Shown here: positions 1-64,000 of the stretch, piece by piece
Layout of the letters: each line of letters begins with the position of its first letter
Numbering within the stretch: the first letter of the stretch is position 1
NCBI GenBank assembly: GCA_011525805.1
Contig: WYBR01000033.1
Location: 1-64,000 of the forward strand
Origin: Vicinamibacteraceae bacterium
GTDB taxonomy: Bacteria; Planctomycetota; Phycisphaerae; Phycisphaerales; UBA5793
Direction: 5' to 3'
DNA: 64,000 nucleotides
Translations under genes and position numbers: made by a program
Notes under the pieces: generated by a model
Database searches by the model: none
What the model was told of the DNA's origin: nothing
Seen by the model: the letters and a program-made list of their open reading frames with translations, nothing else

Positions 1-219
1 GTGGCATCGATCGCCGCCGCTCCGGGCGGAGATCGATGCGAACGTGCAAGCGCACTCGTCCTCCCCTGCCCTCGGCACTGCACTCTCGCTCAGAGCAGCG
101 AGCGTGCAGTGGCACCCGCTTGTGCGCGGGGTGGCATCGATCGCCGCCGCTCCGGGCGGAAATCGATGCGAACGTGCAAGCGCACTCGTCCTCTCCTGCC
201 CTCGGAACTGCATACTCTC
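1..219. repeat. Tandem palindromic repeat mosaic
   Basis: A 130-base unit starts at 1 and again at 131; the second copy loses similarity after about 213. Each unit holds a hairpin with stem GCATCGATCGCCGCC (4-18), spacer GCTCCG (19-24) and the matching arm at 25-39, pairing 14 of 15. The first unit also has a second hairpin with arms at 76-90 and 97-111 around CAGAGC. No credible protein is encoded in the first 284 bases. The element may continue beyond the window. Confidence 0.8.
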
Positions 220-284
220 GGCGTGAACTGAACCTGTCCGGCCGGGCGCCGGGCGCGCTCGGCACGGCGCCACTATGATCGCGC

Positions 285-1031
285 ATGTGCGGCCGATTCA
301 CACGCCAATACACCTGGAAGCAGGTGCGCGAGTTTCTCGACCTGCGCCTGCCGGCGCCGGAGGAGATGCTTGCGCCGCGCTACAACGTTGCGCCGACGCA
401 GGCGTCGCCGGTGTGCCGCGTGAATGAGTCCGGCGAGCGCGAACTGGTGCCGATGGTGTGGGGCTTCAAGCCGGCCTGGAGCGATCCGAAGCGCCCGGGG
501 CCAATCAACGCGCGGTGCGAGACGGTGGCGACGAGCCCGATGTTCCGCGCGGCGTTCCGCGCGCGGCGCTGCATCGTGCCCGCCTCCGGGTTTTACGAGT
601 GGAAGCAGACGGGGCGCGGCAAGCAGCCGCACTACATCCGGCCGGCCGATGAGCGAGGCCTCTTCGCCTTTGCCGCGTTGTGGGAGCCGCTGGCCGAAGG
701 CGATGAGCGCGGGACGGGCGAGGCGGCTCGGGGGACGTTCACGATTCTCACGACCCGGCCCAACGCGCTGCTCACCTCCATCCACGACCGCATGCCGGTG
801 ATTCTGCGGCCGGAGAACTTTCAGGCGTGGCTGAGCGCGACCGAGGCGCCGCGAGACGTCTTCGATCCCTTCCCGGCCGAGGAGATGGCGGCGTATCCGA
901 TCTCGACGCGCGTCAACAGCCCGCGCCACGATGATGCGAAACTCATCGAGCGCGCGGAGGAATCGACGGGCGAGGGGGAGGCGGGGCTGTTCGAGACGAA
1001 GCCGACGCGGCGGCGAAGAACGAAGAAGTGA
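285..1031 (+). CDS. yedK: SRAP (SOS response-associated peptidase) family protein, YedK/HMCES-like
   Basis: This 248-residue protein belongs to the SRAP family, which protects abasic sites in single-stranded DNA by forming a covalent link through Cys2 once the initiator Met is removed. The family signatures are visible: MCGRFT at the N-terminus with Cys2, RYNVAPT with Asn34, GFYEW with Glu105, and SIHDRMP with His167. The length is close to the usual 220-250 residues. The C-terminus after about residue 225 is a basic tail ending TRRRRTKK. The ATG start is fixed by the need for Cys2. It stands alone between two repeat mosaics. Family assignment is very secure; in vivo role is by analogy. Confidence 0.95.
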   Translation: MCGRFTRQYTWKQVREFLDLRLPAPEEMLAPRYNVAPTQASPVCRVNESGERELVPMVWGFKPAWSDPKRPGPINARCETVATSPMFRAAFRARRCIVPASGFYEWKQTGRGKQPHYIRPADERGLFAFAALWEPLAEGDERGTGEAARGTFTILTTRPNALLTSIHDRMPVILRPENFQAWLSATEAPRDVFDPFPAEEMAAYPISTRVNSPRHDDAKLIERAEESTGEGEAGLFETKPTRRRRTKK

Positions 1032-1064
1032 CGGGCGAGGGGGATCGCTCTCTCCAGCACGTTC

Positions 1065-1522
1065 GCCATGCTTCGCCCAGAGCGGCGAAGCATGGCACCG
1101 CGCAGGAGGTGCGGCGCGATGTCCTGAGTCCAACATCAGGGGCCGTGCCATGCATTGACTCGCTCTGGAGTCAATGCATGCCGTGCGGGCAAAGGTGATC
1201 GTGGGGTGCCATGCATTGACTCGCTCTGGAGTCAATGCATGCCGTGCGGGCAGAGGCGCTCGTCCTCGCTCGCGCTTCGGCCTGGTAGGGAGGCGCGATA
1301 CGTCGGCGTTTGCACGTTCGCATCGATCTCCGCCCAGAGCGGCGGCGATCGATGGCACCCCCGCTCTTTCCTGGGTGCCACTGCACGCTCGCGGCTCTGA
1401 GCGAGAGTGCAGTGCGAAGGGCTGGGACGCTCGTCCTCGCTCGCGCTTCGGCCTGGTAGGGAGGCGCGATACGTCGGCGTTTGCACGTTCGCCATGCTTC
1501 GCCCAAAGCGGCGAAGCATGGC
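1065..1522. repeat. Mosaic of six palindromes with CAGAGC/GCTCTG centres
   Basis: The 505 bases between yedK and the aldehyde dehydrogenase gene hold repeats and no gene. Palindromes are at 1065-1096 (13-bp perfect stem, centre CAGAGC), 1149-1180 and about 1210-1241 (stem CATGCATTGACTC, centre GCTCTG), 1320-1355 (GCATCGAT stem, centre CAGAGC), 1379-1414 (CACTGCAC stem, centre GCTCTG) and 1491-1522 (as the first, centre CAAAGC). A spacer of about 60 bases is duplicated at about 1258-1320 and 1431-1490. Stems are often bounded by GGGTGCCA or TGGCACC. Confidence 0.85.
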
Positions 1523-1536
1523 ACGGCGCGTGCGAG

Positions 1537-3003
1537 TCATGCGGGGCCGAGTCCCCACGAAACGTACTTGACGCTGGTGTACTCGTGCATGACGTGTCGG
1601 CCGCCTTCGCGGCCGAAGCCGGACTGCTTGACCCCGCCGAAGGGCGCCTGGGCGGTGGATGGCAGGCCGTCGTTGGCGCCGACGATGCCGTACTCGAGGG
1701 CCTCGGCGACGCGCATGAGCCGGCTCGCATCGCGGGTGTAGAAGTAGGCGGCCAGGCCGTAGGGCGAGTCGTTGGCCAGCGCGATCGCCTCGTCGTCGCT
1801 CGTGAACGCGCGCAGCGGCGCGACGGGGCCGAAGGTCTCTTCGCGGCCGATGCGCATGTCGGCGTTGAGGCCGTCGATAAGCGTCGGAGAGAAGAAGCGG
1901 TTGGCGAAGCCGGCGCCGACGGAGACGAGATTCCCCCCGGTGCGCACCTTGGCGCCGCGGTCGAGGGCGTCTCGGACGTGGGACTGCACCTTGGCGACGG
2001 CGTCGTCGTCGATGAGCGGTCCGATCTGCGCGTTCTCATCGAACCCCGCGCCGACGCGCAGCGAGGCCATGGCGCGCGCGAGGCCCGCGGCGAACTTCTC
2101 ATAGACCGATTCGTGGACGAAGAAGCGGTTGGCGCAGACGCAGGTCTGGCCGGTGTTGCGGAACTTGCTCGCCATCGCGCCCGCCACGGCGGCGTCGATG
2201 TCGGCATCCTCGAAGACGATGAAAGGGGCGTGCCCGCCGAGCTCGAGGCTCAGGCGCACGACGTGGTCGGCCGCCTGGCGCATCAGCACCTTGCCGACTT
2301 CGGTGCTGCCGGTGAAGGAGACTTTGCGCACGGCGTCATGGCGGAAGATCTCGGCGCCGATGGCTCGGGGATCGCCGGTGATGATGTTGATCACGCCGGG
2401 GGGCAGGCCGGCCTCGAGGGCGAGTTCGCCCAGCGCGATGGCGGACAAGGGCGTCTGCTCGGCGGGCTTGACGATGAAGGTGTTGCCGCAGGCGAGGGCC
2501 GGGCCGAGTTTGCGGGTGATCATCGCGCTGGGGAAGTTCCAGGGCGTGATGGCGGCGACGACGCCGATGCTCTGGCGGAGGATGAGGATGCGCTTGTCGC
2601 GATGGCCGGCGGGAATGGTCTCGCCGTAGAGGCGCTTGCCCTCTTCGGCGGCCCAGGAGAGGAAGGAAGCGGCGTAGGCGATCTCGCCGCGCGACTCGGA
2701 GATGGGCTTGCCCTGCTCGAGGGTCATGAGGTGGGCGAGTCGCGGGCGGTCACGCATCATGAGGTCGGCCAGAGCGCGGAGCAGGTCGCCGCGCTCGGCG
2801 GCGGTGCGGCTGCGCCAGTCGGGCCAGGCGGCCTGCGCGGCCTCGATGGCCTGGCGAGTCTCGGCCGCGCCGCAGAGGGGGACGTGGGCGACCAGGCGGT
2901 CGGTCGCGGGGTCGGTGACGGGGAAGGCGCCGCTGTCGGCGGCGCCGACCCACTGTCCGCCGATGAGGTTGCGGGATTCGATTCTGAAGTCGTTGGTATT
3001 CAT
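1537..3003 (-). CDS. gabD: NAD(P)-dependent succinate-semialdehyde dehydrogenase family
   Basis: A 488-residue aldehyde dehydrogenase closest in style to succinate-semialdehyde dehydrogenase, which oxidises succinate semialdehyde to succinate. Seen in the sequence: the N-terminal YIGG-like LIGGQWV, the cofactor segment ITPWNFP (about 152-158), FTGSTEVG (230-237), the general base Glu254 in LELGG, the nucleophile Cys288 in GQTCVC, and the C-terminal FGGVKQSGFGREGG. Length is normal for the family. It is a single gene on the minus strand. Substrate choice within the family cannot be fixed from sequence, so glutarate- or other semialdehydes are possible. Confidence 0.85.
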   Translation of the reverse strand: MNTNDFRIESRNLIGGQWVGAADSGAFPVTDPATDRLVAHVPLCGAAETRQAIEAAQAAWPDWRSRTAAERGDLLRALADLMMRDRPRLAHLMTLEQGKPISESRGEIAYAASFLSWAAEEGKRLYGETIPAGHRDKRILILRQSIGVVAAITPWNFPSAMITRKLGPALACGNTFIVKPAEQTPLSAIALGELALEAGLPPGVINIITGDPRAIGAEIFRHDAVRKVSFTGSTEVGKVLMRQAADHVVRLSLELGGHAPFIVFEDADIDAAVAGAMASKFRNTGQTCVCANRFFVHESVYEKFAAGLARAMASLRVGAGFDENAQIGPLIDDDAVAKVQSHVRDALDRGAKVRTGGNLVSVGAGFANRFFSPTLIDGLNADMRIGREETFGPVAPLRAFTSDDEAIALANDSPYGLAAYFYTRDASRLMRVAEALEYGIVGANDGLPSTAQAPFGGVKQSGFGREGGRHVMHEYTSVKYVSWGLGPA

Positions 3004-3031
3004 GTGGTTTACTCCAGCGCTCAGGGCCGAA

Positions 3032-3070
3032 GCGCGCTCCGCTCCGCAGAGCCTGCGCGTCGCGGCTAAC
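3032..3070 (-). repeat. REP class 2 copy overlapping the mscK-like stop codon
   Basis: One copy of the GTTAGCCGCGAC...GGCTCTGCGGAG element, read on the minus strand. The TAG of its left end is the stop codon of the channel gene at 3066-6725. Confidence 0.8.
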
Positions 3071-6000
3071 CGGCGGCGCCCTTGTCGTCAGCCGGCGCCT
3101 CCGGCACATCAACGCCCGCCAAGGGCAGCGCGGCGCTGATCGTGCGGATGTGAATGTCGCGCTGCGGGAAGGCGATCTCGACGCCGGCCTTGCGGAACTC
3201 GTCGTCGATGGCGAAGTTGACGAAGTCGCGCGCGTCGATGAAGTGCTTGATGTGGGGGATGAAGAAGCGGAGTTCGAAGTTGAGCGCGTTGTCGCCAAAC
3301 CCGATGAAGACGGCTCGGGGCGGAGGATCCTTGAGGATCAACTCGCACTTGTTGGCGACCTTGAGCAACAGCGACCGGGCCAGCCGCGTGTCCGAGCCGT
3401 AGGCGATTCCGATGGGAATCTCGAGGCGCAGCGTGGGGTCGGAGAGCGTCCAGTTGATGAGTTGGCCGGTGATGAACTCCTTGTTCGGGACGATGAGTTC
3501 CTTGCGGCTCCACTCGGTGATGGTGGTGGCGCGCATGCGGATGCGGGCGACCTCGCCGGAGATGTTGCCGATGGTGACGGTGTCGCCGACGCGCACCGGG
3601 CGCTCAATGAGAATAATCAGGCCGGAAATGAAGTTGGCGAAGATCTCCTGGAGTCCGAAGGCCAGGCCGAAGGTGAGCGCGGCGGCGAGCCACTGGATCT
3701 TCGACCACCCGATGCCGACGGCGCCGAAGGTGATCGCCACGCCGACGATGACGATGACGTAGCGCACGATCGTCGAGATGGCGTAGCGGCTGCCGGCGTC
3801 GAGGGGAAGGCGCTGGAGAATGGCGATCTCGAGCAGGCCCGGGATGTTGCGCGTCAGGATGAGCGTCACGACGCCGATCACGACGGCGATGATGAGGTCG
3901 GCGATGGTGACGCGCTGGACGGGCGCGGCGGCGGCGCCGCCGGCCGACTCGGGCTGGACCGAACCGAGGGGCAGGACCGGGGCGGCGCCGGCGCCGGACC
4001 CGCCCGAGGGCGCGGCCGAACCGTTCGATCCTGAAGGAACGTCCGGCGCGGGCGGGGCGGCGCCGACGACCGCGAGGCTCGGCGGCCGCTCGCTCACGAC
4101 TTCGACGGGTCCGAATCGCGGCCAGAGTTCAAACTGATCGAGCAGTCCGAGGGCCGGCAGGGCGTCGTTCCAGATGCCCCAGAGGGCGAAGAGCGCCGTG
4201 AGCACCGCGGCGCTGCGGAAGAGTTGGACGGTCTGGGCGTTGGCGGCGGGCAAGTCGATCTCGTCTTCGCTGATCGCGGAGGACTCCCCTTCGGCGCTGC
4301 CGCCGCTCTGCGCCTGCTCCTGCGCGGCGGCGCGTCGCTTGAGGGCCTGCTCGATGGCGACGCGGCGCCGCGCCACCCAGAGCCAGCGATAGAAGAACGC
4401 CGAGCCGATCACCATCAGCAGGCCGAGCAGAAACGTCCGCGCCAGTCCTTCCTGGAGGCGCTGAGCGGAGTAGAAATATCCCAGGCCGGTGAGGACGGCC
4501 AGGAAGATCGGCAGGCCGAGCAGAACCAGAAACCACAGGACGCTGAAGCGCGCCAGCCAGCCGCCGCGGATCGGGTCGAAGTAGGTGCGCAGGACCGGGC
4601 CGTGCGGCCGAAGGATCTTCTGAACGAAGAGGGCGAGGACAACCATCCCGGCGATGAAGGTCAGGCGGGCCAGCGGCTCGCTCGCCAGCGCATGCCCTTC
4701 GCTGTTCACGATTCGGAAGAGCGCCTCCGCGGGCACGACGAAGCAGGTGAGCCAGAAGAGACTGCGTCGGACGGCGGCGACGGCCTCCCGCGGCCAGCGG
4801 AGGTGCACTTCGGCGAATCCCCCGCCTCGGCACGCCTGGCGACCTACCTCCAGCGCCAGCCAGACGAGCGAGGCGGAGCGCAGCGCCTCGACCATCGACT
4901 GCATTTCGGCCGGCCCCTGGGCATTGGCGGCAAAGGCCATCGACACGATGAGCAGCAGCAGCGGCCAACGGAGCGACTCAAGCAACAGCAGCCCCATGGC
5001 CTTGAAGGTCGGACGGAAGGACGGGTGCAGGCGGTCGCGGTCGAGTTCCTCCCCGAGGCGCGCCCTGGCGCGCTTGAGTCGCGGCGCGGAGACGAGCAGG
5101 AGGATCCACGCCGCGACGGGAACGAGCAGGCCGACGAAGCGCACGGGATCGCGTACAACGCTCTCCCGCATCGAGCCGTAGACCTGGGCCCAGAGTCCCT
5201 GGTCGCCGAAGCGCGCGAGGGAGGCGGCGGCGGCGGGCACGTCGCTCCAATCGAGGGGCGAGGCGCTGCGAATCCACAGAATGTGCTCGTCGATGAAGGC
5301 CGCGTAATCCTGCGTGACGCGCACGAGATCGCGCTCGGCGGCGTCGGCCTCGGAGAGTTCATCGCTCAGGTCGCGCGTGGTCTCGATGATCTGGCCGAGC
5401 AGGCCGCTGGAGACGCGGAGTTCCTCCGTGGCGCGCTCCTTAATCGCTTCGCGCTCCTCGGCTGGAACTTCCGGGCCGAGCGCGGCGACGATCCGCTCGA
5501 CCGCGGCGCCGATGTCCTTGATCTCGTCGCGGCGGCGCTCGTACTCGAATTGCGACCCCAGCGCTTCGGACAACTGCTGCTGGCGGCGGCGGATCTGCTG
5601 CTGGTGGAAGCGGACGCTGGGCAGTTCGCCGCGGCGCGAGCCGAGGATGATGCCGACCGTGTTCGTCAGACCGGCCCGTTGAATCTCCTCGAAACTGCGG
5701 AGGAACTGGGCGCGAACGGACGCGAGGCTGCTCTCGACGGCCTGTCGGTCTTTCTGCGCCTGCTGGTGGCGGCTGACGAGTTGCTCGTGGTGGGCGGCGA
5801 GTTCGGTGCGCTCTTCGAGCCGCGCCTTGATGACTTCGTGCTCGTTGGCGGCCTGGCGGAGGGCCCGCTTGGCGTCGGAGGCGATGCGGCGGGCCTCCGC
5901 CTCGCGGGCCTCGTTGAGCCGCTGCCGCCACGCCTCGACGCGCCGCTCCGACTGCGTGACGAGCCGCGCCGCCCGGTCCTGCCGGGCGCGGAGGCTCTCG

Positions 6001-6725
6001 CGGCGGGCCTCGATCGACGCCTGCTCCTTCTCCAGCGACGCCACCGTCTGCTCCAGAGAGCGCCGCCGCACCATCAGACGCAGCAACTCGGAGCGCGACG
6101 CCGGATCGAGCGCCCCGAGCGTGGTGCGGCTGGCGATCTCATCGGCGACCGACTGGATCTCCTGCCGCGTGCGGGCGATGACGCCGGGAATCTCCTCGCG
6201 CAGGCGGGTGCGCGACTGGGCTTCGTTCTCGAGGGCGAGGGCCTCCTCGCGCGCGGCCTTGAGTTCGGCGTCGGCCTGGGCCAGCCCCTGCTCCAACTGC
6301 TGGACGGACTGCTCCGCGGGGACTTCGACGGCGGGCGGAGGCTGGGCGAGTTCGGCCCGGATCTGCTCGAGGAGGATCGGCGCGTTGGCCACGCGCTGGT
6401 CGAGGTCGGCGATCTTCGCCAGCGCCGCCTCGATCGTCTTGAGGTCGGCCAGGATGCTCGTGAGCAGGTCGCGCACGGCGGGGCGCCGGGCCTCATCCAC
6501 CTCCGGCAGAGCGGCGAGCGCGCTCTCGAACGAACTCCGCTCCCCTTCGGTCAGGCGCGGGAGGATGTCGCGCACGAGCGAGGCAATGTCGGGCGGCGCG
6601 GGGGGCGGCGCTTCGGCCTGTCGGCCCCAGGCCGGCGGCAGCGAGGTAAGCAGCAGGGCAACGGCGAGAAGCAGCGCGGAAGCGCCGGAGCCACCAGTCC
6701 GTTGACGCGCGGAGCGAAGGAGCAT
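3066..6725 (-). CDS. Large mechanosensitive ion channel (MscS/MscK family)
   Basis: A 1219-residue channel of the long MscS class that opens under membrane tension to relieve osmotic shock. An N-terminal signal segment (about 15-35, LLLAVALLLTSLPPAWG) is followed by a long Glu/Arg/Ala-rich coiled-coil periplasmic region to about residue 500. Several membrane spans follow. A low-complexity Gly/Ser/Ala/Pro linker lies near 880-920. The C-terminal MscS core contains the pore helix with LTFGLAFGLQEIFANF, then LIERPVRVGDTV and the beta domain with IVPNKEF. Length is like MscK. The stop codon TAG falls in a REP. The start has no strong ribosome-binding site. Confidence 0.92.
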   Translation of the reverse strand: MLLRSARQRTGGSGASALLLAVALLLTSLPPAWGRQAEAPPPAPPDIASLVRDILPRLTEGERSSFESALAALPEVDEARRPAVRDLLTSILADLKTIEAALAKIADLDQRVANAPILLEQIRAELAQPPPAVEVPAEQSVQQLEQGLAQADAELKAAREEALALENEAQSRTRLREEIPGVIARTRQEIQSVADEIASRTTLGALDPASRSELLRLMVRRRSLEQTVASLEKEQASIEARRESLRARQDRAARLVTQSERRVEAWRQRLNEAREAEARRIASDAKRALRQAANEHEVIKARLEERTELAAHHEQLVSRHQQAQKDRQAVESSLASVRAQFLRSFEEIQRAGLTNTVGIILGSRRGELPSVRFHQQQIRRRQQQLSEALGSQFEYERRRDEIKDIGAAVERIVAALGPEVPAEEREAIKERATEELRVSSGLLGQIIETTRDLSDELSEADAAERDLVRVTQDYAAFIDEHILWIRSASPLDWSDVPAAAASLARFGDQGLWAQVYGSMRESVVRDPVRFVGLLVPVAAWILLLVSAPRLKRARARLGEELDRDRLHPSFRPTFKAMGLLLLESLRWPLLLLIVSMAFAANAQGPAEMQSMVEALRSASLVWLALEVGRQACRGGGFAEVHLRWPREAVAAVRRSLFWLTCFVVPAEALFRIVNSEGHALASEPLARLTFIAGMVVLALFVQKILRPHGPVLRTYFDPIRGGWLARFSVLWFLVLLGLPIFLAVLTGLGYFYSAQRLQEGLARTFLLGLLMVIGSAFFYRWLWVARRRVAIEQALKRRAAAQEQAQSGGSAEGESSAISEDEIDLPAANAQTVQLFRSAAVLTALFALWGIWNDALPALGLLDQFELWPRFGPVEVVSERPPSLAVVGAAPPAPDVPSGSNGSAAPSGGSGAGAAPVLPLGSVQPESAGGAAAAPVQRVTIADLIIAVVIGVVTLILTRNIPGLLEIAILQRLPLDAGSRYAISTIVRYVIVIVGVAITFGAVGIGWSKIQWLAAALTFGLAFGLQEIFANFISGLIILIERPVRVGDTVTIGNISGEVARIRMRATTITEWSRKELIVPNKEFITGQLINWTLSDPTLRLEIPIGIAYGSDTRLARSLLLKVANKCELILKDPPPRAVFIGFGDNALNFELRFFIPHIKHFIDARDFVNFAIDDEFRKAGVEIAFPQRDIHIRTISAALPLAGVDVPEAPADDKGAAG

Positions 6726-6764
6726 TCCGGATGGTAGGGCCGGCCGCTTCGTGGTGGGCCGAGC

Positions 6765-7931
6765 CTACGGCGAGGCGTTCGCATGGTGGTTGTCGGAGGC
6801 GGAAGAAGGGGCGCGCCGCCGGCGCCGGCGGATCCAGCCGAAGCGGCGGAAGAGCAGGAGGGTCGTCGCCGCCACGGTCGCCATGAGCAGCAGCACGAGC
6901 GGATACCCCCACTTCATGTACAGTTCGGGCATGTTCCAGCGCGACTTCTCGGGGTCGTAGTGGAAGTTCATGCCGTAGACGCCGGCGATGAAGGTGAGGG
7001 GCATGAAGACGGTGCCGATGATCGCCAGCACCTTCATGACTTCGTTGGTGCGCTGGCCGATCTGCGAGAGGTAGACCTCCATCAGACTCGTCGCCATCTC
7101 GCGGTGCGCCTCGACGAGGTCGATGAGTTGCACGACGTGGTCGTAGCAGTCGCGGAGGTAGACCCGCGTCTCGGCGGAGATCAGCGGCGTCTCGCTGCGC
7201 AGGAGCATGTTGAGCGGATCGCGCAGCGGCCAGACGGCGCGGCGGAGGCTGAGCAGACTGCGGCGGATCGAGTGCAGTTCGCCGAGAATGCCGTCGTGAG
7301 GACGCGCCAGCACTTCCTCCTCCAGCGCCTCAATCCGCTCGCCGAGCGTCTCGAGGAGCGGAAAGTAGGAGTCGATCGCGGCATCGAGGATGGCGTAGGC
7401 GAGGTAGTCAGCCCCGCGCCGGCGGAAGCGCCCATTCGCCTCCTTGAGCCGTTCGCGGATCGGATCGAAGCAGTCGCCCGCGTACTCCTGGAAGGTGGCG
7501 ACGGCGTTGGCCTTGAGGCAGATGCTCATCTGCTCGGTGTGCAGGTCTCCGGCGGCCTGCGGCATGCGCACGACGATGTAGAGGTATTCAGCGTACTCCT
7601 CGACCTTGGGGCGCTGGTAGACGTTGCAGATGTCCGCGACGGTGAGCATGTGCAGGCCGAGGCGCTCGCCGATGGCGGCGATGGCGGCGCCGTCTCCGAC
7701 GCCGTCGATGTTGATCCAGACCGTTTCGTAGCCGCCTTCGCCCAGGGAAATCTGGGCAGCGCTCGGCGCCTCGCGGTCCTTTACGCCCGCGTCGCCGAAG
7801 GAGATGACGCGGATGCGCGAGGGGGCGGCGGCCGGATCAAGCGCGATCGTGCCGGGGCTGGCGCCGGGGGGCGGGCGGCGGATGCGGCGGCGCGTGGCCT
7901 TGCGCTTCTTCGAACTCAGCCGGCTCATCAT
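6765..7931 (-). CDS. corA: CorA-type divalent cation transporter
   Basis: A 388-residue magnesium/cobalt transporter of the CorA family. Two C-terminal membrane helices carry the signature YGMNF at about 319-323, with the preceding pore helix MKVLAIIGTVFMPLTFIAGV. The N-terminal two thirds is the soluble funnel domain. The tail is very basic (RRRRRR). The start chosen is the ATG at 7931, with GGAG about seven bases upstream; a second ATG directly follows. An open frame runs further upstream but crosses a tRNA gene and a REP, so it is not coding. It lies 39 bases upstream of the MscS-type channel gene, in the same direction. Confidence 0.93.
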   Translation of the reverse strand: MMSRLSSKKRKATRRRIRRPPPGASPGTIALDPAAAPSRIRVISFGDAGVKDREAPSAAQISLGEGGYETVWINIDGVGDGAAIAAIGERLGLHMLTVADICNVYQRPKVEEYAEYLYIVVRMPQAAGDLHTEQMSICLKANAVATFQEYAGDCFDPIRERLKEANGRFRRRGADYLAYAILDAAIDSYFPLLETLGERIEALEEEVLARPHDGILGELHSIRRSLLSLRRAVWPLRDPLNMLLRSETPLISAETRVYLRDCYDHVVQLIDLVEAHREMATSLMEVYLSQIGQRTNEVMKVLAIIGTVFMPLTFIAGVYGMNFHYDPEKSRWNMPELYMKWGYPLVLLLMATVAATTLLLFRRFGWIRRRRRRAPSSASDNHHANASP

Positions 7932-7977
7932 CGCTCCGTGAAGGGTGGTCGATCGGAACGCGACGGTCTTGATGCAT

Positions 7978-8005
7978 CCCACGATTCGCAGAGCCTCATC
8001 GTGGG
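7978..8005. repeat. REP class 1 palindrome
   Basis: Stem CCCACGAT / ATCGTGGG around TCGCAGAGCCTC, between corA and tRNA-Arg(TCG). Confidence 0.85.
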
Positions 8006-8022
8006 CGGGGGGCGGATTGGAA

Positions 8023-8096
8023 CGCGCCCGGCAGGACTCGAACCTGCAACCCTCGGTTCCGAAGACCGATGCTCTGTCCAATTGAGCTACGGGCGC
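8023..8096 (-). tRNA. tRNA-Arg (anticodon TCG)
   Basis: A complete 74-base cloverleaf: acceptor GCGCCCG/CGGGCGC, D stem GCTC/GAGC, anticodon stem TCGGT/ACCGA with loop CTTCGGA, and T arm GCAGG-TTCGAGT-CCTGC. No CCA is encoded. It reads CGA and related arginine codons. Confidence 0.96.
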
Positions 8097-8242
8097 AACG
8101 CCGGGGCGGGTGCCCGGCGCACCGCATCGCCTCGACGGAAATGAGGGTAGCACCGGCCCTGAGATGGGCAACCGCGTCCGGCACTGGCCTCCCTATCGTA
8201 TAGACGGTATCTTTGCCGTGCGGTTCGAGAGCGGACCGCCGG

Positions 8243-8316
8243 GCACCCGTAGCTCAGCAGGATAGAGCAGCGGTTTCCTAAATCGCAGGTCGCAGGTTCG
8301 AATCCCGCCGGGTGCG
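8243..8316 (+). tRNA. tRNA-Arg (anticodon CCT)
   Basis: A 74-base cloverleaf with acceptor GCACCCG/CGGGTGC, D stem GCTC/GAGC, anticodon stem GCGGT/ATCGC with loop TTCCTAA, and T loop TTCGAAT. The T stem (GCAGG/CCCGC) has one A-C mismatch. It is divergent from tRNA-Arg(TCG), 146 bases away. No CCA is encoded. Confidence 0.93.
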
Positions 8317-8337
8317 CTTCTCGCAGAAAGTCCCACG

Positions 8338-8365
8338 CCCACGATGAGGCTCTGCGAATCGTGGG
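8338..8365. repeat. REP class 1 palindrome
   Basis: Stem CCCACGAT / ATCGTGGG around GAGGCTCTGCGA. A degenerate half copy (CGCGAATCGCGGGGTGC) follows at 8384-8400. Confidence 0.85.
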
Positions 8366-8410
8366 GTGCGTTTCAGGTCTTCGCGCGAATCGCGGGGTGC
8401 ATCCCCCTTC

Positions 8411-8448
8411 GCGCTCCCCTTCGCAGAGCCTTCGGGTCGCGGCTAGAC
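8411..8448 (-). repeat. REP class 2 copy upstream of paaN
   Basis: GCGCTCCCC-TTCGCAGAGCC-TTCGGGTCGCGGC followed by TAGAC. It ends 17 bases before the paaN start, so it lies in the 5' leader. Confidence 0.8.
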
Positions 8449-8465
8449 ATCCAGAGGATCAACAC

Positions 8466-10142
8466 GTGAGTCAGTCATTCTTCAGCACGCACCAGGCCAC
8501 GCTCGACGGCGCCCTCAAAGCCATCCGCGAGCGCACCTGCTGGAGCGCGTATCCTGAAATCCCCAGCGGCAAGGTCTACGGCGAGAGCGCCAAGGACGAC
8601 GGCCAGAAGGCCTTTGAGTCGCGCCTCAACAGACCCTTCAACCTCGCCGGCCATCCCGGCGCGGCCGGCGGCGTCGGCGCGGAAGTGTCTCCCTATGGCA
8701 CGGCGCTGGGCGTGAAGTACCCGAAGGCGGACGTCGGCTCGCTCGTGGCCGCGGCCGACAAGGCGTGGCAGGGCTGGAAGCGAGCCGATGTCGAAACGCG
8801 CGTCGGCGTGTGCCTCGAAATCCTCCACCGCCTCAACCGGCGCAGTTTCGAGATGGCGCTGGCGGTGATGCACACGACGGGTCAGGGATGGATGATGGCC
8901 TTCCAGGCCGGCGGACCGCACGCGCAGGATCGCGGCCTCGAGGCCGTCGCCTACGCCTACGACGAGATGACGCGCACACCGCGGCAGGCAACGTGGTCCA
9001 AGCGCGTCGGCAAGGAAGAGACGGTCACCCTGCGCAAGACCTTCCGCATCGTGCCGCGCGGCATCGCGCTGACGATCGGCTGCTCGACCTTCCCGACGTG
9101 GAACGGCTATCCGGGGATCTTCGCCAGCCTCGCCACGGGCAACGCGGTGATCGTCAAGCCCCACCCCGGCGCCATTCTCCCCCTGGCGATCACGGTCGAG
9201 GTCGCCCGCGACGTGCTGCGCGAAGCCGGCTTTGACCCCAACGTCATCACCCTTGCCGCCGACGAGGTGAACGCTCCGATCACCAAGGACCTCGTGCAGC
9301 GGCCGGAAGTGAAGATCATCGACTACACCGGCGGCAGCGCGTTCGGCGAGTGGATCGAGCAGAACGCGAAACACGCCGTCGTCTATACCGAGAAGGCCGG
9401 CGTCAACTCCATCATCATCGACAGCGTCGAGAATCTCAAGGCGATGACGGGCAACCTCGCCTTCACGCTGTGCCTCTACTCGGGGCAGATGTGCACGACG
9501 AGCCAGAACATCTTCATTCCGCGCGAGGGCATCGAGACGGGCGAGGGGCACAAGTCCTTCGACGAGGTCGCCGGCGCGATCGTCAAGGCGGTGGACTGGT
9601 TCCTCGGCGATCCCAAGCGCGCGGCCGAAGTCCTCGGCGCGATCCAGAACGAGAACACCGCCCGGCGCGTCGATGAAGCGAAGCAGCAGGGACTTCCCGT
9701 GCTGCGCGAATCCACGCCGGTGGCAAACGAGGGGTTCCCGAAAGCCCGCGTGCGCAGCCCGATCATCCTCAAGGCGGAGTCGAAGGATCGCGCGAAGTTC
9801 GCTGGCGAGATGTTCGGCCCGATCGCCTACATCATCGCCACCGCCAACACCGACGAGAGCATCCGCCTCGCCGCCGACATCGCTCGCGAGAAGGGGGCCA
9901 TCACCTGCGCCATCTACTCGACGGACTCAAAGGTCATCGAGAAGGCAGAGGACGCGGCGGCGGACGCCGGCGTGCCGCTCTCGTGCAACCTCACCGGCTC
10001 GATCTGGGTGAACCAGGCGGCGGCGTTCAGCGACTTCCACGTCTCCGGCGCCAACCCGGCCGGCAACGCGACATTGTGCGACAGCGCCTTCGTCGCCAAC
10101 CGCTTCCGCATCGTCCAGAGCCGGATACCCGTTACGAATTGA
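8466..10142 (+). CDS. paaN: Phenylacetic acid degradation protein PaaN (aldehyde dehydrogenase superfamily)
   Basis: A 558-residue member of the PaaN family. It oxidises the semialdehyde formed after opening of the oxepin-CoA ring, the job done by the dehydrogenase half of PaaZ in Escherichia coli. The aldehyde dehydrogenase nucleophile Cys is visible in SGQMCTTSQN, with the cofactor segments GCSTFPTWNG and IVKPHPGAILP upstream. No hotdog hydratase domain is fused at the C-terminus, so a separate ring-opening hydratase is needed. The start is the GTG at 8466 with AGAGGAT about nine bases upstream; earlier in-frame starts would translate REP sequence. It converges on the minus-strand paa genes. 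Confidence 0.9.
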   Translation: MSQSFFSTHQATLDGALKAIRERTCWSAYPEIPSGKVYGESAKDDGQKAFESRLNRPFNLAGHPGAAGGVGAEVSPYGTALGVKYPKADVGSLVAAADKAWQGWKRADVETRVGVCLEILHRLNRRSFEMALAVMHTTGQGWMMAFQAGGPHAQDRGLEAVAYAYDEMTRTPRQATWSKRVGKEETVTLRKTFRIVPRGIALTIGCSTFPTWNGYPGIFASLATGNAVIVKPHPGAILPLAITVEVARDVLREAGFDPNVITLAADEVNAPITKDLVQRPEVKIIDYTGGSAFGEWIEQNAKHAVVYTEKAGVNSIIIDSVENLKAMTGNLAFTLCLYSGQMCTTSQNIFIPREGIETGEGHKSFDEVAGAIVKAVDWFLGDPKRAAEVLGAIQNENTARRVDEAKQQGLPVLRESTPVANEGFPKARVRSPIILKAESKDRAKFAGEMFGPIAYIIATANTDESIRLAADIAREKGAITCAIYSTDSKVIEKAEDAAADAGVPLSCNLTGSIWVNQAAAFSDFHVSGANPAGNATLCDSAFVANRFRIVQSRIPVTN

Positions 10143-10151
10143 CGTCCAATC

Positions 10152-10376
10152 TTCACCACGAAGAGCACAAAGGCACGAAGGGGGCACGAAGAGCAGAAGA
10201 GATTCAAGGCATTGGCCGCAAAGAGGCTCAGAATGCACATAAGGGAATGCCGGGTTTGAACAGCCTTAGATTGACAACTCCTGCACATGTCTCCCTTTTT
10301 GCGCCTTTTGAGCCTCTTTGCGGCCATTCTGAATCTCTTCGTGCCTGCTTTGTGCCTTCGTGTTCTTGGTGGTGAA
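10152..10376. repeat. Long inverted repeat of the ACAAAGGCACGAAGG type
   Basis: About 90 bases at the left (TTCACCACGAAGAGCACAAA onward, including GGCCGCAAAGAGGCTCA) recur as the reverse complement at the right, ending TTGGTGGTGAATG. The element is visibly less GC-rich than the genes on either side. It fills the gap between paaN and paaY and can form one long hairpin. Confidence 0.85.
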
Positions 10377-10394
10377 TGCTCAAGGTGTAATGCA

Positions 10395-10991
10395 ATGCCG
10401 TGCTACGAGTTCATGGGTGTTCGGCCGGTGGTGGATCCGACGGCGTTCGTGCATCCGACGGCGTCGCTCATCGGCGATGTGATCGTCGGGCCGGGGTGCC
10501 TCATCGGGCCGGGCGCTTCGCTGCGCGGCGACATCGGGCAACTCATCCTCAAGGCCGGGTGCAACGTGCAGGACAACTGCACGCTCCACTGCTTTCCCGG
10601 CAAGAACGTCGTCATCGAGGAGGACGGGCACATCGGCCACGGGGCCGTGCTGCACAGTTGCACCATCCGGCGCAACGCGATGGTCGGCATGCTCGCGGTC
10701 GTCATGGACGACGCGGTGATCGGGGAGGAGGCCTTCGTGGCCGCCCTGACGTTCGTCAAGGCGGGGATGATCGTCGAGCCGCGCACGCTCGTGGCCGGCA
10801 TCCCCGCCAAGGTCATCCGCCGTCTCTCAGATGACGAGGTGAAGTGGAAGACGCAGGGGACGGAGATCTACCAGGAACTGGCGCGGAACTACAATGCGAC
10901 GATGCGGGAAGTGGAGCCGCTGCGCGCAGTGGAGAATCAGCGCCCGTGCGTCCCGCTGCACCGCTATGCGCCGAAGCACGAGCGGAAGTAG
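10395..10991 (+). CDS. paaY: PaaY-type gamma-class hexapeptide thioesterase
   Basis: A 198-residue left-handed beta-helix protein of the gamma carbonic anhydrase/PaaY group. PaaY hydrolyses dead-end CoA thioesters that arise when the phenylacetate pathway stalls. Hexapeptide repeats are visible from VDPTAFVHPTA through IVGPGCLIGPGASLRGDIG. Metal-ligand histidines lie in LHCFPG, GHIGHGAVLHSC. The C-terminal NYNATMREVEPL segment matches the PaaY tail. The ATG at 10395 begins MPCYEF; a longer frame would run into repeat DNA. It sits downstream of paaN in the same direction. Confidence 0.9.
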   Translation: MPCYEFMGVRPVVDPTAFVHPTASLIGDVIVGPGCLIGPGASLRGDIGQLILKAGCNVQDNCTLHCFPGKNVVIEEDGHIGHGAVLHSCTIRRNAMVGMLAVVMDDAVIGEEAFVAALTFVKAGMIVEPRTLVAGIPAKVIRRLSDDEVKWKTQGTEIYQELARNYNATMREVEPLRAVENQRPCVPLHRYAPKHERK

Positions 10992-10994
10992 AAT

Positions 10995-11067
10995 CGAAGA
11001 CGCAAGCGACGTCGGGCGCGCTGGACGAACATCGCGGCAAACATTCGCGGCGTCGCTTGCGTCTTCG
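10995..11067. terminator. 17-bp inverted repeat between convergent genes
   Basis: CGAAGACGCAAGCGACG (10995-11011) and its exact reverse complement (11051-11067) are separated by 39 bases. It begins three bases after the paaY stop and ends 28 bases before the lpd stop, so it may serve as a bidirectional terminator. There is no T run. Confidence 0.5.
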
Positions 11068-11094
11068 CATCAATCGACGAGCGCGCCGCGCGCC

Positions 11095-12474
11095 TCACCG
11101 CGCCGCGTCGCTGAGCAGTTCGCACATCGAGGGATGGGGGTGGATGGTTCCGGCGAGGTCGTCGAGTTCGACGCCCATTTCGACGGCGAGGGCGCCCTCC
11201 CCGATCATCTCGGCGGCGCCGACGCCGACGATGCCCACGCCAAGGACCATCTTGGTGTCGGGGTCGTAGATGAGTTTGGTGAGCCCGTCGGCGCGGTTCA
11301 TTCCGACGGCTCGCCCCGAGGCGCCCCAGGGGATCTTCGCCACCTTGTGCGCGACGCCCTGGCTGTTCGCCTGGGCCTCCGTGAGGCCGCACCACGCGAT
11401 CTGCGGATCGGTGAAGGCGACGCGGGGCACGGCGCGGGCGTCAAAGGCGCTGTTCCAGCCCGCCGCCACCTCCGCGGCCACGCGCCCCTGCGCCAGGGCG
11501 CGGTCGGCGGTCCACGGCGGGCCGGTCACATCCCCCACGGCCATGATGCGCGACTCGGTCGTGTGCATCTGCGCATCGATCTCGACGAAGCCCTCGGCGT
11601 CAATCTTCACCTTCGTGTTCTCGAGACCGAGATCGCCCGTGTTGCCGCGCTGTCCGAGCGCAACGATCGCGGCGTCGAAGGTCTGCGATTCGCGATCGTC
11701 GCCGGCGGCGAGGGTGATCTTGACCGCTTCGCCGACGACGCTGGACTCCTGAATCGTGCAGCCGGCCTTCAGTGCATGGAGGCGCTCGGCCAGTTGGCGC
11801 TCGAGCGGGCGAACGAGATCGGCGTCGGCGGCGGGCAGACACTGGCTCTGCTCAAAGGCGAGCGTGACCTTGCTTCCGAGCGCGGCGTAAATGGAGGCAA
11901 GTTCGACCGCGGGCGCGCCCGCGCCGACGACGAGCAGCCGCGGCGGCACGCGCTCGACCTGGAGCGCCTGCCACGGATCGAGGACAAGCCGGCCGTCGAA
12001 GGCGAGGGCGGGATGATCGACGGCGCGGGCGCCGACGGCGAGGATGGCGCGGCGGAACTTGAGGCGAGGAACCGAGCCGCCGTGGATCGAGAGGTTTCGG
12101 CCGTCGTCGAAGGTCGCCCGGCCGACAACGATCTCGACGCCGAGTTTTTTGGCGCGGCTCGCAAGACCGGCGGCGAGTCGATCGGTCGTCTGCCGCACCC
12201 AGGCGCGGACCTTGTCAAGATCGAGTCGCGGCGGAGAATACTCGACGCCCAGCGCCGCCGCCCGCTGCCCGAAGTACACCGCCTCGGCGACGTGCAGCAG
12301 CGTCTTGGAGGGAATGCATCCGGCGTGGAGGCAGATGCCGCCGAGGTCCTTGCGGCTGTCGACCAGAACGGGGTGGAGGCCCAGTTCGGCGGCGCGAAAG
12401 GCGGCGCTGTAACCCCCTGGCCCGGCGCCGAGGATGACCAGATTCGCCTCCTGCGTGAACTCACCGACGACCAT
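11095..12474 (-). CDS. lpdA: Dihydrolipoamide dehydrogenase (E3)
   Basis: A 459-residue FAD enzyme that reoxidises the lipoyl groups of a 2-oxoacid dehydrogenase complex using NAD. Visible: FAD fold ILGAGPGGYSAAF (about 15-27), redox pair Cys48/Cys53 in GGICLHAGCIPSK, a second dinucleotide fold VVGAGAPAVELA, AVGDVTGPP, and the C-terminal HPHPSMCE catalytic region. The NAD fold has Ala where GGGxxG usually has its third Gly. It is last in the E1alpha-E1beta-E2-E3 run. It is separated from E2 by a long inverted repeat, so it may have reduced read-through or its own promoter. Confidence 0.93.
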   Translation of the reverse strand: MVVGEFTQEANLVILGAGPGGYSAAFRAAELGLHPVLVDSRKDLGGICLHAGCIPSKTLLHVAEAVYFGQRAAALGVEYSPPRLDLDKVRAWVRQTTDRLAAGLASRAKKLGVEIVVGRATFDDGRNLSIHGGSVPRLKFRRAILAVGARAVDHPALAFDGRLVLDPWQALQVERVPPRLLVVGAGAPAVELASIYAALGSKVTLAFEQSQCLPAADADLVRPLERQLAERLHALKAGCTIQESSVVGEAVKITLAAGDDRESQTFDAAIVALGQRGNTGDLGLENTKVKIDAEGFVEIDAQMHTTESRIMAVGDVTGPPWTADRALAQGRVAAEVAAGWNSAFDARAVPRVAFTDPQIAWCGLTEAQANSQGVAHKVAKIPWGASGRAVGMNRADGLTKLIYDPDTKMVLGVGIVGVGAAEMIGEGALAVEMGVELDDLAGTIHPHPSMCELLSDAAR

Positions 12475-12530
12475 TCGCTTGCCTCGCTCGCTGCAGTTCC
12501 ATCATTCTTCGCGCGCTCGGCGCGGAACAC

Positions 12531-12748
12531 TCACCACAAAGGACACAAAGGCACGAAGGGGGCACGAAGAGAATCAGAGTGAAGTTAGTGGGCTGCGAAA
12601 AGGCTCAAAAGGCGCAAAGGTGGAAATCAGGAAGTTCAGGTCCGAGATTCACGAGGGCCCTTGCAAACTCACTCTTGTGACTTCTGTGCCTCTTTGCGGC
12701 AATTGTCTCTCTTGGTGCCCCCTTCGTGTCTTTGTGTCCTTTGTGGTG
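12531..12748. repeat. Long inverted repeat, second copy
   Basis: This is the 303-base gap between E2 and E3. The left arm CACCACAAAGGACACAAAGG onward is matched by the reverse complement at the right end, CTTTGTGTCCTTTGTGGTG. The arm keeps the GCGAAAAGGCTCAAAAGG segment. It is the same family as 10152-10376. No gene is seen. Confidence 0.85.
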
Positions 12749-12777
12749 CGCGCACGACTTCCGAATTCACTGTCGGC

Positions 12778-14103
12778 TCAGAGCAGCAGACGCGCCGGAT
12801 TCTCCAGCGAGCCGATGACCTGCTGCATGAACGCCACCTCGTGCCCGCCGTCGGCGATTCGGTGATCGAACGAGTGGCTCAGCGGCAGGATCAGGCGCGG
12901 CTGGAGGACGCCGTCAACGACCCAGGGCATGAGTCGCGTGCGCCCCAGCGCGAGCACGGCGCACTGGCCAGGCGGGATGATCGGCGTGCTGTAGCGGCTG
13001 CCTCCCAGCGCGCCGGGATTCGAGATCGTGTACGTCCCGCCGCGCGTGTCGTTGACGGTGAACTTCGCCTCGCGCGCCTTGGCCGCGAGATCGTTGAGCG
13101 CATCGGCGATCTCCATGATGCCGAGTTGATCGGTGTTGCGGATCACCGGCGTGATCAGGCCGCGCTCGGTGTGAACGCCGACGGCGATGTTGATGTAGCG
13201 GCGGTAGATGATCTGGTCGTGCTCGGCATCGAAGACCGCGTTGAACTCGGGGTGCAGCGTCAGCGCGCGGGCGACCGCGCGGATCACGAACGCAAGCATG
13301 GTGATCTTCCGCTGGCCGTTCTCGGCAGACGGATAGCCGCGGCGGAGGCGGTCGAGGTCGGTGACGTCGGCGTCATCGCTGTCGGTGACGTGGGGGATCG
13401 TCGACCACGACTGGACCATGTTGGCGGCGATGGTTCGGCGCGCCATCGAGTTCTTCTGGCGGCGCACCGGCCCCCAGTTGTCGTGATCCGCCTCGCCGGG
13501 GGCCTCCGCGGGCGCGGCAAAGGGCGCGGAGCGCGGAGGGGCGCTCTGAGGCGAAGACGGCAAGCGCGGAGGGGGCGCCGTCGGCGCCTGGGATGCGGAG
13601 GGGGCTGCGGCCGCGCGTTCGACGTCAGCGCGGGTGATGCGCCCGCCCGGGCCGCTGCCGCGGATCGTCTCGATGTCGAGCCGGAGCTGGCGGGCGAGTT
13701 TGCGCACGGCGGGGGACGCAGGCGCCCGGCGGGCGGGGGGCGAAGCGACGGCGACGCCGCCGTTGCCCGCCACGTTGCGCACGGACGACGACGAAGACGT
13801 CGACATCGCCGCCGGCCGAGAACGTTCGTCCGCCCCGCGGGCTTCAGCGGCCGTGTCGGCGGGCCCGTCGGCGATCGTCACCATGACCTCTCCGACCTTG
13901 ACCGCCTGCCCCTCTTTCACGTGCCACTTCGCGATCGTGCCGGTGAAGGGTGAAGGAATCTCGACGGAGGCTTTGTCGGTCTCGACCTCCATGAGGGGCT
14001 GGTCCTCGCGCACTCTCTCGCCGGCCTTGACCATGAGGCGGACGATCTGCCCTTCGTGGACGCCTTCGCCGAGATCGGGGAGGATGAATTCTTTCGTTGC
14101 CAT
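12778..14103 (-). CDS. Dihydrolipoamide acyltransferase (E2) of a 2-oxoacid dehydrogenase
   Basis: A 441-residue E2 core subunit. Domains in order: one lipoyl domain (1-78) with lipoylated Lys44 in VETDKASVE; an Ala/Ser/Arg-rich linker; a peripheral-subunit-binding domain at about 130-165 (ASPAVRKLARQL...GRITRADVE); and the catalytic CoA-acyltransferase domain ending with the active-site His414 and Asp418 in DHRIADG. The ATG at 14103 (MATKEF) is preferred. An ATG five codons upstream lies in repeat DNA, though its GGTGGTGA could serve as a ribosome-binding site. Acyl specificity is not readable; pyruvate, branched-chain or aryl 2-oxoacids are all possible. Confidence 0.92.
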   Translation of the reverse strand: MATKEFILPDLGEGVHEGQIVRLMVKAGERVREDQPLMEVETDKASVEIPSPFTGTIAKWHVKEGQAVKVGEVMVTIADGPADTAAEARGADERSRPAAMSTSSSSSVRNVAGNGGVAVASPPARRAPASPAVRKLARQLRLDIETIRGSGPGGRITRADVERAAAAPSASQAPTAPPPRLPSSPQSAPPRSAPFAAPAEAPGEADHDNWGPVRRQKNSMARRTIAANMVQSWSTIPHVTDSDDADVTDLDRLRRGYPSAENGQRKITMLAFVIRAVARALTLHPEFNAVFDAEHDQIIYRRYINIAVGVHTERGLITPVIRNTDQLGIMEIADALNDLAAKAREAKFTVNDTRGGTYTISNPGALGGSRYSTPIIPPGQCAVLALGRTRLMPWVVDGVLQPRLILPLSHSFDHRIADGGHEVAFMQQVIGSLENPARLLL

Positions 14104-14116
14104 GGGTCCGTCCGAC

Positions 14117-14160
14117 ATTCACCACCAAGGGCACAAAGGCACAAAAAGGGGCACGAAGGA
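14117..14160. repeat. Half copy of the long inverted repeat
   Basis: ATTCACCACCAAGGGCACAA and following bases match one arm of the elements at 10152 and 12531. No opposing arm is seen. It lies just upstream of the E2 start and can affect start choice. Confidence 0.75.
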
Positions 14161-14180
14161 GGGCTTGGAAAAGGCGCCTT

Positions 14181-14522
14181 TCAGCCTTCTTCTTCAGGAG
14201 AAAGCCCACGCAGGCACTCGACCACGGACGGCAACACCTGTGTAACCGCCTCCCACACCAGTTTCAAGTCAATCTCATCATAAGCGTGAATCAGCCGGTC
14301 GCGCATTCCGGCCATGCCGCTCCACGGGATTCCCGGATTGTCGCGGCGGAAGTCGGGGCTCAGTCGCTTCGCAGCCTCGCCAATCACCATGAGTTGATGA
14401 AGAACGGCCGACTGCTTCTCAGAGTTCGCAGCGAAGAGATCGAAGTCAATGCCCCGGAGATACTCGTCGATCCGCTCGGCGGCTACGAGCATGTCAATGA
14501 TGGACTCCTCATCACGCCGCAT
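14181..14522 (-). CDS. hepT: HepT-like toxin (DUF86 family) of a type VII toxin-antitoxin pair
   Basis: A 113-residue all-alpha protein of the HepT/DUF86 group. The RNase-type signature R-x4-H-x-Y is intact: Arg74, His79 and Tyr81 in RDRLIHAYD. HepT toxins are inactivated when the partner MntA adds AMP to the tyrosine. Its ATG at 14522 overlaps the end of the mntA-like gene by 11 bases, the usual arrangement. The pair sits inside the 2-oxoacid dehydrogenase run, between E1beta and E2, with no functional link to it. Family assignment is strong; toxicity is untested. Confidence 0.88.
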   Translation of the reverse strand: MRRDEESIIDMLVAAERIDEYLRGIDFDLFAANSEKQSAVLHQLMVIGEAAKRLSPDFRRDNPGIPWSGMAGMRDRLIHAYDEIDLKLVWEAVTQVLPSVVECLRGLSPEEEG

Positions 14523-14826
14523 AGAGCAACCTTGCCGTATCGAGGATCTCACGGCGGCGAATCCAGTTCCTGCTTCTCTCAATCCCGGCGCGCGTGACGA
14601 GATCCACCTTGCGGCCCAGCAGTGATCCCAACTCCTGCTCGGCTTCCGCAAGGTCGAAGAGGCTCCGCCGGGCGCTCGGATCAAACGTAACGAGAAGATC
14701 GAGATCGCTCTGCGGCCCGAAGTCGTCTCGAAGGGCCGAGCCGAAGACCTCAAGGCGCACAATGTCCCACTTGCGGCAGAAGGCCGACAGAACGTCGATC
14801 GGGATGCTGCTGAGATCGAAGGCCAT
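14512..14826 (-). CDS. mntA: MntA-like minimal nucleotidyltransferase antitoxin
   Basis: A 104-residue nucleotidyltransferase-fold protein with the active-site pattern G29-S30-x2-R followed by SDLDLLV, where Asp41 and Asp43 are the metal-binding pair. MntA antitoxins inactivate HepT by adding AMP to its tyrosine. The ATG at 14826 (MAFDLSS) is chosen over a TTG at 14853. Its 3' end overlaps the hepT start by 11 bases, so translation is probably coupled. It begins 49 bases after the E1beta stop. Confidence 0.88.
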   Translation of the reverse strand: MAFDLSSIPIDVLSAFCRKWDIVRLEVFGSALRDDFGPQSDLDLLVTFDPSARRSLFDLAEAEQELGSLLGRKVDLVTRAGIERSRNWIRRREILDTARLLYAA

Positions 14827-14875
14827 GCCTTGATGGTCGGATGCGAGGGTCAAGCCCTCAATGCAGTTGACAAAA

Positions 14876-15859
14876 CTACGTCCACGTCATCGTCTCCTTC
14901 ACCGCCGCGACGATTGAATCGCTGTCGGGGAGGTAGTGCTTTTCGACCTGGAAGAAGGGGAAGTGGATGTCGAAGCCCGTCACACGGCGGATGGGGGCGA
15001 GGAGGTACTCGAACGCCTGCTCGTTGAGGCGGGCGATGATCTCAGCGGCCACGCCGCAGGTGCGCGGCCCTTCATGCACAATGACGCAGCGCCCCGTCTT
15101 GCTCACCGATTCGACGAGCGCGATCGTGTCCATCGGCTTGATGGAGAGGAGGTCGATGACCTCGACGTCGACGCCGTGCTCCTGCACGAGATCATCCGCC
15201 GCTTCGAGCACCGGCCGCATCATCGCGCCGTAACCGATGAGCGTGAGGTCGCCGCCGGGCCGCACGACGTGCGCCTTGCCGATCTCCATGACCTCCGGCT
15301 CTTCGCTCACTTCCTCGCGGAAGGCGCGGTAGACGGCCTTGGGCTCGTAGAAGATGACTGGGTCGGGGTCAGCGATGGCCGCGGCGAGCAGGGCGCGGGC
15401 GTTGCGCGGGCCGGAGGGGATGACGACCTTGAGGCCGGGCGTATGCGCCCAGTAGGCTTCGCGCGACTCGCTGTGATGCTCGACAGCGCGGATGCCCCCG
15501 CCGTAGGGCGCCCGCATCACCATCGAGATCGGGTAGCGGTGGCGCGTACGGTTGCGGTAGCGGGCCATGTTCTGCTCGATCTGGTCGAAGGCCTGCATGG
15601 TGAATCCGGAGAACTGGATCTCGGCGACGGGCCGCAGGCCGTAAACCGCCATGCCGACGGCGGTGCCGATGATGGCGTTCTCGGCCAGGGGCGTGTCGAT
15701 GACGCGCTCGGGTCCGAAGCGGTCGAGCAGCCCCTTGGTGACGCGGAACACGCCGCCGTTGACGCCGACGTCCTCGCCCATGACGCAGACGCGATCGTCG
15801 GCGGCCATGGACTCGCCCAGCGCCAGGTTGAGGGCCTCGACCATTGTCAGTTGCGGCAT
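14876..15859 (-). CDS. 2-oxoacid dehydrogenase E1 component, beta subunit
   Basis: A 327-residue transketolase-type beta subunit of the alpha2beta2 E1 family, which pairs with E1alpha to decarboxylate a 2-oxoacid on thiamine diphosphate. Recognisable segments are VMGEDVGVNGGVFRVTKGL, DTPLAENAIIG, GLRPVAEIQF, and PIRRVTGFD near the end. Length matches the family. The ATG at 15859 (MPQLTMVEALN) has GAGGATG upstream; longer frames translate REP sequence. It follows E1alpha, separated by 106 bases holding two REPs. Confidence 0.93.
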   Translation of the reverse strand: MPQLTMVEALNLALGESMAADDRVCVMGEDVGVNGGVFRVTKGLLDRFGPERVIDTPLAENAIIGTAVGMAVYGLRPVAEIQFSGFTMQAFDQIEQNMARYRNRTRHRYPISMVMRAPYGGGIRAVEHHSESREAYWAHTPGLKVVIPSGPRNARALLAAAIADPDPVIFYEPKAVYRAFREEVSEEPEVMEIGKAHVVRPGGDLTLIGYGAMMRPVLEAADDLVQEHGVDVEVIDLLSIKPMDTIALVESVSKTGRCVIVHEGPRTCGVAAEIIARLNEQAFEYLLAPIRRVTGFDIHFPFFQVEKHYLPDSDSIVAAVKETMTWT

Positions 15860-15888
15860 GACCGGATCATCCTCATTGATGCCCCACG

Positions 15889-15916
15889 CCCACGATGAGG
15901 CTTTGCGAATCGTGGG
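15889..15916. repeat. REP class 1 palindrome
   Basis: CCCACGAT / ATCGTGGG around GAGGCTTTGCGA (centre variant), between E1alpha and E1beta. Confidence 0.85.
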
Positions 15917-15931
15917 GTGCACTCCCCCGCG

Positions 15932-15981
15932 GCGCGCTCCGCTGCGCAAAGCCTCCGCGTCGCGGCTAACCAGTTCCGCGC
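15932..15981 (-). repeat. REP class 2 copy extending into the E1alpha 3' end
   Basis: On the minus strand it reads GCGCGGAACTGGTTAGCCGC, GACGCGG, AGGCTTTGCGCAG. Its first bases encode the last residues Arg-Gly-Thr-Gly and the TAG stop of E1alpha. Confidence 0.8.
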
Positions 15982-17135
15982 TCCTCTACGCCCTTGCGTT
16001 TCAGTCGCTCCATGTACTCCGCCTTCTGCCCTTGCAGGTCGGCGGGAAGTTGTTCGTAGACGAAGTCGAAGATCTCCTTCGGCCGGGCGATGGCGCGCTG
16101 CCGGAAGGTCTCGCGCGCGGCGAGAACTTCCTGCTCGATCTCCTCGCCGAGGCGCGCGATCGCTTCATCATCAAGAAGATCGCGGGCCTTGAGGTAGTTC
16201 TCAAAGCGCCGGATCGGGCACTTGCCCTCCCACGCCTTGACCTCCTCCTCCTTGCGGTACACCTTGGGATCGTCCGCGGTCGTGTGCAGGCTCATGCGGT
16301 AGGTGACGGCCTCGACGAGATAGGGCCCGGCGCCACGGCGCGCGTGGTCGATGGCGCAACTGCAGGCGGCGATCATGCCGAGAACGTCGTTGCCGTCGAC
16401 GCGCACGGCCGGCAGGCCGAAGCCCACGCCGCGCGCGGCCAGCACCGGATTGCCGCACTGCCTTTCGATCGGCGTCGAAATCGCCCAGCCGTTGCTCTCG
16501 ACGATGAAGATGATCGGGGCCTTGTAGACGGCGGCGAAGTTGAAGGACTCGGCCACGATGCCCTGCGAGGACGCCCCATCGCCGAAGTTGGTCACGACGA
16601 CGCTGTCGTCCTTGCGGTTGCGAATGCCCATCGCAACGCCCGTCGCCACCGGCACGTGCGCGCCGATGACGATGGAAAATGGCAGGTCGTTGACGCCCTC
16701 GGGAATGCCGAAGCCCTCGAAGTAGCCGGCCCACAGCAGAAGGAGTTGATCCATCGACCAGCCGCGCCACACCTGTGCGCCGATCGAGCGGTAGGACGGA
16801 GCATACCAGTCGCGGCTGGTCATGGGGTAGACCTGGCCGATCTGCGTCGCTTCCTGGCCGAGGCCGGGGGCAAACGTGCCCATCTCGCCCTGCCGCTGCA
16901 TGGCGAGCATGCGCAGGTCAAGGCGGCGCGACCGCACCATGCCGCGGTAGATGCGGAGCAGTTCGCTCTCGGGAAGGTTGGGTTCGAGGTCGCTGTTGAC
17001 GACTTCGCCCTGCTCATCGAGGACGCGGATCACTTCGATCGAGCCGAGGTCGATCGAGCCGTCGGCCCTGCTCTCAATGCGCACAGGGGGCGTGCGCGAG
17101 GCGGCGGCGGCGGAGGTGGCGGAGCGCGGCGACAT
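15966..17135 (-). CDS. 2-oxoacid dehydrogenase E1 component, alpha subunit
   Basis: A 389-residue thiamine-diphosphate-dependent alpha subunit. The cofactor motif starts GDGASSQG and ends about 27 residues later with the Asn in VESNGWAIS. The loop MSLHTTADDP contains the conserved HTTADDP-type segment typical of branched-chain and Gram-positive-type E1alpha. The first 35 residues are Ser/Ala-rich. The last four residues and the stop are encoded by REP sequence. It is first in the E1-E2-E3 run and directly downstream of the paa genes. The natural 2-oxoacid is not determined; phenylpyruvate is proposed from context only. Confidence 0.92.
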   Translation of the reverse strand: MSPRSATSAAAASRTPPVRIESRADGSIDLGSIEVIRVLDEQGEVVNSDLEPNLPESELLRIYRGMVRSRRLDLRMLAMQRQGEMGTFAPGLGQEATQIGQVYPMTSRDWYAPSYRSIGAQVWRGWSMDQLLLLWAGYFEGFGIPEGVNDLPFSIVIGAHVPVATGVAMGIRNRKDDSVVVTNFGDGASSQGIVAESFNFAAVYKAPIIFIVESNGWAISTPIERQCGNPVLAARGVGFGLPAVRVDGNDVLGMIAACSCAIDHARRGAGPYLVEAVTYRMSLHTTADDPKVYRKEEEVKAWEGKCPIRRFENYLKARDLLDDEAIARLGEEIEQEVLAARETFRQRAIARPKEIFDFVYEQLPADLQGQKAEYMERLKRKGVEERGTG

Positions 17136-17305
17136 GCGGCGACGGGCCTTTCCGGGGTCTGTTGATTCGTCCGAGCATCCTACGCGACCGAGGCGCCAAA
17201 CGCCATTGACCTGTGGGTGCCGTGGTCAAGCGATGCTCTGGGAGCGCGGGCCACGCAGGCGCGCGATTGACAATAGAATCAGTTTGATCACTCGCCCGCG
17301 CGATC

Positions 17306-17348
17306 GGCGTGGCCCTCCGGTCGCAGAGCCTTCCTCCGGACCACGGCC
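17306..17348. repeat. REP class 3 palindrome
   Basis: GGCGTGGCCCTCCGG, TCGCAGAGCCTT, CCTCCGGACCACGGCC. The same core TCGCAGAGCC lies between CCGG-containing arms. It begins just after the stop of the 55-residue ORF. Confidence 0.8.
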
Positions 17349-17355
17349 ATTCGAA

Positions 17356-17523
17356 TCAGTCTTGTCGAATGCGGATGAGAACGCACAGCGCCAGTACGCC
17401 GGAGGTCGCGATGATGATGCCAATCGGGATCTCCGGAAACAGCCACCAGCCGATCATAAAGAACACTATCCACGCCGGCAAGAATGGCAGCAGTCTGAAG
17501 CTCTCCCGCATGTAGTCCAGCAT
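17356..17523 (-). CDS. Small two-helix membrane protein (55 residues)
   Basis: A 55-codon frame starting ATG at 17523 and ending TGA at 17356. It begins MLDYMRESFRLLPFLPAW, then runs IVFFMIGWWLF, PEIP, and a second hydrophobic run GIIIATSGVLALCVLI before a basic end RIRQD. Two membrane helices with a Pro-rich turn are likely. It lies in the direction of paaABCD, 146 bases after the paaD stop, between two REP class 3 copies. No good ribosome-binding site is visible, which is the main doubt. Hydrophobic, well-patterned composition argues for a real gene. No function is proposed. Confidence 0.55.
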   Translation of the reverse strand: MLDYMRESFRLLPFLPAWIVFFMIGWWLFPEIPIGIIIATSGVLALCVLIRIRQD

Positions 17524-17612
17524 CAGAAGATGCTATGCCTGACATCGAGCCGCGCTGCAGCAAGCAGTCTGAGGCACGCTTTGCAGGCACTTACCACGCG
17601 AGCCCGCGCACC

Positions 17613-17655
17613 GGCGTGGCCCTCCGGTCGCAGAGCCTCCCTTCGGACCACGGCA
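17613..17655. repeat. REP class 3 palindrome
   Basis: GGCGTGGCCCTCCGG, TCGCAGAGCC, TCCCTTCGGACCACGGC. It lies 14 bases after the paaD stop and matches the copy at 17306-17348. Confidence 0.8.
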
Positions 17656-17668
17656 CCCTGACCCATTC

Positions 17669-18184
17669 TCACACGCGCTTGAGATGCTCAAAGGAGTTGC
17701 GGCAGGCGTCGCAGTAGTAGATCATGCGGCAGCGTGTCGGGCCGAAGGGGCTTTCGCGGCGCGTCTTTGTCGAGCCGCAGAAAGGGCAGGGAACCGCGGC
17801 GGCGCCGACGGTGAGCGCGACGGTCGCAGAGCCATGCACCTCAAGGCGATTGCCATGCGGCGGAACCGTCACGCCGTGTGCGCGCAGCGACTCGCGGCCG
17901 GCGGCGCTGATGCGATCGACGGACCACGGCGGGTCGTTCACCCACTGCACCCTAACCGACCCGACCCCCGGCAGCGCGCCGACGCGATCTTCAATATCGC
18001 GGCGGATCATGTCCAGGGCCGGGCAGCCGACGAAAGTCGGCAGCGCGACGACGCGGACCGCGCTCTGATCGCCCGAGGGCGCTACCTCGACCGACTCGAT
18101 CAAGCCGAGATCGACGATGCTGATGGGCATCTCCGGATCGGGAATGGTGCGCAGGACATCCATGATGGAGCGGCGGTCGATCAT
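17669..18184 (-). CDS. paaD: PaaD, maturation protein for phenylacetyl-CoA epoxidase
   Basis: A 171-residue protein with an N-terminal MIP18/DUF59 domain (PDPEMPISIVDLGLI, then FVGCPALDMI) and a C-terminal zinc-ribbon-like segment with CPFC, a single Cys in GPTRCRM and CDAC. PaaD is thought to help assemble the iron-sulfur cluster of the epoxidase reductase. The ATG at 18184 is five bases past the paaC stop, giving the expected coupled order. It is the last recognised gene of the epoxidase block. The reductase gene paaE is not present next to it or elsewhere in the window. Confidence 0.93.
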   Translation of the reverse strand: MIDRRSIMDVLRTIPDPEMPISIVDLGLIESVEVAPSGDQSAVRVVALPTFVGCPALDMIRRDIEDRVGALPGVGSVRVQWVNDPPWSVDRISAAGRESLRAHGVTVPPHGNRLEVHGSATVALTVGAAAVPCPFCGSTKTRRESPFGPTRCRMIYYCDACRNSFEHLKRV

Positions 18185-18189
18185 GCGAT

Positions 18190-18969
18190 TCACCAGGCGG
18201 CGTCGGGCTCGAGACGGTAGACCTCGCACATCTCATCGAGCATGGGGGCGAGGTGGACGGTGTGCACGCCGCGCCGGCCGCCGCGCTCCTCGGGATTGAA
18301 GTCGTCGAGGCGCGCGCTCAGATGGCCCCGGCCGAGCACGTGCTCGACGGCGGCGCGCCAGGCGTCGTACATCTCAAGGTCGTCACCGGGATAGAGGCCG
18401 GCGGCGACGAGTTGGTCCTGCCTCTCAACCGGCTCGAAGAGTTGCGGCGCGATGCGCGCGAGCGCCTCGATCGCCTGCTGGATGCGGCGGTGGGACTCGG
18501 GCGTGCCGGAGCCGAGGCGCATCGTCCAATCGTCCACGTGCTGCACGTGCGCCTGCTGCTCGGCGGCGAGTCGGCGGGCGAGGTCGGCCAGCGGCTTGTA
18601 CACCGACATCGAGAGGCGCGTGAGGCGAAGCACGTCGAAGTGGTTGCAGAACAGGCGCCGCGCCATCGCCGTCGCCCAGTCAAACTCGTCGGGCACTTCG
18701 ACGATCGCGGCGCAGCGGTATTCGCCGGGGGCGCGGCCGAAGGCGAGTTGATCGGCGCTGCGCCCGTCGATCGCGCCCGCGAGTTCGTAGAGGGCTGAGG
18801 CGTGCGCCATCTCATCCTGCGCGAGGGCGGAGAACGCGATGTCCTCTTCGAGAATCGGCCCGAGGCCCGTCCATTCGCTGTTGCGATGGCCGAGGAAGAG
18901 TTTGTCATCCGCGGCGGCGAGCAGGAGGTTGATGAAGGGCTTTTTCAGGTGTTCGGGCAGTTCGGGCAT
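18190..18969 (-). CDS. paaC: 1,2-phenylacetyl-CoA epoxidase structural subunit PaaC
   Basis: A 259-residue ferritin-fold subunit that partners PaaA in the epoxidase. Visible: LGHRNSEWTG, the helix with QDEMAHASALY, FDWATAMARRLFCNHFD, and AEQQAHVQHVDDW. PaaC is structural in known complexes. The ATG at 18969 (MPELPEHL) is used; the longer frame adds only four residues. It follows paaB after a perfect 14-bp inverted repeat and precedes paaD by five bases. Confidence 0.94.
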   Translation of the reverse strand: MPELPEHLKKPFINLLLAAADDKLFLGHRNSEWTGLGPILEEDIAFSALAQDEMAHASALYELAGAIDGRSADQLAFGRAPGEYRCAAIVEVPDEFDWATAMARRLFCNHFDVLRLTRLSMSVYKPLADLARRLAAEQQAHVQHVDDWTMRLGSGTPESHRRIQQAIEALARIAPQLFEPVERQDQLVAAGLYPGDDLEMYDAWRAAVEHVLGRGHLSARLDDFNPEERGGRRGVHTVHLAPMLDEMCEVYRLEPDAAW

Positions 18970-19005
18970 GGCGGCTCTTCGCAAGACTCAAGTGTCATTC
19001 GCGCC

Positions 19006-19034
19006 CAAGCCCACGTTCATTGAACGTGGGCTTG
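19006..19034. promoter_or_regulatory. Perfect 14-bp inverted repeat in the paaB-paaC gap
   Basis: CAAGCCCACGTTCA and its exact reverse complement are separated by one base. It lies in the 74-base gap and could act as an mRNA-stabilising hairpin or a partial terminator that sets subunit ratios. It lacks the CAGAGC centre of the REPs and a T run. Confidence 0.55.
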
Positions 19035-19043
19035 AGCGCGTGA

Positions 19044-19643
19044 TCAGAATGCTTCCTTCAGATCTTCCCTTTCGTATTCGCGCAGGGCGCTTTCGTCGCG
19101 GAAGCGCGTCCACTTCTCGCGCACTTCCTTGCTGTAGCCGCGCGCGAGGCGGTAGGACTGGTCGCTGAAGCGCCAGATGAGATCGCCCTTGCTCGTGGCG
19201 GCGATGATGCGCTGCGGCACGACCCAGAGGGTGTAGTACTTCTTCGGGTCGCGGTGAATCTCCCTGGCCTTTTCGATCGCTTCGGCCGGGGAGCGGGCCT
19301 GCACGGTCTCGGCGGAGACGTGCCCGGCGCCGCGCCTGGCCTGCACGAAGACCTGATAGGGCTGCATCCCGCCGACGTCCTGGCTGGCGGGGTGGATCGA
19401 GTCGGTGCCCGAGACCATCTCGACGGGGATCGCCCAGATGCCGACGCACTCCTGGTCCTGACCGTAGTGCTCGCGGGCGAAGATCAGGGCCATGTCATCG
19501 TCGGCGGCGTCGAGGCAGCCGGCGTAGAGAAACGGCTGACCGGCCTTCAACTGGGTAAAGATGACGTAGCCGGCGAGATCGCCCTCGGGCGGCGTTTCGA
19601 GGTCGCCGCTGGTCAATTCAACGTCATCGCGGAGTTTGGACAT
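19044..19643 (-). CDS. paaB: PaaB, tandemly duplicated form
   Basis: A 199-residue protein, twice the roughly 95 residues of Escherichia coli PaaB. Two PaaB-like units are spaced 70 residues apart: YVIFTQLKAG (26-35) against YQVFVQARRG (96-105), and GIWAIPVEMV (68-77) against TLWVVPQRII (138-147). PaaB bridges PaaAC dimers in the epoxidase complex. The second unit, with ARSPAEAIEKARE and a conserved tail to about 165, looks more canonical. It lies between paaA (15-base gap) and paaC. Family is certain; the consequence of the duplication for complex shape is inference. Confidence 0.9.
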   Translation of the reverse strand: MSKLRDDVELTSGDLETPPEGDLAGYVIFTQLKAGQPFLYAGCLDAADDDMALIFAREHYGQDQECVGIWAIPVEMVSGTDSIHPASQDVGGMQPYQVFVQARRGAGHVSAETVQARSPAEAIEKAREIHRDPKKYYTLWVVPQRIIAATSKGDLIWRFSDQSYRLARGYSKEVREKWTRFRDESALREYEREDLKEAF

Positions 19644-19658
19644 CGATCCCTCCCGAGA

Positions 19659-20681
19659 TTACGCGGCCGGGGGCAGCGCGGTGGACCCACTGAGAACCGC
19701 CTGTCGCACCCACCGCCCCTGCTCATACGAAAGCCTCCGCAACGCGAGGCGCTTGGCGTTGCACGGCCCGTTGCCGCGGATCACGCGGAAGAACTCATCC
19801 CAGTCGGGCTGGGTGAACTCCCAGTGCCCCGTCGCCTTGTTGAGAGCGATCTTCTCATCGGGGCGCCTGCTCGTCACGTAGCCGCGCTCGTCCTTCTCGA
19901 CGACGTGGATCTTCAGGCCGAGGTCGAGGGCCGCGGGGACGAATCGATCGACGAATCGCTGGCGGAGTTCATCGTTGGTCACGGTCTTCATGCGCCAGCG
20001 CATGGGCGGCAACTGGTGCGCGTTGGGCTTGTCGGGCGGGCCGAAGAACATCAGCGACGGCCCCCACCAGCGGTCAAACGCGTCCTGGGCCAGTTGCTTC
20101 TGCCGTTCCGTGCCGCTCATGAGCGTAAGGACCATGTCCTCGCCGCTCTTGAAGTGAAACGCTTCCTCCATGTTGATGCGGCGCATGGTGCGGACGTAGG
20201 GGCCGTAGCCTCCGTCGGCGAGCGTCTTCTGGTTCATGATCGCGGCCCCGTCGATGAGCCACTGGATCATGGCGATGTCGCCCCACGTCGGGGCCGGGTA
20301 GTTGAAGCAGTTGTGGTACTTGGTCTTGCCGGTGATGAGGTCGCGGAGCATGGCATCGCGCGTCTTGCCGAGATCCTGCGAGACGCGATAAAGCATCTGC
20401 CCGTGGCCGACCTCGTCCTGGACCTTGGCGGTCAGCGCGAGTTTGCGGCGAAGCGACGGGGCGCGGGTGATCCACTCGCCCTCGGGCAGGGCGCCAATGA
20501 TTTCGCTGTTGGCGTGGTGCTCGGCCATCATGAGCATGCCCTTGCGGTAGGCCGCGGGCATCCAGTCATCGGCCTCGATGAGTTGTCCGGCGTCGATCTT
20601 GGCCTGGAACTCGGCGAGAAGCGCGGGGTCTTCCGGCTGTTCGTGATCGACGTGAACTCCGACGTTGGCGCTGCCTGACAT
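19659..20681 (-). CDS. paaA: 1,2-phenylacetyl-CoA epoxidase catalytic subunit PaaA
   Basis: A 340-residue di-iron oxygenase subunit that epoxidises the aromatic ring of phenylacetyl-CoA. The ferritin-like metal ligands are visible: Glu60 region, E90-VG-H93 in QDEVGHG, and E173-AF-H176 in MEEAFHF. The C-terminal NGPCNAKRL region is typical. The ATG at 20681 has AAGGA seven bases upstream. It heads the tight block paaA-paaB-paaC-paaD. Confidence 0.96.
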   Translation of the reverse strand: MSGSANVGVHVDHEQPEDPALLAEFQAKIDAGQLIEADDWMPAAYRKGMLMMAEHHANSEIIGALPEGEWITRAPSLRRKLALTAKVQDEVGHGQMLYRVSQDLGKTRDAMLRDLITGKTKYHNCFNYPAPTWGDIAMIQWLIDGAAIMNQKTLADGGYGPYVRTMRRINMEEAFHFKSGEDMVLTLMSGTERQKQLAQDAFDRWWGPSLMFFGPPDKPNAHQLPPMRWRMKTVTNDELRQRFVDRFVPAALDLGLKIHVVEKDERGYVTSRRPDEKIALNKATGHWEFTQPDWDEFFRVIRGNGPCNAKRLALRRLSYEQGRWVRQAVLSGSTALPPAA

Positions 20682-20697
20682 GGTGGGTCCTTGAGAG

Positions 20698-20726
20698 TAG
20701 GCACTAGGCACTGGGCATTAGGCACT
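20698..20726. repeat. Short tandem TAGGCACT repeat
   Basis: TAGGCAC recurs three to four times with small changes (one unit reads TGGGCAT), just upstream of paaA. Confidence 0.6.
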
Positions 20727-20742
20727 TGGGGGGGAAGTCACG

Positions 20743-20770
20743 CCCACGATGAGGCTCTGCGAATCGTGGG
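20743..20770. repeat. REP class 1 palindrome
   Basis: CCCACGAT / ATCGTGGG around GAGGCTCTGCGA, in the paaJ-paaA gap. Confidence 0.85.
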
Positions 20771-20818
20771 GTGCGTTTGACTCTTCGGAATCTCCGATTG
20801 CACATGGGGCACTGACCA

Positions 20819-20856
20819 GCGCTCCCCTTCGCGGAGCCTTCGGGTCGCGGCTAAAC
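20819..20856 (-). repeat. REP class 2 copy supplying the paaJ stop codon
   Basis: On the minus strand GTTTAGCCGCGACCCGAAGG, CTCCGCGAAGGGGAGCGC. The TAG in GTTTAG terminates paaJ. Confidence 0.8.
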
Positions 20857-22059
20857 GTTGCCCTCGATGATCGTCGCGACTCCCTGGCCGACGCCGACGC
20901 AGAGGGTCGCCAATCCGAGTTTCGCCTTCGTTCGCCTCATTTCGTGAACGAGCGTCGTGACGAGCCGCGCGCCGGAGCAGCCCAGCGGGTGTCCCATGGC
21001 GATCGCGCCGCCGTTAGGATTCACGTTGGCCGCTTCGAGTCCCAGCAGCCGCAGGACCGCGAGGCTCTGGGCGGCGAAGGCCTCGTTCAGTTCGATGATA
21101 TCGAGACTTGCCGCCGTCTTTCCGCTGCGCCGCAGCACTTTTTCCGTCGCCGGCATGGGGCCGACGCCCATGCACGCGGGATCGACGCCGGCGCTGGCGC
21201 TCGGCCCGACGAACGCGAGCGGCCGCAGGCCGAGTTGTTTGGCGCGATCCGCCTCGACGAGCAGCACGGCCGCGGCGCCGTCGTTGATGCCCGAGGAGTT
21301 GCCCGCCGTCACCGAGCCCTTGTCATCTTTCGCGAAGGCGGGGCGGAGGCCGGCGAGCGCTTCGAGCGTCGTATCCGGGCGCGGGTGCTCATCGACCTTC
21401 ACGACCACAGGCGGCCCCTTGCGCTGCGGAATCTCGACGGGGATGATCTCCTCGTCCCACTTGCCCGCCGCGTGCGCTGCCGCCCACTTGCGCTGGCTGG
21501 CGAGGGCGAAGCGGTCCTGGTCGGCGCGGCTGATCTCGTACTTGCGCGCGACGTTCTCCGCGGTCTCGCCCATTGAATAGGGATGATGCAGTTTCGCGAG
21601 TTTCGGATTGGTGAAGCGCCAGCCGATCGTGGTGTCGAAGACTTCGGGCGGGGTGCGGTCCCACGCCGCCTGCGGTTTGCCGAAGACGAAGGGGGCCCGG
21701 CTCATGGACTCCACTCCGCCGGCGATCATGACATCTCCCGCCCCGCTCTCGATCATCCTCGCGGCGACATTGATGGCGTCGAGGCCCGAAGAGCAGAGGC
21801 GGTTGATGGTGCAGCCGGCGACGGTTTCGGGCAGGCCGGCGAGCAAAGCGGCCATGCGCGCGACGTTGCGGTTGTCTTCGCCCGCCTGGTTCGCGTCGCC
21901 GAAGTAGACCTCTTCGATGAGAGCCGGATCGATCTTCGAGCGCGCGACGACGGCGGCGATGACCAGCGCCGCGAGATCGTCAGGCCGGACCGGGGCGAGC
22001 GCCCCGCCGTAGCGCCCGATGGGCGTGCGGACCGCGTCGATGATGGCGACTCTTCGCAT
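20851..22059 (-). CDS. paaJ: 3-oxoadipyl-CoA/3-oxo-5,6-dehydrosuberyl-CoA thiolase
   Basis: A 402-residue thiolase performing the last cleavages of the phenylacetate pathway to acetyl-CoA and succinyl-CoA. The acyl-enzyme Cys89 lies in NRLCSSGLDA, the His in GGAIAMGHPLGCSGA, and the second Cys near 387 in LCVGVGQG. GGVESMSRAP is also typical. The ATG at 22059 begins MRRVAIIDAVRTPIGR; the longer frame is repeat-derived. Its Val-stop end is inside a REP. It is downstream of paaH. Assignment to PaaJ rather than a general thiolase rests on context. Confidence 0.9.
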   Translation of the reverse strand: MRRVAIIDAVRTPIGRYGGALAPVRPDDLAALVIAAVVARSKIDPALIEEVYFGDANQAGEDNRNVARMAALLAGLPETVAGCTINRLCSSGLDAINVAARMIESGAGDVMIAGGVESMSRAPFVFGKPQAAWDRTPPEVFDTTIGWRFTNPKLAKLHHPYSMGETAENVARKYEISRADQDRFALASQRKWAAAHAAGKWDEEIIPVEIPQRKGPPVVVKVDEHPRPDTTLEALAGLRPAFAKDDKGSVTAGNSSGINDGAAAVLLVEADRAKQLGLRPLAFVGPSASAGVDPACMGVGPMPATEKVLRRSGKTAASLDIIELNEAFAAQSLAVLRLLGLEAANVNPNGGAIAMGHPLGCSGARLVTTLVHEMRRTKAKLGLATLCVGVGQGVATIIEGNV

Positions 22060-22110
22060 GGCGGATGATAGCAAAAGTTGCGCGGGATCGAGGCGGTCAA
22101 TTCTGACAGC

Positions 22111-22218
22111 GGGTGGCATGGCCTGGCGCTTCGCCTGGCTATGCCCAACGGGCAGGTGTGCTCGGTCGCCCTTGCCGCGAGGGCATAGCGACGCGAAGCG
22201 CGACGCCACGCCACACCC
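22111..22218. repeat. Cruciform-type repeat, copy 1
   Basis: It begins GGGTGGCATGGCCTGGCG and ends CGCCACGCCACACCC. The left arm carries CTGGCGCTTCGCCTGG, the right arm the variant GCGACGCGAAGCGCGACG. Each arm can fold alone or pair with the other. It fills the paaH-paaJ gap. Confidence 0.7.
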
Positions 22219-22236
22219 TCTGCGATTGACGCTCCA

Positions 22237-23457
22237 TCATCCTGCGACCTCTGCCAGCGGCGCGAGGCGGTAACGATCGGAGCCGCTGGATGCGGCGAGG
22301 GCGGCAAGCCACTGGTCGCAGAGGTCCGGTCCGATCAACCGCATCCACTCGAAGGGGCCGCGCGGGTAGTTCACGCCATAGCGCATCGCGGTGTCGATGT
22401 CCTCTCGCTGGGCCACGCCGCGGCGGCAGGCCATCGCCGCCTGCGCGAAGATGCAGACAAGAATGCGCGCGAAGATGTAGTTCTGGAGATCGCTGCCGGG
22501 TTTGACGGCCCCGCGCTGCGCAATGCGGGCGACGAGGTCGCGCTCCGCCCCGGTCAACTCGATCGGCCGGCGCTCGACCTCGATCGCGGGGGCGGGCGGC
22601 TCGACGGCGTAGTCGTAACAGCCGCGCTTGGCCTTGCGCCCGAGATGACCGGCGGCGACGATTCGCTCCTGAAGGGCGCTGGGTTCGAGCAGCGCCGGCC
22701 GGCCGAGTTGCTCCCAGACCGATCGCGCGGCGGCGGTGTTGATGTCCATGCCGATGAGATCGGCGAGTTCGAGCGGTCCCATGCGAAAGCCGCCGACGTC
22801 GCGCATCGCCGCGTCGATCTCCTCGACGGCGGCGTGTCCCGCTTCGAGAATCCGGAAGGCTTCGAGGTAGTACGGCCGTGCGACGTGGTTGACGATGAAG
22901 CCGGGCGAATCGCTGGCGCGGGCGACGACCTTGCCCCACTGCTGCGCGATCTGGGCCACGCGATCGACCGCCGCCGCATCGCTTCGCTCGCCCGCGATGA
23001 CCTCGACGAGTTTCATGAGCGGCGCGGGGTTGAAGAAGTGCATCCCGACGAGGCGCTGCGGCTGGCCCACCGCCTCGCCGAGTGTCGTCACCGAGAGCGA
23101 GGAGGTGTTGGTGGCGAGAATCGCATCAGGGCGGAGGGAGGGGAGCAGTTCGCGGAAGGCGGCGGCCTTGACGTCGAGGCGCTCGACGATTGCTTCAATG
23201 ATGAGTTCGCAGTCGCCCAGGCAATCGGGGCACCGGGCGAGGCACAGGCGCGACTCGGCATCATCACGCTCCTCGGGGGTGAGGCGGCCCTTCTCGGCGA
23301 GTTGATCGAGGCGGCGGACGATGGAGTCAACGGCGCGGCGCGCGGTGGGCTCATCGACCTCGCGCAACTCGACCATCCAGCCGTGCATCGCGGCCACCTG
23401 CGCGATGCCGGCGCCCATCGTCCCGCCGCCGAGGATGCCGACGGTGCTGGTGTGCAT
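22237..23457 (-). CDS. paaH: 3-hydroxyadipyl-CoA dehydrogenase
   Basis: A 406-residue 3-hydroxyacyl-CoA dehydrogenase. The NAD fold GILGGGTMGAG (7-17) starts the protein, His140 in GMHFFNPAP is catalytic, and SPGFIVNHVARPYYLEA begins the first C-terminal domain (about 185-285). A second, shorter copy of the C-terminal domain follows (about 310-400, with FARILVCIFAQAA and YGVNYPRGPFEW), as in PaaH proteins. It is shorter than the roughly 475 residues of the E. coli enzyme. The ATG at 23457 is used. It lies between paaG and paaJ on the same strand. Confidence 0.9.
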   Translation of the reverse strand: MHTSTVGILGGGTMGAGIAQVAAMHGWMVELREVDEPTARRAVDSIVRRLDQLAEKGRLTPEERDDAESRLCLARCPDCLGDCELIIEAIVERLDVKAAAFRELLPSLRPDAILATNTSSLSVTTLGEAVGQPQRLVGMHFFNPAPLMKLVEVIAGERSDAAAVDRVAQIAQQWGKVVARASDSPGFIVNHVARPYYLEAFRILEAGHAAVEEIDAAMRDVGGFRMGPLELADLIGMDINTAAARSVWEQLGRPALLEPSALQERIVAAGHLGRKAKRGCYDYAVEPPAPAIEVERRPIELTGAERDLVARIAQRGAVKPGSDLQNYIFARILVCIFAQAAMACRRGVAQREDIDTAMRYGVNYPRGPFEWMRLIGPDLCDQWLAALAASSGSDRYRLAPLAEVAG

Positions 23458-23493
23458 GACGTGTTCTCCGCGCGATCGGCGCGTTGGCCCGGA

Positions 23494-23542
23494 CGCGCTC
23501 GGCTCCGAGACCATCGCGTCGCGGCTAAAACGGTTCCGCGCT
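23494..23542 (-). repeat. REP class 2 copy directly after the paaG stop
   Basis: A degenerate copy: AGCGCGGAACCGTTTTAGCC, GCGACGCG, then a decayed centre GTCTCGGAGCC. It abuts the paaG TGA. Confidence 0.65.
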
Positions 23543-24361
23543 TCACTTGCCGGTGAAGACGGGCTTGCGCTTTTCGATGAAGGCGACGACGCCTTCGTAA
23601 TGGTCGGCGGTCATGCCCGCGGTCTCCTGCGCGAAGGCCTCGGCGACGAGTTGCTCGTCGAGGGTGCGCTCGAAAGTGCGGCGAAGGAGTTGTTTGGTGA
23701 GCGCGAGGCCGCGGGCGGGCAGCGAGGCGAGTCGGGCGGCAAACGTCTGCGCCGCCGCCATCAGTTCGCCGGCGGGGACGACCTGGTTGACCAGGCCGAT
23801 GCGCAGCGCTTCCTCCGCATCGACCTTGCGGCCGGTGCAGCACAGTTCCATCGCCCGGCCGAGGCCGACGAGGCGCGGCAGGAAGAAGGTGCTGGCGGAA
23901 TCGGGGATCAACCCGACGTTGATGAAGACCTCGATGAAGGTCGCCTGATCCGAGGCGACGCGCACGTCGCAGGCGAGGGCGAGGCTGCACCCGGCCCCGG
24001 CCGCGACGCCGTTGACGGCTGCGATGATCGGCTTGTCCATCTCCGCGATCTTCCTGATGATCGGGTCGTAGCGGCGGCGCAGGTCGTCGCCGAGGTGCGG
24101 GACGTGGCCGGGCACGTACTTCTTCTTCAGGTCGCCCAGGTCCTGGCCGCTGCTGAACGCCTTGCCGGCGCCGGTGAGGATGACGACGCGCACTGCGGCA
24201 TCGCGCTCCGCATCCTTCAGGGCGGCGAGGAGTTCCTTCGACAGCGGATCGTTGAACGCGTTGAAGACGTCGGGCCGATTGAGCGTGATGGTCGCAACGT
24301 GGTTGGCGACGTCGTACTGGATCGTTTCATACGTCGGTGCGGCGGCGGCGGTGGTAGTCAT
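23543..24361 (-). CDS. paaG: 1,2-epoxyphenylacetyl-CoA isomerase
   Basis: A 272-residue crotonase-fold enzyme that converts the ring epoxide to oxepin-CoA. The PaaG-type catalytic Asp154 is seen in GLIPDSASTFFLPRL, while positions for the hydratase glutamates are not conserved. The oxyanion-hole segments are AFSSGQDLGD and GVAAGAGCSLALA. The ATG at 24361 has a strong GGGAG site seven bases upstream. It lies just downstream of the RAYT insertion. Confidence 0.9.
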   Translation of the reverse strand: MTTTAAAAPTYETIQYDVANHVATITLNRPDVFNAFNDPLSKELLAALKDAERDAAVRVVILTGAGKAFSSGQDLGDLKKKYVPGHVPHLGDDLRRRYDPIIRKIAEMDKPIIAAVNGVAAGAGCSLALACDVRVASDQATFIEVFINVGLIPDSASTFFLPRLVGLGRAMELCCTGRKVDAEEALRIGLVNQVVPAGELMAAAQTFAARLASLPARGLALTKQLLRRTFERTLDEQLVAEAFAQETAGMTADHYEGVVAFIEKRKPVFTGK

Positions 24362-24392
24362 TGGATTCTCCCGATTGCAGCGGTGCATTCAT

Positions 24393-24436
24393 GTTTAGCC
24401 GCGACCCGGAGGCTCTGCGAAGGGGAGCGCGGCTGC
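24393..24436 (+). repeat. REP class 2, left inverted copy flanking the RAYT gene
   Basis: GTTTAGCCGCGACCCGGAGG, CTCTGCGAAGGGGAGCGCGG on the plus strand, opposite to the other class 2 copies. It pairs with 25071-25108 at 36 of 38 positions. Confidence 0.85.
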
Positions 24437-24445
24437 GCGTCCGAC

Positions 24446-25036
24446 TCACGGGTATGGTATGACGAACTTCCACGCCTGCGCCTTCTTGCCCTCGCGCAAC
24501 GGGTTCTCCTGCACGTACCGGATCGCCCTCACGATATCCCGCGGAGGGTTCAGGAACACCTTCCACTCGCCGCGCGTCCACATCTTTGGCAGACGGCGGG
24601 ATTCCGTCGGGAAACCGGCGAGGGGATGAGTTCCTTCCTCCGCAACCTTGCGCGTGGCTGCGCCCTTGAGCAGATTGGCGATGGCCTCGACCTTGAGGCG
24701 GTGCCGGGCGATCACCATGTGGACGTGTTCGGGCATGATGGAGCAGGCGTGGACGACGAGTCGGTGTTTGACAACGGTGTCCGCGAAACCTTGAGCGATG
24801 GCCCGAGCCTGGACGCCGTTGAACACCACGGGCGGGCGCTTCATCGCTGACTTCGCCGCGAGGCGGAGGTTGCGATCGTGCGGATCGTGCGCCAGCGAGC
24901 GGCGCTGCGTCGTCTTTGTCGCCTGGCCGAAACGGCGGAGTTCCCACGCGCCGACGAAGTCGGACCACGAGCCGCGGGGGTCGTTGGGGAGCCAGAAGCC
25001 GTAGGCGTTGAGGATGAGGTGGGAGGCGAGGACCAT
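24446..25036 (-). CDS. REP-associated tyrosine transposase (RAYT, Y1/HUH family)
   Basis: A 196-residue single-domain transposase of the IS200-like Y1 group. The HUH metal motif is His104-Val-His106 in MPEHVHMVIA, and the probable nucleophile is Tyr174 in AIRYVQENP. RAYTs are domesticated single-copy transposases that act on REP hairpins. The gene is bounded by 38-bp inverted copies of REP class 2, and sits between paaF and paaG in the operon direction. Motif residues are intact, so it may be active. The start ATG at 25036 has AAGGA about 12 bases upstream. Confidence 0.88.
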   Translation of the reverse strand: MVLASHLILNAYGFWLPNDPRGSWSDFVGAWELRRFGQATKTTQRRSLAHDPHDRNLRLAAKSAMKRPPVVFNGVQARAIAQGFADTVVKHRLVVHACSIMPEHVHMVIARHRLKVEAIANLLKGAATRKVAEEGTHPLAGFPTESRRLPKMWTRGEWKVFLNPPRDIVRAIRYVQENPLREGKKAQAWKFVIPYP

Positions 25037-25070
25037 TGAGTGATCCTTGTTCCAGGCGGCGCTCTCCGGA

Positions 25071-25119
25071 GCGCTCCCCTGCGCAGAGCCTTCGGGTCGC
25101 GGCTAAACAGTTCCGCGCT
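25071..25119 (-). repeat. REP class 2, right inverted copy flanking the RAYT gene
   Basis: Minus-strand reading: AGCGCGGAACTGTTTAGCCG, CGACCCGAAGGCTCTGCGCA, GGGGAGCGC. It starts at the paaF stop codon (TAA at 25119-25121) and is inverted relative to 24393-24436. Confidence 0.85.
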
Positions 25120-25898
25120 TACTTGCCTTTGAACGTCGGCTTGCGCTTTTCGACGAAGGCGCGCATGCCTTCTTTCTGGTCCTCGGTGGCGAAGAGCATG
25201 TAGAAGAGTTTGCGTTCGAACTCGAGTCCTTCCGAGAGGGGCGTCTCGAAGGCCTTGAGGACGCCTTCCTTGGCGAAGCGGAGGGCGATGGGGCCTTTCG
25301 AGGCGATGGCGTGGGCCACCTTGACCGCCTCGGCAAAGAAGTGCTCTTTGGGCACGACGCGGCTCACCAGGCCGTGATCGAGCGCTTCCTGCGCGCTAAG
25401 GAATCGTCCGCTGAGGATGACGTCCATGGCGAGCGCCTTGCCGAGCGCGCGGGGGAGGCGCTGCGTGCCGCCGGCGCCGGGCATGACGCCGATGTTGATT
25501 TCCGGCTGGCCGAACTGGGCCGTCTCCGACGCGATGACCACGTCGCAGTGCATCATGAGTTCGCACCCGCCTCCGAGGCACCACCCGCTCACCGCCGCGA
25601 CGATGGGCTTCTTGACGCGCTTGATGCGCTCCCACGTGGCGAACTGGTCGCGCTCGTACATGCTCACGACCGACTGCTCGGCCATGTCGCCGATGTCCGC
25701 TCCCGCGGCCCACGCCTTTTCACTCCCCGAGAGGACGATGACGTAGATGCCCGGATCCTTGTCGTAGGTCTCCATCTGCGCAGCGAGCGCCGCCATAAGT
25801 TCGGGATTGAGCGCGTTGAGCACCTTGGGGCGGTTGAGGCGGATGATGCCGACGTGGCCGTCGGTCTCGGCGAGAATCAGCGACTCTTCGTGGCTCAT
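25119..25898 (-). CDS. paaF: 2,3-dehydroadipyl-CoA hydratase (enoyl-CoA hydratase)
   Basis: A 259-residue crotonase-family hydratase. The two catalytic glutamates are present: Glu113 in GGGCELMMHCD and Glu133 in GQPEINIGVMPGAGG, as in true enoyl-CoA hydratases. The C-terminal FVEKRKPTFKGK is typical. Its ATG at 25898 overlaps the stop of the thioesterase gene as ATGA, so the two are translationally coupled. The PaaF role is assigned from context; a general fatty-acid hydratase is the alternative. Confidence 0.88.
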   Translation of the reverse strand: MSHEESLILAETDGHVGIIRLNRPKVLNALNPELMAALAAQMETYDKDPGIYVIVLSGSEKAWAAGADIGDMAEQSVVSMYERDQFATWERIKRVKKPIVAAVSGWCLGGGCELMMHCDVVIASETAQFGQPEINIGVMPGAGGTQRLPRALGKALAMDVILSGRFLSAQEALDHGLVSRVVPKEHFFAEAVKVAHAIASKGPIALRFAKEGVLKAFETPLSEGLEFERKLFYMLFATEDQKEGMRAFVEKRKPTFKGK

Positions 25899-26332
25899 GG
25901 ATCGTTCCGTTCCGATGTGGCGCTTGGGCGGGATTCGCGTTCGATGAGGGCGGCGAGTTTGGCCCGCGGCAGGATGCGCTGCACCTGCCGCCCGCGCCCG
26001 ACCACCTTCTCCCCATCCGGGCGGACATGATATGCGGTCACCTCGCACACCAGCGTCGTCGGATCGAGTTCGACGGCCACCGCCTCGACGCGCACGGTGC
26101 GTCCGACGGGCGTCGGCGCGAGGTGGTCGATCGAGAGGTGCGAGCCGATGCCCTCCTCGTGCGCCTCGAGATGGGGCATGAGAACCTTGCGGGCGGCGAT
26201 CTCCATGTGGTGCGCCATCGACCAGGTTGAGTAGACGCGATGGACCACGTCGCCGTCGAAGGCGGGGCACATGTCTTCGGTGACGGTGATGATGACCTCG
26301 GCGCGGGCGCCGACCTGCAGTTCGGGCTTCAT
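25895..26332 (-). CDS. Hotdog-fold thioesterase family protein
   Basis: A 145-residue protein resembling the FlK/fluoroacetyl-CoA thioesterase type of hotdog fold. It begins MKPELQVGARAEVIITVTED and carries YSTWSMAHHMEIAAR, EGIGSHLSIDHLAPTPVG and a VTAYHVRPDGEKVVGRG strand pair. It probably hydrolyses a CoA ester formed in this pathway, filling the role that PaaI has elsewhere, although the sequence is not of the PaaI type. Start and stop are consistent with the ATGA overlap with paaF. Confidence 0.75.
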   Translation of the reverse strand: MKPELQVGARAEVIITVTEDMCPAFDGDVVHRVYSTWSMAHHMEIAARKVLMPHLEAHEEGIGSHLSIDHLAPTPVGRTVRVEAVAVELDPTTLVCEVTAYHVRPDGEKVVGRGRQVQRILPRAKLAALIERESRPSATSERNDP

Positions 26333-26356
26333 CGGGGGAGTTTATGCTGGGACCAC

Positions 26357-26384
26357 CCCACGATTCGCAGAGCCTCATCGTGGG
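26357..26384. repeat. REP class 1 palindrome
   Basis: CCCACGAT / ATCGTGGG around TCGCAGAGCCTC, between the aminotransferase and thioesterase genes. Confidence 0.85.
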
Positions 26385-26398
26385 CGTGGGTTGAGTTC

Positions 26399-27571
26399 TT
26401 ACTTCATCAGCGCCGCGAGGACTTCAAGCCCCTTCGCCAGCCGCGCATCATCGACGGCGTAACTGATGCGGATATGCGTGTCGCGCTGCGAGAAGATGTT
26501 TCCGGGGATGACGAGGACGTTGCGCTCGAGGGCCTTGCGGAAAAAGGCGTCGCCGCTCAGGCCGAGACGCGGCGGCACCTGCGGGAAGGCGTAGAACGCG
26601 CCGGCGGGATGAGCCAGTTCCGTCAGGCCGCCCAGCGCCTCGACCACCATGTCGCGCTTGCGCTCGTAGGCCGCGACGTACGCCGACATGTCGGTGCGCA
26701 GCGCGACGACGCCGGCGTGCTGGACCATGTGCGGCGCGCAGACGAAGGAATACTGGTTGACCTTGGTCATCTCGCGGATGAGGCGGGAAGGCCCGACTGC
26801 ATAGCCGAGGCGCCAGCCGGTCATGCCCCACGTCTTGCTGAAGCCGCGCAGGATGAGGCACTGGCTCGTGAAGCGGCCGGGCGTTGGAAACACGCCGTCC
26901 TCGCGGCCGTCGGCGTAGGTGAACTCGTCGTAGATCTCGTCGCTCAGGAGCATTACGCCGCGCGACTCGCACAGATCGACGATGTCGCGCAACTCGTCGC
27001 TGCCGAGCACAACCCCCGACGGGTTGCCCGGCGAGTTGAGCACGATGAACCTCGTGCGGTCTGTGATGAGCGGTTCGAGGCGCGCGGCCGTCATGCGGAA
27101 GTCGGGATAGGTGCCGCAGAACACGGCCCGGGCGCCGGCGACGACGGCCACCTGCGGGTAGGAGACGAAATACGGATCGGGAATGATGATCTCATCGCCC
27201 GGCTCGGCGAGCGCGAGGTAAGCGAGCAGCAGCCCGGCGCTCGTGCCGTTGGTGATCATCACGTCGCACTCGCGCTCCGGGCCGATCTCCCAGCCGAGTT
27301 CGGCGGAGAGTTTGTCCGCGACGGCGGCGCGGAGTTCGGGAATGCCCTGCGTGATCGTGTAGCCGTTGCGCCCGGCGCGGATGGCGTCGATGGCGGCCTG
27401 CTTGATCGGCTCGGGCACGTCGAAGTCGGGCTGGCCGATCGAGAAGTTGACCGGATCCTTCATCTTCGCGGCAAGTTCGAAGACGCGGCGGATGCCCGAA
27501 GGCTCCATCGCCTCCATCCGATCGGTCAGCAATGCCTCGATGTCGATCATCGCGCGTCCGGGAGTGGTCAT
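26399..27571 (-). CDS. Class I/II PLP-dependent aminotransferase
   Basis: A 390-residue fold-type I aminotransferase of the aspartate/aromatic group. Visible: YTITQGIPELR (71-81), TNGTSAGLLLA, NSPGNPSG (179-186), LLSDEIYDEF, and the PLP lysine Lys246 in RGFSKTWGMTGWRLGY. The C-terminal Arg in HIRISYA binds the substrate carboxylate. It sits upstream of the paa genes on the same strand, which makes an aromatic amino acid such as phenylalanine a plausible substrate. Specificity cannot be read from the sequence. Confidence 0.88.
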   Translation of the reverse strand: MTTPGRAMIDIEALLTDRMEAMEPSGIRRVFELAAKMKDPVNFSIGQPDFDVPEPIKQAAIDAIRAGRNGYTITQGIPELRAAVADKLSAELGWEIGPERECDVMITNGTSAGLLLAYLALAEPGDEIIIPDPYFVSYPQVAVVAGARAVFCGTYPDFRMTAARLEPLITDRTRFIVLNSPGNPSGVVLGSDELRDIVDLCESRGVMLLSDEIYDEFTYADGREDGVFPTPGRFTSQCLILRGFSKTWGMTGWRLGYAVGPSRLIREMTKVNQYSFVCAPHMVQHAGVVALRTDMSAYVAAYERKRDMVVEALGGLTELAHPAGAFYAFPQVPPRLGLSGDAFFRKALERNVLVIPGNIFSQRDTHIRISYAVDDARLAKGLEVLAALMK

Positions 27572-27635
27572 GGCTTCACCGTTGGGCGGCGGCGCGGCCG
27601 CCGCGCTTCCTGAAGCATCATAGACCGATCGGCGA

Positions 27636-28526
27636 TCAGCGGTCGCCTTCCATCCGCATCAGGGCATCGCCTGATTGCGTGGTGGAAGCGCCGGCGGAGC
27701 GGGCCGCGGCCCGCTCCTGCCGCGTGTATTCCGCGAGCGCCGCCATCTGCTCCTTCGTGAGCACCTGCGAGACCTCGAAGAACGCGCGGAGTTTCACCAG
27801 CGGGGCGACCGTGCGGCCCTGAAGTTCCTGCACGGCGATGGGCTCGAAGATCTTTTCGACCCGCTGCTTCTGCTCGGGCGTGAGTTGCAGGCGCGAGGCG
27901 ATGTCCTCGAACACGGCCGCGCCCATCGCCACGGCCGAGCGGATCGCCGACTCGGCCATCTTGCCGAGCGTTTCGACCTTGATGCGAATGAAGAGTTCGG
28001 GCGCGTTCACGTCGCCGCCCGTCTCGCGCCGGATGGACTCGGCCCGGGCGCGGATGTACTCGGCGACGAGGCCGCGGGCCTCGCGCCGCTGGGCGAAGGT
28101 CAGGTGAGGGCCCATCTCGCGCATCATCGTGCCCCGCGCGCGGTAGTCGCGCAGCGCTTCGCCCGTGCGCCGCAGAAGATCGGCGAACTCGGCCGGCTGG
28201 GTCTTCGCGTCGATGCTGCCGAACTGCGTGAGCAGGTCAAAGTTCTCGCGGATGGCCTTGCTGAACGCCGCGCTGCGCTCGAGGCGCAGGCGGTCGAAGA
28301 GGGCGCGCTGCTCGTCGGTGAGATCGAGCAGGTCGATGGCGGCGACGTCGGCTTCAACGTCGAGCACCTCGACCTCACCGCGAAAGCCGCGGCGCACGAG
28401 GGTGCGGGCGGACTCGGCCGCGGGCGTCTCCACCCTCGGTCCGGCGAGGGGGGTTTCGGCGGGCGGCGCGTGGCTGACCTGGACGAGGATGAAGGCCGCG
28501 GCGAGGCTGGTGAGCATTCCGGACAT
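27636..28526 (-). CDS. Secreted LTxxQ-motif protein, function unknown
   Basis: A 296-residue exported protein. The ATG at 28526 (MSGMLTSLAAAFILVQ) gives a signal peptide and has AGGGAG upstream. Four helices start with LTxxQ-type motifs: LTDEQRALFDRL, LTFAQRREARGL, LTPEQKQRVEKI and LTKEQMAALAEY. This pattern recalls Spy/CpxP periplasmic proteins, but the protein is about twice their length. The tail is Ser/Thr-rich. It follows a membrane protein and YceI, and no specific role is claimed. Confidence 0.7.
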   Translation of the reverse strand: MSGMLTSLAAAFILVQVSHAPPAETPLAGPRVETPAAESARTLVRRGFRGEVEVLDVEADVAAIDLLDLTDEQRALFDRLRLERSAAFSKAIRENFDLLTQFGSIDAKTQPAEFADLLRRTGEALRDYRARGTMMREMGPHLTFAQRREARGLVAEYIRARAESIRRETGGDVNAPELFIRIKVETLGKMAESAIRSAVAMGAAVFEDIASRLQLTPEQKQRVEKIFEPIAVQELQGRTVAPLVKLRAFFEVSQVLTKEQMAALAEYTRQERAAARSAGASTTQSGDALMRMEGDR

Positions 28527-28610
28527 GACTCTCGCTCCCTGAGGCGGTTCGGCTCGCCCCGGGGTTGTACGGCTTCGAGGGCCGGGCGTTTCAGGACGCC
28601 GCACCGCCGG

Positions 28611-29480
28611 TCAGTAGAGCGACTCCCCTTTGGCCTCGTCGAGCAGATGCCAGAGAAGCAGGATGAGAGCGACGAGCGCGGGGGCGAGGGCAAGAAGGAC
28701 GCGGCCGAGGAGCGCGGTCACCGACTCGCGCCCCTCCGCCGCCCACAGAAGGAGCGGCGCGCCGGCGAGGATGACCGGCACTCCGAAGGGCTGGGGATAT
28801 TGCCACATGGAGAGGATGAGCGCGCCGTAGACGGGGATGACAACCGCGAGCAGCCCGCGCGCCGGCGAGATGCGCGGCGCCGCGAGAGCGATCAGGGCCG
28901 CGCCGCCAAGTGCGGCGGCGAGGACGCCCGAGAGTTGGGCGAGTTTCGCGCTGCCTCCCTTGAAGAAGACCGCCCCCGCCACGGCGATGAGCAGCGAAAG
29001 CGCGAGGGGGATGGAAGGCCCGCTCCGCCTCGCCGCGAGACGCTCGAGCAACGACCAGACGGCCGCGAGCGCCACGGCCTGACCGACGGTCCACGCGGCG
29101 ACCACGGACGGGGGCTGCTCAGCGCGAAAGCCCCTCGAAAGTGTGAACCACGACACGCCGGCGCACAGCGCCAGGCGCAGCGTCCATCGCACGGCCGGCG
29201 GCGCGCGAAACGAATCGGCCAGGCCGACGAGGATGCCGGCGAGGGCGATCAGGAAGAGGTAGTCCGTCGGCTGCGCGGGGGGAAGAGAGGGCCATTTGTT
29301 GATCGCCACGTGGCCGATGAGGTACCCGGCGCCGATGCCCAGCGGCGCGCCCCACGAGCCGCGGATGCTCTCGCGATCCGTCCGCCGCCAGGGCTGCCAC
29401 GCAAGGCTCATGCAGACGATGGCGACGCCCAGCGGCATCGCCACCGTCCACACGAATTGACTGACCATGAACTCCTGCAT
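28611..29480 (-). CDS. Polytopic membrane protein of unknown function
   Basis: A 289-residue integral membrane protein with about nine or ten hydrophobic segments, starting VWTVAMPLGVAIVCMSLAW and ending LLALAPALVALILLLWHLL. No catalytic motif is recognised. It lies 9 bases after the yceI-like stop, so it is probably cotranscribed with it. Similar unnamed proteins are common in planctomycetes (general impression, not searched). Confidence 0.75.
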   Translation of the reverse strand: MQEFMVSQFVWTVAMPLGVAIVCMSLAWQPWRRTDRESIRGSWGAPLGIGAGYLIGHVAINKWPSLPPAQPTDYLFLIALAGILVGLADSFRAPPAVRWTLRLALCAGVSWFTLSRGFRAEQPPSVVAAWTVGQAVALAAVWSLLERLAARRSGPSIPLALSLLIAVAGAVFFKGGSAKLAQLSGVLAAALGGAALIALAAPRISPARGLLAVVIPVYGALILSMWQYPQPFGVPVILAGAPLLLWAAEGRESVTALLGRVLLALAPALVALILLLWHLLDEAKGESLY

Positions 29481-29489
29481 TCGAGCCGA

Positions 29490-30116
29490 TCAGCGATCCG
29501 CCTTGAGCCCTTCAAGGCCGAGGAAGATCGTCACCTCGTCGCCGACTGGTCCGTCGACGCCGTAGGTCATGCCGAAGTCGCTGCGCTTGATGGTGAACTC
29601 AGCGGCGACGCCGATGCGCTTGCCGCGCGCCGTGGCGGTGCCGACGTGATCGATCATGACCGTGATGGACTTGGTCACGCCGTGCATGGTGAGGTCGCCG
29701 CTGACTTCGTAGCGGTTCTCACCGGACTTCTTGGCGCCCTTGCTGACGAAGGAGATGGTCGGATAGTTGGCGGTGTCGAAGAAGTCGTTGCTGCGCAGAT
29801 GCTTGTCGCGGTCGGCGGAGTTGGTGTCGACGCTGGCGGCCTTGATCTCGGCCTTGATGGAGTGGCCGGTGGGCTCGTCGCCGTTCCAGCCGATCTCGCC
29901 GGTGACGTCGTTGAAGCGGCCGTAGAACCAACTGACTCCCATGTGCTTGACCTTGAAGATCACGCTCGAGTGCACCGTGTCAATCTTGAAGATTTCGGGA
30001 TCCTGGGCGGTCTCGACCGCGGCCGAGTCAACTGCAGGCCGGGCCAGGCCCGCGAGGCCGATCGTCGATGCCGCGAGAAGCGCCGCCAGGCCGAGGCGAG
30101 TCATCGTCATCTTCAT
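29490..30116 (-). CDS. YceI-family periplasmic lipid-binding-like protein
   Basis: A 208-residue exported protein with a signal peptide (LGLAALLAASTIGLAGLA) and a YceI beta-barrel. Family features include IDTVHSSVIFKVKHMGVSWFYGRF, the ADRDKHLRSNDFFDTANYPTI region, LTMHGVTKSI and FTIKRSDFGMTYG. YceI proteins bind isoprenoid lipids such as polyprenyl chains. It heads a unit with the downstream membrane protein. Confidence 0.93.
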   Translation of the reverse strand: MKMTMTRLGLAALLAASTIGLAGLARPAVDSAAVETAQDPEIFKIDTVHSSVIFKVKHMGVSWFYGRFNDVTGEIGWNGDEPTGHSIKAEIKAASVDTNSADRDKHLRSNDFFDTANYPTISFVSKGAKKSGENRYEVSGDLTMHGVTKSITVMIDHVGTATARGKRIGVAAEFTIKRSDFGMTYGVDGPVGDEVTIFLGLEGLKADR

Positions 30117-30257
30117 GGGAGATCATCCTTTCAGGTTGGGGAACGTGGGGACGCGACCAGACAGTGGCCATTGTACAGACGCAGCGACGCTCCGGTTCGC
30201 GGGGTATTCCGCCTCGACGCTTGAGTTTCGGGTGTTGTCCGGGGTCGGCGGCGCGGC

Positions 30258-30830
30258 TCAGGCTGCGGACGCCTCGGCGGGCCGGGCCGAGGGCAGGGCG
30301 ACGGGCGCGCGGGGGTGATCGAGTCGCGAGCCTCCTCCGTCCGGCGCTTCGCCGCCATCCGCGACGACGGGACAGGTGAGGCGCACGCGGCCGCTGACGG
30401 CGATCAGTCCGGCCGGGCGGTCCATCTCTGCGAGCGTCCGGACCAGTTCGTCATTGCCGATGACCTCGACGAACGACACGGCGGAATCGACCTCGCGCAC
30501 GAGCGAGTCCCCGCCGTCGACCACGAGGGCGAACTCAACGACGACCGTTGCGACAGGGCCGTCCACGACTTGCACAAGAGAGCGAGCGGCTGGCGCGAGC
30601 GACCCCGCGCCGGCGACCTCGCCGGCCGAGCCGGGCCGGGCCGAGAGGTGTGTCGCAAGCCACGCGGAGGCGCCGAGCAGGAGCAGGGCGGCGGCCAGCG
30701 CCGACGCGCGCCTGCGGCGGCGCCGGGCGCGGTGCATCGCGGTGAAGGCCTCGAGCATCGCGGCGCGCATCGCGGCGCAGCGATCCAGCCCCGCGGGCGA
30801 CAGGTCGGATTCAAGCGCTTCAGGGTTCAT
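30258..30830 (-). CDS. Putative membrane anti-sigma factor
   Basis: A 190-residue single-span membrane protein: a short cytoplasmic N-terminus (MNPEALESDLSPAGLDRC), a basic stretch RARRRRRR, then the span ALAAALLLLGASAWLA and a mostly beta-rich outer region with a Pro/Gly-rich end. No zinc-binding anti-sigma motif is evident. It is called from its position: its ATG at 30830 overlaps the sigma gene end by 11 bases, the usual sigma/anti-sigma arrangement. Confidence 0.6.
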   Translation of the reverse strand: MNPEALESDLSPAGLDRCAAMRAAMLEAFTAMHRARRRRRRASALAAALLLLGASAWLATHLSARPGSAGEVAGAGSLAPAARSLVQVVDGPVATVVVEFALVVDGGDSLVREVDSAVSFVEVIGNDELVRTLAEMDRPAGLIAVSGRVRLTCPVVADGGEAPDGGGSRLDHPRAPVALPSARPAEASAA

Positions 30831-31380
30831 CGAAAGTCTCCTGTGCGGCGGCGCGCAGATGCGCCAGCGAGCGGTTGATGCGTCCATCGACGGCTCCGGC
30901 GCGAAGGCCGACCAGCCGGCCGATCTGCTCGAGCGTGGCGCCCAGCCGGTAGCGCATGGACAGCAGGATCGACCGGTCGGTGGCGAGTTCGGCGAGGCGC
31001 TCGCTGAGCCACTCGAGCCGCTCGTCGAGGTCTCCATCGGCGGCGGCGGATGGACCGCGCTCGCGCCCGTGCCGCGCCTCGCGCGCGGCGCGGCGGCGCT
31101 CGGCGCGAAGTCGATCGAGCGCGCAGCGCCAGACGACGGTGCGAAGCCAGGCTTCGAGGGCGCCCTCGGACTCGAATCGCTTCATGGCGTGCATGACCTT
31201 GATCATCGCCTCCTGCACGACGTCGAGACAGAAGGACTCGTCGCGCCGCGTCGCCGTCCGCGCCATGGCGTGCAGGCGCGCAAACCACGCGTCGTAGAAG
31301 GCCGCAAACGCAGGCGCATCGCCGTGGGCGATGGCCTGCGTGAGCGCTGACACGTCGGCTGGGGTGGCGGGGTCGACCAC
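30820..31380 (-). CDS. ECF-type RNA polymerase sigma factor
   Basis: A 186-residue sigma factor. Region 2 contains CLDVVQEAMIKVMHAMKRFESEGALEAWLRTVVWRCALDRLR when read in short segments, such as DVVQEAMIKV and LEAWLRTVVW. Region 4 contains LRYR-like LSMRYRLGATLEQIGRLVG and AVDGRINRSLAHLR, the DNA-binding helix. The start is GTG at 31380 with GGAG upstream. Its last 11 bases overlap the start of the putative anti-sigma gene. Confidence 0.88.
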   Translation of the reverse strand: MVDPATPADVSALTQAIAHGDAPAFAAFYDAWFARLHAMARTATRRDESFCLDVVQEAMIKVMHAMKRFESEGALEAWLRTVVWRCALDRLRAERRRAAREARHGRERGPSAAADGDLDERLEWLSERLAELATDRSILLSMRYRLGATLEQIGRLVGLRAGAVDGRINRSLAHLRAAAQETFDEP

Positions 31381-31435
31381 CGTCGGCTCCGGGAAAGAGG
31401 AATCCGGACTGTCGCGTCAGTTCGGCTCAATGACT

Positions 31436-32392
31436 CTACTCACCATCGGGCTTGCTCTTCGCCTGCTCGCGCAGCCGGGCCGCCTGCTCCTCCAGGGCGC
31501 GGATGACCGACTCGCGCTCCATGAGTTCGTCGCGCAGGCGGGCGACGGTCGCTTCGAGTTCGGCCGTGCGGCGCTCCATCGCCTCGGCGCGGACCTTGGC
31601 GGTCTCGGCGAGGCGCAGCCTCTCGACCGCCTCCATCTCGATGGCCTGCCGGTCCTTCGCCGCCTCCTCCATCCGCTTCTGAAGCGCGAGCATCTCGTGC
31701 TTGATCGGCTCGACGGACTGCTCGCGCCGCTGCGCGCTGGACCGGCGCAACTGGTCGATGACGTTCTCGATGATCTCGATCTGCTCGATCTCCGCGCGGG
31801 CGAGAAGCAGGGCCGTCTCGGTGTGGAAGCGGACCTGGGCCTTCTGGGCTTCGCTGCCGAGCAGTTCGAGCGCGGTGCTGACCGCCTTGATGATGTGATC
31901 GGGCGAGGTGCCGCCGGCGATGAGATCGGCGACGGACCAGATGTTCGATCGCTGCGGGCCGGCGGCGTAGCGGCCGGAGACCTTCACGTCGGCGTCCACC
32001 TTGATGAGCGGCGCGGCGTCGCCGACCAACGACGGACCGGAGACCGGCTGGACCCGCAGCATCACGATGCGATTGGACGACTCGAGGTGTTCGCCGTCGA
32101 GGAGCATCACCGCCGCGACCACGTCCACGCGGCGCAGCGTCATGGGAGGCAGCGCGATTTCCTCGACGTGGGGCATGGCCACGATGTTGACGCGATCCCC
32201 CACCGCCTGCCGCACGGCGTCAAGGAAATCCACCGCCGTACCGCCCTTGAAGTCGAGATCGAGCAGCGATCGCGGCGAGGCGGCGCGCGTTTCGCCGCCG
32301 GGCGGCGCCGCGCCCTGGTTCTGGGCCAGCGAAGCGCTCTGCATCGACGCGGCCATGAGCAGCGCACCGAGCGAATGGCGAAGTTTCAGCAT
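31436..32392 (-). CDS. Secreted coiled-coil protein with secretin N-domain-like segment
   Basis: A 318-residue exported protein. A signal peptide (LGALLMAASMQSASLAQ) leads to a segment at about 45-110 (LDFKGGTAVDFLDAVRQAV, VNIVAMPHVEEIALPPMTLR) that resembles the short N-terminal domain of secretin or TonB-dependent proteins. The C-terminal 140 residues are a Glu/Arg/Ala-rich coiled coil (KHEMLALQKRMEEAAKDRQ). It lies directly upstream of the sigma gene. Function unknown. Confidence 0.7.
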   Translation of the reverse strand: MLKLRHSLGALLMAASMQSASLAQNQGAAPPGGETRAASPRSLLDLDFKGGTAVDFLDAVRQAVGDRVNIVAMPHVEEIALPPMTLRRVDVVAAVMLLDGEHLESSNRIVMLRVQPVSGPSLVGDAAPLIKVDADVKVSGRYAAGPQRSNIWSVADLIAGGTSPDHIIKAVSTALELLGSEAQKAQVRFHTETALLLARAEIEQIEIIENVIDQLRRSSAQRREQSVEPIKHEMLALQKRMEEAAKDRQAIEMEAVERLRLAETAKVRAEAMERRTAELEATVARLRDELMERESVIRALEEQAARLREQAKSKPDGE

Positions 32393-32634
32393 GATTCAGG
32401 CTCCGAAGGTGGTTGAGTTCGTTCAAGGCGCCGTTCCGTGGACCGGCGGCGGATCGGCCTTTGACCTTGAAACGCCGCCGTCCACCCCGTTTCGCGCCGG
32501 CGATCCCGATTCTCCGGCGCGCCGCGGACCGGGCTCGGCGGCGAGATGAGGCTCGACGCTTTTCACCCGCGCCGCATCTCCCTACCCTTGGCCTCCACGG
32601 CCGCACCCCGATGCGCCGCCCGATCCCCTACTTC

Positions 32635-32640
32635 AGGAGG
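32635..32640 (+). promoter_or_regulatory. Ribosome-binding site of fabI
   Basis: AGGAGG, six bases before the ATG at 32647. It decides that start over the open frame extending upstream to 32413. Confidence 0.85.
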
Positions 32641-32646
32641 CGCTTC

Positions 32647-33435
32647 ATGCCCCTCATGTCCGGCAAAAAGGGTCTCGTCATCGGCATTGCCAATGACCGC
32701 AGTTATGCGTGGCACATCGCCAACTCCCTCAAGACCCACGGCGCTGAGATGATGTTCACCAACCTCCCCGGCGAGAAGATGGAGCGCCGTGTCCGCTCCG
32801 CTGTCGAGGAACTGGGCATCGCCGATCCGTGGATCCAGCCCCTCGACGCCACGGACGACGACGCGGTCGCCCGGGTCTTCGCGCAGGCGGCCGAGCACGC
32901 GGGCGGCCGGCTCGACTTCGTCGTCCACTCGATCGCCTTCGCCGACAAGACCTGGCTCGAAGTCGGCAGGTTCCTCGAGACGCCCAAGGCGGCGTACCTT
33001 CAGGCGATGGAGGTCAGCGCCTACACGCTGCTGAGCATGGCGCGGGCAGCGCGGCCGTTCATGACCGACGGCGGCTCGATCCTGGCGATGACCTACTACG
33101 GCGCGGAGAAAGTCATCCCCGGCTACAACGTCATGGGCGTGGCCAAGGCGGCGCTCGAGTGCACCTGCCGCTACCTCGCCGCCGAACTCGGCCGCGCGGG
33201 CCAGGGCATCCGCGTCAACACGATCTCCGGCGGACCGCTCAAGACCCTCAGCGCCATGGGCGTGGGCGGCTTCTCGACCATGCTCGATCACGTCGCCGCC
33301 AAGTCGCCCCTCGGCCGAAACATCGAAGGCGGCGAGGTCGGCGACACCGCCGTCTGGCTGTTGAGCGATCTCTCGACCGGCGTGACCGGCCAGACGATCT
33401 ACGTCGACGCCGGGTACTGCACGATCGGCATGTGA
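32647..33435 (+). CDS. fabI: Enoyl-[acyl-carrier-protein] reductase FabI
   Basis: A 262-residue short-chain dehydrogenase that reduces enoyl-ACP in fatty acid synthesis. The NAD motif GLVIGIANDRSYAW is the FabI form. The active site is Tyr150 and Tyr160-x6-Lys167 (YYGAEKVIPGYNVMGVAK). The C-terminal SGGPLKTLSAMGV and DAGYCTIGM follow the family. Length is normal. It has a perfect AGGAGG ribosome-binding site and stands divergent from the gene at 31436-32392. Confidence 0.96.
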   Translation: MPLMSGKKGLVIGIANDRSYAWHIANSLKTHGAEMMFTNLPGEKMERRVRSAVEELGIADPWIQPLDATDDDAVARVFAQAAEHAGGRLDFVVHSIAFADKTWLEVGRFLETPKAAYLQAMEVSAYTLLSMARAARPFMTDGGSILAMTYYGAEKVIPGYNVMGVAKAALECTCRYLAAELGRAGQGIRVNTISGGPLKTLSAMGVGGFSTMLDHVAAKSPLGRNIEGGEVGDTAVWLLSDLSTGVTGQTIYVDAGYCTIGM

Positions 33436-33588
33436 GCGATCCCGGCGCCCAGACACGACGCGTCGCGACGGACGGAGCGACAGGGACGGATGCCGGCGAC
33501 GCGCGGGGTATACTCCACGTGTCGCCCGGCGTGGGCGATGCGAACGTCCCGTCTGGCGCGCGGCGCGCCATCCAAAGAGGAGGTCACC

Positions 33589-33768
33589 ATGTTCCGATCA
33601 CGAGCCGCAGCCCTGTGCCTCGCGCTGCTCGCCGGTTTCTCTCTGGCAGCGATGGGCTGCAAGAACAACGAAGCCGAGGCGCAACCGAGCGAGCACCCGC
33701 AGGGAGAACACCCGCAGGGCGAGCATCCTTCTGAGCATCCCCAAGGCGAACACCCGGCGAGGAACTGA
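33589..33768 (+). CDS. Small lipoprotein with EHPQG repeats
   Basis: A 59-residue predicted lipoprotein. The signal MFRSRAAALCLALLAGFSLAAMGC ends in a plausible lipobox before Cys24 when read in parts (LAAMGC). The mature part is nearly all a His/Glu/Pro repeat: SEHPQGEHPQGEHPSEHPQG. Such His-rich repeats may bind metal, but this is inference. The ATG at 33589 has AGGAGG five bases upstream. Confidence 0.75.
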   Translation: MFRSRAAALCLALLAGFSLAAMGCKNNEAEAQPSEHPQGEHPQGEHPSEHPQGEHPARN

Positions 33769-33915
33769 CGTAGGACCGGCCACGCTCCGGTCGCGCCAAC
33801 GACTCGCGCCAGGCGGGCGGCGTCCGCGCCGGCATCGCCTGTTCCCGCGAGCCCAACGTGGCGCGGTTCATTGAAGGAGGGTGGGCAGGCGCGCGCCCTC
33901 GATGATCGACCAGTC

Positions 33916-35259
33916 ATGAGGAGGCTTCCGATGTGGATGATGCTCGCCGCGTTTTTCGCCGCCGGCTGCACCGCGATGCAGGCTCCCCCCGCGAAGGAGC
34001 CGGCGCTTGAGCCCGTGCCCCACGTCGTCACCGCGGACATCGCGGCCGGAATCGAGCGCCACATCGCCGAAGAGTCGAAGAAGCACGGCGGGTACTTCAT
34101 CCTGCCCTACGACGGCGGCGAACTGAGACTCAAACTTGTCCGCGTCCACCTCGAGTACCTCGCCAACCTCGGACCGCGGCGGCACTTCGCCTGCGTCGAT
34201 CTTGCGAGCACCGAGGGCGACGTCTACGACGTCGACTTCTTCCTCGCCGGCGATCCCGGCGCCATGACCGTCACGGAAACGACGATCCACAAACTCAACG
34301 GCCAGCCCTTTTACGTCTGGAAGCAGAACGACGACAAGACATGGGTGCGCGAGGCGGTCGATGAGGCGTCCAACGCCCTGCTCGGCGTGATCGAAGGAAC
34401 CGACGAGTTTGAGTTTCTCTATCAGGTCAAGGTGCCGCCGCTCGACGGCGAAGCGCGCATGTGGATTCCCCTGCCGCAGAGCGACGCCTTCCAGACCGTG
34501 ACGGTCGGCGCGATCGAAACGCCGGGAGCACACCGCTACCTGACCGACGAGCGCTACGGCAACAAGGTGCTCTTCCTCGAGTTGACGCCGCAGCACAGCG
34601 GGCAGGGAATCGAACTGCACTTCAACGTGAAGCGCCGCGAGAAGGGGGCGTATCCCGAGGAGGACCAGCCACCGCAGACCTGGCTTGCGGCCGAGCGCCT
34701 CGTCCCCGAGAGCGACGAGTTCAAGCGCATCGCCGCGGAAGTGCTCGGCGAGCGCGAAGGCGATCTTGTCCGCGCCCGGCTGCTCTACGACCACACGATC
34801 GACCGCATGCGCTACATGCGCTACGGCGAGGGGTACGGGCAGGGCGACGCGGTCTACGCCTGCGACAGCGCGACGGGCAACTGCACGGACTTTCATTCGT
34901 ACTTCATCGCGCTGGCGCGGGCGGCGAACATCCCGGCGCGCTTCGCGATCGGCGCGGCCATCCCCTCGGAGCGCGACGAGGGAGGCGTGGACGGGTATCA
35001 CTGCTGGGCTGAGTTCTACGCCGAGGGAAAGTGGTGGCCGGTGGACATCAGCGAGGCGGACAAGTACACGCCGCTCTCGACGTACTACTTCGGCCACCAC
35101 CCGGCCAACCGCGTGGAACTGAGCCGCGGCCGCGACCTGATCGTCGAGCCGGGTCCGGTGAGCGGGCCGATCAACTACCTCGCCTATCCCGTGCTCGAAG
35201 TGGCGGGCAAGCCCCTGCCGGTGCAGCCGGTGTTCTCGTTCCGGCGGCTCGGGTCGTAA
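33916..35259 (+). CDS. Transglutaminase-like lipoprotein
   Basis: A 447-residue predicted lipoprotein: MRRLPMWMMLAAFFAAGC with lipobox Cys18. The C-terminal transglutaminase-like domain has a complete triad: Cys323 in GNCTDFHSYF, His362 in GYHCWAEFY and Asp377 in WWPVDIS. The central part is beta-rich, with WIPLPQSD. It probably acts as a protease or amidase in the envelope. The ATG at 33916 gives the arginines needed in a signal peptide; an ATG at 33931 has AGGAGG six bases upstream and is the alternative. Confidence 0.83.
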   Translation: MRRLPMWMMLAAFFAAGCTAMQAPPAKEPALEPVPHVVTADIAAGIERHIAEESKKHGGYFILPYDGGELRLKLVRVHLEYLANLGPRRHFACVDLASTEGDVYDVDFFLAGDPGAMTVTETTIHKLNGQPFYVWKQNDDKTWVREAVDEASNALLGVIEGTDEFEFLYQVKVPPLDGEARMWIPLPQSDAFQTVTVGAIETPGAHRYLTDERYGNKVLFLELTPQHSGQGIELHFNVKRREKGAYPEEDQPPQTWLAAERLVPESDEFKRIAAEVLGEREGDLVRARLLYDHTIDRMRYMRYGEGYGQGDAVYACDSATGNCTDFHSYFIALARAANIPARFAIGAAIPSERDEGGVDGYHCWAEFYAEGKWWPVDISEADKYTPLSTYYFGHHPANRVELSRGRDLIVEPGPVSGPINYLAYPVLEVAGKPLPVQPVFSFRRLGS

Positions 35260-35266
35260 CGCAGGC

Positions 35267-36475
35267 TTATCCTCGATGCACGGGCGCAGCGCGGCCTCGG
35301 CGCCGGCGGGCGTCGACGTAGAAGCGCATGGCCAGCGACGATCCGACGATCGAGACGGCGCTGGTCATGAGGATGACGCCGGCGGTGACGGTGGGCGATC
35401 CGATGGGCAGCGCGCCGCCGAGAAGCCCGAGCGTCGGCCCGAGGAGGTATCCCAGGCCGATGACGGCTTCGTGACGGCCGCCGGAATCAACGGCGGCGTG
35501 CTCGACGGCCATGCCGTAGTAGAGCGCCGCGTAGTAGATCATCCCCTGCCCGACGCCGAGCACCCCCAGGCCGAGCACCGCCGACCAGACGTTCATTTCG
35601 AGCAGCACGACGAGCGTTCCCGAGATGAGCATGAAGGCGCCGAAGCCGAGGATGCCCCAGCGGCCGTGCCAGCCGGGGCGCCAGTACATCAGCGCAAAGA
35701 CGCCGACGCGCGCGATGATCCAGGTGCTGCCCAGCGTCGGCGCGACCGCCGCCGCCACATCGAGGCGCTCGAAGATGCCCGGCAGGATCGGGCCGAGCAT
35801 GTAAAGGAGGACGTAACTCATCGGCAACAGAGTGCGCGACGCGCGAAGGAGGTTGGGATAGGCCTCGCCGGTGTGGTTGCGGGCGGCGTCGGCGTCGTGC
35901 CGCGGCGGCTGGAGGGGCCAGAACGTGACGAGCCCGAGCGTCGCGCCGTGCAAAACCGCGAGGACGATGAAGGTGACCTGCGGCATGCCGTGCATGATCG
36001 AGATGAGCCACAGGCCGGGGGGAATGGCTGCGGCCCAGGTGATGTTGAAGAGGCCGATGGCGCGGCGCATGTCGCGGCCGTGCCGACCCGAGGCGATGTA
36101 ACTCTCGACGATGGGCCACTGAAGGCCGGCGAAGGCGTTGTAGCACGGCGCGAGAAGCCACCACGCCCACTGCGGCGGCAGCGTCGCCAGCATCGCGCAC
36201 GCCAGCGCCATGCCGATGAGCGCCGCCGTCAGCAGCCGCCGCGCGCCCAGGCGCTTGCTGATCGGCCCGGCGAGAAGCGCCGCTGGGATGTAGGGCACCT
36301 GCACGCACAGTCCCAGCAGGAGGTTGCGCAGGTCGGTGAAGGCGAAGACGTCGCGGGTAATGTAGTAGACGCCGTTGAGCATCACCCCCGTGCCGACGCT
36401 GGCGATGCCGGCGTAGGCGAGGGTGGAGAGGAGCAGCGCCGAAGATCGCCCGACGATGTCATCCTTGCCCGTCAT
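35267..36475 (-). CDS. MFS transporter
   Basis: A 402-residue membrane protein with about twelve hydrophobic segments. The motif between helices 2 and 3 is GPISKRLGARRLL, the typical MFS loop. Helix 4-5 has QWPIVESYIASG. The ATG at 36475 (MTGKDDIVG) is used; a longer frame would run back toward tRNA-Arg(CCG). It converges on the transglutaminase-like gene, 7 bases apart. Substrate unknown. Confidence 0.85.
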   Translation of the reverse strand: MTGKDDIVGRSSALLLSTLAYAGIASVGTGVMLNGVYYITRDVFAFTDLRNLLLGLCVQVPYIPAALLAGPISKRLGARRLLTAALIGMALACAMLATLPPQWAWWLLAPCYNAFAGLQWPIVESYIASGRHGRDMRRAIGLFNITWAAAIPPGLWLISIMHGMPQVTFIVLAVLHGATLGLVTFWPLQPPRHDADAARNHTGEAYPNLLRASRTLLPMSYVLLYMLGPILPGIFERLDVAAAVAPTLGSTWIIARVGVFALMYWRPGWHGRWGILGFGAFMLISGTLVVLLEMNVWSAVLGLGVLGVGQGMIYYAALYYGMAVEHAAVDSGGRHEAVIGLGYLLGPTLGLLGGALPIGSPTVTAGVILMTSAVSIVGSSLAMRFYVDARRRRGRAAPVHRG

Positions 36476-36547
36476 CGGGGCGGATCGTATACTCGGCTGA
36501 TGGGGTCGGCGAAGAGGCGGAATGCTCGATCGCCGGTTCGCCGATGA

Positions 36548-36621
36548 GTCCGCGTAGCGCAATTGGATAGAGCATCTGCCTCCGGAGCAGAAGGTTGCAG
36601 GTTCGAGTCCTGCCGCGGACG
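36548..36621 (+). tRNA. tRNA-Arg (anticodon CCG)
   Basis: A 74-base cloverleaf: acceptor GTCCGCG/CGCGGAC, anticodon stem TCTGC/GCAGA with loop CTCCGGA, T arm GCAGG-TTCGAGT-CCTGC. The D stem GCGC/GAGC has one G-A mismatch. A short T run (GCTTTTTCG) follows and may terminate transcription. Confidence 0.96.
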
Positions 36622-36711
36622 CTTTTTCGTCTTTCGCTCAACCAACCGTAGACTCACGACGGGCGCGGCCTGACACGATCGGGCCGCCATGAGGCGTTAC
36701 CATAACGCGAA

Positions 36712-37722
36712 GTGAGCGACGAATCCGGCAGCACTGAGAGCGGCCTCGAGGGACATGGGATCGATCGTTCGCGCCCATCGTACGCGGTGGTGTTCCTGCC
36801 CCGCTCCGCCGATCATCCGCTGCTGTCGCTCATTCCGGCGCTGCTTGGCGTGGGAGCAGCCATCGGGCTCGTCATCAAGGGTGAGATCACAAAGACCCCG
36901 CCCTCCTCCCTCGAAGGCATCCTGCTGGCCGCTTGCACTCCCGTAGGGTTGGCGCTGCTTTGGAAAGCAACGAGCGACGGGCTTCGCCGGCGCCGCAACA
37001 GGCTGGATGAGCGTCAACTGGATCAACTTGCCGATCCTTCATGGCGACTGAGCATCGAGGCTTCCCGAGGGCTAGCAGCGGCGCGATGGTGCAGGCTCGA
37101 CTCCACGCTCTTGCCCATGACGCAGCGGCGAACGTGGAAACGACTGCGAGGCGCGCTCGACTCGCTCCAATCGACTCGTCCGGCTGCGCTGGTGGATCAC
37201 CGCCTGCACGAGGTGTGCCTTGGCATTGAGCGAACGGAAAACATGCTCGAACCGGAACTGCTGGATTCTCGGATCTCGCGCTCCGGCGTTCCTTCGCTGA
37301 GACGATCGTTCGTCGGGCAAATGATCGCGCTTCTCATTCTCGGCGGCACCTGCATCGGCGTCCGCAGCCGGGGATCGAACCCCATGCACTCCCTCGCCAT
37401 GCTGCTGGCGATGCTGACTCTCTACGCCCCCATTCTGGCCTTCATGGTGCTCTGGCCACTGATCCGCACGGCGCTGCCCCGGCTCCGCTCGGCCCCGATC
37501 GCCGGCATGGGCACCGTGATCGACGGACGCGGACGAAAGTGGACCGTGAACGACTCCATTCTGCTCATCGAGCCGAAGGAAGAGGCAATCGTCGCGGGGC
37601 TGTACGGGCCGGCAGGCACGCTGCGGATGTCCTTCTACAAGGAAGGCGATGACGGCTTCAGGGCCCTCTGGCAGCGGTGGATGCATCCGAGCCCTCGACC
37701 GGAGCAGTCGTTGTCCGACTAG
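36712..37722 (+). CDS. Membrane protein of unknown function
   Basis: A 336-residue protein starting with GTG. Two hydrophobic hairpins are visible: about 38-58 (LLSLIPALLGVGAAIGLVI) with 68-82, and about 205-250 (GQMIALLILGGTCIGV and MLLAMLTLYAPILAFMVLW). A soluble region lies between them and a C-terminal soluble domain of about 85 residues follows. Codon use looks slightly less GC-biased than its neighbours. No family is recognised. Confidence 0.7.
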   Translation: MSDESGSTESGLEGHGIDRSRPSYAVVFLPRSADHPLLSLIPALLGVGAAIGLVIKGEITKTPPSSLEGILLAACTPVGLALLWKATSDGLRRRRNRLDERQLDQLADPSWRLSIEASRGLAAARWCRLDSTLLPMTQRRTWKRLRGALDSLQSTRPAALVDHRLHEVCLGIERTENMLEPELLDSRISRSGVPSLRRSFVGQMIALLILGGTCIGVRSRGSNPMHSLAMLLAMLTLYAPILAFMVLWPLIRTALPRLRSAPIAGMGTVIDGRGRKWTVNDSILLIEPKEEAIVAGLYGPAGTLRMSFYKEGDDGFRALWQRWMHPSPRPEQSLSD

Positions 37723-37867
37723 AGACCGGCCGTGCGCGAGGCGAGCGGGGATCGGCTCAATGGCGTCGAGTGGCGTGCGCCATGGCAGACTCGGAATCGC
37801 CGCGCGAAGCGCGACGGTAGGCGACGCGCCTGTCCAATAAGCAAGTAGCGCCGGTTCGCGCAGCGAC

Positions 37868-37977
37868 GGGTGGCATGGCGTCGCGCTTCGCGTCTCTCTT
37901 CCCGAGCATGAATGCGAGATCGAACACGCCTTCGCGTTCGGCATAGTCAGGCGAAGCGCCAGGCCATGCCACCCGCC
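37868..37977. repeat. Cruciform-type repeat, copy 2
   Basis: It begins GGGTGGCATGGCGTCGCG and ends CAGGCCATGCCACCC. The arm variants CGTCGCGCTTCGCGTC and CAGGCGAAGCGCCAGG are the same two forms as at 22111-22218, in swapped order. With a fragment at about 37785-37830 it fills the 302 bases between 37722 and the toxin remnant. No gene is seen there. Confidence 0.7.
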
Positions 37978-38024
37978 TTGCACCAGAGCAGGTCAATCGC
38001 AGCCGCGAAGCGGCGATCCACATT

Positions 38025-38290
38025 TCACGGAAAGTAGCGGTAGATCTCGCGGCGATGCAGGCAGCGGACAAAAGTCGCGGCGTCGCTGTCGAGATGAGCC
38101 CGAGTCGGTAGTCGCCGACGCGGATGCGGTAGGCACCAGACTCGCCGGTGATGCTTGTAGGTCCGGCGATCTGATCGAGGCGCCGCGCTGCTTCGATCTG
38201 CTCGATCGCGCCGATGATGCGCCGCTTCATCGGGGCGTCCCTGACGTTCTTCACATCGCGCAGGAAGGAACTCCGAAACGCGACCTTCAC
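38025..38290 (-). pseudogene. RelE/ParE-superfamily toxin with a one-base frameshift
   Basis: The first part (MKVAFRSSFLRDVKNV to YRIRVGDYRLGLI) is a RelE/HigB-type toxin start. After about 38093 the frame changes. Restoring one base gives LDSDAATFVRCLHRREIYRY then FP and a TGA at 38025, the classic C-terminus of the family. The corrected product would be 88 residues. Without correction the frame runs on to 37757 through repeat DNA. Its ATG overlaps the antitoxin stop. Either a true pseudogene or a sequencing error. Confidence 0.8.
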
Positions 38291-38499
38291 GAGGCGTCCT
38301 TCAGGGCGGACATGACGTCGCTTCTGTCCACGGGCGGAGTCTGCAAACCCTCGCGAATGGCGGCCGCCATGCCTAGATCCTTCAAGGCCTCGATGATCGC
38401 ATCGCGCAGCAGCCGGCGCTCCTCCGCGAGCGTCTCGCGCATCGCCTCCTTGATTGCCCTTTTCAGACCGTCAGGAGTCGGGTTGGTGAGAGAGACCAT
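38287..38499 (-). CDS. Putative antitoxin of the RelE-type pair
   Basis: A 70-residue acidic/basic helical protein (MVSLTNPTPDGLKRAIKEAM, then MRETLAEERRLLRDAIIEAL) whose end overlaps the toxin start as an ATGA-type junction. The ATG at 38499 has AAGGAA eight bases upstream and is preferred over an ATG at 38514. It is called an antitoxin from position and size; no known DNA-binding family is obvious. Confidence 0.7.
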   Translation of the reverse strand: MVSLTNPTPDGLKRAIKEAMRETLAEERRLLRDAIIEALKDLGMAAAIREGLQTPPVDRSDVMSALKDAS

Positions 38500-38583
38500 G
38501 GGCGTTCCTTCCATGTCGAGCCGCGGAACTATACACCCGGGAGCCAGTCGATCGCCCGAGTTTCAGCTTCCTCAGTCACCCAT

Positions 38584-40776
38584 TCACGGCTGTTCCGCCC
38601 GCGCCACCGGGCCGTCGGGGAGGCGGTTCAAGGTGTAGTACGCCTCCGCGTGCAGCAGCGGTTTCCCTTCGGCGCTGCGCACGCCGGGGGCGGTGAGTTC
38701 GTGGACGAAGCCTTCGCGCAGGCCGTCGATCACGAGGCGCACGCGCAGCGCATCCTCGGAGACGATCGCCTCGCGGATCGTCAACACCTTGTTGCGGATC
38801 TCCGGGCTGCCGTACGGTTCGTGGTACCAGTAGGTGAAGGACTTCATCGCGTAGGCGCCGGCGTCGCTTGCGGCCTGCCGATCGACCGGCTGCGTGAAGC
38901 CCAGTTCAAAGCCGTCGCTGAGCGCCTTCATCTCGAGAATCTCAAAGGGGGTCCTTCCCGTCCAGACGAGGCGCTGGAGGCCCCACGGCTTGCGGCCCAG
39001 CGAGCCCCAGCCGCGGTTGGTCATGCCGACGAACATCGAAGCGTGCGCCTCGCCCCCACCCCGACCCTCCCCCGCAGGGCCGGGGGAGGGAGGCTCAGCG
39101 CCCCAGCACATGCGGTTGACGCCGCAGTCGAATCCGCTGCGGAATGGGAAGCAGGCGCCCTGATACTTGCCGTCGACTTTTTCGAGGAAGACGCGCGCGA
39201 TGGAGGCGGTGGTCTGATCGCCGACGAAGAGTTGGCCGGCGAAGGGGCCGAAGCGGCCGCCGGTCTGGTCGCAGATGATGTCGGCCGAGGACTGGCCCAT
39301 GCGGCCGTAGGGGAACCAGACGGCGGGGAGTTTGAGCGAGGGCATGACCTTCGCCGCCTCGTACATGGTGAGCGGGCCGTCGGGCCCGGCGGCGGGCTTG
39401 CCGGGATTCTCACCGGGGGCGGCGGGATGGTCGTACCACTGGTTGGCGCCTGGGTGGCCGCAGAAGTCGCCGCTCTCCATGTGAACGAGCGGGCAGGTGC
39501 CGACCCAGTCGCCCTGGTTGTCGACGTAGAACATGTCGCCGGCGGCGTTCATGCCGATGCCGTTGGGCGAGCGCATGCCGCCGCAGACGGGGGTCATCTT
39601 TCCGTCGGGAGTGATCTTGAGCGCCCAGCCGCGCCAGGGGACGATGCTCTTGCCCAGGCCGCCGCAGAAGCCGAGGTTGAGCGCGACCCACATGTTGCCC
39701 TCGCGGTCGAACTTGGGTCCGAAGGCGAACTCGTGGTAGTTGCCGCTGAGCCCCCAGCCGTCGTAGACGGTCTCGAAGCGGTCGGCGCGGCCGTCGCCGT
39801 CTTCGTCGATGAGGCACGTGAGTTCGCCGCGCTGGACGAGGTACATCGCGTTGTCTCTGCTGACGAGTCCGAGCGGCTCGTGCAGGCCGGCGGCGAAGCG
39901 TGTGAAGGTCGCGCTGAAAGGCGGGTCGGCGTAGGCGTCATTGACGATCCACACTTCGCCGCGGCGCGTCGCGACCGCCGGCCGGCCGTCGGGCATCACA
40001 TCCAGCCCTCCGACCTCCAGCACGATGTCGCGCGGAACGGGGATCGTGAGCATGCGGTAGTACTCATCCTCCGCCGAACGAGGGAAGTCGAGATCGAGCT
40101 GATACTCGAGCATCGCGTCGAGGAGCGGATCGAGAGGATTGTCGTAGCCGAAGGAGTAGTTGAACCCCACGCCGCGGTTGACGACCTTGGCGAGGATCGT
40201 GTTGACGCCAGGCTCGAGGTGGAGCGTGACGACGTGCTGGTCCGACTCCCAGCCGCGCAGCACGTCGGCGTGAACGATGACGCGGCCGTTGTGCCAGACC
40301 TTGACGCCGTCGTCGGAGCCCATGTGGACCTTGAGGTCGGCCGGCTCGCCGATGCGGATCTCGCGGTAGAGGTAGACGGCGGCGTCTTCGTTGAACCGGT
40401 TGTCGCTCGGGTTGTCGCCGAAGATGCGCAGGTTCATGGCGCTGTTGTCCTGGAAGTCGGTCCGGCGCCAGGTTACGTCGATGCCGTGCTTGCCCTTGTA
40501 GACGGCGTCGGGATTGAAGCCGTCCTGCTCGGGGGGATAGAGGCGGTCGAGTTCGCCGTGCCCGCTGTTGGGGAAGGGGCCGATCACCCACCACGGGCCG
40601 TAGTCGAGACCCTCGGGCAGGTACTGCGCGATGGTGGCTCTGCGCGTCGATTCGCGGTCGGCCTGGCGGATGTACTTGAGTTCGGGGCCGAGGGGCTGCT
40701 GAATCGCGGCGGCGAGGGTCGCGCCGAAGAGGATCAAGCAGACCGCCGCGCCGAGTTGCGTTGTGCGTCTCACCAC
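38584..40776 (-). CDS. Secreted glucose/sorbosone dehydrogenase-like beta-propeller protein
   Basis: A 730-residue exported protein. A signal peptide (AAVCLILFGATLAAA) is followed by a PA14/carbohydrate-binding-like region at about 60-215 (GPWWVIGPFPNSG, VHMGSDDGVKVWHNG) and a beta-propeller at about 245-640 like PQQ-dependent sugar dehydrogenases (GLDVMPDGRPAVATRRGEVW, SGNYHEFAFGPKFDREGNMW, SPNGIGMNAAGDMFY). At about 560-575 a Pro/Gly-rich insert (PPSPGPAGEGRGGGE) is encoded by a palindrome. The GTG start overlaps the end of the cytochrome gene by 7 bases. The pair probably forms an electron-transfer unit. Confidence 0.8.
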   Translation of the reverse strand: MVRRTTQLGAAVCLILFGATLAAAIQQPLGPELKYIRQADRESTRRATIAQYLPEGLDYGPWWVIGPFPNSGHGELDRLYPPEQDGFNPDAVYKGKHGIDVTWRRTDFQDNSAMNLRIFGDNPSDNRFNEDAAVYLYREIRIGEPADLKVHMGSDDGVKVWHNGRVIVHADVLRGWESDQHVVTLHLEPGVNTILAKVVNRGVGFNYSFGYDNPLDPLLDAMLEYQLDLDFPRSAEDEYYRMLTIPVPRDIVLEVGGLDVMPDGRPAVATRRGEVWIVNDAYADPPFSATFTRFAAGLHEPLGLVSRDNAMYLVQRGELTCLIDEDGDGRADRFETVYDGWGLSGNYHEFAFGPKFDREGNMWVALNLGFCGGLGKSIVPWRGWALKITPDGKMTPVCGGMRSPNGIGMNAAGDMFYVDNQGDWVGTCPLVHMESGDFCGHPGANQWYDHPAAPGENPGKPAAGPDGPLTMYEAAKVMPSLKLPAVWFPYGRMGQSSADIICDQTGGRFGPFAGQLFVGDQTTASIARVFLEKVDGKYQGACFPFRSGFDCGVNRMCWGAEPPSPGPAGEGRGGGEAHASMFVGMTNRGWGSLGRKPWGLQRLVWTGRTPFEILEMKALSDGFELGFTQPVDRQAASDAGAYAMKSFTYWYHEPYGSPEIRNKVLTIREAIVSEDALRVRLVIDGLREGFVHELTAPGVRSAEGKPLLHAEAYYTLNRLPDGPVARAEQP
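39065..39090. repeat. Perfect palindrome inserted in frame in a coding region
   Basis: A 10-bp stem CCCTCCCCCG / CGGGGGAGGG around CAGGGC. It encodes the Pro/Gly insert of the propeller protein. The centre differs by one base from the REP centre CAGAGC. Confidence 0.8.
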
Positions 40777-43295
40777 GTCACCTCCACTTCGAACTGAGTC
40801 TCGCCGGTCATGCTCGGGGCGAGGTCGATGACGAGTTGGCTCACGCCGCCGCTGCGCTTGACCGAGGCGGTTGCGCTTTGCGGCAGACGGAGCACGCAGG
40901 TCACTTTCTCATCGATGGTGTAGGTGTCCACGCCGCCGGGCACGATGAGATGGCCCTCCGCCGCGACGAAGCGCAGCGACTCCTGCGGTGGAAACTCGGC
41001 GTCGGCTCGCAGGCTGAACACTCGCCGCAGTCCCGGGCCTTCGAGGCGCACCAGCGGCGTCGGCTGCTCGTCGATGAACCAGCGCGCGAAGTCGTATTCG
41101 AGGATCGGCCGGCGCTTCGCATCGAGCCGATAGCCGCGGAAGCGCGGCTGCGGCTGGACCGCGTCGATCTCTCCGCCGGCGCCGACGGCGAGGAAGGGGA
41201 AGCGAGCGGGCATCTTCACGACCGACTCGCCGAGGGGATCGGTCGGGTTGCCCCCGCGACCCGCCCACGCGCCGGCGGCGCTGAGAAACGCCCCGCGCCA
41301 CGCCTCGACGAGATAGACCTGCTCGGCGCTGAAGACGCAATGCACCTGCTCGGGGAAGCCGAGTGCGATGGCGCGCGAGCCGGCCCCCTTGATGAAGGTT
41401 CGGAAGACGACCGGCTCATCGCGCACGAGAATCTCGAACCCCTCATCCGTCGGCACGCCCTCGGGCAGCGCGAGGAACTCGCCCTGCGAGAGGTAGGCCC
41501 AGATCGCGTCGATCTGCCGATCCGGATCGCCCTCCTGAATCTGCGGGAAGGGATTGGGCTGATCGGGCGGCCAGTGGTTGGGCATTCGCGTGCCCGGCCG
41601 CAGACTCGCGGGGTCGCGCATGTAAGCGCGGAACCAGTCGAGGCGGAGGCGTTCGGTAGTGGTGATAAGGTCCATCGCGGGCTCGCCGGTGGGCTTGCTG
41701 CCCTTAATCGAGTGGCAATTGATGCAGGCCATCCCCTGTCCGGCGCCGGCGAGGCGGCGCCCGTCGGCCGCGAGCAGTTCGTTGAAGGGTGCGGCGGGGA
41801 GTTCCTCGGCGGGACACGGGGCGTCGGCCTTCTCGAGGGCGGTGAGGAGCGAATCGACCTGAGGAAGGTTGAAGGCGGGCATGCGCGTGGCCATGTACGG
41901 CCGCACCTTCGCCCCGGTGGTGATGACCTGGCGCATCCAGCCGGGGAGGAGTTTGCCGCCCACGCCGGTCAGCGGCGGGGGGATGCGGCCCTCGTCGCCG
42001 AGTTCCGCTTCGTCAAGCGTGGTGAAGTACTCGCGCCTGGCCGGCAGAGGGCCGCCCTCGCCGTCGCGCTCGTGACAGGCGTAGCAGTTCAGGGCGCTGA
42101 GCGTGCGATGGATCGCGTCGGCGGGCGCGAGCGGCTGTCGCAGGCGATCGGGAAAGCGCAGCGTCGCGGCGATGAGGTCGCGCTGCTCGGGGCTGAGGCG
42201 GTAGTTCGCCGCGCCGGTCGGCGGCTGATCCGCGAGGCAGCCGGGCGTGGATTGTGGATCGAGGCGCATGAGCGGGGCGATGGGGATCGGCCGGCCCATC
42301 GGCTGGATGGGCGTGCGGTTGGGCCCCATCTCGTGGCAGTGCGCGCAGCCCATCGCGGCGAAGAACTTCTCGCCCATCTCCGCCTTCTCCGCGTTGATCG
42401 TGAAGGGCTGTGCGGCCGGCGGTTTGAGGCCGGCGCGGCCGAGGCGCTCGTGATCGGCGGCGATGAGGTAGGTCGCAATGGCCCGCGCCTCGTCCGCCGT
42501 GAGGTTCATCGAGGGCATGCGGCCGGAGGGGCGGATTGAGGCGGGATCGCGCAGGAACTCGGCCAGCGCGCGGATGCTGGTGCGGCCCGCGAGCGGGCCG
42601 ATCGGCGAGGCGTGCTCCTTCGCCCCTTGGGGAATCTCCGTTGACGGTCCGGCGGCGCCGCCGTAAGGATCCTCTTCCGCGGGCCGGTTGAGCGGCGCGA
42701 GCACGGCCGGGGCTTCGAGCGGCTCGTGGCACGCCACGCAGCCGACCTGGTGGTAGAGCACGCGGCCGAGACTCACGTCCATCGCGTCGAACTCCGTCTC
42801 GGGGGCGATGGCCGGCCCGCCGAGGGAGACAAGAAAGTGCGTCAGCGGCTCGACGACGCGCTCGAGCATTGCCGGGTCGAGGCCGGCGAAGAGTTGCGGC
42901 ATCGTCGTCCCGGGCTTGACGGAGTGCGGATCCGTCAACCAGGCGTGAAGGTGCTCGGGGGTAAGCCTCGCGCCGACCTGCCCCAGCAGAGGCGCCTTGC
43001 GGGACCAGAGGCGATCGGCCACGGCCCGTTCGGCGGCGTGGCACGCGATGCAGTTGAGTTCGCTGATGAGCCGTTCGCCGGGGTCGACCGTCGAGGCCCC
43101 GACGATGCCGTAGGGATCGAATCGGCGAAGGTCGCCGGCGTGGAGGACGGCGGCGGATTCGCGGCCGGCCCCGCCCGTCAGCGCCAGCCCGCCGAGGCAC
43201 GCGGCGGCGAGGAGCGCGAGGGCGCCAGCGCCCGGCGCGGGGCGCCGGGGCGGGCGAGTCGGGGGAGTTATCCCGGTAGCGGTCATTTCCATCAT
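40770..43295 (-). CDS. Pentahaem c-type cytochrome
   Basis: An 841-residue exported protein with five CxxCH haem sites: 82-86 (CIACH), 186-190 (CVACH), 317-321 (CAHCH), 404-408 (CYACH) and 524-528 (CINCH). Each is followed by a Met-containing segment such as GTTMPQL, GRMPSMN, TRMPAFN or GTRMPNH that can be the sixth ligand. A hydrophobic N-terminal segment (GAGALALLAAACLGGLAL) is a signal or anchor. The C-terminal 250 residues are haem-free and beta-rich. The ATG at 43295 is one of two adjacent. Translation is coupled to the propeller gene. Confidence 0.88.
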   Translation of the reverse strand: MMEMTATGITPPTRPPRRPAPGAGALALLAAACLGGLALTGGAGRESAAVLHAGDLRRFDPYGIVGASTVDPGERLISELNCIACHAAERAVADRLWSRKAPLLGQVGARLTPEHLHAWLTDPHSVKPGTTMPQLFAGLDPAMLERVVEPLTHFLVSLGGPAIAPETEFDAMDVSLGRVLYHQVGCVACHEPLEAPAVLAPLNRPAEEDPYGGAAGPSTEIPQGAKEHASPIGPLAGRTSIRALAEFLRDPASIRPSGRMPSMNLTADEARAIATYLIAADHERLGRAGLKPPAAQPFTINAEKAEMGEKFFAAMGCAHCHEMGPNRTPIQPMGRPIPIAPLMRLDPQSTPGCLADQPPTGAANYRLSPEQRDLIAATLRFPDRLRQPLAPADAIHRTLSALNCYACHERDGEGGPLPARREYFTTLDEAELGDEGRIPPPLTGVGGKLLPGWMRQVITTGAKVRPYMATRMPAFNLPQVDSLLTALEKADAPCPAEELPAAPFNELLAADGRRLAGAGQGMACINCHSIKGSKPTGEPAMDLITTTERLRLDWFRAYMRDPASLRPGTRMPNHWPPDQPNPFPQIQEGDPDRQIDAIWAYLSQGEFLALPEGVPTDEGFEILVRDEPVVFRTFIKGAGSRAIALGFPEQVHCVFSAEQVYLVEAWRGAFLSAAGAWAGRGGNPTDPLGESVVKMPARFPFLAVGAGGEIDAVQPQPRFRGYRLDAKRRPILEYDFARWFIDEQPTPLVRLEGPGLRRVFSLRADAEFPPQESLRFVAAEGHLIVPGGVDTYTIDEKVTCVLRLPQSATASVKRSGGVSQLVIDLAPSMTGETQFEVEVTW

Positions 43296-43400
43296 GGCGT
43301 CCCGTTCGTAAAGCGGTGAATGCACACCATGTTAGCGGAGCGCGCGAGGAGGGCGCGCGGGGGAAGGGCGAGAGGGGAGTTTGCGAAGCGCGTGAAGACC

Positions 43401-43495
43401 CCCCACGATTCGCGGAGACGCACCCCACGATTCGCGGAGACGCATCCCACGATTCGCAGAGACGCACCCCACGATTCGCAGAGCCTCATCGTGGG
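43401..43495. repeat. Tandem array of REP class 1 half sites
   Basis: Three 22-base units CCCCACGATTCGCGGAGACG-CA start at 43401, 43423 and 43445, the last with GCAGAG; a full class 1 palindrome follows at 43468-43495. The array lies just after rplT in the transcription direction. It is not a CRISPR array: the units abut with no spacers. Confidence 0.85.
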
Positions 43496-43521
43496 CGTGG
43501 GCGGCGACGGCGCGTGGCGGT

Positions 43522-43896
43522 TCAGGCGCGGGCGACGGTGGCGGTCGAAGAGGCTTTGGCGAGTTCGCAGACCTGGTCGAAGGCCTTGGGGTCTTCGATG
43601 GCGATCTGGCTGAGCATCTTGCGGTTGAGCAGGATGCCGGCGAGTTGGGCGCCGTTGATGAACTGGCTGTAGCGCAGGCCGCGCATCTTGCACGCCGCCG
43701 AGAGGCGCGTGATCCACAGGCGGCGGAAGTCGCGCTTGCGGGCGCGGCGGTCGCGGCGGGCGAAGCAGCCGGCGCGCATCAGCGCGTTCTTGGCCTGCTG
43801 CTTGTGGCGGGATTTGGTTCCGTAGTATCCGCGGGCTTCGCGGAGGATTCGCTTGCGCGCCTTGTTGCGGGCAGCGCCTTTGCGTGTACGAGGCAT
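43522..43896 (-). CDS. rplT: 50S ribosomal protein L20
   Basis: A 124-residue L20. The start MPRTRKGAARNKARKRIL, the central RDRRARKRDFRRLWITRL and SQFINGAQLAGILLNRKML are diagnostic. L20 is needed for early 50S assembly. It is downstream of rpmI with 171 bases between them and upstream of a REP array. infC is not present next to the pair. Confidence 0.98.
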   Translation of the reverse strand: MPRTRKGAARNKARKRILREARGYYGTKSRHKQQAKNALMRAGCFARRDRRARKRDFRRLWITRLSAACKMRGLRYSQFINGAQLAGILLNRKMLSQIAIEDPKAFDQVCELAKASSTATVARA

Positions 43897-44067
43897 CGAC
43901 TCAACTCCCTGGGCAAGAACGGGGGTCTGTTTCGCCGCCTCGCACTTCGAGGCCGCCGCGCTTCAGACGCTTGGTTCCCGGCTCGCACCGACTCTCAGTC
44001 TGCTTCACTCCCCTGCCGACGGGTCGGCCGGCTCGCCGGCGGCAGATGCGCCGGTTCATCCACGGGT

Positions 44068-44319
44068 TCAGGACTCGGCCTTGATCACGTTGCCCTCGGC
44101 GTCGCGCACCTTGTCGGGGCGGATTCGGAAGTTGAGCAACTTGCGAAGGCGCTTGCGCTCGACCTCGGCCGACACCTTGTGCTGGCGCAACTGGCGGTTC
44201 TGGGCGCTGTTGTGCAGGCTCTTGCGGTGGCGCTGTCCGGCCTTGGCGTGCTTGACCTTGCCGTTGCGTGTCACCGTCACCCGCTTGAGAAGGCCCTTGT
44301 GGGGCTTGAATCCGTGCAT
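44068..44319 (-). CDS. rpmI: 50S ribosomal protein L35
   Basis: An 83-residue L35: HKGLLKRVTVTRNGKVKHAK, then RKSLHNSAQNRQLRQHKV and LRKLLNFRIR. It is longer than the usual 64-67 residues because of a C-terminal extension after about residue 68 (PDKVRDAEGNVIKAES). The ATG at 44319 has GGAG upstream; a longer frame is unlikely. It pairs with rplT. Confidence 0.94.
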   Translation of the reverse strand: MHGFKPHKGLLKRVTVTRNGKVKHAKAGQRHRKSLHNSAQNRQLRQHKVSAEVERKRLRKLLNFRIRPDKVRDAEGNVIKAES

Positions 44320-44505
44320 GAGAAGGCTCCGATCTCCGGGGGGCACCGGCCCCGTCGAGACCCCAAGGCTAGCGTTCGGTCGAGCAAAGTCAACGGGTGC
44401 AGCCGCTTGCGGCTTCGCGACAGGGCTTGGGGCACGGGGCGCCTCGCCGACTGAGCGCCCATCTTACCGCACGGAGTACAATCGCCGACTCCTCGGAGGT
44501 GATTC

Positions 44506-45435
44506 ATGCTCAACACGCCGCTTCGATCGTTCACCGTCATCACCGCAATGTTCGCGTTCGGCGTTCGCCCGACGCTCGCACAAGACGCCAAGGAAGCGGG
44601 ACTCGCCGAGGAAGAGCAGAGCGCCTTCAGCTTCGCCCTCACCCCGCGCGGGCGCTACCAGTTCGACACGGGCCTTGACGGCGCCAACGGGGACTTTCGC
44701 GTCTTTCGCGGCGGCGTCGGCGCCAAGGCGGACTGGAAGGCGACGGACCGGATGACGCTCGCGCTCGGCCTGGGCTACGAGTACAGCAACTACGACTTCA
44801 GCCGGCCCAACGCCTTCATCGCCGGCGCGACCTCGCCCTTCGAGGACATTCACATTCTCGACCTCGGTCTGACCGCATATGTCGGCATCGATGAGCAGTG
44901 GTCGTGGTTCGCCGGCGTCAAGGGGCGCGTCGCAGGCGAGAGCGGCGTCGATGTCGATGATGCGGGCACGATCGGCGGCGTCGGCGGCCTGGTGTGGGAT
45001 CTGGGAGACGATCGGTCGATCGCTTTCGGCGTCAGCGCCATGTCGCAGATCGAAGATGATGCGCTCATCCTGCCCATCATCAACGTCAACTGGAAACTCA
45101 ACGAGCAATGGCGCTTCGCCAGCAGCGGCTCGATGGGCGAGATCATTGCCGCGATCGACGATCAGAATGAGATCGCGTTCGGCGCGGCGTGGGAGAATCG
45201 GCGCTTCCGCCTCGACGACTCGGCCCCGCAACTCGCGGCTGTCGTTGAAGACACTTCCGTTCCGATCTTTCTGCGCTTCGCACACCGGCCGAGTGAATCG
45301 ATCGCGATCAACCTGATCGGCGGCGTGGTGCTGTGGCAGGAGTTCGAGGTGAGCAACCGCAACGGGCTGGCGACGCGCGACTTCGACGCCGACCCCTCCG
45401 GCTTCCTCGGAGTGAACGTGAGCATCGGCTTCTGA
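44506..45435 (+). CDS. Putative outer-membrane beta-barrel protein
   Basis: A 309-residue exported protein with a signal peptide (SFTVITAMFAFGVRPTLAQ), alternating beta strands such as MTLALGLGYEYSNYDF, WSWFAGVKGRVAGE and RSIAFGVSAM, and a terminal Phe (GVNVSIGF), as in outer-membrane barrels. A perfect GGAGGTGA ribosome-binding site lies five bases before the ATG. No specific family name is offered. Confidence 0.75.
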   Translation: MLNTPLRSFTVITAMFAFGVRPTLAQDAKEAGLAEEEQSAFSFALTPRGRYQFDTGLDGANGDFRVFRGGVGAKADWKATDRMTLALGLGYEYSNYDFSRPNAFIAGATSPFEDIHILDLGLTAYVGIDEQWSWFAGVKGRVAGESGVDVDDAGTIGGVGGLVWDLGDDRSIAFGVSAMSQIEDDALILPIINVNWKLNEQWRFASSGSMGEIIAAIDDQNEIAFGAAWENRRFRLDDSAPQLAAVVEDTSVPIFLRFAHRPSESIAINLIGGVVLWQEFEVSNRNGLATRDFDADPSGFLGVNVSIGF

Positions 45436-45456
45436 GCATGCACGCCCGTTGCGCTC

Positions 45457-46962
45457 CTACTGATCGGCGGCGACGGCGGGCTGGTCGTGCGTGATCGTCT
45501 CAGGCGGCGGCAGAGGCGCGAGGTTGTAGCGCGCCCGCAGGTCGTTCTGCTTCGCGAGGGCGGCAGGGAAATCGGCCGCGGCAATCGCCTCGACGCCGCT
45601 CCCGACCGTTGCAGTGACGTATTCCGCGAGCGGACTTGCGGGCCCGAGCGGATCGGCAATCGGGGCCGCGATAACCACCCAAAGGTCGGCCGGGGCGATC
45701 GTCGGATCGATGCCGTGGTAGGTGAAGACGAAGTCGCCGAGGCGATGGGCGATCACATCGGCCGGCAGGGCGGCGGCCGCCTGCACGATCGCCGACTGCT
45801 GCGTCTCGCTCAGCGCCGTCCCGGCGCTCGAACCGAAGTCCGCGAGGGTGAGCGAACCGACGGGGACCTCTTCGAACGCCAGCCGCGAGGTCTCAAGCAG
45901 GAAGGTCTCGCGCTTCACGAACCCTGACTCGAGCAGTTGCGCGGCGTGAATGGGGCCGGAGGCGTTCATCGCCTGCGTCCGCCAGGCCATGGACAGGCTC
46001 GACACCTTGGCCTGCGTGGCGATCTGCGCGATGATCGGTGCGCCCCCGAGCGCGCCCCCGGCTCCCATCATCCAGAAAACAACGACGAGCCACGCGCCGA
46101 TCGGGACGGCCGGCACGAGCAGCGCCGGGAGAATCATCGACACCACGCCCTTCCACACCCGGTCGCGGTGCGCCTCAGCCAGCGCGAGCGAAGCGCTGAT
46201 CATCCACCAGATGAGGCTGATGGCGAAGATGTAAAACCCCAGGCATGGCACAGCGGAGAGAATGCACGGCCCGCAGGTGTAGCAGACGGCGCCGAGGGTG
46301 CGGTTGTACCCGCCGCGCCCCGACCCGAGCAGGCGCATGGTTCCGTGGGCGATGAGCGGGCCGAGCCACAGGCCGATCGCGGCGCCGAGAATGATGCCGG
46401 CCAGAAGCGATCCGAAAACGACGAGCGGCCCCCAGAGGGCGCGGGCGCCGCCCCCGCCGCCGGGTCCGCCGGCGCCCATCGTCGCCGGCAGCATGAAGCA
46501 CATCATCGGCGAGAAGGCGAGCAGCATCGTCAGCGCGATCGTCCCGAAGGCGAAGAACCACGAGGCGCGACCGGGCTCGGCGACGGCGAGCGCGCGGCCG
46601 ATCTGCGGCGCGTACGCAAAACCCCAGCCGATCGTCCTGAAATAACTGGAGAAGAACCCGCGCTCGCGCCGCATCATCCACGGCAGGGTCGTCGCCGTGT
46701 CCTGATCGCGCACGCCTTCCGCGGGCACGACGACCATCTCGTCCATGGTGACCGCTCGGCCGCAGGTCACGCACTCGAACTCGCGCGGATCGAGGTGCCC
46801 CTTCGCGTCCGTGCCGTAGTAGGGCTGATTGCAGTGCGCGCAGCAGAAGCGCACGCTGCCGGGAACGAACTCGTAGTCGCCGACGCTGAAAGGCGAGCCG
46901 CACTCCGGGCACACGCGGGCGCGGAGATTCCAGAGCGCGTAATCGCAGGTTCGGCATCTCAT
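45457..46962 (-). CDS. Zinc-ribbon membrane protein (Yip1-like)
   Basis: A 501-residue protein. The N-terminus has three Cys pairs: CRTC with CPEC, CAHC, and CVTC (residues 3-70), making two zinc ribbons. A membrane region with about six spans follows (about 130-330), including a Gly-rich loop AGGPGGGGGARALWG and GYNRTLGAVCYTCGP, reminiscent of Yip1 domains. A soluble C-terminal domain of about 180 residues ends the protein. It is cotranscribed after the gene at 46988-47611. Function unknown. Confidence 0.72.
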   Translation of the reverse strand: MRCRTCDYALWNLRARVCPECGSPFSVGDYEFVPGSVRFCCAHCNQPYYGTDAKGHLDPREFECVTCGRAVTMDEMVVVPAEGVRDQDTATTLPWMMRRERGFFSSYFRTIGWGFAYAPQIGRALAVAEPGRASWFFAFGTIALTMLLAFSPMMCFMLPATMGAGGPGGGGGARALWGPLVVFGSLLAGIILGAAIGLWLGPLIAHGTMRLLGSGRGGYNRTLGAVCYTCGPCILSAVPCLGFYIFAISLIWWMISASLALAEAHRDRVWKGVVSMILPALLVPAVPIGAWLVVVFWMMGAGGALGGAPIIAQIATQAKVSSLSMAWRTQAMNASGPIHAAQLLESGFVKRETFLLETSRLAFEEVPVGSLTLADFGSSAGTALSETQQSAIVQAAAALPADVIAHRLGDFVFTYHGIDPTIAPADLWVVIAAPIADPLGPASPLAEYVTATVGSGVEAIAAADFPAALAKQNDLRARYNLAPLPPPETITHDQPAVAADQ

Positions 46963-46987
46963 GCGGCGGCTCCGGCGGCGCCGATCG

Positions 46988-47611
46988 TCACGCCCACTCG
47001 CTCATCTCCTTGCGGATCGGCGCGCGGTTGAGCCACACGAGGCAGAAGACCGGCAGCGCCCAGGCCCACGCGAGGCCGAAGACGAACATCACGCCGCCGA
47101 ACGCGCTCATCATGAATCCGAATTGCGGCGGCATCTGCGCTTCGGGGTCCGCGGCGACGGCCTGCATCATCGCCTGCTGCGCGGCATACTGCACGCCCAG
47201 GGAGGCCACGGCGACGATCATGCGAACCCACGACCAGTGGAGCAGCACCCGGCGGCTCCAGGGGCGGCGGCTCGTCAGGCCGATGCCGCCGATCGCGAGA
47301 ACGACCGCGACGATCATCGCCACGACCAGAACGACGATGGTGTGAACGCGGTAACGGCCCATGGCCTCGAGCATGGCTTGTGATTCCTCGGCCTGATCCA
47401 TGGAGCCGAGAAAGACCTCCTGCATCACCTGGCCGGCGACGCCGCACACGCCGCCCAGCGCGCCGAGGACTCCGAACACGATGCAGATGATGCCCAGCAC
47501 CATCGGCCAGGTGGTGGGTCGAGCGGGGGTCAGGGCGGGGCGGAGGGTCGGAGGGGCGATTGTCACCGGAGGGGCCATCGGCTCAAAGTTGGGGATGTCC
47601 GACTCAGCCAC
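46988..47611 (-). CDS. Membrane protein of unknown function
   Basis: A 207-residue protein starting at a GTG with a strong AGAGGAGG site upstream. A Pro-rich soluble N-terminus (PNFEPMAPPVTIAPPTLRP) precedes about four spans: MVLGIICIVFGVLGALGGV, TIVVLVVAMIVAVVLAIGG, one around MIVAVASLGVQYAA, and FGFMMSAFGGVMFVFGLAWA. It lies 25 bases before the zinc-ribbon protein gene. Confidence 0.75.
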   Translation of the reverse strand: MAESDIPNFEPMAPPVTIAPPTLRPALTPARPTTWPMVLGIICIVFGVLGALGGVCGVAGQVMQEVFLGSMDQAEESQAMLEAMGRYRVHTIVVLVVAMIVAVVLAIGGIGLTSRRPWSRRVLLHWSWVRMIVAVASLGVQYAAQQAMMQAVAADPEAQMPPQFGFMMSAFGGVMFVFGLAWAWALPVFCLVWLNRAPIRKEMSEWA

Positions 47612-47655
47612 TGCTTGCCTCCTCTCGGCCCCGGGGCCGCGAACGCCGGGAGACT

Positions 47656-48027
47656 CTACCCGGCCGCGGCGGCCTGCGCCGCCTGCTGCTGCTGGGCGGC
47701 GCCGCCCAGTCCATAGGGCGACGACGAAGCGCCGCGCACGCTGGTGAGCGAGGGCACCCCCACTCCCATTCCCTTGAGTGGATTGGTCCAGACCTGCTGG
47801 CCGAAGAGCGGCTCGATGCAGTAGGTGTAGCCCTGGACCGAGGCGATGAGTCGATCGCCGTCGAGCAGCAGCGCGACGAAGCCGGACCCCTTCGGGCTCT
47901 TCCACTGCCAGACCAGTTCGCCGCTGTAGCGGTCGAGCGCGACGACGCGCGAGTTGAAGCCGACGAAGACGAGGTCGTCTACGGTGCGTTCAGCCGAACC
48001 GGAAGACTGGGCCATCTCGCGGGGCAT
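47656..48027 (-). CDS. Small PQQ-like (outer-membrane assembly BamB-like) repeat protein
   Basis: A 123-residue protein with one or two PQQ-like beta-propeller repeats: VFVGFNSRVVALDRYSGELV and then FVALLLDGDRLIASVQGYTY. These repeats normally occur seven or eight times in a propeller, so a protein this short must multimerise or do something else. The end is Gln/Ala-rich (GAAQQQQAAQAAAAG). GGAGAGG lies just before the ATG. Confidence 0.75.
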   Translation of the reverse strand: MPREMAQSSGSAERTVDDLVFVGFNSRVVALDRYSGELVWQWKSPKGSGFVALLLDGDRLIASVQGYTYCIEPLFGQQVWTNPLKGMGVGVPSLTSVRGASSSPYGLGGAAQQQQAAQAAAAG

Positions 48028-48173
48028 GGGACCTCTCCGCAGTTGGGGCGGGCCGGGCGCCCGGCGCCGGCCGGGAATACTACCCGCGCAGCGCCGCGGC
48101 GCGGCCGCACCGGCCCGGCATTCCGCGCTCGGAAGGCGGGGCCGGGCGCCCTTGCGTTTCTATTGGAGATTGT

Positions 48174-48608
48174 TCAGGCGACCTTGCGGGCGTCGTCGAC
48201 GTCCTCTGCTTCCGCGGAGCGGGGAAAGACCAGCGGCCGCGGAGCGGCTTCGCGCAGGCGATCGCCCGCCTCGCGTACCAGTTCCACGATGGTCTCGAGT
48301 TCGCGGTCGAGCATGGGGCGCGAGGAGCGCGGCTTGACGCAAAGGCGGCTGACCCAGCAGCCGAACCCGTTGCGCTCGACGCCCGAGGCGGCGAAGTCAG
48401 CGATCCACTCGCGGCCATCGACCACATATTGAAAGGAGTGATCTCCGGGCGGGAGGTCGAGGTCGGCGATCCACCACCCGCCCTCGCCGCGGCGCATGGG
48501 GCAGCGGGTCATGGACCAGTCGCAGAAGGTCCCGGCGATCGCCACGGAGCGGGCGCTGGGGAAGTGAATCTCAAACCGGAAGGAGCCATCGGGCCGCGGC
48601 GTCACCAT
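48174..48608 (-). CDS. Glycogen-binding-like (CBM48/AMPK-beta type) protein
   Basis: A 144-residue protein. The N-terminal 85 residues match the early-set glycan-binding fold: FEIHFPSARSVAIAGTFCDW, GGWWIADLDLPPGDHSFQYV, VDGREW. The rest is a helical tail with LDRELETIVELVREAGDRLR. The ATG at 48608 has GAGG upstream. A glycan or protein partner is not known. Confidence 0.78.
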   Translation of the reverse strand: MVTPRPDGSFRFEIHFPSARSVAIAGTFCDWSMTRCPMRRGEGGWWIADLDLPPGDHSFQYVVDGREWIADFAASGVERNGFGCWVSRLCVKPRSSRPMLDRELETIVELVREAGDRLREAAPRPLVFPRSAEAEDVDDARKVA

Positions 48609-48677
48609 GTCCTCATCTCTCCTCTCGCTTCGACCGGCGCTACACTCCGATTCGGGGCCGCTTGCATCGACTTCGCC

Positions 48678-50516
48678 ATGACGAGGCTCGCCAGCAACGT
48701 GATGATGCGCAAGCATCGGTCGAGCGATCATCGCATCGGTCGCACCCTCCGGTTATCGGTTGCCTGTGCGTCGGTCTTAGCGTGCCTGGCGCTTTGCGGG
48801 TGCAAATCGAAGCAATCAGGGATTTCGCCGCGCGCCGTGTCGTCGAGTGCCGCGCCCGAAGGCCGCTTCGCGCCCCTCGAAACGGTTGCGCTCGTCCTGC
48901 CGGACCGCCCGCTGCTGCTCTCGCTCGCGTGGTCGGGTGATTCAAGTGATGCGCCGACCACTTTTGACGCGCGCACCGACGCGGGACGCACGATCGCGCT
49001 TCCGGTGCGCCGGCTGATCGTGCGCCGAATTGAGGGGGATCCGACCCGCGCTGCCCGCTTCGCCCGCTGGCGCTGGGCCGCGGAGCCGTTCGAGTGGGTG
49101 GAAGCGGGCGAGAGCGCCGGCGGTTCGAGTGAGTCGGTGCCGCATTTTCTCGTCCTTGAAGACCCCGCGTCCTGGCCCGGCTCCGGGCTGCACGTCGGGA
49201 CGACGCGCATCTCCCTGATCCCCATCGAACCTGACGCCGAGGAGCCGCCGTGCGCCCCCTTGCCCGCCGGTTGGGGATTCGATGCGCCCGAGTCGTCGGC
49301 GCCGATCGATGCGGTGCGCCGCGCGCTGTGGAGGCGCCACGTCAATCCCGATGCGCCCGCGGCGGCGGAAGCCGACAACACCCTTCCCGCACTGCTGGCG
49401 CGGCAGACGGCCGGGCGGTGGTGCGCTGCGCTGCGCGACCTGCGACTCATCGACCCGGCGCTGGGGCTGGAGATCGAGCGCCTGCTGATCCGGACGGCCT
49501 GGGACGGCCCGACGCGCTTCGCCGCCTGGCCCGCCGCGCCCGAGCAACTCGCCGAACTCGAGGCGACGCTCCTGGCGCGCGCCATCGATCGACCTGGCGA
49601 CGAGCCGTGGGCGATGCGGCTGAGATCGTGGGCGGCCCGGCAGGTCGAGTCGGCCGCGTGGATTGAGCAGGACGCCGGCGGCGAAACGCACCTCGCGCTC
49701 GCCAACCTCGCCGCACAGCGGCAGGAGGCCCGCCTGAACTTCACCGACCGGCCGCGCGAGGTCACGCGGTTGGACCTGGCGCCTCGGAGCATCGCGCGCC
49801 GTGTGCTCGACCGTCCGCCCCAGTCGCCCTCGCAGCGGTTGGCCGTCGCCGTCGCCAACGAGGTTTACGCCCTGCCCCTGCTCGACGCGCAGGTCGTCGT
49901 GCTTCCCCCGGGCCGCACGTTTTCGATCCCCTGGCGTCACTGGACGCTCGACGCCTGGCTCGCCGGACAACCGCCGCCGATCAACGACGGGCGGGCGACG
50001 ATCGTCCGCGTCCAGCGCTCGCCGGAGCGCGGTCACTGGGAGATCATCGTCACCTGCGCGCTGGATCGCGCTTTCGAGCGCGCCGTTGAGGGCGAGGGCG
50101 TCGCCGATCCGCTGCGCGACCTGGCGCACTGGCGCGAACTCGCCGGGCACGAGTCGATCACTCTCCTGCTCGGCCCGCACGAGCACCCGATCGTCGCGGC
50201 CACGATTCGCCCGGACGGGTCGATGCGCGACTGGGCCCGCTCGAACCTCCTGCGCGATGAGGATGTGCGCGTCGCTCAGCGCGAAGGGCGCTGGACCGCG
50301 GTCGTGGCGCTGCCCGAGGCGCTCGTCTCGGAAGGCGTGCTCGAGATCGGCGCGCTGCGCATGCACGAAGGAGAGGATGCGGTGGACTGCTTTCCCTGGC
50401 CGGCGCTGCCCTGGAGGTGCGATCCCGGGCGGCTGAGGCTCGACCTGAGCCGCTGGGAGGCCCTGCCCCGTCCGCCGGCCGAACCTCCCGCGTCCGCGCC
50501 CGGCACTGATGAATAG
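48678..50516 (+). CDS. Large lipoprotein of unknown function
   Basis: A 612-residue predicted lipoprotein with the signal region LRLSVACASVLACLALCGC and lipobox Cys. The mature part is Arg/Ala/Glu-rich, with many beta-type stretches and no motif recognised. The ATG at 48678 is chosen; an ATG at 48702 or 48705 would give a more typical signal. It is divergent from the glycan-binding-like gene. Confidence 0.65.
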   Translation: MTRLASNVMMRKHRSSDHRIGRTLRLSVACASVLACLALCGCKSKQSGISPRAVSSSAAPEGRFAPLETVALVLPDRPLLLSLAWSGDSSDAPTTFDARTDAGRTIALPVRRLIVRRIEGDPTRAARFARWRWAAEPFEWVEAGESAGGSSESVPHFLVLEDPASWPGSGLHVGTTRISLIPIEPDAEEPPCAPLPAGWGFDAPESSAPIDAVRRALWRRHVNPDAPAAAEADNTLPALLARQTAGRWCAALRDLRLIDPALGLEIERLLIRTAWDGPTRFAAWPAAPEQLAELEATLLARAIDRPGDEPWAMRLRSWAARQVESAAWIEQDAGGETHLALANLAAQRQEARLNFTDRPREVTRLDLAPRSIARRVLDRPPQSPSQRLAVAVANEVYALPLLDAQVVVLPPGRTFSIPWRHWTLDAWLAGQPPPINDGRATIVRVQRSPERGHWEIIVTCALDRAFERAVEGEGVADPLRDLAHWRELAGHESITLLLGPHEHPIVAATIRPDGSMRDWARSNLLRDEDVRVAQREGRWTAVVALPEALVSEGVLEIGALRMHEGEDAVDCFPWPALPWRCDPGRLRLDLSRWEALPRPPAEPPASAPGTDE

Positions 50517-50639
50517 TCGCCCCCGCGCCGCGTCCTATGATGCGATGGAGAGCGGCTCGCGCGTGAGCCGATGATCGCCACAGCGGGCGCCCCGGTCAGC
50601 GCGACCCGGACCGCCGCGACGATGAAAGGAGAGTCCTCG

Positions 50640-51032
50640 ATGTCCCCCAGCACGCTCATCCCCCGCCGACTCCTTGCCGGCTGCGCCGCCCTCGCCTTGC
50701 TCCTGAGCGGGTGCAACATCATCAGCGGCAACAAGACGGTGAGCGTGCAGGGCCGGCGCATCACCTCGGCCAGTCTCTCGCAGGTGCGCGAGGGCCGGAC
50801 GACGTCCGACTGGCTCGAAGCCGCCTTCGGCGCCCCCACCTCGCGCAAGGCCTTCACGCGCGACGGCGCGCAGGGCGAGATCTGGCGCTACGAGTACCGC
50901 CGCAGCGAAAGCAGCAGCGGGGAGCTCCTCTTTCTCTACGACGGCTGGCAGCACAAAGAAGAGACGACCACGACCTGCTTCGAAGTCGTGGACGGCAAGG
51001 TGACCCGCTACTGGACCGAGAAGAGCCCGTAA
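50640..51032 (+). CDS. SmpA/OmlA (BamE)-like small lipoprotein
   Basis: A 130-residue lipoprotein: the signal ends LLLSGC, followed by ITSASLSQVREGRTTSDWLE and AFGAP, which follow the BamE/SmpA pattern of a G-x-T-x(3)-V-like helix then a G-x-P turn. The two-helix three-strand fold is short, as expected. AAAGGAG lies before the ATG at 50640. BamE is part of the outer-membrane assembly machine in other phyla; the exact role here is uncertain. Confidence 0.7.
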   Translation: MSPSTLIPRRLLAGCAALALLLSGCNIISGNKTVSVQGRRITSASLSQVREGRTTSDWLEAAFGAPTSRKAFTRDGAQGEIWRYEYRRSESSSGELLFLYDGWQHKEETTTTCFEVVDGKVTRYWTEKSP

Positions 51033-51047
51033 GAGTCGGCTCGCGAT

Positions 51048-51551
51048 TCAGCCTTCTTCCGACGGTTCGTCGGCGGCTTCCGGCGAGACGGCGAAGATCT
51101 GCAGGCGGTGGCCCACCGGCGACCAGCCGTGACGGGCGGCGATGCGGTCGCGCACGTCGATGATCTCGGGCACCGTGATCTCGATCACCCGGCCCGTCTC
51201 GACGCAGATCATCTGGTCGCGCGGCGGTTGGCCGTAGGCCAACTGGTAGTGCGTCTGCTTCTGATCGAAGAGGACCGGCTCGATGATGCCCGCGTCCTGG
51301 AGGAGTTTGAGCGTCCGGTAGATCGTCGCCTTTGAGACGCGCATGCGGCGGCGGCGCAGTTCGTCGAGCAGGTCCTCGGCCTCGAAGACCCGCTCCATGC
51401 GGATGACCGTGTCGAGGACGCGGGCGCGCTCGGCGGTGAACTTCTGTCCGTCGGCCTTGAGGTGCTTGCGGAAGACGGCGCAGAGGGGCACGATGAAGGG
51501 TGGTTCATCGAGGCGCGGCGAGGCGCCGGTGTGGTCCGAGACGGCGTTCAT
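51048..51551 (-). CDS. Fur-family transcriptional regulator lacking the CxxC zinc pairs
   Basis: A 167-residue winged-helix regulator. The DNA-binding part has GQKFTAERARVLDTVIRME, FEAEDLLDELR and VSKATIYRTLKLLQDAGII. In the dimer part the usual CxxC after the H-strand is replaced (QMICVETGRVIEI has one Cys), and no second CxxC is present at the C-terminus. The structural zinc site is therefore missing or changed. GAGG precedes the ATG at 51551. It is convergent with the BamE-like gene. Metal or peroxide sensing cannot be chosen from sequence. Confidence 0.85.
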   Translation of the reverse strand: MNAVSDHTGASPRLDEPPFIVPLCAVFRKHLKADGQKFTAERARVLDTVIRMERVFEAEDLLDELRRRRMRVSKATIYRTLKLLQDAGIIEPVLFDQKQTHYQLAYGQPPRDQMICVETGRVIEITVPEIIDVRDRIAARHGWSPVGHRLQIFAVSPEAADEPSEEG

Positions 51552-51663
51552 GTCCTCGATTCTACGGTCGCGGGCAGGCGCCGCCACGGGCGAGCCGCCC
51601 CGACCCGCCGGCGGCTGAGCGCCTCCCGTTGGCCGCCTTGCTCACACGAGAGTAACATCGGGC

Positions 51664-52476
51664 ATGACGCCCGACCTCCGCTCCTGCACCGCGTCGCAGC
51701 GGTCGATCCTCGACCGCACGCTCGTGGCGATCCCGATCTACAACGAGCAGAAGCACGTGGGCGATGTGCTGGGCAAGGTGCGCCGCTTCGCCCCCAACGT
51801 TCTCGCCATCGACGACGGCTCGACGGACCACACCCCCACGCTCCTCGCCATGCATCCGGTCGAAGTCATCCGGCACGCGGTGAACCGCGGCTACGGCCGG
51901 TCGATGCTCGACGCATTCCGCTGGGCGGCGGTCGATCGGCACGAGTGGGTCATCACCATGGACTGCGACGAGCAGCACGAGCCGGAGTCGATCCCCGACT
52001 TCCTCCGCGCCATCGAGCAGGATGACGCGGACGTGATCTCGGGCAGCCGCTACCTCGCGCCGCTGGACGGCAACTCCGAGCCGCCCTCGGACCGCCGCGC
52101 CATCAACCGCGAGATCACCGAGGAGATCAACGGCCGCCTCGGGCTGCACCTCACGGACGGGTTCTGCGGCTTCAAGGCGTACCGCGTGTGTGCCGTCAAG
52201 CGATTGAACCTCGACGTGGACGGGTATGACTTTCCGATGCAGTTCTGGGTGCAGGCGGTGGCGCAGGGGCTGCGCATCCGCGAGTTGCCGATCCGACTGA
52301 TCTACAACGATCCGAACCGGACGTTCGGCGGCCCGCTGGACGATCCGGCGGCGCGGCTGGCGCAGTACCGCCGGACGCTGCACCGCGAGTTGCGCCGCTG
52401 CCGGCGCTTGCTGCCTGAGTCGGCGTGGCGCGACCTCAAAGCGGATGAACCGACCTGCTGCGGCTGCGGGCACTGA
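51664..52476 (+). CDS. Family 2 glycosyltransferase
   Basis: A 270-residue GT-A enzyme: VAIPIYNEQKHVGDVL, LAIDDGSTDHTP, GYGRSMLDAFRWA, and the DxD motif in MDCDEQHEPESI. The C-terminal Cys-rich end is CCGCGH. It resembles dolichyl-phosphate mannose-synthase-like enzymes without a membrane anchor. It lies 30 bases before the BshC-like gene on the same strand. Confidence 0.88.
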   Translation: MTPDLRSCTASQRSILDRTLVAIPIYNEQKHVGDVLGKVRRFAPNVLAIDDGSTDHTPTLLAMHPVEVIRHAVNRGYGRSMLDAFRWAAVDRHEWVITMDCDEQHEPESIPDFLRAIEQDDADVISGSRYLAPLDGNSEPPSDRRAINREITEEINGRLGLHLTDGFCGFKAYRVCAVKRLNLDVDGYDFPMQFWVQAVAQGLRIRELPIRLIYNDPNRTFGGPLDDPAARLAQYRRTLHRELRRCRRLLPESAWRDLKADEPTCCGCGH

Positions 52477-52506
52477 CGCCGGATTGCCGCGGAGAGGATC
52501 GGCGTC

Positions 52507-53940
52507 ATGCTCGAATCGGTGAGGATCGATCCGCCTCCGCCCGCCTGGCCCGACCTCCTGCCGGCTTCTCACGACGATTCGACGCTCCTCGGACGATCGC
52601 TCGAGCAATGGCGGCGGCTGACGCGGAGCGAACTGCTCGGCGCCGAGCCGGCGCGCATCGTGGCCACAGGGCACCAGGCCGGCTTCTGGCACCCGGGCAT
52701 CCTCGCCAAGTATCACGCGCTCGACGCGGCGGGCGCGGCGCTGGAAGCGGACGCGCTCATTGAGATCATCGCCGACCAGGACGTGGGCGACCTGCACGTC
52801 GTGCGCGTGCCGGTGATCGACGGGGAGGGGATTCTGACGGAGCGAGCCGTACACTGGTCGCAGTGGCCGCACGAGGAGCGAGGCGGGCCGACGGGCGCGC
52901 AGCCGCCGATGCTCGTCGATCCGCACGCCTGGCGGCTGGACGAGGCGGAGCGCTTCGCGCTGCCGGGGCTGGAGAATCGCTGCCGGGTGATGGGCCAGGC
53001 GCTGATGCTGATGCGCCGCGCCGCGAGCCGCGCCGAGCAGGCGTGCCTGGCGGCGGCGCTGCTTCGGGACGCGCGGTTCGAGAACCGCGCGATGCCGCTG
53101 GCCTCGCCGGCGCGCGGCGGATCCGAGGCGCCGCGCTTTCTCATTCCTGCCTCGTCGCTCGTTTCGACAACGCTGTGGGGCGCGCTGATCGATCACCTGC
53201 GCGCCGATCCGGGCGCGGCGTGGACGACCTACAACCGCGCCGCCGCCGCCGTGCCCGACGCGGGCATCGCCCCCCTTGAACGGCGCGTCAGCGGCGGCTT
53301 CGAGATCCCCTGCTGGCTCGTTACGGCCGACGGCGTGCGCCATCGCGCCTTCGAGCACGATCTGCGGCGCGGCGACGCCCGTCTCTGGCCGCGGGCGCTG
53401 CTCATGACCGGGTTTGTGCGCCTGGCGCTGTGCGACCTGTTCATCCACGGCGCCGGGGGCTTCGCCTACGACCGAGTGACCGAGGCGTGGCTGGGCGACT
53501 GGCTCGGCGCCGGCCTCGCTCCGAAAGCGCGGGTGACCGCGACGATGACGCTGGACTTCGACCGCGAGGCGGCGACTGAGCGCGACCTGGCGCGGGCGAA
53601 GTGGGTGGCTCATCACCTTCCTTTCAATCTGGATCGCTTCCTCGACGACCCGGGGCCGCGCCGGCAGCGCGAAGCGGCCCTGCGCGAGATCGAGGCGCTG
53701 CCGCGCCGCAGCGAGGCGAGGCGCGAGGCCTTCGAGCGGATGCGCGCCATGCAGCGCGATCTCGCGCGCCGCCACGAACGCATCCTCGACGAAGCGCAGC
53801 GCACCGTTCGCCTCACGGCGCGGCGCCTCTCGGAGCGCGCGCTGATGAACGACCGCGCCTGGGCCTTTCCGCTCCATCCCCCCGCCGCGCTCGTCGAGCT
53901 GCGCGGCCGCATCGCCGAGCGCTTCGAGCGCGTCCCGTGA
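52507..53940 (+). CDS. BshC-like protein of unknown function
   Basis: A 477-residue protein. The segment VATGHQAGFWHPGILAKYHA resembles the TGQQAG...P...YK signature of BshC, the cysteine-adding enzyme of bacillithiol synthesis, and IHGAGGFAYDRVTE resembles its later glycine motif. Overall similarity looks weak, and no other bacillithiol gene is nearby. The C-terminus is a long helical Arg/Glu-rich part. Confidence 0.55.
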   Translation: MLESVRIDPPPPAWPDLLPASHDDSTLLGRSLEQWRRLTRSELLGAEPARIVATGHQAGFWHPGILAKYHALDAAGAALEADALIEIIADQDVGDLHVVRVPVIDGEGILTERAVHWSQWPHEERGGPTGAQPPMLVDPHAWRLDEAERFALPGLENRCRVMGQALMLMRRAASRAEQACLAAALLRDARFENRAMPLASPARGGSEAPRFLIPASSLVSTTLWGALIDHLRADPGAAWTTYNRAAAAVPDAGIAPLERRVSGGFEIPCWLVTADGVRHRAFEHDLRRGDARLWPRALLMTGFVRLALCDLFIHGAGGFAYDRVTEAWLGDWLGAGLAPKARVTATMTLDFDREAATERDLARAKWVAHHLPFNLDRFLDDPGPRRQREAALREIEALPRRSEARREAFERMRAMQRDLARRHERILDEAQRTVRLTARRLSERALMNDRAWAFPLHPPAALVELRGRIAERFERVP

Positions 53941-54018
53941 TTCAGCCGGCACGGCGATCTCGCTCAGGGCAGCGAACGCGCCGCGGCGCCCCGGTGGCGC
54001 TTCGCGGCGCCCGGCCCC

Positions 54019-55023
54019 CTACCACGCGATTGCGACGTCGAGCCGTGACTCCTCGAACGCGTCGATGGTCCGGCGCCATTCCAGCCCCGGCCAGCGAAGG
54101 CGGATCGAGCGCTCGCGCGGCCGGTAGGAGGCGGTGTAGAGCGTGCCCCAGCCGCGGTGGAAGTTGCGCGAGTGCAGCGGCGGCTGGAGGAACCGATCCT
54201 CCAGCGCCTCGGCCGACTCGTGCGCATCGTTCACTCGATCGAGCAGGAAGCGCTCGCGCTCCTCGCTCGAAGTGAGCAGGGCGTAGCGCGGCCAGTCGCC
54301 GGCGCCCTGGTGGTTGGTCGCGACGGGTCGGTCGGTGACGCCCGGCGGGCGATCGGGCGCGACCTGCACGGTGCGCACCTCGCCCCGCGCATCGAGCAGC
54401 GTGACGTTGTAGGCCATGTGGATCGGAATGCGGCAGAGGGTCGCCGCGGCCTCGTCGGCGCGCTCACACGTCTGGAGGATGTAGCGCAGCACGAGCGGGA
54501 TGCCGAAGCCATCGCCGACCACGGGCCGCCCGCCGAAGGAGAGCGCCAGGGCCAGCCCCGCATCGTTCACGCCGTCGAGAATCCCCCAGAGGCAGTCGGA
54601 CATGGCGAGGATCGTGCGGCCGAGCCACTGCGTTCGCAGAAGCAGCCCTTCGCACAAGTCGGGGCGGTAGTCGTAATTGCGCACGAGGACCGGCTCCTCG
54701 CGGAGCAGGACCGCCTGCGAGCAGCCGGAGAGATAAGGCGTGGGCCGGTAGAGCGCGAGCAACCGCGCCTGTGCGTCGCCGCCGCCGACCGCCTCGGTCA
54801 ACTCGTCGTAGAGGGGCAGCAGTTCCGGCATGTGGAGGCGCAACATGCGGCGCGACTCGGCGTAGGTCGGCCGGGCCTGATCGCCCTGCCGCAGGAACCA
54901 CTCGCGATACGCCGGCCAGAACTCGGCGAAGAGGCCGGGCAGACGGTCACTGATCGAATCAGCGCGCACCGCCCGGAAGGCGAGCGAGGCGGTGGGTTGA
55001 GGCGGGGAGGCGCGCATCGTCAT
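54019..55023 (-). CDS. C45-type Ntn hydrolase/acyltransferase family protein
   Basis: A 334-residue protein of the C45 (acyl-CoA:6-aminopenicillanate acyltransferase-like) group. The nucleophile is Cys101 in LSGCSQAVLL, followed at 115-119 by RNYDY. Family members cut themselves before this Cys and then hydrolyse or form amides. Here the N-terminal 100 residues would be the released or retained alpha chain. The start overlaps the ATP-grasp stop as ATGA. It is last in the four-gene operon. Whether it hydrolyses or transfers cannot be decided. Confidence 0.85.
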   Translation of the reverse strand: MTMRASPPQPTASLAFRAVRADSISDRLPGLFAEFWPAYREWFLRQGDQARPTYAESRRMLRLHMPELLPLYDELTEAVGGGDAQARLLALYRPTPYLSGCSQAVLLREEPVLVRNYDYRPDLCEGLLLRTQWLGRTILAMSDCLWGILDGVNDAGLALALSFGGRPVVGDGFGIPLVLRYILQTCERADEAAATLCRIPIHMAYNVTLLDARGEVRTVQVAPDRPPGVTDRPVATNHQGAGDWPRYALLTSSEERERFLLDRVNDAHESAEALEDRFLQPPLHSRNFHRGWGTLYTASYRPRERSIRLRWPGLEWRRTIDAFEESRLDVAIAW

Positions 55024-56558
55024 GAGAGTTTAAACCCGCCGACCGCGGCGCGGGCCGCGGCGTCGGACGCCGCTTCGAGCGCCGCCTCCGCGGAGGCGAA
55101 GTGGGCGCGCATGGCGCGGATCCACGCGCGGGCGCGGGCGTTGAGGCGGAAGTTGTCGGTCATGAACCGGCCGGGACTCACGAGAATGCCCAGGTCCGCC
55201 CCCTGGTAAAAGTAGTCGCCCGGGCCGGTGATGCGCAGGAAGAAGGCGCGGTCCTCCTGCTGCACGGTTCGCCGATGCGTCTGCATGCGCACGTACGAGG
55301 CGCTGCCGTCGGCGTTGAGTTGCCAGATGCCGCTGCGGGGCGCGGCGCTGACGCGCTCGACGCGGTCCGGCGTGAACTTGATCACCAGTTGCGACCACGA
55401 GTCGATGTTCGCCGGATTCGCCCAGCGGCTGTTGAGGTCGTCCACGTCGAACTCGAAGTCGACATCCATCCACTCGAGGAGGTGAAAGAGGAACAGCGGA
55501 GCGTCGGCGTGGGCGAAGGCGGCGAGGTTGGTCATCGAACTCGCGCCCGTGATGCGCGGATTGACTTCGCCGAGGTAGACGTGGCCGGTGTCGAGGTCGG
55601 TGAGGAAGTCGATCTCGAAATAGCCCTTGTAGCCCATGCGCCGCAGTTCGTCGCCGAACTTTACGGCCGAGCGGCGGGCGCGTTCGCGAATCCGCCGGTC
55701 GAAGGCGCCGGCGAAGACTTCGTTGCCGCACCACCCGCCGCGATAGGGCGTCAGTTCCGGGAAGCCGACGAGTTCGGTCATCAACGGGCCGACGATCGTG
55801 CCGTGTTTCGTCACGCACGCCTCGAGGGCCGAGCCGCGGCAGCGGATGCGCTTCATGATCTTCAGTTCGCCGGCGCCGACGATCTCTTCGGCGTGGCGCT
55901 TCCAGTCGCGCTCGGTGGAGATGAAGAACGTGGTGTGCCCGGAGTCGCCGAAGGAGGTCTGCACGACGAGATCCGGCCCGAGGCGGCGGGCGACGCGGCG
56001 CAACTCGGCGTAACTGCCCGCCTTCGCGAGAACGTGCGGCACGCTGGGCACTCCGGCGCGCTTCGCGATCCGGTTCGTGCTGATCTTATCATCGACCTTT
56101 GTGCGCATCGCGGCCGGGGGGAAGCACACCTCCATGCCGATCTCGCGGCACAGGCGCTCCGTTTCCTCGTTGAACATGAGAAAGACGGCCTTGGGCCGCC
56201 GACCCTTGCTGCGGATGAAGTCAATGACCTCCTTGTGCGAAAGGAGATAGTTGTTGATGTCCTCGATGCAGGTGAAGGGGCGGTGCGGCGCCTCGCGCGG
56301 CACGAAGACGCTCGGATGCTGTCCATCGAAGCAGTCGATGTAGTTCACGTACCAGAAGTTGCGCACCCACTCGTCGATGCCCAGCAGGTTGAAGTTGGTG
56401 GCGCTGATGAAGAAGATCGGATCGCGATTGCGATGAAAGAAGCGGCGGATGTCGGAGAGGCCGTGGAGTTTCGGCCGCTTCGGGCGCGGCGCGGGACGGC
56501 GGCCTCCGCTCTGGCGATTCGCCCCGGTCTTCTTCGCGTTTCGCTTCATTGCAGCCAT
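55020..56558 (-). CDS. ATP-grasp ligase (carbamoyl-phosphate synthase/biotin-carboxylase-like)
   Basis: A 512-residue ATP-grasp enzyme. A very basic N-terminus (NAKKTGANRQSGGRRP) precedes the fold. The lid segment has KVDDKISTNRIAKRAGVPSV, the nucleotide strand LVVQTSFGDSGHTTFF, and the metal-binding end YFEIDFLTD...YLGEVNPRITGASS with Glu and Asn ligands. Such ligases join a carboxylate to an amine through an acyl phosphate. It starts 3 bases after the decarboxylase gene and overlaps the C45 gene, so translation is coupled. Confidence 0.88.
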   Translation of the reverse strand: MAAMKRNAKKTGANRQSGGRRPAPRPKRPKLHGLSDIRRFFHRNRDPIFFISATNFNLLGIDEWVRNFWYVNYIDCFDGQHPSVFVPREAPHRPFTCIEDINNYLLSHKEVIDFIRSKGRRPKAVFLMFNEETERLCREIGMEVCFPPAAMRTKVDDKISTNRIAKRAGVPSVPHVLAKAGSYAELRRVARRLGPDLVVQTSFGDSGHTTFFISTERDWKRHAEEIVGAGELKIMKRIRCRGSALEACVTKHGTIVGPLMTELVGFPELTPYRGGWCGNEVFAGAFDRRIRERARRSAVKFGDELRRMGYKGYFEIDFLTDLDTGHVYLGEVNPRITGASSMTNLAAFAHADAPLFLFHLLEWMDVDFEFDVDDLNSRWANPANIDSWSQLVIKFTPDRVERVSAAPRSGIWQLNADGSASYVRMQTHRRTVQQEDRAFFLRITGPGDYFYQGADLGILVSPGRFMTDNFRLNARARAWIRAMRAHFASAEAALEAASDAAARAAVGGFKLS

Positions 56559-56561
56559 GTC

Positions 56562-59330
56562 TCAGCCTTCCAGGTTCAGCATCGGTAGTTCGGCGATGCT
56601 CAGGGGCGCCGCGGCCCGGAGCGCCTCGGGACGGAAGATGCGCAGGCCGTAGTGCGGCTGGTAGCCGTGGACTTCCTTGACGTCGAGCATCATGAGGTAG
56701 CGCAGAATCTCCGCGCTGATCACCTGCCCGGGCGCGAGGACGGGAAAGCCCGGCGGGTAGGGCGTGACGAATCCGGCCGAAACGTGCTCGGCGCCCCCCT
56801 CCACCGCCGCCAGCAGCGCCGCGTCCATTTTCACGAAATCGCAGGCCCGCTCGTCGTAGGCGAGAAAGAAGGCCTTGCGCATGTCCCCTTCCGTCGTCGG
56901 CGCCGCGTCGTCGCGGCGGAAGGCGCCGTGGAAGCGGCTGAAGTTGGGCAGCGGCGGGCAGGCGTGGATGAGCGACGCGACGCGCGCCTCGTGGGTGCGG
57001 CGGTCGAGGGCGCTCGACTCCGCCACGCGCTCCGACACGTCGCGCGCGATGGCGATGAGGCACTCGACGAGGTACGCCACGTCGCCGCGCGTCATCCCGA
57101 TGTTCGTCATGAACAGCGCCGAGTTGCGCGACGTCTTGTTGATCTGAATCTGGAAGCGGTCCATCAGCAGGTGCTTGAACGTGTCCCCGTCCATCCCCGT
57201 CAGCCCCACCTGCACGTTGACGCGCGTGGGGTCGAGAACGAACTCATCCAGCGCCCAGGCGCGATCCATGCGCGCCCAACCCTCCTCGGGGTCGAAGTAG
57301 AACTCGATGCCGGAGGGCCGATGCTCCTCCGGAATGAGATCAGCCGGACGAAGCACGCGGAAGAATTGCCGCAGCACGGGATGCTCGTAGATGCGCCGCC
57401 GCAGCGCCATCGCCAGGCCGATGCTGCGCTGCACGAGTTCATAGCCTTCGAGTTCGACCTGGCGCCGGCCGAGGTCGAGCGAGGCGAGAATCTGGTAGTT
57501 CGGCGAAGTCGAAGTGTGCGTCATGTACGCCTCGCTGAAGGACTCGCTCGCTTTCTGGTCGAAGTCTTCGTCGTAGACGTGGATCATCGATCCCTGCCGC
57601 AGCGCGGTGAGGGTCTTGTGGGTGGACTGGGTGACGTAGACGCGGACGCGGGCGGCGCGGGGATCGGGCAGGGCCGCGACCGCCTCGCCCCCCTGCCGCC
57701 GCGCCTGCTCGTACTGTGCGGCGTACGACTCGCCGCGCAGCATGGATCGCAGCCGCGCCGCCGCCGCCATGCCGGTGCGGGCGCGCAGCAGCGGGTCGAA
57801 GGCGGCGAAGGCGAACCACGCCTCGTCCCAGTGGAAGATCATGTCCGGCTTGATCGCCAGCACCTCGCGCATGATGCGCAGCGGGTCGTAGGTCACGCCG
57901 TCGAAGGTGCAGTTGGTCAGCACGAGCATGCGGACGCGGTCGAGCGTGCCCGCCTGTTCGAAGAGCCGCAGGTGGCGGAGAATCTCCGACAGGGGAACCG
58001 CGCCGTACATGGAGTAATCGCGCAGGGGGTAGGGATCGAGGTAGACGACGTGGGCGCCGGCGGTGACGATGGCGTAGTGGATGGACTTGTGGCAGTCGCG
58101 CGAGACGAGCACGACGTCGCCGGGGCGGATGAGCGCCTGCATGACGATCTTGTTCGCCGTCGAGGTGCCGTTGGTGACGAAGAAGGAGCGCCGCCCGCCG
58201 AAGGCGCGGGCGGCGAACTGCTGCGCCCGCTTGAGCGGGCCGAGCGGCTGGAGGAGCGAGTCGAGCCCGCCGCTGGTCGCCGACGTCTCCGCGAGAAAGA
58301 CGTTCATGCCGTAGAAGTCACCCATGTCGCGGATCCAGCGCGAGTTCACGATCGACTTGCCGCGCGAGATGGGCAGGGCGTGAAAGACGCCCGTCGGCCG
58401 CTTGCTGTATTCGCGCAGGGCCGTGAAGAAGGGCGTCTCGTAGCGGCTGGCGACGCCTTTGATCACGCTCAAGTGCAGTTCGAGATAACTGTCGAGCCGG
58501 TGGAACACCCGCTGAAACTCCGTCCCGCCCTGCGCCGACACCTCCTCCAGCGGCGCATCGCTGACGAGGAAGCGATCGACCTCCGGCCGCAGTCGCCGGA
58601 TCACCTGTGCGAGCGTGAGCGAGCGCGCCGCGCCGTAGGTCCGCGGCGGCTCAAGGGAGCGCAGCAGTTGCAGGTAGTGGTCGAACGCCTCGTGCCGGTT
58701 GGCGGTGAGAAACGGGAAGTTGGTGCGGATGACGCAGGACTGCACCGTGGCGTTGAAGAGGACGGCGATGACGGCGTCCTCGAACGTCGGGGCCACGAGC
58801 ACGTCGTAGATGAACGGATCTTCGTCGCGCCGTGCGGCGAGCAGGCCGGCGCGCAGTTCGCGCTCCTCGGCCTCGCTGATCTGATCGACGACGAGGACGG
58901 TGAAGCGCGGCCGTCGATCCGCCGGGGGCGGCGCCTTCCGCGCCGCGGGCGCCCCTTCCGGCGGCGCCGGCTCATCCGCCTCATCCGCGATCGCCGGCAC
59001 GCCCTGCGTCAGGTGGCGCACGATGTGCGCGCAGCGCCGATCGAGCGCGTCGTGCCGGCCCTGCTCGTGCAGGGCCTTGAGTTCCGCGACGGTCTCCCGC
59101 CCCGGCCAGCACCAGTACGACTCGAGGATCAGCAGCACATCGAGCGCGGCGCGGATGCGGGCGCGCGGCTCGTCCTGGTCGATGCCGAGGCGGACGGCGT
59201 CGGTGAGCCAGTGGGCGGCGTACTTGAGGTCGTTCCACGTGTCGCCGCGCAGCGTGGCGGCGTCGAAGGGCAGGTGCCGGGCCGCCCGCCTCTTCTCCAC
59301 GTCGCCGAATCGGTCTTCGTCGCGCGCCAT
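56562..59330 (-). CDS. Orn/Lys/Arg decarboxylase-fold PLP enzyme
   Basis: A 922-residue fold-type I PLP enzyme of the Orn/Lys/Arg decarboxylase (ADC-I/Ldc) class. The first 300 residues include a response-regulator-like wing region (about 140-260). The PLP site is clear: SATSGGLDSLL (350-360), NGTSTANKIV (387-396), HKSIHYA, Asp502 in HWDEAWFAF, and the Schiff-base Lys572 in TQSTHKTLTALRQG. The C-terminal domain has GFVTPYPPGFPVLAPGQVIS. The length is above the usual 715-760 residues. It lies 3 bases downstream of the nitrilase gene. The amino acid substrate is not known. Confidence 0.88.
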   Translation of the reverse strand: MARDEDRFGDVEKRRAARHLPFDAATLRGDTWNDLKYAAHWLTDAVRLGIDQDEPRARIRAALDVLLILESYWCWPGRETVAELKALHEQGRHDALDRRCAHIVRHLTQGVPAIADEADEPAPPEGAPAARKAPPPADRRPRFTVLVVDQISEAEERELRAGLLAARRDEDPFIYDVLVAPTFEDAVIAVLFNATVQSCVIRTNFPFLTANRHEAFDHYLQLLRSLEPPRTYGAARSLTLAQVIRRLRPEVDRFLVSDAPLEEVSAQGGTEFQRVFHRLDSYLELHLSVIKGVASRYETPFFTALREYSKRPTGVFHALPISRGKSIVNSRWIRDMGDFYGMNVFLAETSATSGGLDSLLQPLGPLKRAQQFAARAFGGRRSFFVTNGTSTANKIVMQALIRPGDVVLVSRDCHKSIHYAIVTAGAHVVYLDPYPLRDYSMYGAVPLSEILRHLRLFEQAGTLDRVRMLVLTNCTFDGVTYDPLRIMREVLAIKPDMIFHWDEAWFAFAAFDPLLRARTGMAAAARLRSMLRGESYAAQYEQARRQGGEAVAALPDPRAARVRVYVTQSTHKTLTALRQGSMIHVYDEDFDQKASESFSEAYMTHTSTSPNYQILASLDLGRRQVELEGYELVQRSIGLAMALRRRIYEHPVLRQFFRVLRPADLIPEEHRPSGIEFYFDPEEGWARMDRAWALDEFVLDPTRVNVQVGLTGMDGDTFKHLLMDRFQIQINKTSRNSALFMTNIGMTRGDVAYLVECLIAIARDVSERVAESSALDRRTHEARVASLIHACPPLPNFSRFHGAFRRDDAAPTTEGDMRKAFFLAYDERACDFVKMDAALLAAVEGGAEHVSAGFVTPYPPGFPVLAPGQVISAEILRYLMMLDVKEVHGYQPHYGLRIFRPEALRAAAPLSIAELPMLNLEG

Positions 59331-59333
59331 GCG

Positions 59334-60281
59334 TTACTGTACGTCCTGCCGCGGCGCGGGCGGAGGCGAAGCCGCCGGCGGAGCCTTCTGCGCCGCGATC
59401 CCGGCGCGCGAGCCGCGCGTCGCCTTCACCAGCGGGCCAAGCGTGTCGAGGTAGGCGAGATTCGCCTTCGAGCGGTCGTAGATCGTGAAATCAACCTTGC
59501 GGTCGCGGAAACTCTTGAGCGGCTGCCCCAGGCCGCGCAGCCCCACTTCGCGGGTGCGGCGCACGCGGTCGAGATCGATCTCGATGGGGATCATCTCCTC
59601 ACCCGTTCCCGCCTCGTAGAGCAGGTCGCCGACCGGCCCGACGAAGACGGAGCGCCCGTTGCCCCCGTCGGCGCAGCCGTTGATGTCGATGACGAAGCAC
59701 TGGTTGCAGGCGGCGGTGGCCCGCGCGATCATCGTCTCCACTTCGCGGTCGATCGTCCCCGTGAGCGTGGGGTGGAGGATGACCTCGGCGCCCATGACGG
59801 CGAGGGTGCGCGACGTCTCAGGGAACCACATGTCGTAACAGATGCTCAGGCCGAAGCGCCCGACCTCGGGCACGTCGAAGACGACGAACTCCGTTCCGCC
59901 CTCGACGCCCGCCTCGTAGGGAAGGAAGGGGAACATCTTGCGATGCCGCGCGATCACCTCTCCGTCGGGATTGATGACCGGGGCGGTGTTGTAGATCGTC
60001 GAGCCGAGGCGCTCGAACATCGACCCGGGCAGGAGCCAGATGCGGTGCCGGGCGGCGATCTCCTGGTACGCCGTCTCCGGCGGGCCGGGCAGGGTGACGG
60101 CGTGATTCGTCAGCGGGCCGTACGTCGCCAGTTCGCTCACCACGACCATCTGCACCCACGGATAGAGGTGCATGAGCAGGTCGATCTTGCCGCGGATGGA
60201 GTCGAGGTTCGGCCGGTCGGCGTGGATGCTCAACTGAAGTCCGGCGATCGCGAAGGGAGTCAACGGACACCTCTCAGGCAT
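59334..60281 (-). CDS. Nitrilase-superfamily carbon-nitrogen hydrolase
   Basis: A 315-residue amidohydrolase. The catalytic triad is complete: Glu50 in VVVSELATYG, Lys115 in RHRKMFPF and Cys148 in LSICYDMWFPE. The fold follows the family up to about residue 290, after which there is an Ala/Pro-rich tail (APPAASPPPAPRQ). It is first in the operon with the decarboxylase, ATP-grasp and C45 genes. N-carbamoylputrescine-type or other amide substrates are possible; none is established. Confidence 0.9.
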   Translation of the reverse strand: MPERCPLTPFAIAGLQLSIHADRPNLDSIRGKIDLLMHLYPWVQMVVVSELATYGPLTNHAVTLPGPPETAYQEIAARHRIWLLPGSMFERLGSTIYNTAPVINPDGEVIARHRKMFPFLPYEAGVEGGTEFVVFDVPEVGRFGLSICYDMWFPETSRTLAVMGAEVILHPTLTGTIDREVETMIARATAACNQCFVIDINGCADGGNGRSVFVGPVGDLLYEAGTGEEMIPIEIDLDRVRRTREVGLRGLGQPLKSFRDRKVDFTIYDRSKANLAYLDTLGPLVKATRGSRAGIAAQKAPPAASPPPAPRQDVQ

Positions 60282-60407
60282 TGCAAAGCGGCGAGTGGCA
60301 TGGGAGTGGAGTGTAGTCGCCTGCTCATCGCGGCGCGTTCGACGGCGGTCTCGCGGGCAGAATCCGAGTGGGCCGGGCGCTTCGCGGGCCGGCGCCGGCG
60401 CGCCCGC

Positions 60408-63400
60408 TCAATGGAAGTCGCGCGAGGCGGCGCTGAGCGTGGGCAGGCGATCGTCGAGGCTTTCGAGATGCTGTGCGTGCAGGTGCACGACCTCGCCCTG
60501 GCGCTCGATGCGGCCGCGTGCCAGCAGGACGTGGCTGAGGCGCGCCACGCGCCGGTAGCGCTCAAACGTCGAGGCCCACACGACGAGGTTGGCGATGCCC
60601 GTCTCATCCTCGAGGGTGAAGAAGACGACGCCCGAGGCGGTGCTCGGCCGCTGGCGCACGAGCACGATCCCCGCGACCGACACGCGATGGCCCTGCGGCC
60701 GGCGGACGGCGTCGCGCAACTCCGCGCAGGGCAGCACGCCGCGCCGATCAAGATGTTCGCGGATGAAAGAGATCGGATGCGCCTTGAGAGACAGGCCGAC
60801 GGAGCCGTAGTCGGTGAGCACCTCGCTGCTCAGGGCCACGGCGGGCAGCGACGCACCTTCATCCTCCATCACACGCCGGGCATCAACTGACTCGAAGAGG
60901 GGCATGGGATGGTCGCGCAGCGGCGCCAGGCGCCACCGCGCCGCCTGCCGGTCAAGCCCCATCGATTGAAACGCATCCGCCCGCGCCAGCGCCCGCAGCG
61001 CCCGCACGGGCGCGCCGCTGGATCGCCAGAGCGATTCGGTGGTGTCGAAGCGGCCGCGCGTTTCGACCGCGGCGGCGATCTGCTTCGCCTCCTTCTCAAC
61101 GAGTCCCTTGACGAGGCGCATGCCGAGGCGGATGGCCGGCCCGCCGCCCGCTTCACGTGCATCCTCAAGCGTGCAGTCCCACCGGCTGTGGTTGACATCG
61201 ACGCCGCGCACCTCGACGCCGTGCTCGCGGGCGTCGCGGATGATCTGCGCCGGGGCGTAGAAGCCCATGGGGAGGCTGTTGATGAGGGCGGCGGCGAAGG
61301 TCGCGGGCCGGTAGCGCTTCAGCCACGCCGAAACGTAGACGAGCAGCGCGAAACTCGCCGCGTGCGACTCGGGAAAGCCGTACTCGCTGAATCCCTTGAT
61401 CTGCTCGAAGCAGCGGTTGGCGAACTCGGGCGGATAGCCGCGCGCGATCATGCCCTCGACGAGGCGCTTGCCGTAGCGGAAGATGGCGTCGCCCTTGCGC
61501 TTCCACGCGGCCATGGCGCGGCGCAGGCCGTCCGCCTCGTCGGGGGTGAAGCCCGCCGCCACGATCGCCAGCCGCATCGCCTGCTCCTGGAAGAGCGGCA
61601 CGCCGAGCGTGCGCCCGAGCACTTCCTCAACCTCCTTTGTGGGGTAGGTCACCGGCTCCTCCCCCGCGCGGCGGCGCAGGTAGGGATGCACCATGCCGCC
61701 CTGGATCGGGCCCGGCCGCACGATCGCCACCTCGATCACAAGGTCGTAGAAGTTCTCCGGCCTCAGGCGCGGCAACATCGACATCTGCGCCCGCGACTCG
61801 ATCTGGAAAACGCCCACGGTGTCGGCGTGCTGGATCATTTCGTAGACGACCGGGTCCTCGCCGTACTCTCCGAGCACGCGCGGAATGGTCAGCGTCTCGC
61901 CCTCGCGCCGCTGGACGAACTCGAAGGACTTGCGGATGCACGTGAGCATTCCCAGGCCGAGGCAATCGACCTTGAGCATGCGCATGGCGTCGATGTCGTC
62001 CTTGTCCCATTCGATGACGGTGCGATCCTCCATCGCGGCGTTTTCGATGGGGACGAGTTCGCACAGCGGGGTTCGGGTGATGACGAACCCGCCGACGTGC
62101 TGCGAGAGGTGGCGCGGGAAGCCGACCAGTTCGCGCGAGAGGTCGATGACGCGGCGGATGGTCGGCTCATCGGGATTGAGGCCGATCTCGCGGACGCGCT
62201 CGTCGCTCGTCGCCTCGCCCCAGTGGTTGAGGTTTTTAGCGAGCGCATCGACGCAATCGGGTGAAAGGCCCATCGCTTTGGCGACCTCGCGCACGGCGCT
62301 GCGGCCGCGGTAACTGATCACTTCGGCCGTGAGGGCGGCGCGATCGCGGCCGTACTTGGCGTAGAGGTATTGGATGACCTCCTCGCGCCGCTCGTGCTCG
62401 AAGTCGATGTCGATGTCGGGCGGCTCGCCGCGCTCCCGGCTCACAAAGCGCTCGAAGAGGAGGCTGAATCGCGCGGGATCAACCTCGGTGATGCCCAGGC
62501 AGTAGCACACCGCCGAGTTCGCCGCCCCGCCGCGGCCCTGGCAGAGAATGCCGCGGCCGCGCGCAAAGTTCACGATGTCGTAGCAGGTGAGGAAGTAGGG
62601 TTCGTAGCGCAGTTCTGCGATCAGGCGAATCTCGTACTCGAGTGATTCCAGCGTCTTCGGCGGCACGCCCTGCGGGTAGCGACGCGCCGCGCCCGCCAGC
62701 GCCTCGGTTCGCAGGTACTCGGTGGGCGAAAGACCCGGCGGGCACGGCTCCACGGGATACTCGTACTTCAACTCGTCGAGGTTGAACGCCGTCGCCCGCT
62801 CGGCCACCTCGACGGCGCGATGGATCGCCTGCGGATGCGCCGCGAAGAGCCGGGCCATCTCCTCGGGTCGCTTGAGATGCCGCTCGGCGTTGGCCTGAAG
62901 GCGGAAGCCCGCCTCCTCGATCGTGCAGCCGCAGCGGATGCACGTGAGCACATCCTGCAAGGGACGACGGTCGGGATGGTGGTAGATCACGCGGTTGATC
63001 GCCGCGAGGGGAAGGCGCTGCGCTTCGCCCAGCGCGATGAGGTCGCGCAGCCGGGCGTCGTCGTCGCCGCCATAGGTCATCGCGGCCGCGATCGAGAGGC
63101 GATCGTCATCGAAGGCGCGGCGGAGCGTCTCGATCGCCTCGACGAAACGCGCCTCGATAACCTCGGGCGGCTCGATCACGGCCAGCAGGCCCTCGCCGTG
63201 CGCGGTGAGGTCGTGCAGGGAGAGGTGGCACTCGCCCTTGGGCGCCCGCCGCTTGCCCAGCGTGAGCAGCCGGCACAGGCGCGCGTAGGCGCTGCGGTCG
63301 GTCGGATAGACGAGCACGGCCGGTCCATCTTCGGGCGCGATGCGGCAGCCGACCGCCAGCGGCAGGCCGCACTGCTTCGAGGCCACATGCGCGCGGACAA

Positions 63401-63626
63401 TACCGGCGAGCGTGTTCGTGTCGGCGATGGCGATGCGCCGGTAGCCCAGTTCAGCGGCGCGCTCAACCATCTCCTCCGGATGGCTGGCGCCGTACAGAAA
63501 GGTGAAGTTGCTCGTGACGGCGAGTTCGGCGTACGGCGCCAGCGCCGGCTGGTGCAAGCCGATCGGCCCGCCGCCCGCCGCCCGCGCCGGATGAACACGC
63601 AACTTGGTCGAGTCATTCATCGGCAT
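60408..63626 (-). CDS. dnaE2: Error-prone DNA polymerase DnaE2
   Basis: A 1072-residue C-family polymerase of the DnaE2/ImuC type used in damage-induced mutagenesis. Domains in order: PHP (YAELAVTSNFTFLYGASHPE), the palm with the catalytic aspartates in PPDIDIDFEHERREEV near residue 400, fingers (FQIESRAQMSMLPRL and GTVGVFQ-like DTVGVFQIE), KGFSEYGFPESHAASFALLV, helix-hairpin-helix region, and an OB fold at the C-terminus (VSVAGIVLVRQRPSTASGVV). It is 15 bases downstream of imuB, the usual mutasome layout. A lexA box is not visible here because the operon start is outside the window. Confidence 0.96.
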   Translation of the reverse strand: MPMNDSTKLRVHPARAAGGGPIGLHQPALAPYAELAVTSNFTFLYGASHPEEMVERAAELGYRRIAIADTNTLAGIVRAHVASKQCGLPLAVGCRIAPEDGPAVLVYPTDRSAYARLCRLLTLGKRRAPKGECHLSLHDLTAHGEGLLAVIEPPEVIEARFVEAIETLRRAFDDDRLSIAAAMTYGGDDDARLRDLIALGEAQRLPLAAINRVIYHHPDRRPLQDVLTCIRCGCTIEEAGFRLQANAERHLKRPEEMARLFAAHPQAIHRAVEVAERATAFNLDELKYEYPVEPCPPGLSPTEYLRTEALAGAARRYPQGVPPKTLESLEYEIRLIAELRYEPYFLTCYDIVNFARGRGILCQGRGGAANSAVCYCLGITEVDPARFSLLFERFVSRERGEPPDIDIDFEHERREEVIQYLYAKYGRDRAALTAEVISYRGRSAVREVAKAMGLSPDCVDALAKNLNHWGEATSDERVREIGLNPDEPTIRRVIDLSRELVGFPRHLSQHVGGFVITRTPLCELVPIENAAMEDRTVIEWDKDDIDAMRMLKVDCLGLGMLTCIRKSFEFVQRREGETLTIPRVLGEYGEDPVVYEMIQHADTVGVFQIESRAQMSMLPRLRPENFYDLVIEVAIVRPGPIQGGMVHPYLRRRAGEEPVTYPTKEVEEVLGRTLGVPLFQEQAMRLAIVAAGFTPDEADGLRRAMAAWKRKGDAIFRYGKRLVEGMIARGYPPEFANRCFEQIKGFSEYGFPESHAASFALLVYVSAWLKRYRPATFAAALINSLPMGFYAPAQIIRDAREHGVEVRGVDVNHSRWDCTLEDAREAGGGPAIRLGMRLVKGLVEKEAKQIAAAVETRGRFDTTESLWRSSGAPVRALRALARADAFQSMGLDRQAARWRLAPLRDHPMPLFESVDARRVMEDEGASLPAVALSSEVLTDYGSVGLSLKAHPISFIREHLDRRGVLPCAELRDAVRRPQGHRVSVAGIVLVRQRPSTASGVVFFTLEDETGIANLVVWASTFERYRRVARLSHVLLARGRIERQGEVVHLHAQHLESLDDRLPTLSAASRDFH

Positions 63627-63641
63627 CGGACTTGCTCCCTC

Positions 63642-64000
63642 CTACGCCCACGCGCCGTGGATCGACCATTGATCGGGCTCGCCGTCGCGGTGTTGGCGCA
63701 CGAGCCACAGCCAGCGGCCGCTCTGCTCCTGCACGGCGAAGCAGTCGCGGGCGGCGCCATGACCGGGCGGGGTCCGCCACCACTCCGGCTCGAGGCGCTC
63801 GGGTCCGAGGCAGCGTCGGACCGCGCCGCCTCCGCCGCGCCACTGCACGCGGTGCACCGGCCCATCGGGGGTGAGCGAGACGACCTGCGCCTCGAGGGGA
63901 TGCTCGAAAAGCAACGTCGGGCGGTCGCGCGGCGTGAGGCCGGCGCACGCTTCCGATCCTGAAATGCCTTCGATCGCGGGGCGCAGCACGAACGCCCGCT
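63642..64000 (-). CDS. imuB: ImuB (Y-family polymerase-like mutasome subunit), 3' part
   Basis: The last 119 or so codons of a gene that runs out of the window. Visible text includes RPTLLFEHPLEAQVV, GPVHRVQWRG, RCLGPERLEPEWWRTPP, and RDCFAVQEQSGRWLWLVR, typical of the C-terminal part of ImuB/DinP-like proteins next to DnaE2. ImuB bridges DnaE2 and the beta clamp. No start is visible. It ends 15 bases before dnaE2 starts. Confidence 0.85.
   Translation of the reverse strand, partial: RAFVLRPAIEGISGSEACAGLTPRDRPTLLFEHPLEAQVVSLTPDGPVHRVQWRGGGGAVRRCLGPERLEPEWWRTPPGHGAARDCFAVQEQSGRWLWLVRQHRDGEPDQWSIHGAWA

Follow-up and report, generated by a model that had tools for sequence, protein, structure and literature searches.

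Tandem PaaB with two cores and one tail is a conserved and recurrent variant of the phenylacetyl-CoA epoxidase bridge subunit

The 64-kb window, by which we mean the whole stretch of DNA analyzed here, carries a paa gene cluster in the order paaA-B-C-D (Table 1). The gene of interest starts 15 bases after paaA and is followed downstream by paaC and then paaD, thereby occupying the place between paaA and paaC that is expected of a PaaB gene. PaaA and PaaC score above the equivalog cut-offs of their models, as expected for the epoxidase, and each is encoded as a single copy in the source genome. The lysine bridge of PaaA is composed of Glu49, Lys68, Glu72, and Asp126 according to the accessible part of PMC4498308, and all four residues are present in the PaaA of the window when aligned to E. 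coli PaaA.

Table 1. Coordinates of the tandem paaB gene, the parts of its product, and the neighboring genes in the 64-kb window
Feature	Position	Strand	Evidence or remark
tandem paaB, core-core-tail	19044-19643	(-)	ATG start, 199 aa; Pfam/TIGR profiles, core HMM, AlphaFold2 model
N core, residues 25-80, helix signature kept	19404-19571	(-)	core HMM 75.0 bits; strand-strand-helix-strand 24-73
helix signature AREHYGQDQEC, residues 56-66, inside N core	19446-19478	(-)	signature pattern match
inter-core linker, residues 81-94	19362-19403	(-)	
C core, residues 95-150, helix signature lost	19194-19361	(-)	core HMM 42.5 bits; Z 8.4 vs 4iit_B and 3egr_A over 91-152
C-terminal tail, single, residues 151-199 (DQSYRLARGY...), D-x-x-Y-R motif and helical extension	19047-19193	(-)	
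paaA, catalytic subunit	19659-20711	(-)	TIGR02156 396.9 bits, cut-off 280; lysine-bridge residues kept
paaC, structural subunit	18190-18984	(-)	TIGR02158 217.6 bits, cut-off 133.35
paaD	17669-18229	(-)	TIGR02159 145.9 bits, cut-off 108.15
paaJ-like thiolase	20851-22209	(-)	best model 3-oxoadipyl-CoA thiolase, 576.2 bits, cut-off 605
paaH-like 3-hydroxyacyl-CoA dehydrogenase	22237-23514	(-)	PaaH model 380.4 bits, below cut-off 669.4
paaG-like isomerase	23543-24388	(-)	TIGR02280 275.7 bits, below cut-off 345.15
paaF-like enoyl-CoA hydratase, ORF residues 165-419	25119-26378	(-)	PaaF model 315.1 bits, below cut-off 371
2-oxoacid dehydrogenase genes (E1 alpha 15966-17135, E1 beta 14876-15949, E2 12778-14118)	12778-17135	(-)	downstream of paaD

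The E1 alpha gene of the 2-oxoacid dehydrogenase was found in 33 of the 48 related loci, some of which are incomplete. An aminotransferase is encoded upstream of the paa genes at 26399-27571, and the PaaK and PaaZ models remained below their cut-offs in the source genome (166.5 against 646.3 bits and 102.5 against 562.8 bits, respectively). With no PaaK above the cut-off, the 2-oxoacid dehydrogenase and the aminotransferase next to the paa genes suggest a route from phenylalanine through phenylpyruvate to phenylacetyl-CoA. In Deinococcus psychrotolerans, paaA has a comparable E1/E2 set at a distance of about 8 to 12 kb. Two small ORFs are inserted in the operon of the window between E1 beta and E2 (14181-14853), which we take to resemble a nucleotidyltransferase and HEPN pair, and the ORF between paaG and paaF (24446-25036) presumably resembles a REP-type transposase. 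At a number of other Phycisphaerae loci (L026, L027, L028, L062, L063, L064, L067, and L068), no paaA or no paaC was detected next to paaB where it would be expected; these clusters seem to be rearranged, cut short, or too divergent.

The 199-residue protein matches the Pfam family PF06243 (PaaB) in two stretches with 69.7 bits, above the gathering cut-off of 27. TIGR02157 also matches in two stretches, with 63.4 bits below its equivalog cut-off of 85.45; judged by these profiles, the tandem PaaB is a member of the wider PF06243 family and not of the TIGR02157 equivalog as modelled. A core HMM trained on 27 single-core PaaBs, without any tandem, identified two cores spaced by 70 residues with the scores given in Table 1, on a scale where E. 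coli PaaB reaches 88.2 bits. When each half was shuffled 1000 times, the best scores were 5.2 bits for the N half and 8.7 bits for the C half, with 551 and 858 of the shuffled sequences, respectively, reported by the core HMM at all. In the alignment with canonical PaaB, the duplicated part is the core of about 55 residues alone, with its strand-strand-helix-strand elements, and a single tail with the D-x-x-Y-R motif follows the C core. Duplication of the PaaB core within the gene, between core and tail, has resulted in two cores and one tail. The sequence-only reading, in which two PaaB units 70 residues apart are fused, was borne out for the two cores and their spacing by Pfam, the core HMM, and the structure model, but the units are not complete ones and the tail is single. 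Two full PaaB units are ruled out, as the tail pattern was found once in 38 of 40 tandems, was unmatched in the other two, and occurred twice in none. A frameshift or a fusion by assembly is ruled out by the same open frame in many contigs and several lineages. An N-terminal stretch and a C-terminal helical stretch are common to the compared Phycisphaerae PaaBs, tandem or single, whereas canonical PaaBs are without both. The single-core Phycisphaerae PaaBs (128-145 aa, e.g., L055) thus share both extensions and mostly the same operon with the tandem proteins but are without the second core.

The AlphaFold2 model of the tandem PaaB has a mean pLDDT of 79.1 and a pTM of 0.65, in which the strand-strand-helix-strand order appears twice, at residues 24-73 and 94-143, with block pLDDT of 83-96. 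The C core superimposes on the solved PaaB chains 4iit_B and 3egr_A with r.m.s.d. between 1.9 and 2.0 Å over 61 residues, at the Z-score given in Table 1. The doubt had been raised that the first 80 residues might model as something other than a PaaB fold. The order of the elements and a related single-core Phycisphaerae protein (Z 8.8 against 4iit_B, on a poor model with pLDDT 60.1) favor the PaaB fold, with no PDB PaaB chain among the structural matches listed for the N core itself. Foldseek alone returned no match for the tandem PaaB at E 0.001, the best being 3egr_B at 0.023. The structural searches also matched a large-subunit ribosomal protein, presumably eL20, which we read as probably reflecting a shared common fold and not kinship. 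Full-length PaaB consists of 95-96 residues, whereas only 63 are present in the solved chains (aligned range 4-65), so that the tail is absent from the known complex structure.

How widespread this form might be had been left as a question, and the family search shows that it is common among PaaB-bearing Phycisphaerae and occurs in haloarchaea and Deinococcus as well. PaaB was detected in 8 of 61 related genomes, all 8 with two matches in one frame. Eleven genomes in a phylum sample of 392 have a PaaB match: six are tandem, all from the source genome's own order, four are single canonical PaaBs (115-149 bits), and one is a weak match below the cut-off. A pattern scan over the genomes of 84,980 species identified 48 loci, all Planctomycetota by title, comprising 32 complete tandem genes, 13 single-core genes with the same flanks, and three genes truncated at contig ends, of which two extend into a second core; the scan patterns were taken from the Phycisphaerae N core and reach close kin only, and 32 versus 13 is therefore not an unbiased ratio. 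L043, L056, and L066 (contig ends) and L007 (tandem) were left out of the core counts below. Tandem proteins of 174-177 aa are encoded between paaA and paaC on haloarchaeal plasmids of Natrinema zhouii, Haloarcula sinaiiensis, Halorubrum ezzemoulense, and Halorubrum sp. PV6, and the seven other haloarchaeal proteins examined, including those of Haloferax and Natrinema pallidum, have one core each. Tandems are also encoded on plasmids of D. psychrotolerans, with 197 aa, and of Deinococcus sp. QL22, with 180 aa, and Pfam matches two stretches in each; the core HMM scores their second cores weakly, at 16.2 bits (E 1.8e-6) and 7.2 bits (E 0.0012) in a four-protein search. A canonical PaaB query on plasmids matched 171 records in one place each, but decayed second cores would escape such a query, and its result is therefore no evidence against tandems in these records. 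Because the same lopsided fusion is found in haloarchaea and Deinococcus, the tandem PaaB is a recurrent redesign and not a one-genome oddity.

The decay has the same polarity in all three lineages: the N core keeps the helix signature, and the C core is without it. This signature is ARDVYTRR-like in canonical PaaB, AREHYGQDQ-like in Phycisphaerae, and QHGRR-like in haloarchaea. Its pattern was found in 38/38 N cores and 0/38 C cores of 34 Phycisphaerae and 4 haloarchaeal tandems, and once in each of the 34 tandem and 13 single Phycisphaerae proteins; both Deinococcus tandems carry it once, in the N core, and their C cores have lost it. With three independent lineages, equal polarity alone would be expected by chance one time in four. 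The helix columns conserved in the single-core proteins of the same lineage are kept at 359/408 positions in the N cores but at 110/408 in the C cores of Phycisphaerae, and at 39/40 versus 11/40 in haloarchaea, where L071 was excluded from the reference set. The N cores are also less diverged, with mean pairwise identities of 0.54 versus 0.35 for the C cores in Phycisphaerae and 0.86 versus 0.52 in haloarchaea. Outside the helix, the C cores of Phycisphaerae keep conserved columns about as well as the N cores (88/102 versus 67/102 for the first strand). A clean complementary decay, with the helix preserved in the N core and the hairpin in the C core, is seen in two of the four haloarchaeal proteins but not across the Phycisphaerae at large.

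The tandem PaaB is thus a real, conserved, and recurrent variant of a known subunit. It has in common with canonical PaaB (PF06243, TIGR02157; the bridge of 1,2-phenylacetyl-CoA epoxidase, 3EGR and 4IIT) the core fold, the position relative to paaA and paaC, and the D-x-x-Y-R tail motif, but holds two cores in one chain with one tail and the signature only in the N core, and it stays below the TIGR02157 cut-off. The haloarchaeal proteins show the same core-core-tail layout, with the helix kept in the N core and lost in the C core, but have haloarchaeal core and tail sequences without the N-terminal extension, most simply explained by an independent duplication. The Deinococcus proteins (180-197 aa), also located between paaA and paaC, again share the core-core-tail layout with the signature in the N core only, but differ in the weak second core and in the company of their PaaA and PaaC, which group with those of canonical bacteria (SH-aLRT 99 in a quick tree).

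We compared PaaA+PaaC trees from the 57 of 65 loci that have both paaA and paaC on the expected side and no more than 9 kb away from paaB; the quick tree was also calculated without L037, L051, and L071. The haloarchaeal tandems form one clade (100/100) amid haloarchaeal singles, far from the Phycisphaerae tandems. For PaaA+PaaC, a single clade of all tandem owners is ruled out (p-AU 5e-77 for the three lineages together), as is pairwise joining of the tandem lineages (p-AU 5e-46, 4e-64, and 4e-12), in tests with 36 rows chosen from 61, on a quick tree, and with groups named after the first trees had been seen. Because the PaaA+PaaC trees reject one clade of tandem owners, the tandem likely has at least two origins, most simply three. 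The core tree, too short at 55 columns to decide between one and several origins of the second core, accommodates all C cores as one clade (p-AU 0.483), so that the tandem may instead be ancient and have lost its C core repeatedly. Against such an ancient tandem, the C-core hairpins of the haloarchaeal L070 and L073 share identities of 0.68-0.70 with haloarchaeal singles, versus 0.39-0.42 with others; those of L074 and L075, also from haloarchaea, show no preference for haloarchaeal singles. The N-core helix is 0.73 identical to singles of its own lineage in haloarchaea and 0.66 in Phycisphaerae, versus 0.29-0.34 to other groups. Among the Phycisphaerae, the trees place the singles L053-L055, L057, L059, and L060 within tandem groups at moderate support, suggesting loss of the second core. 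The Phycisphaerae trees involve 2 to 4 changes of the tandem label, and gains and losses are consequently not exactly countable.

The reductase PaaE, which would be expected of the epoxidase, gave no match to TIGR02160 at E 0.001 in the source genome (97% complete, 138 contigs), where PaaABCD are present. The PaaE query likewise found no match in the window or in the 48 Phycisphaerae loci (29 of them with flanks longer than 5 kb at each end), in 11 haloarchaeal loci with flanks of 3-5 kb, or in the Deinococcus loci with flanks of up to 15 kb. Several haloarchaeal records do name a 'paaE' of about 55 codons, which went unmatched by the reductase query; this label agrees with a haloarchaeal PaaE model of 56 positions whose match in the window is to the zinc-ribbon end of PaaD. 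Since single-core loci of the same lineages are also without PaaE, its absence is tied to the lineage and not to the duplication as such. The tandem proteins point to a form of the epoxidase without PaaE.

In Klebsiella, a PaaB dimer joins two PaaAC pairs, according to the accessible part of PMC4498308. The reported stoichiometries, as far as the accessible texts give them, differ between 2:2:2 in the crystal and A2B3-4C2E1 by gel. The fused PaaB pair of the sequence-only reading is supported, here in a paaA-B-C-D operon, and so is the PaaB dimer as the known bridge, as described in PMC4498308; its proposal of one chain per bridge is not supported in that form, since it assumed two equivalent cores, where the C cores are without the signature and the tail is single. 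We favor, at about an even chance, a different arrangement, a one-chain pseudo-dimer with a single docking face and about one PaaAC per chain. The two cores would pack like the two chains of a normal PaaB dimer. The N core with its intact helix, aided by the tail that follows the C core, would be the sole face for docking PaaAC, and the C core would serve as a structural mate. The expected complex would contain one PaaA, one PaaC, and one tandem PaaB, i.e., one half of the standard heterohexamer. A single such face on each chain would follow from the C cores being without the helix signature and from the presence of only one tail, and the signature would be part of this face. Because the helix is kept, in each lineage, in the core without its own tail, the helix and the tail of different protomers might cooperate in the ordinary PaaB dimer. 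As PaaA and PaaC are each encoded once in the source genome, there is no alternative PaaAC for the C core to accommodate. Several observations count against this one-sided arrangement. The signature is present in 28 of 29 singles, and the exception, the divergent haloarchaeal single-core PaaB L071, implies that it is not strictly required. The hairpin histidine, found in 27/27 singles, is not cleanly split between the cores: it is present in 18/34 N cores and 27/34 C cores of Phycisphaerae (in both cores of 15 proteins and in neither of 4), and in 0/4 N cores and 2/4 C cores of haloarchaea. The good conservation of C-core columns outside the helix in Phycisphaerae also counts against it. In addition, the tail, to which a docking role is given, is modelled at low confidence (block pLDDT 50-68), and pairing of tandem chains through their N cores would still be conceivable.

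A covalent PaaB dimer, in which each core binds one PaaAC pair (2:2:1) with one chain per bridge, might be suggested by the Klebsiella PaaB dimer located between two PaaAC pairs (accessible part of PMC4498308), by the PaaB element order in both cores, and by the first-strand columns kept in the C cores too. However, the lopsided decay of the aligned cores argues against one chain bridging two PaaAC pairs via two equal cores: the signature is missing from every one of the 38 C cores and lost in both Deinococcus C cores, even though both cores would face the same single-copy PaaA and PaaC, and there is only one tail. We therefore regard this arrangement as unlikely. It seems quite unlikely that the N cores of two tandem chains dimerize as in ordinary PaaB, with the C core being an added, non-essential domain fixed by a neutral ratchet. 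The lower conservation of the C cores (mean identity 0.35) and the singles nested among tandems in the PaaA+PaaC tree, from which the C core appears to be losable, would fit such a ratchet, but in Phycisphaerae two clades with good support, comprising 11 and 10 sampled loci, consist of tandems throughout, where singles might be under-sampled by the start from a tandem alignment, and more than one lineage probably evolved the tandem. Improbable, too, is that the C core was recruited to bind a different partner, for example an electron donor in place of PaaE. Although no PaaE model match was found in the source genome or in the flanks of other tandem paaB genes, compared with 7 of 10 canonical loci having PaaE (the flanks of the other three, L018-L020, span only about 1.5 kb), the flanks of single-core loci from Phycisphaerae and haloarchaea are also without PaaE, and no newly conserved C-core patch common to the lineages was seen by eye.

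More speculatively still, and to be regarded as improbable, the symmetric PaaB dimer might have become a single-chain, one-sided adaptor on at least three occasions across two domains of life, always with the same polarity and always in lineages with a PaaE-less paa cluster; the second core, thus freed, would interact with an altered electron-transfer partner in a half-size asymmetric epoxidase. To our knowledge, the reason for having two PaaAC pairs around the PaaB dimer is not settled. With the natural tandems and their single-core sisters from similar operons, the need for both PaaAC pairs and for both PaaB faces can be tested directly.

We found no mention of a two-core PaaB in the literature on PaaB and phenylacetyl-CoA epoxidase, including the accessible parts of PMC4498308, PMC13186573, PMC9493321, PMC2653477, and PMC2225504, the primary PaaABC structure report being outside the search. 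In public records, the haloarchaeal and Deinococcus tandems are not labelled as PaaB: two haloarchaeal records give 'PacF protein' (e.g., WP_004966593.1), and the Deinococcus tandems are called 'phenylacetic acid degradation protein'. A full-text literature search combining PacF, phenylacetic acid, and archaea returned no paper. Tandem PaaBs under such other names are easily missed. The tandem paaB of Natrinema zhouii (L070, 4989-5519) is an open frame absent from the gene table of its plasmid.
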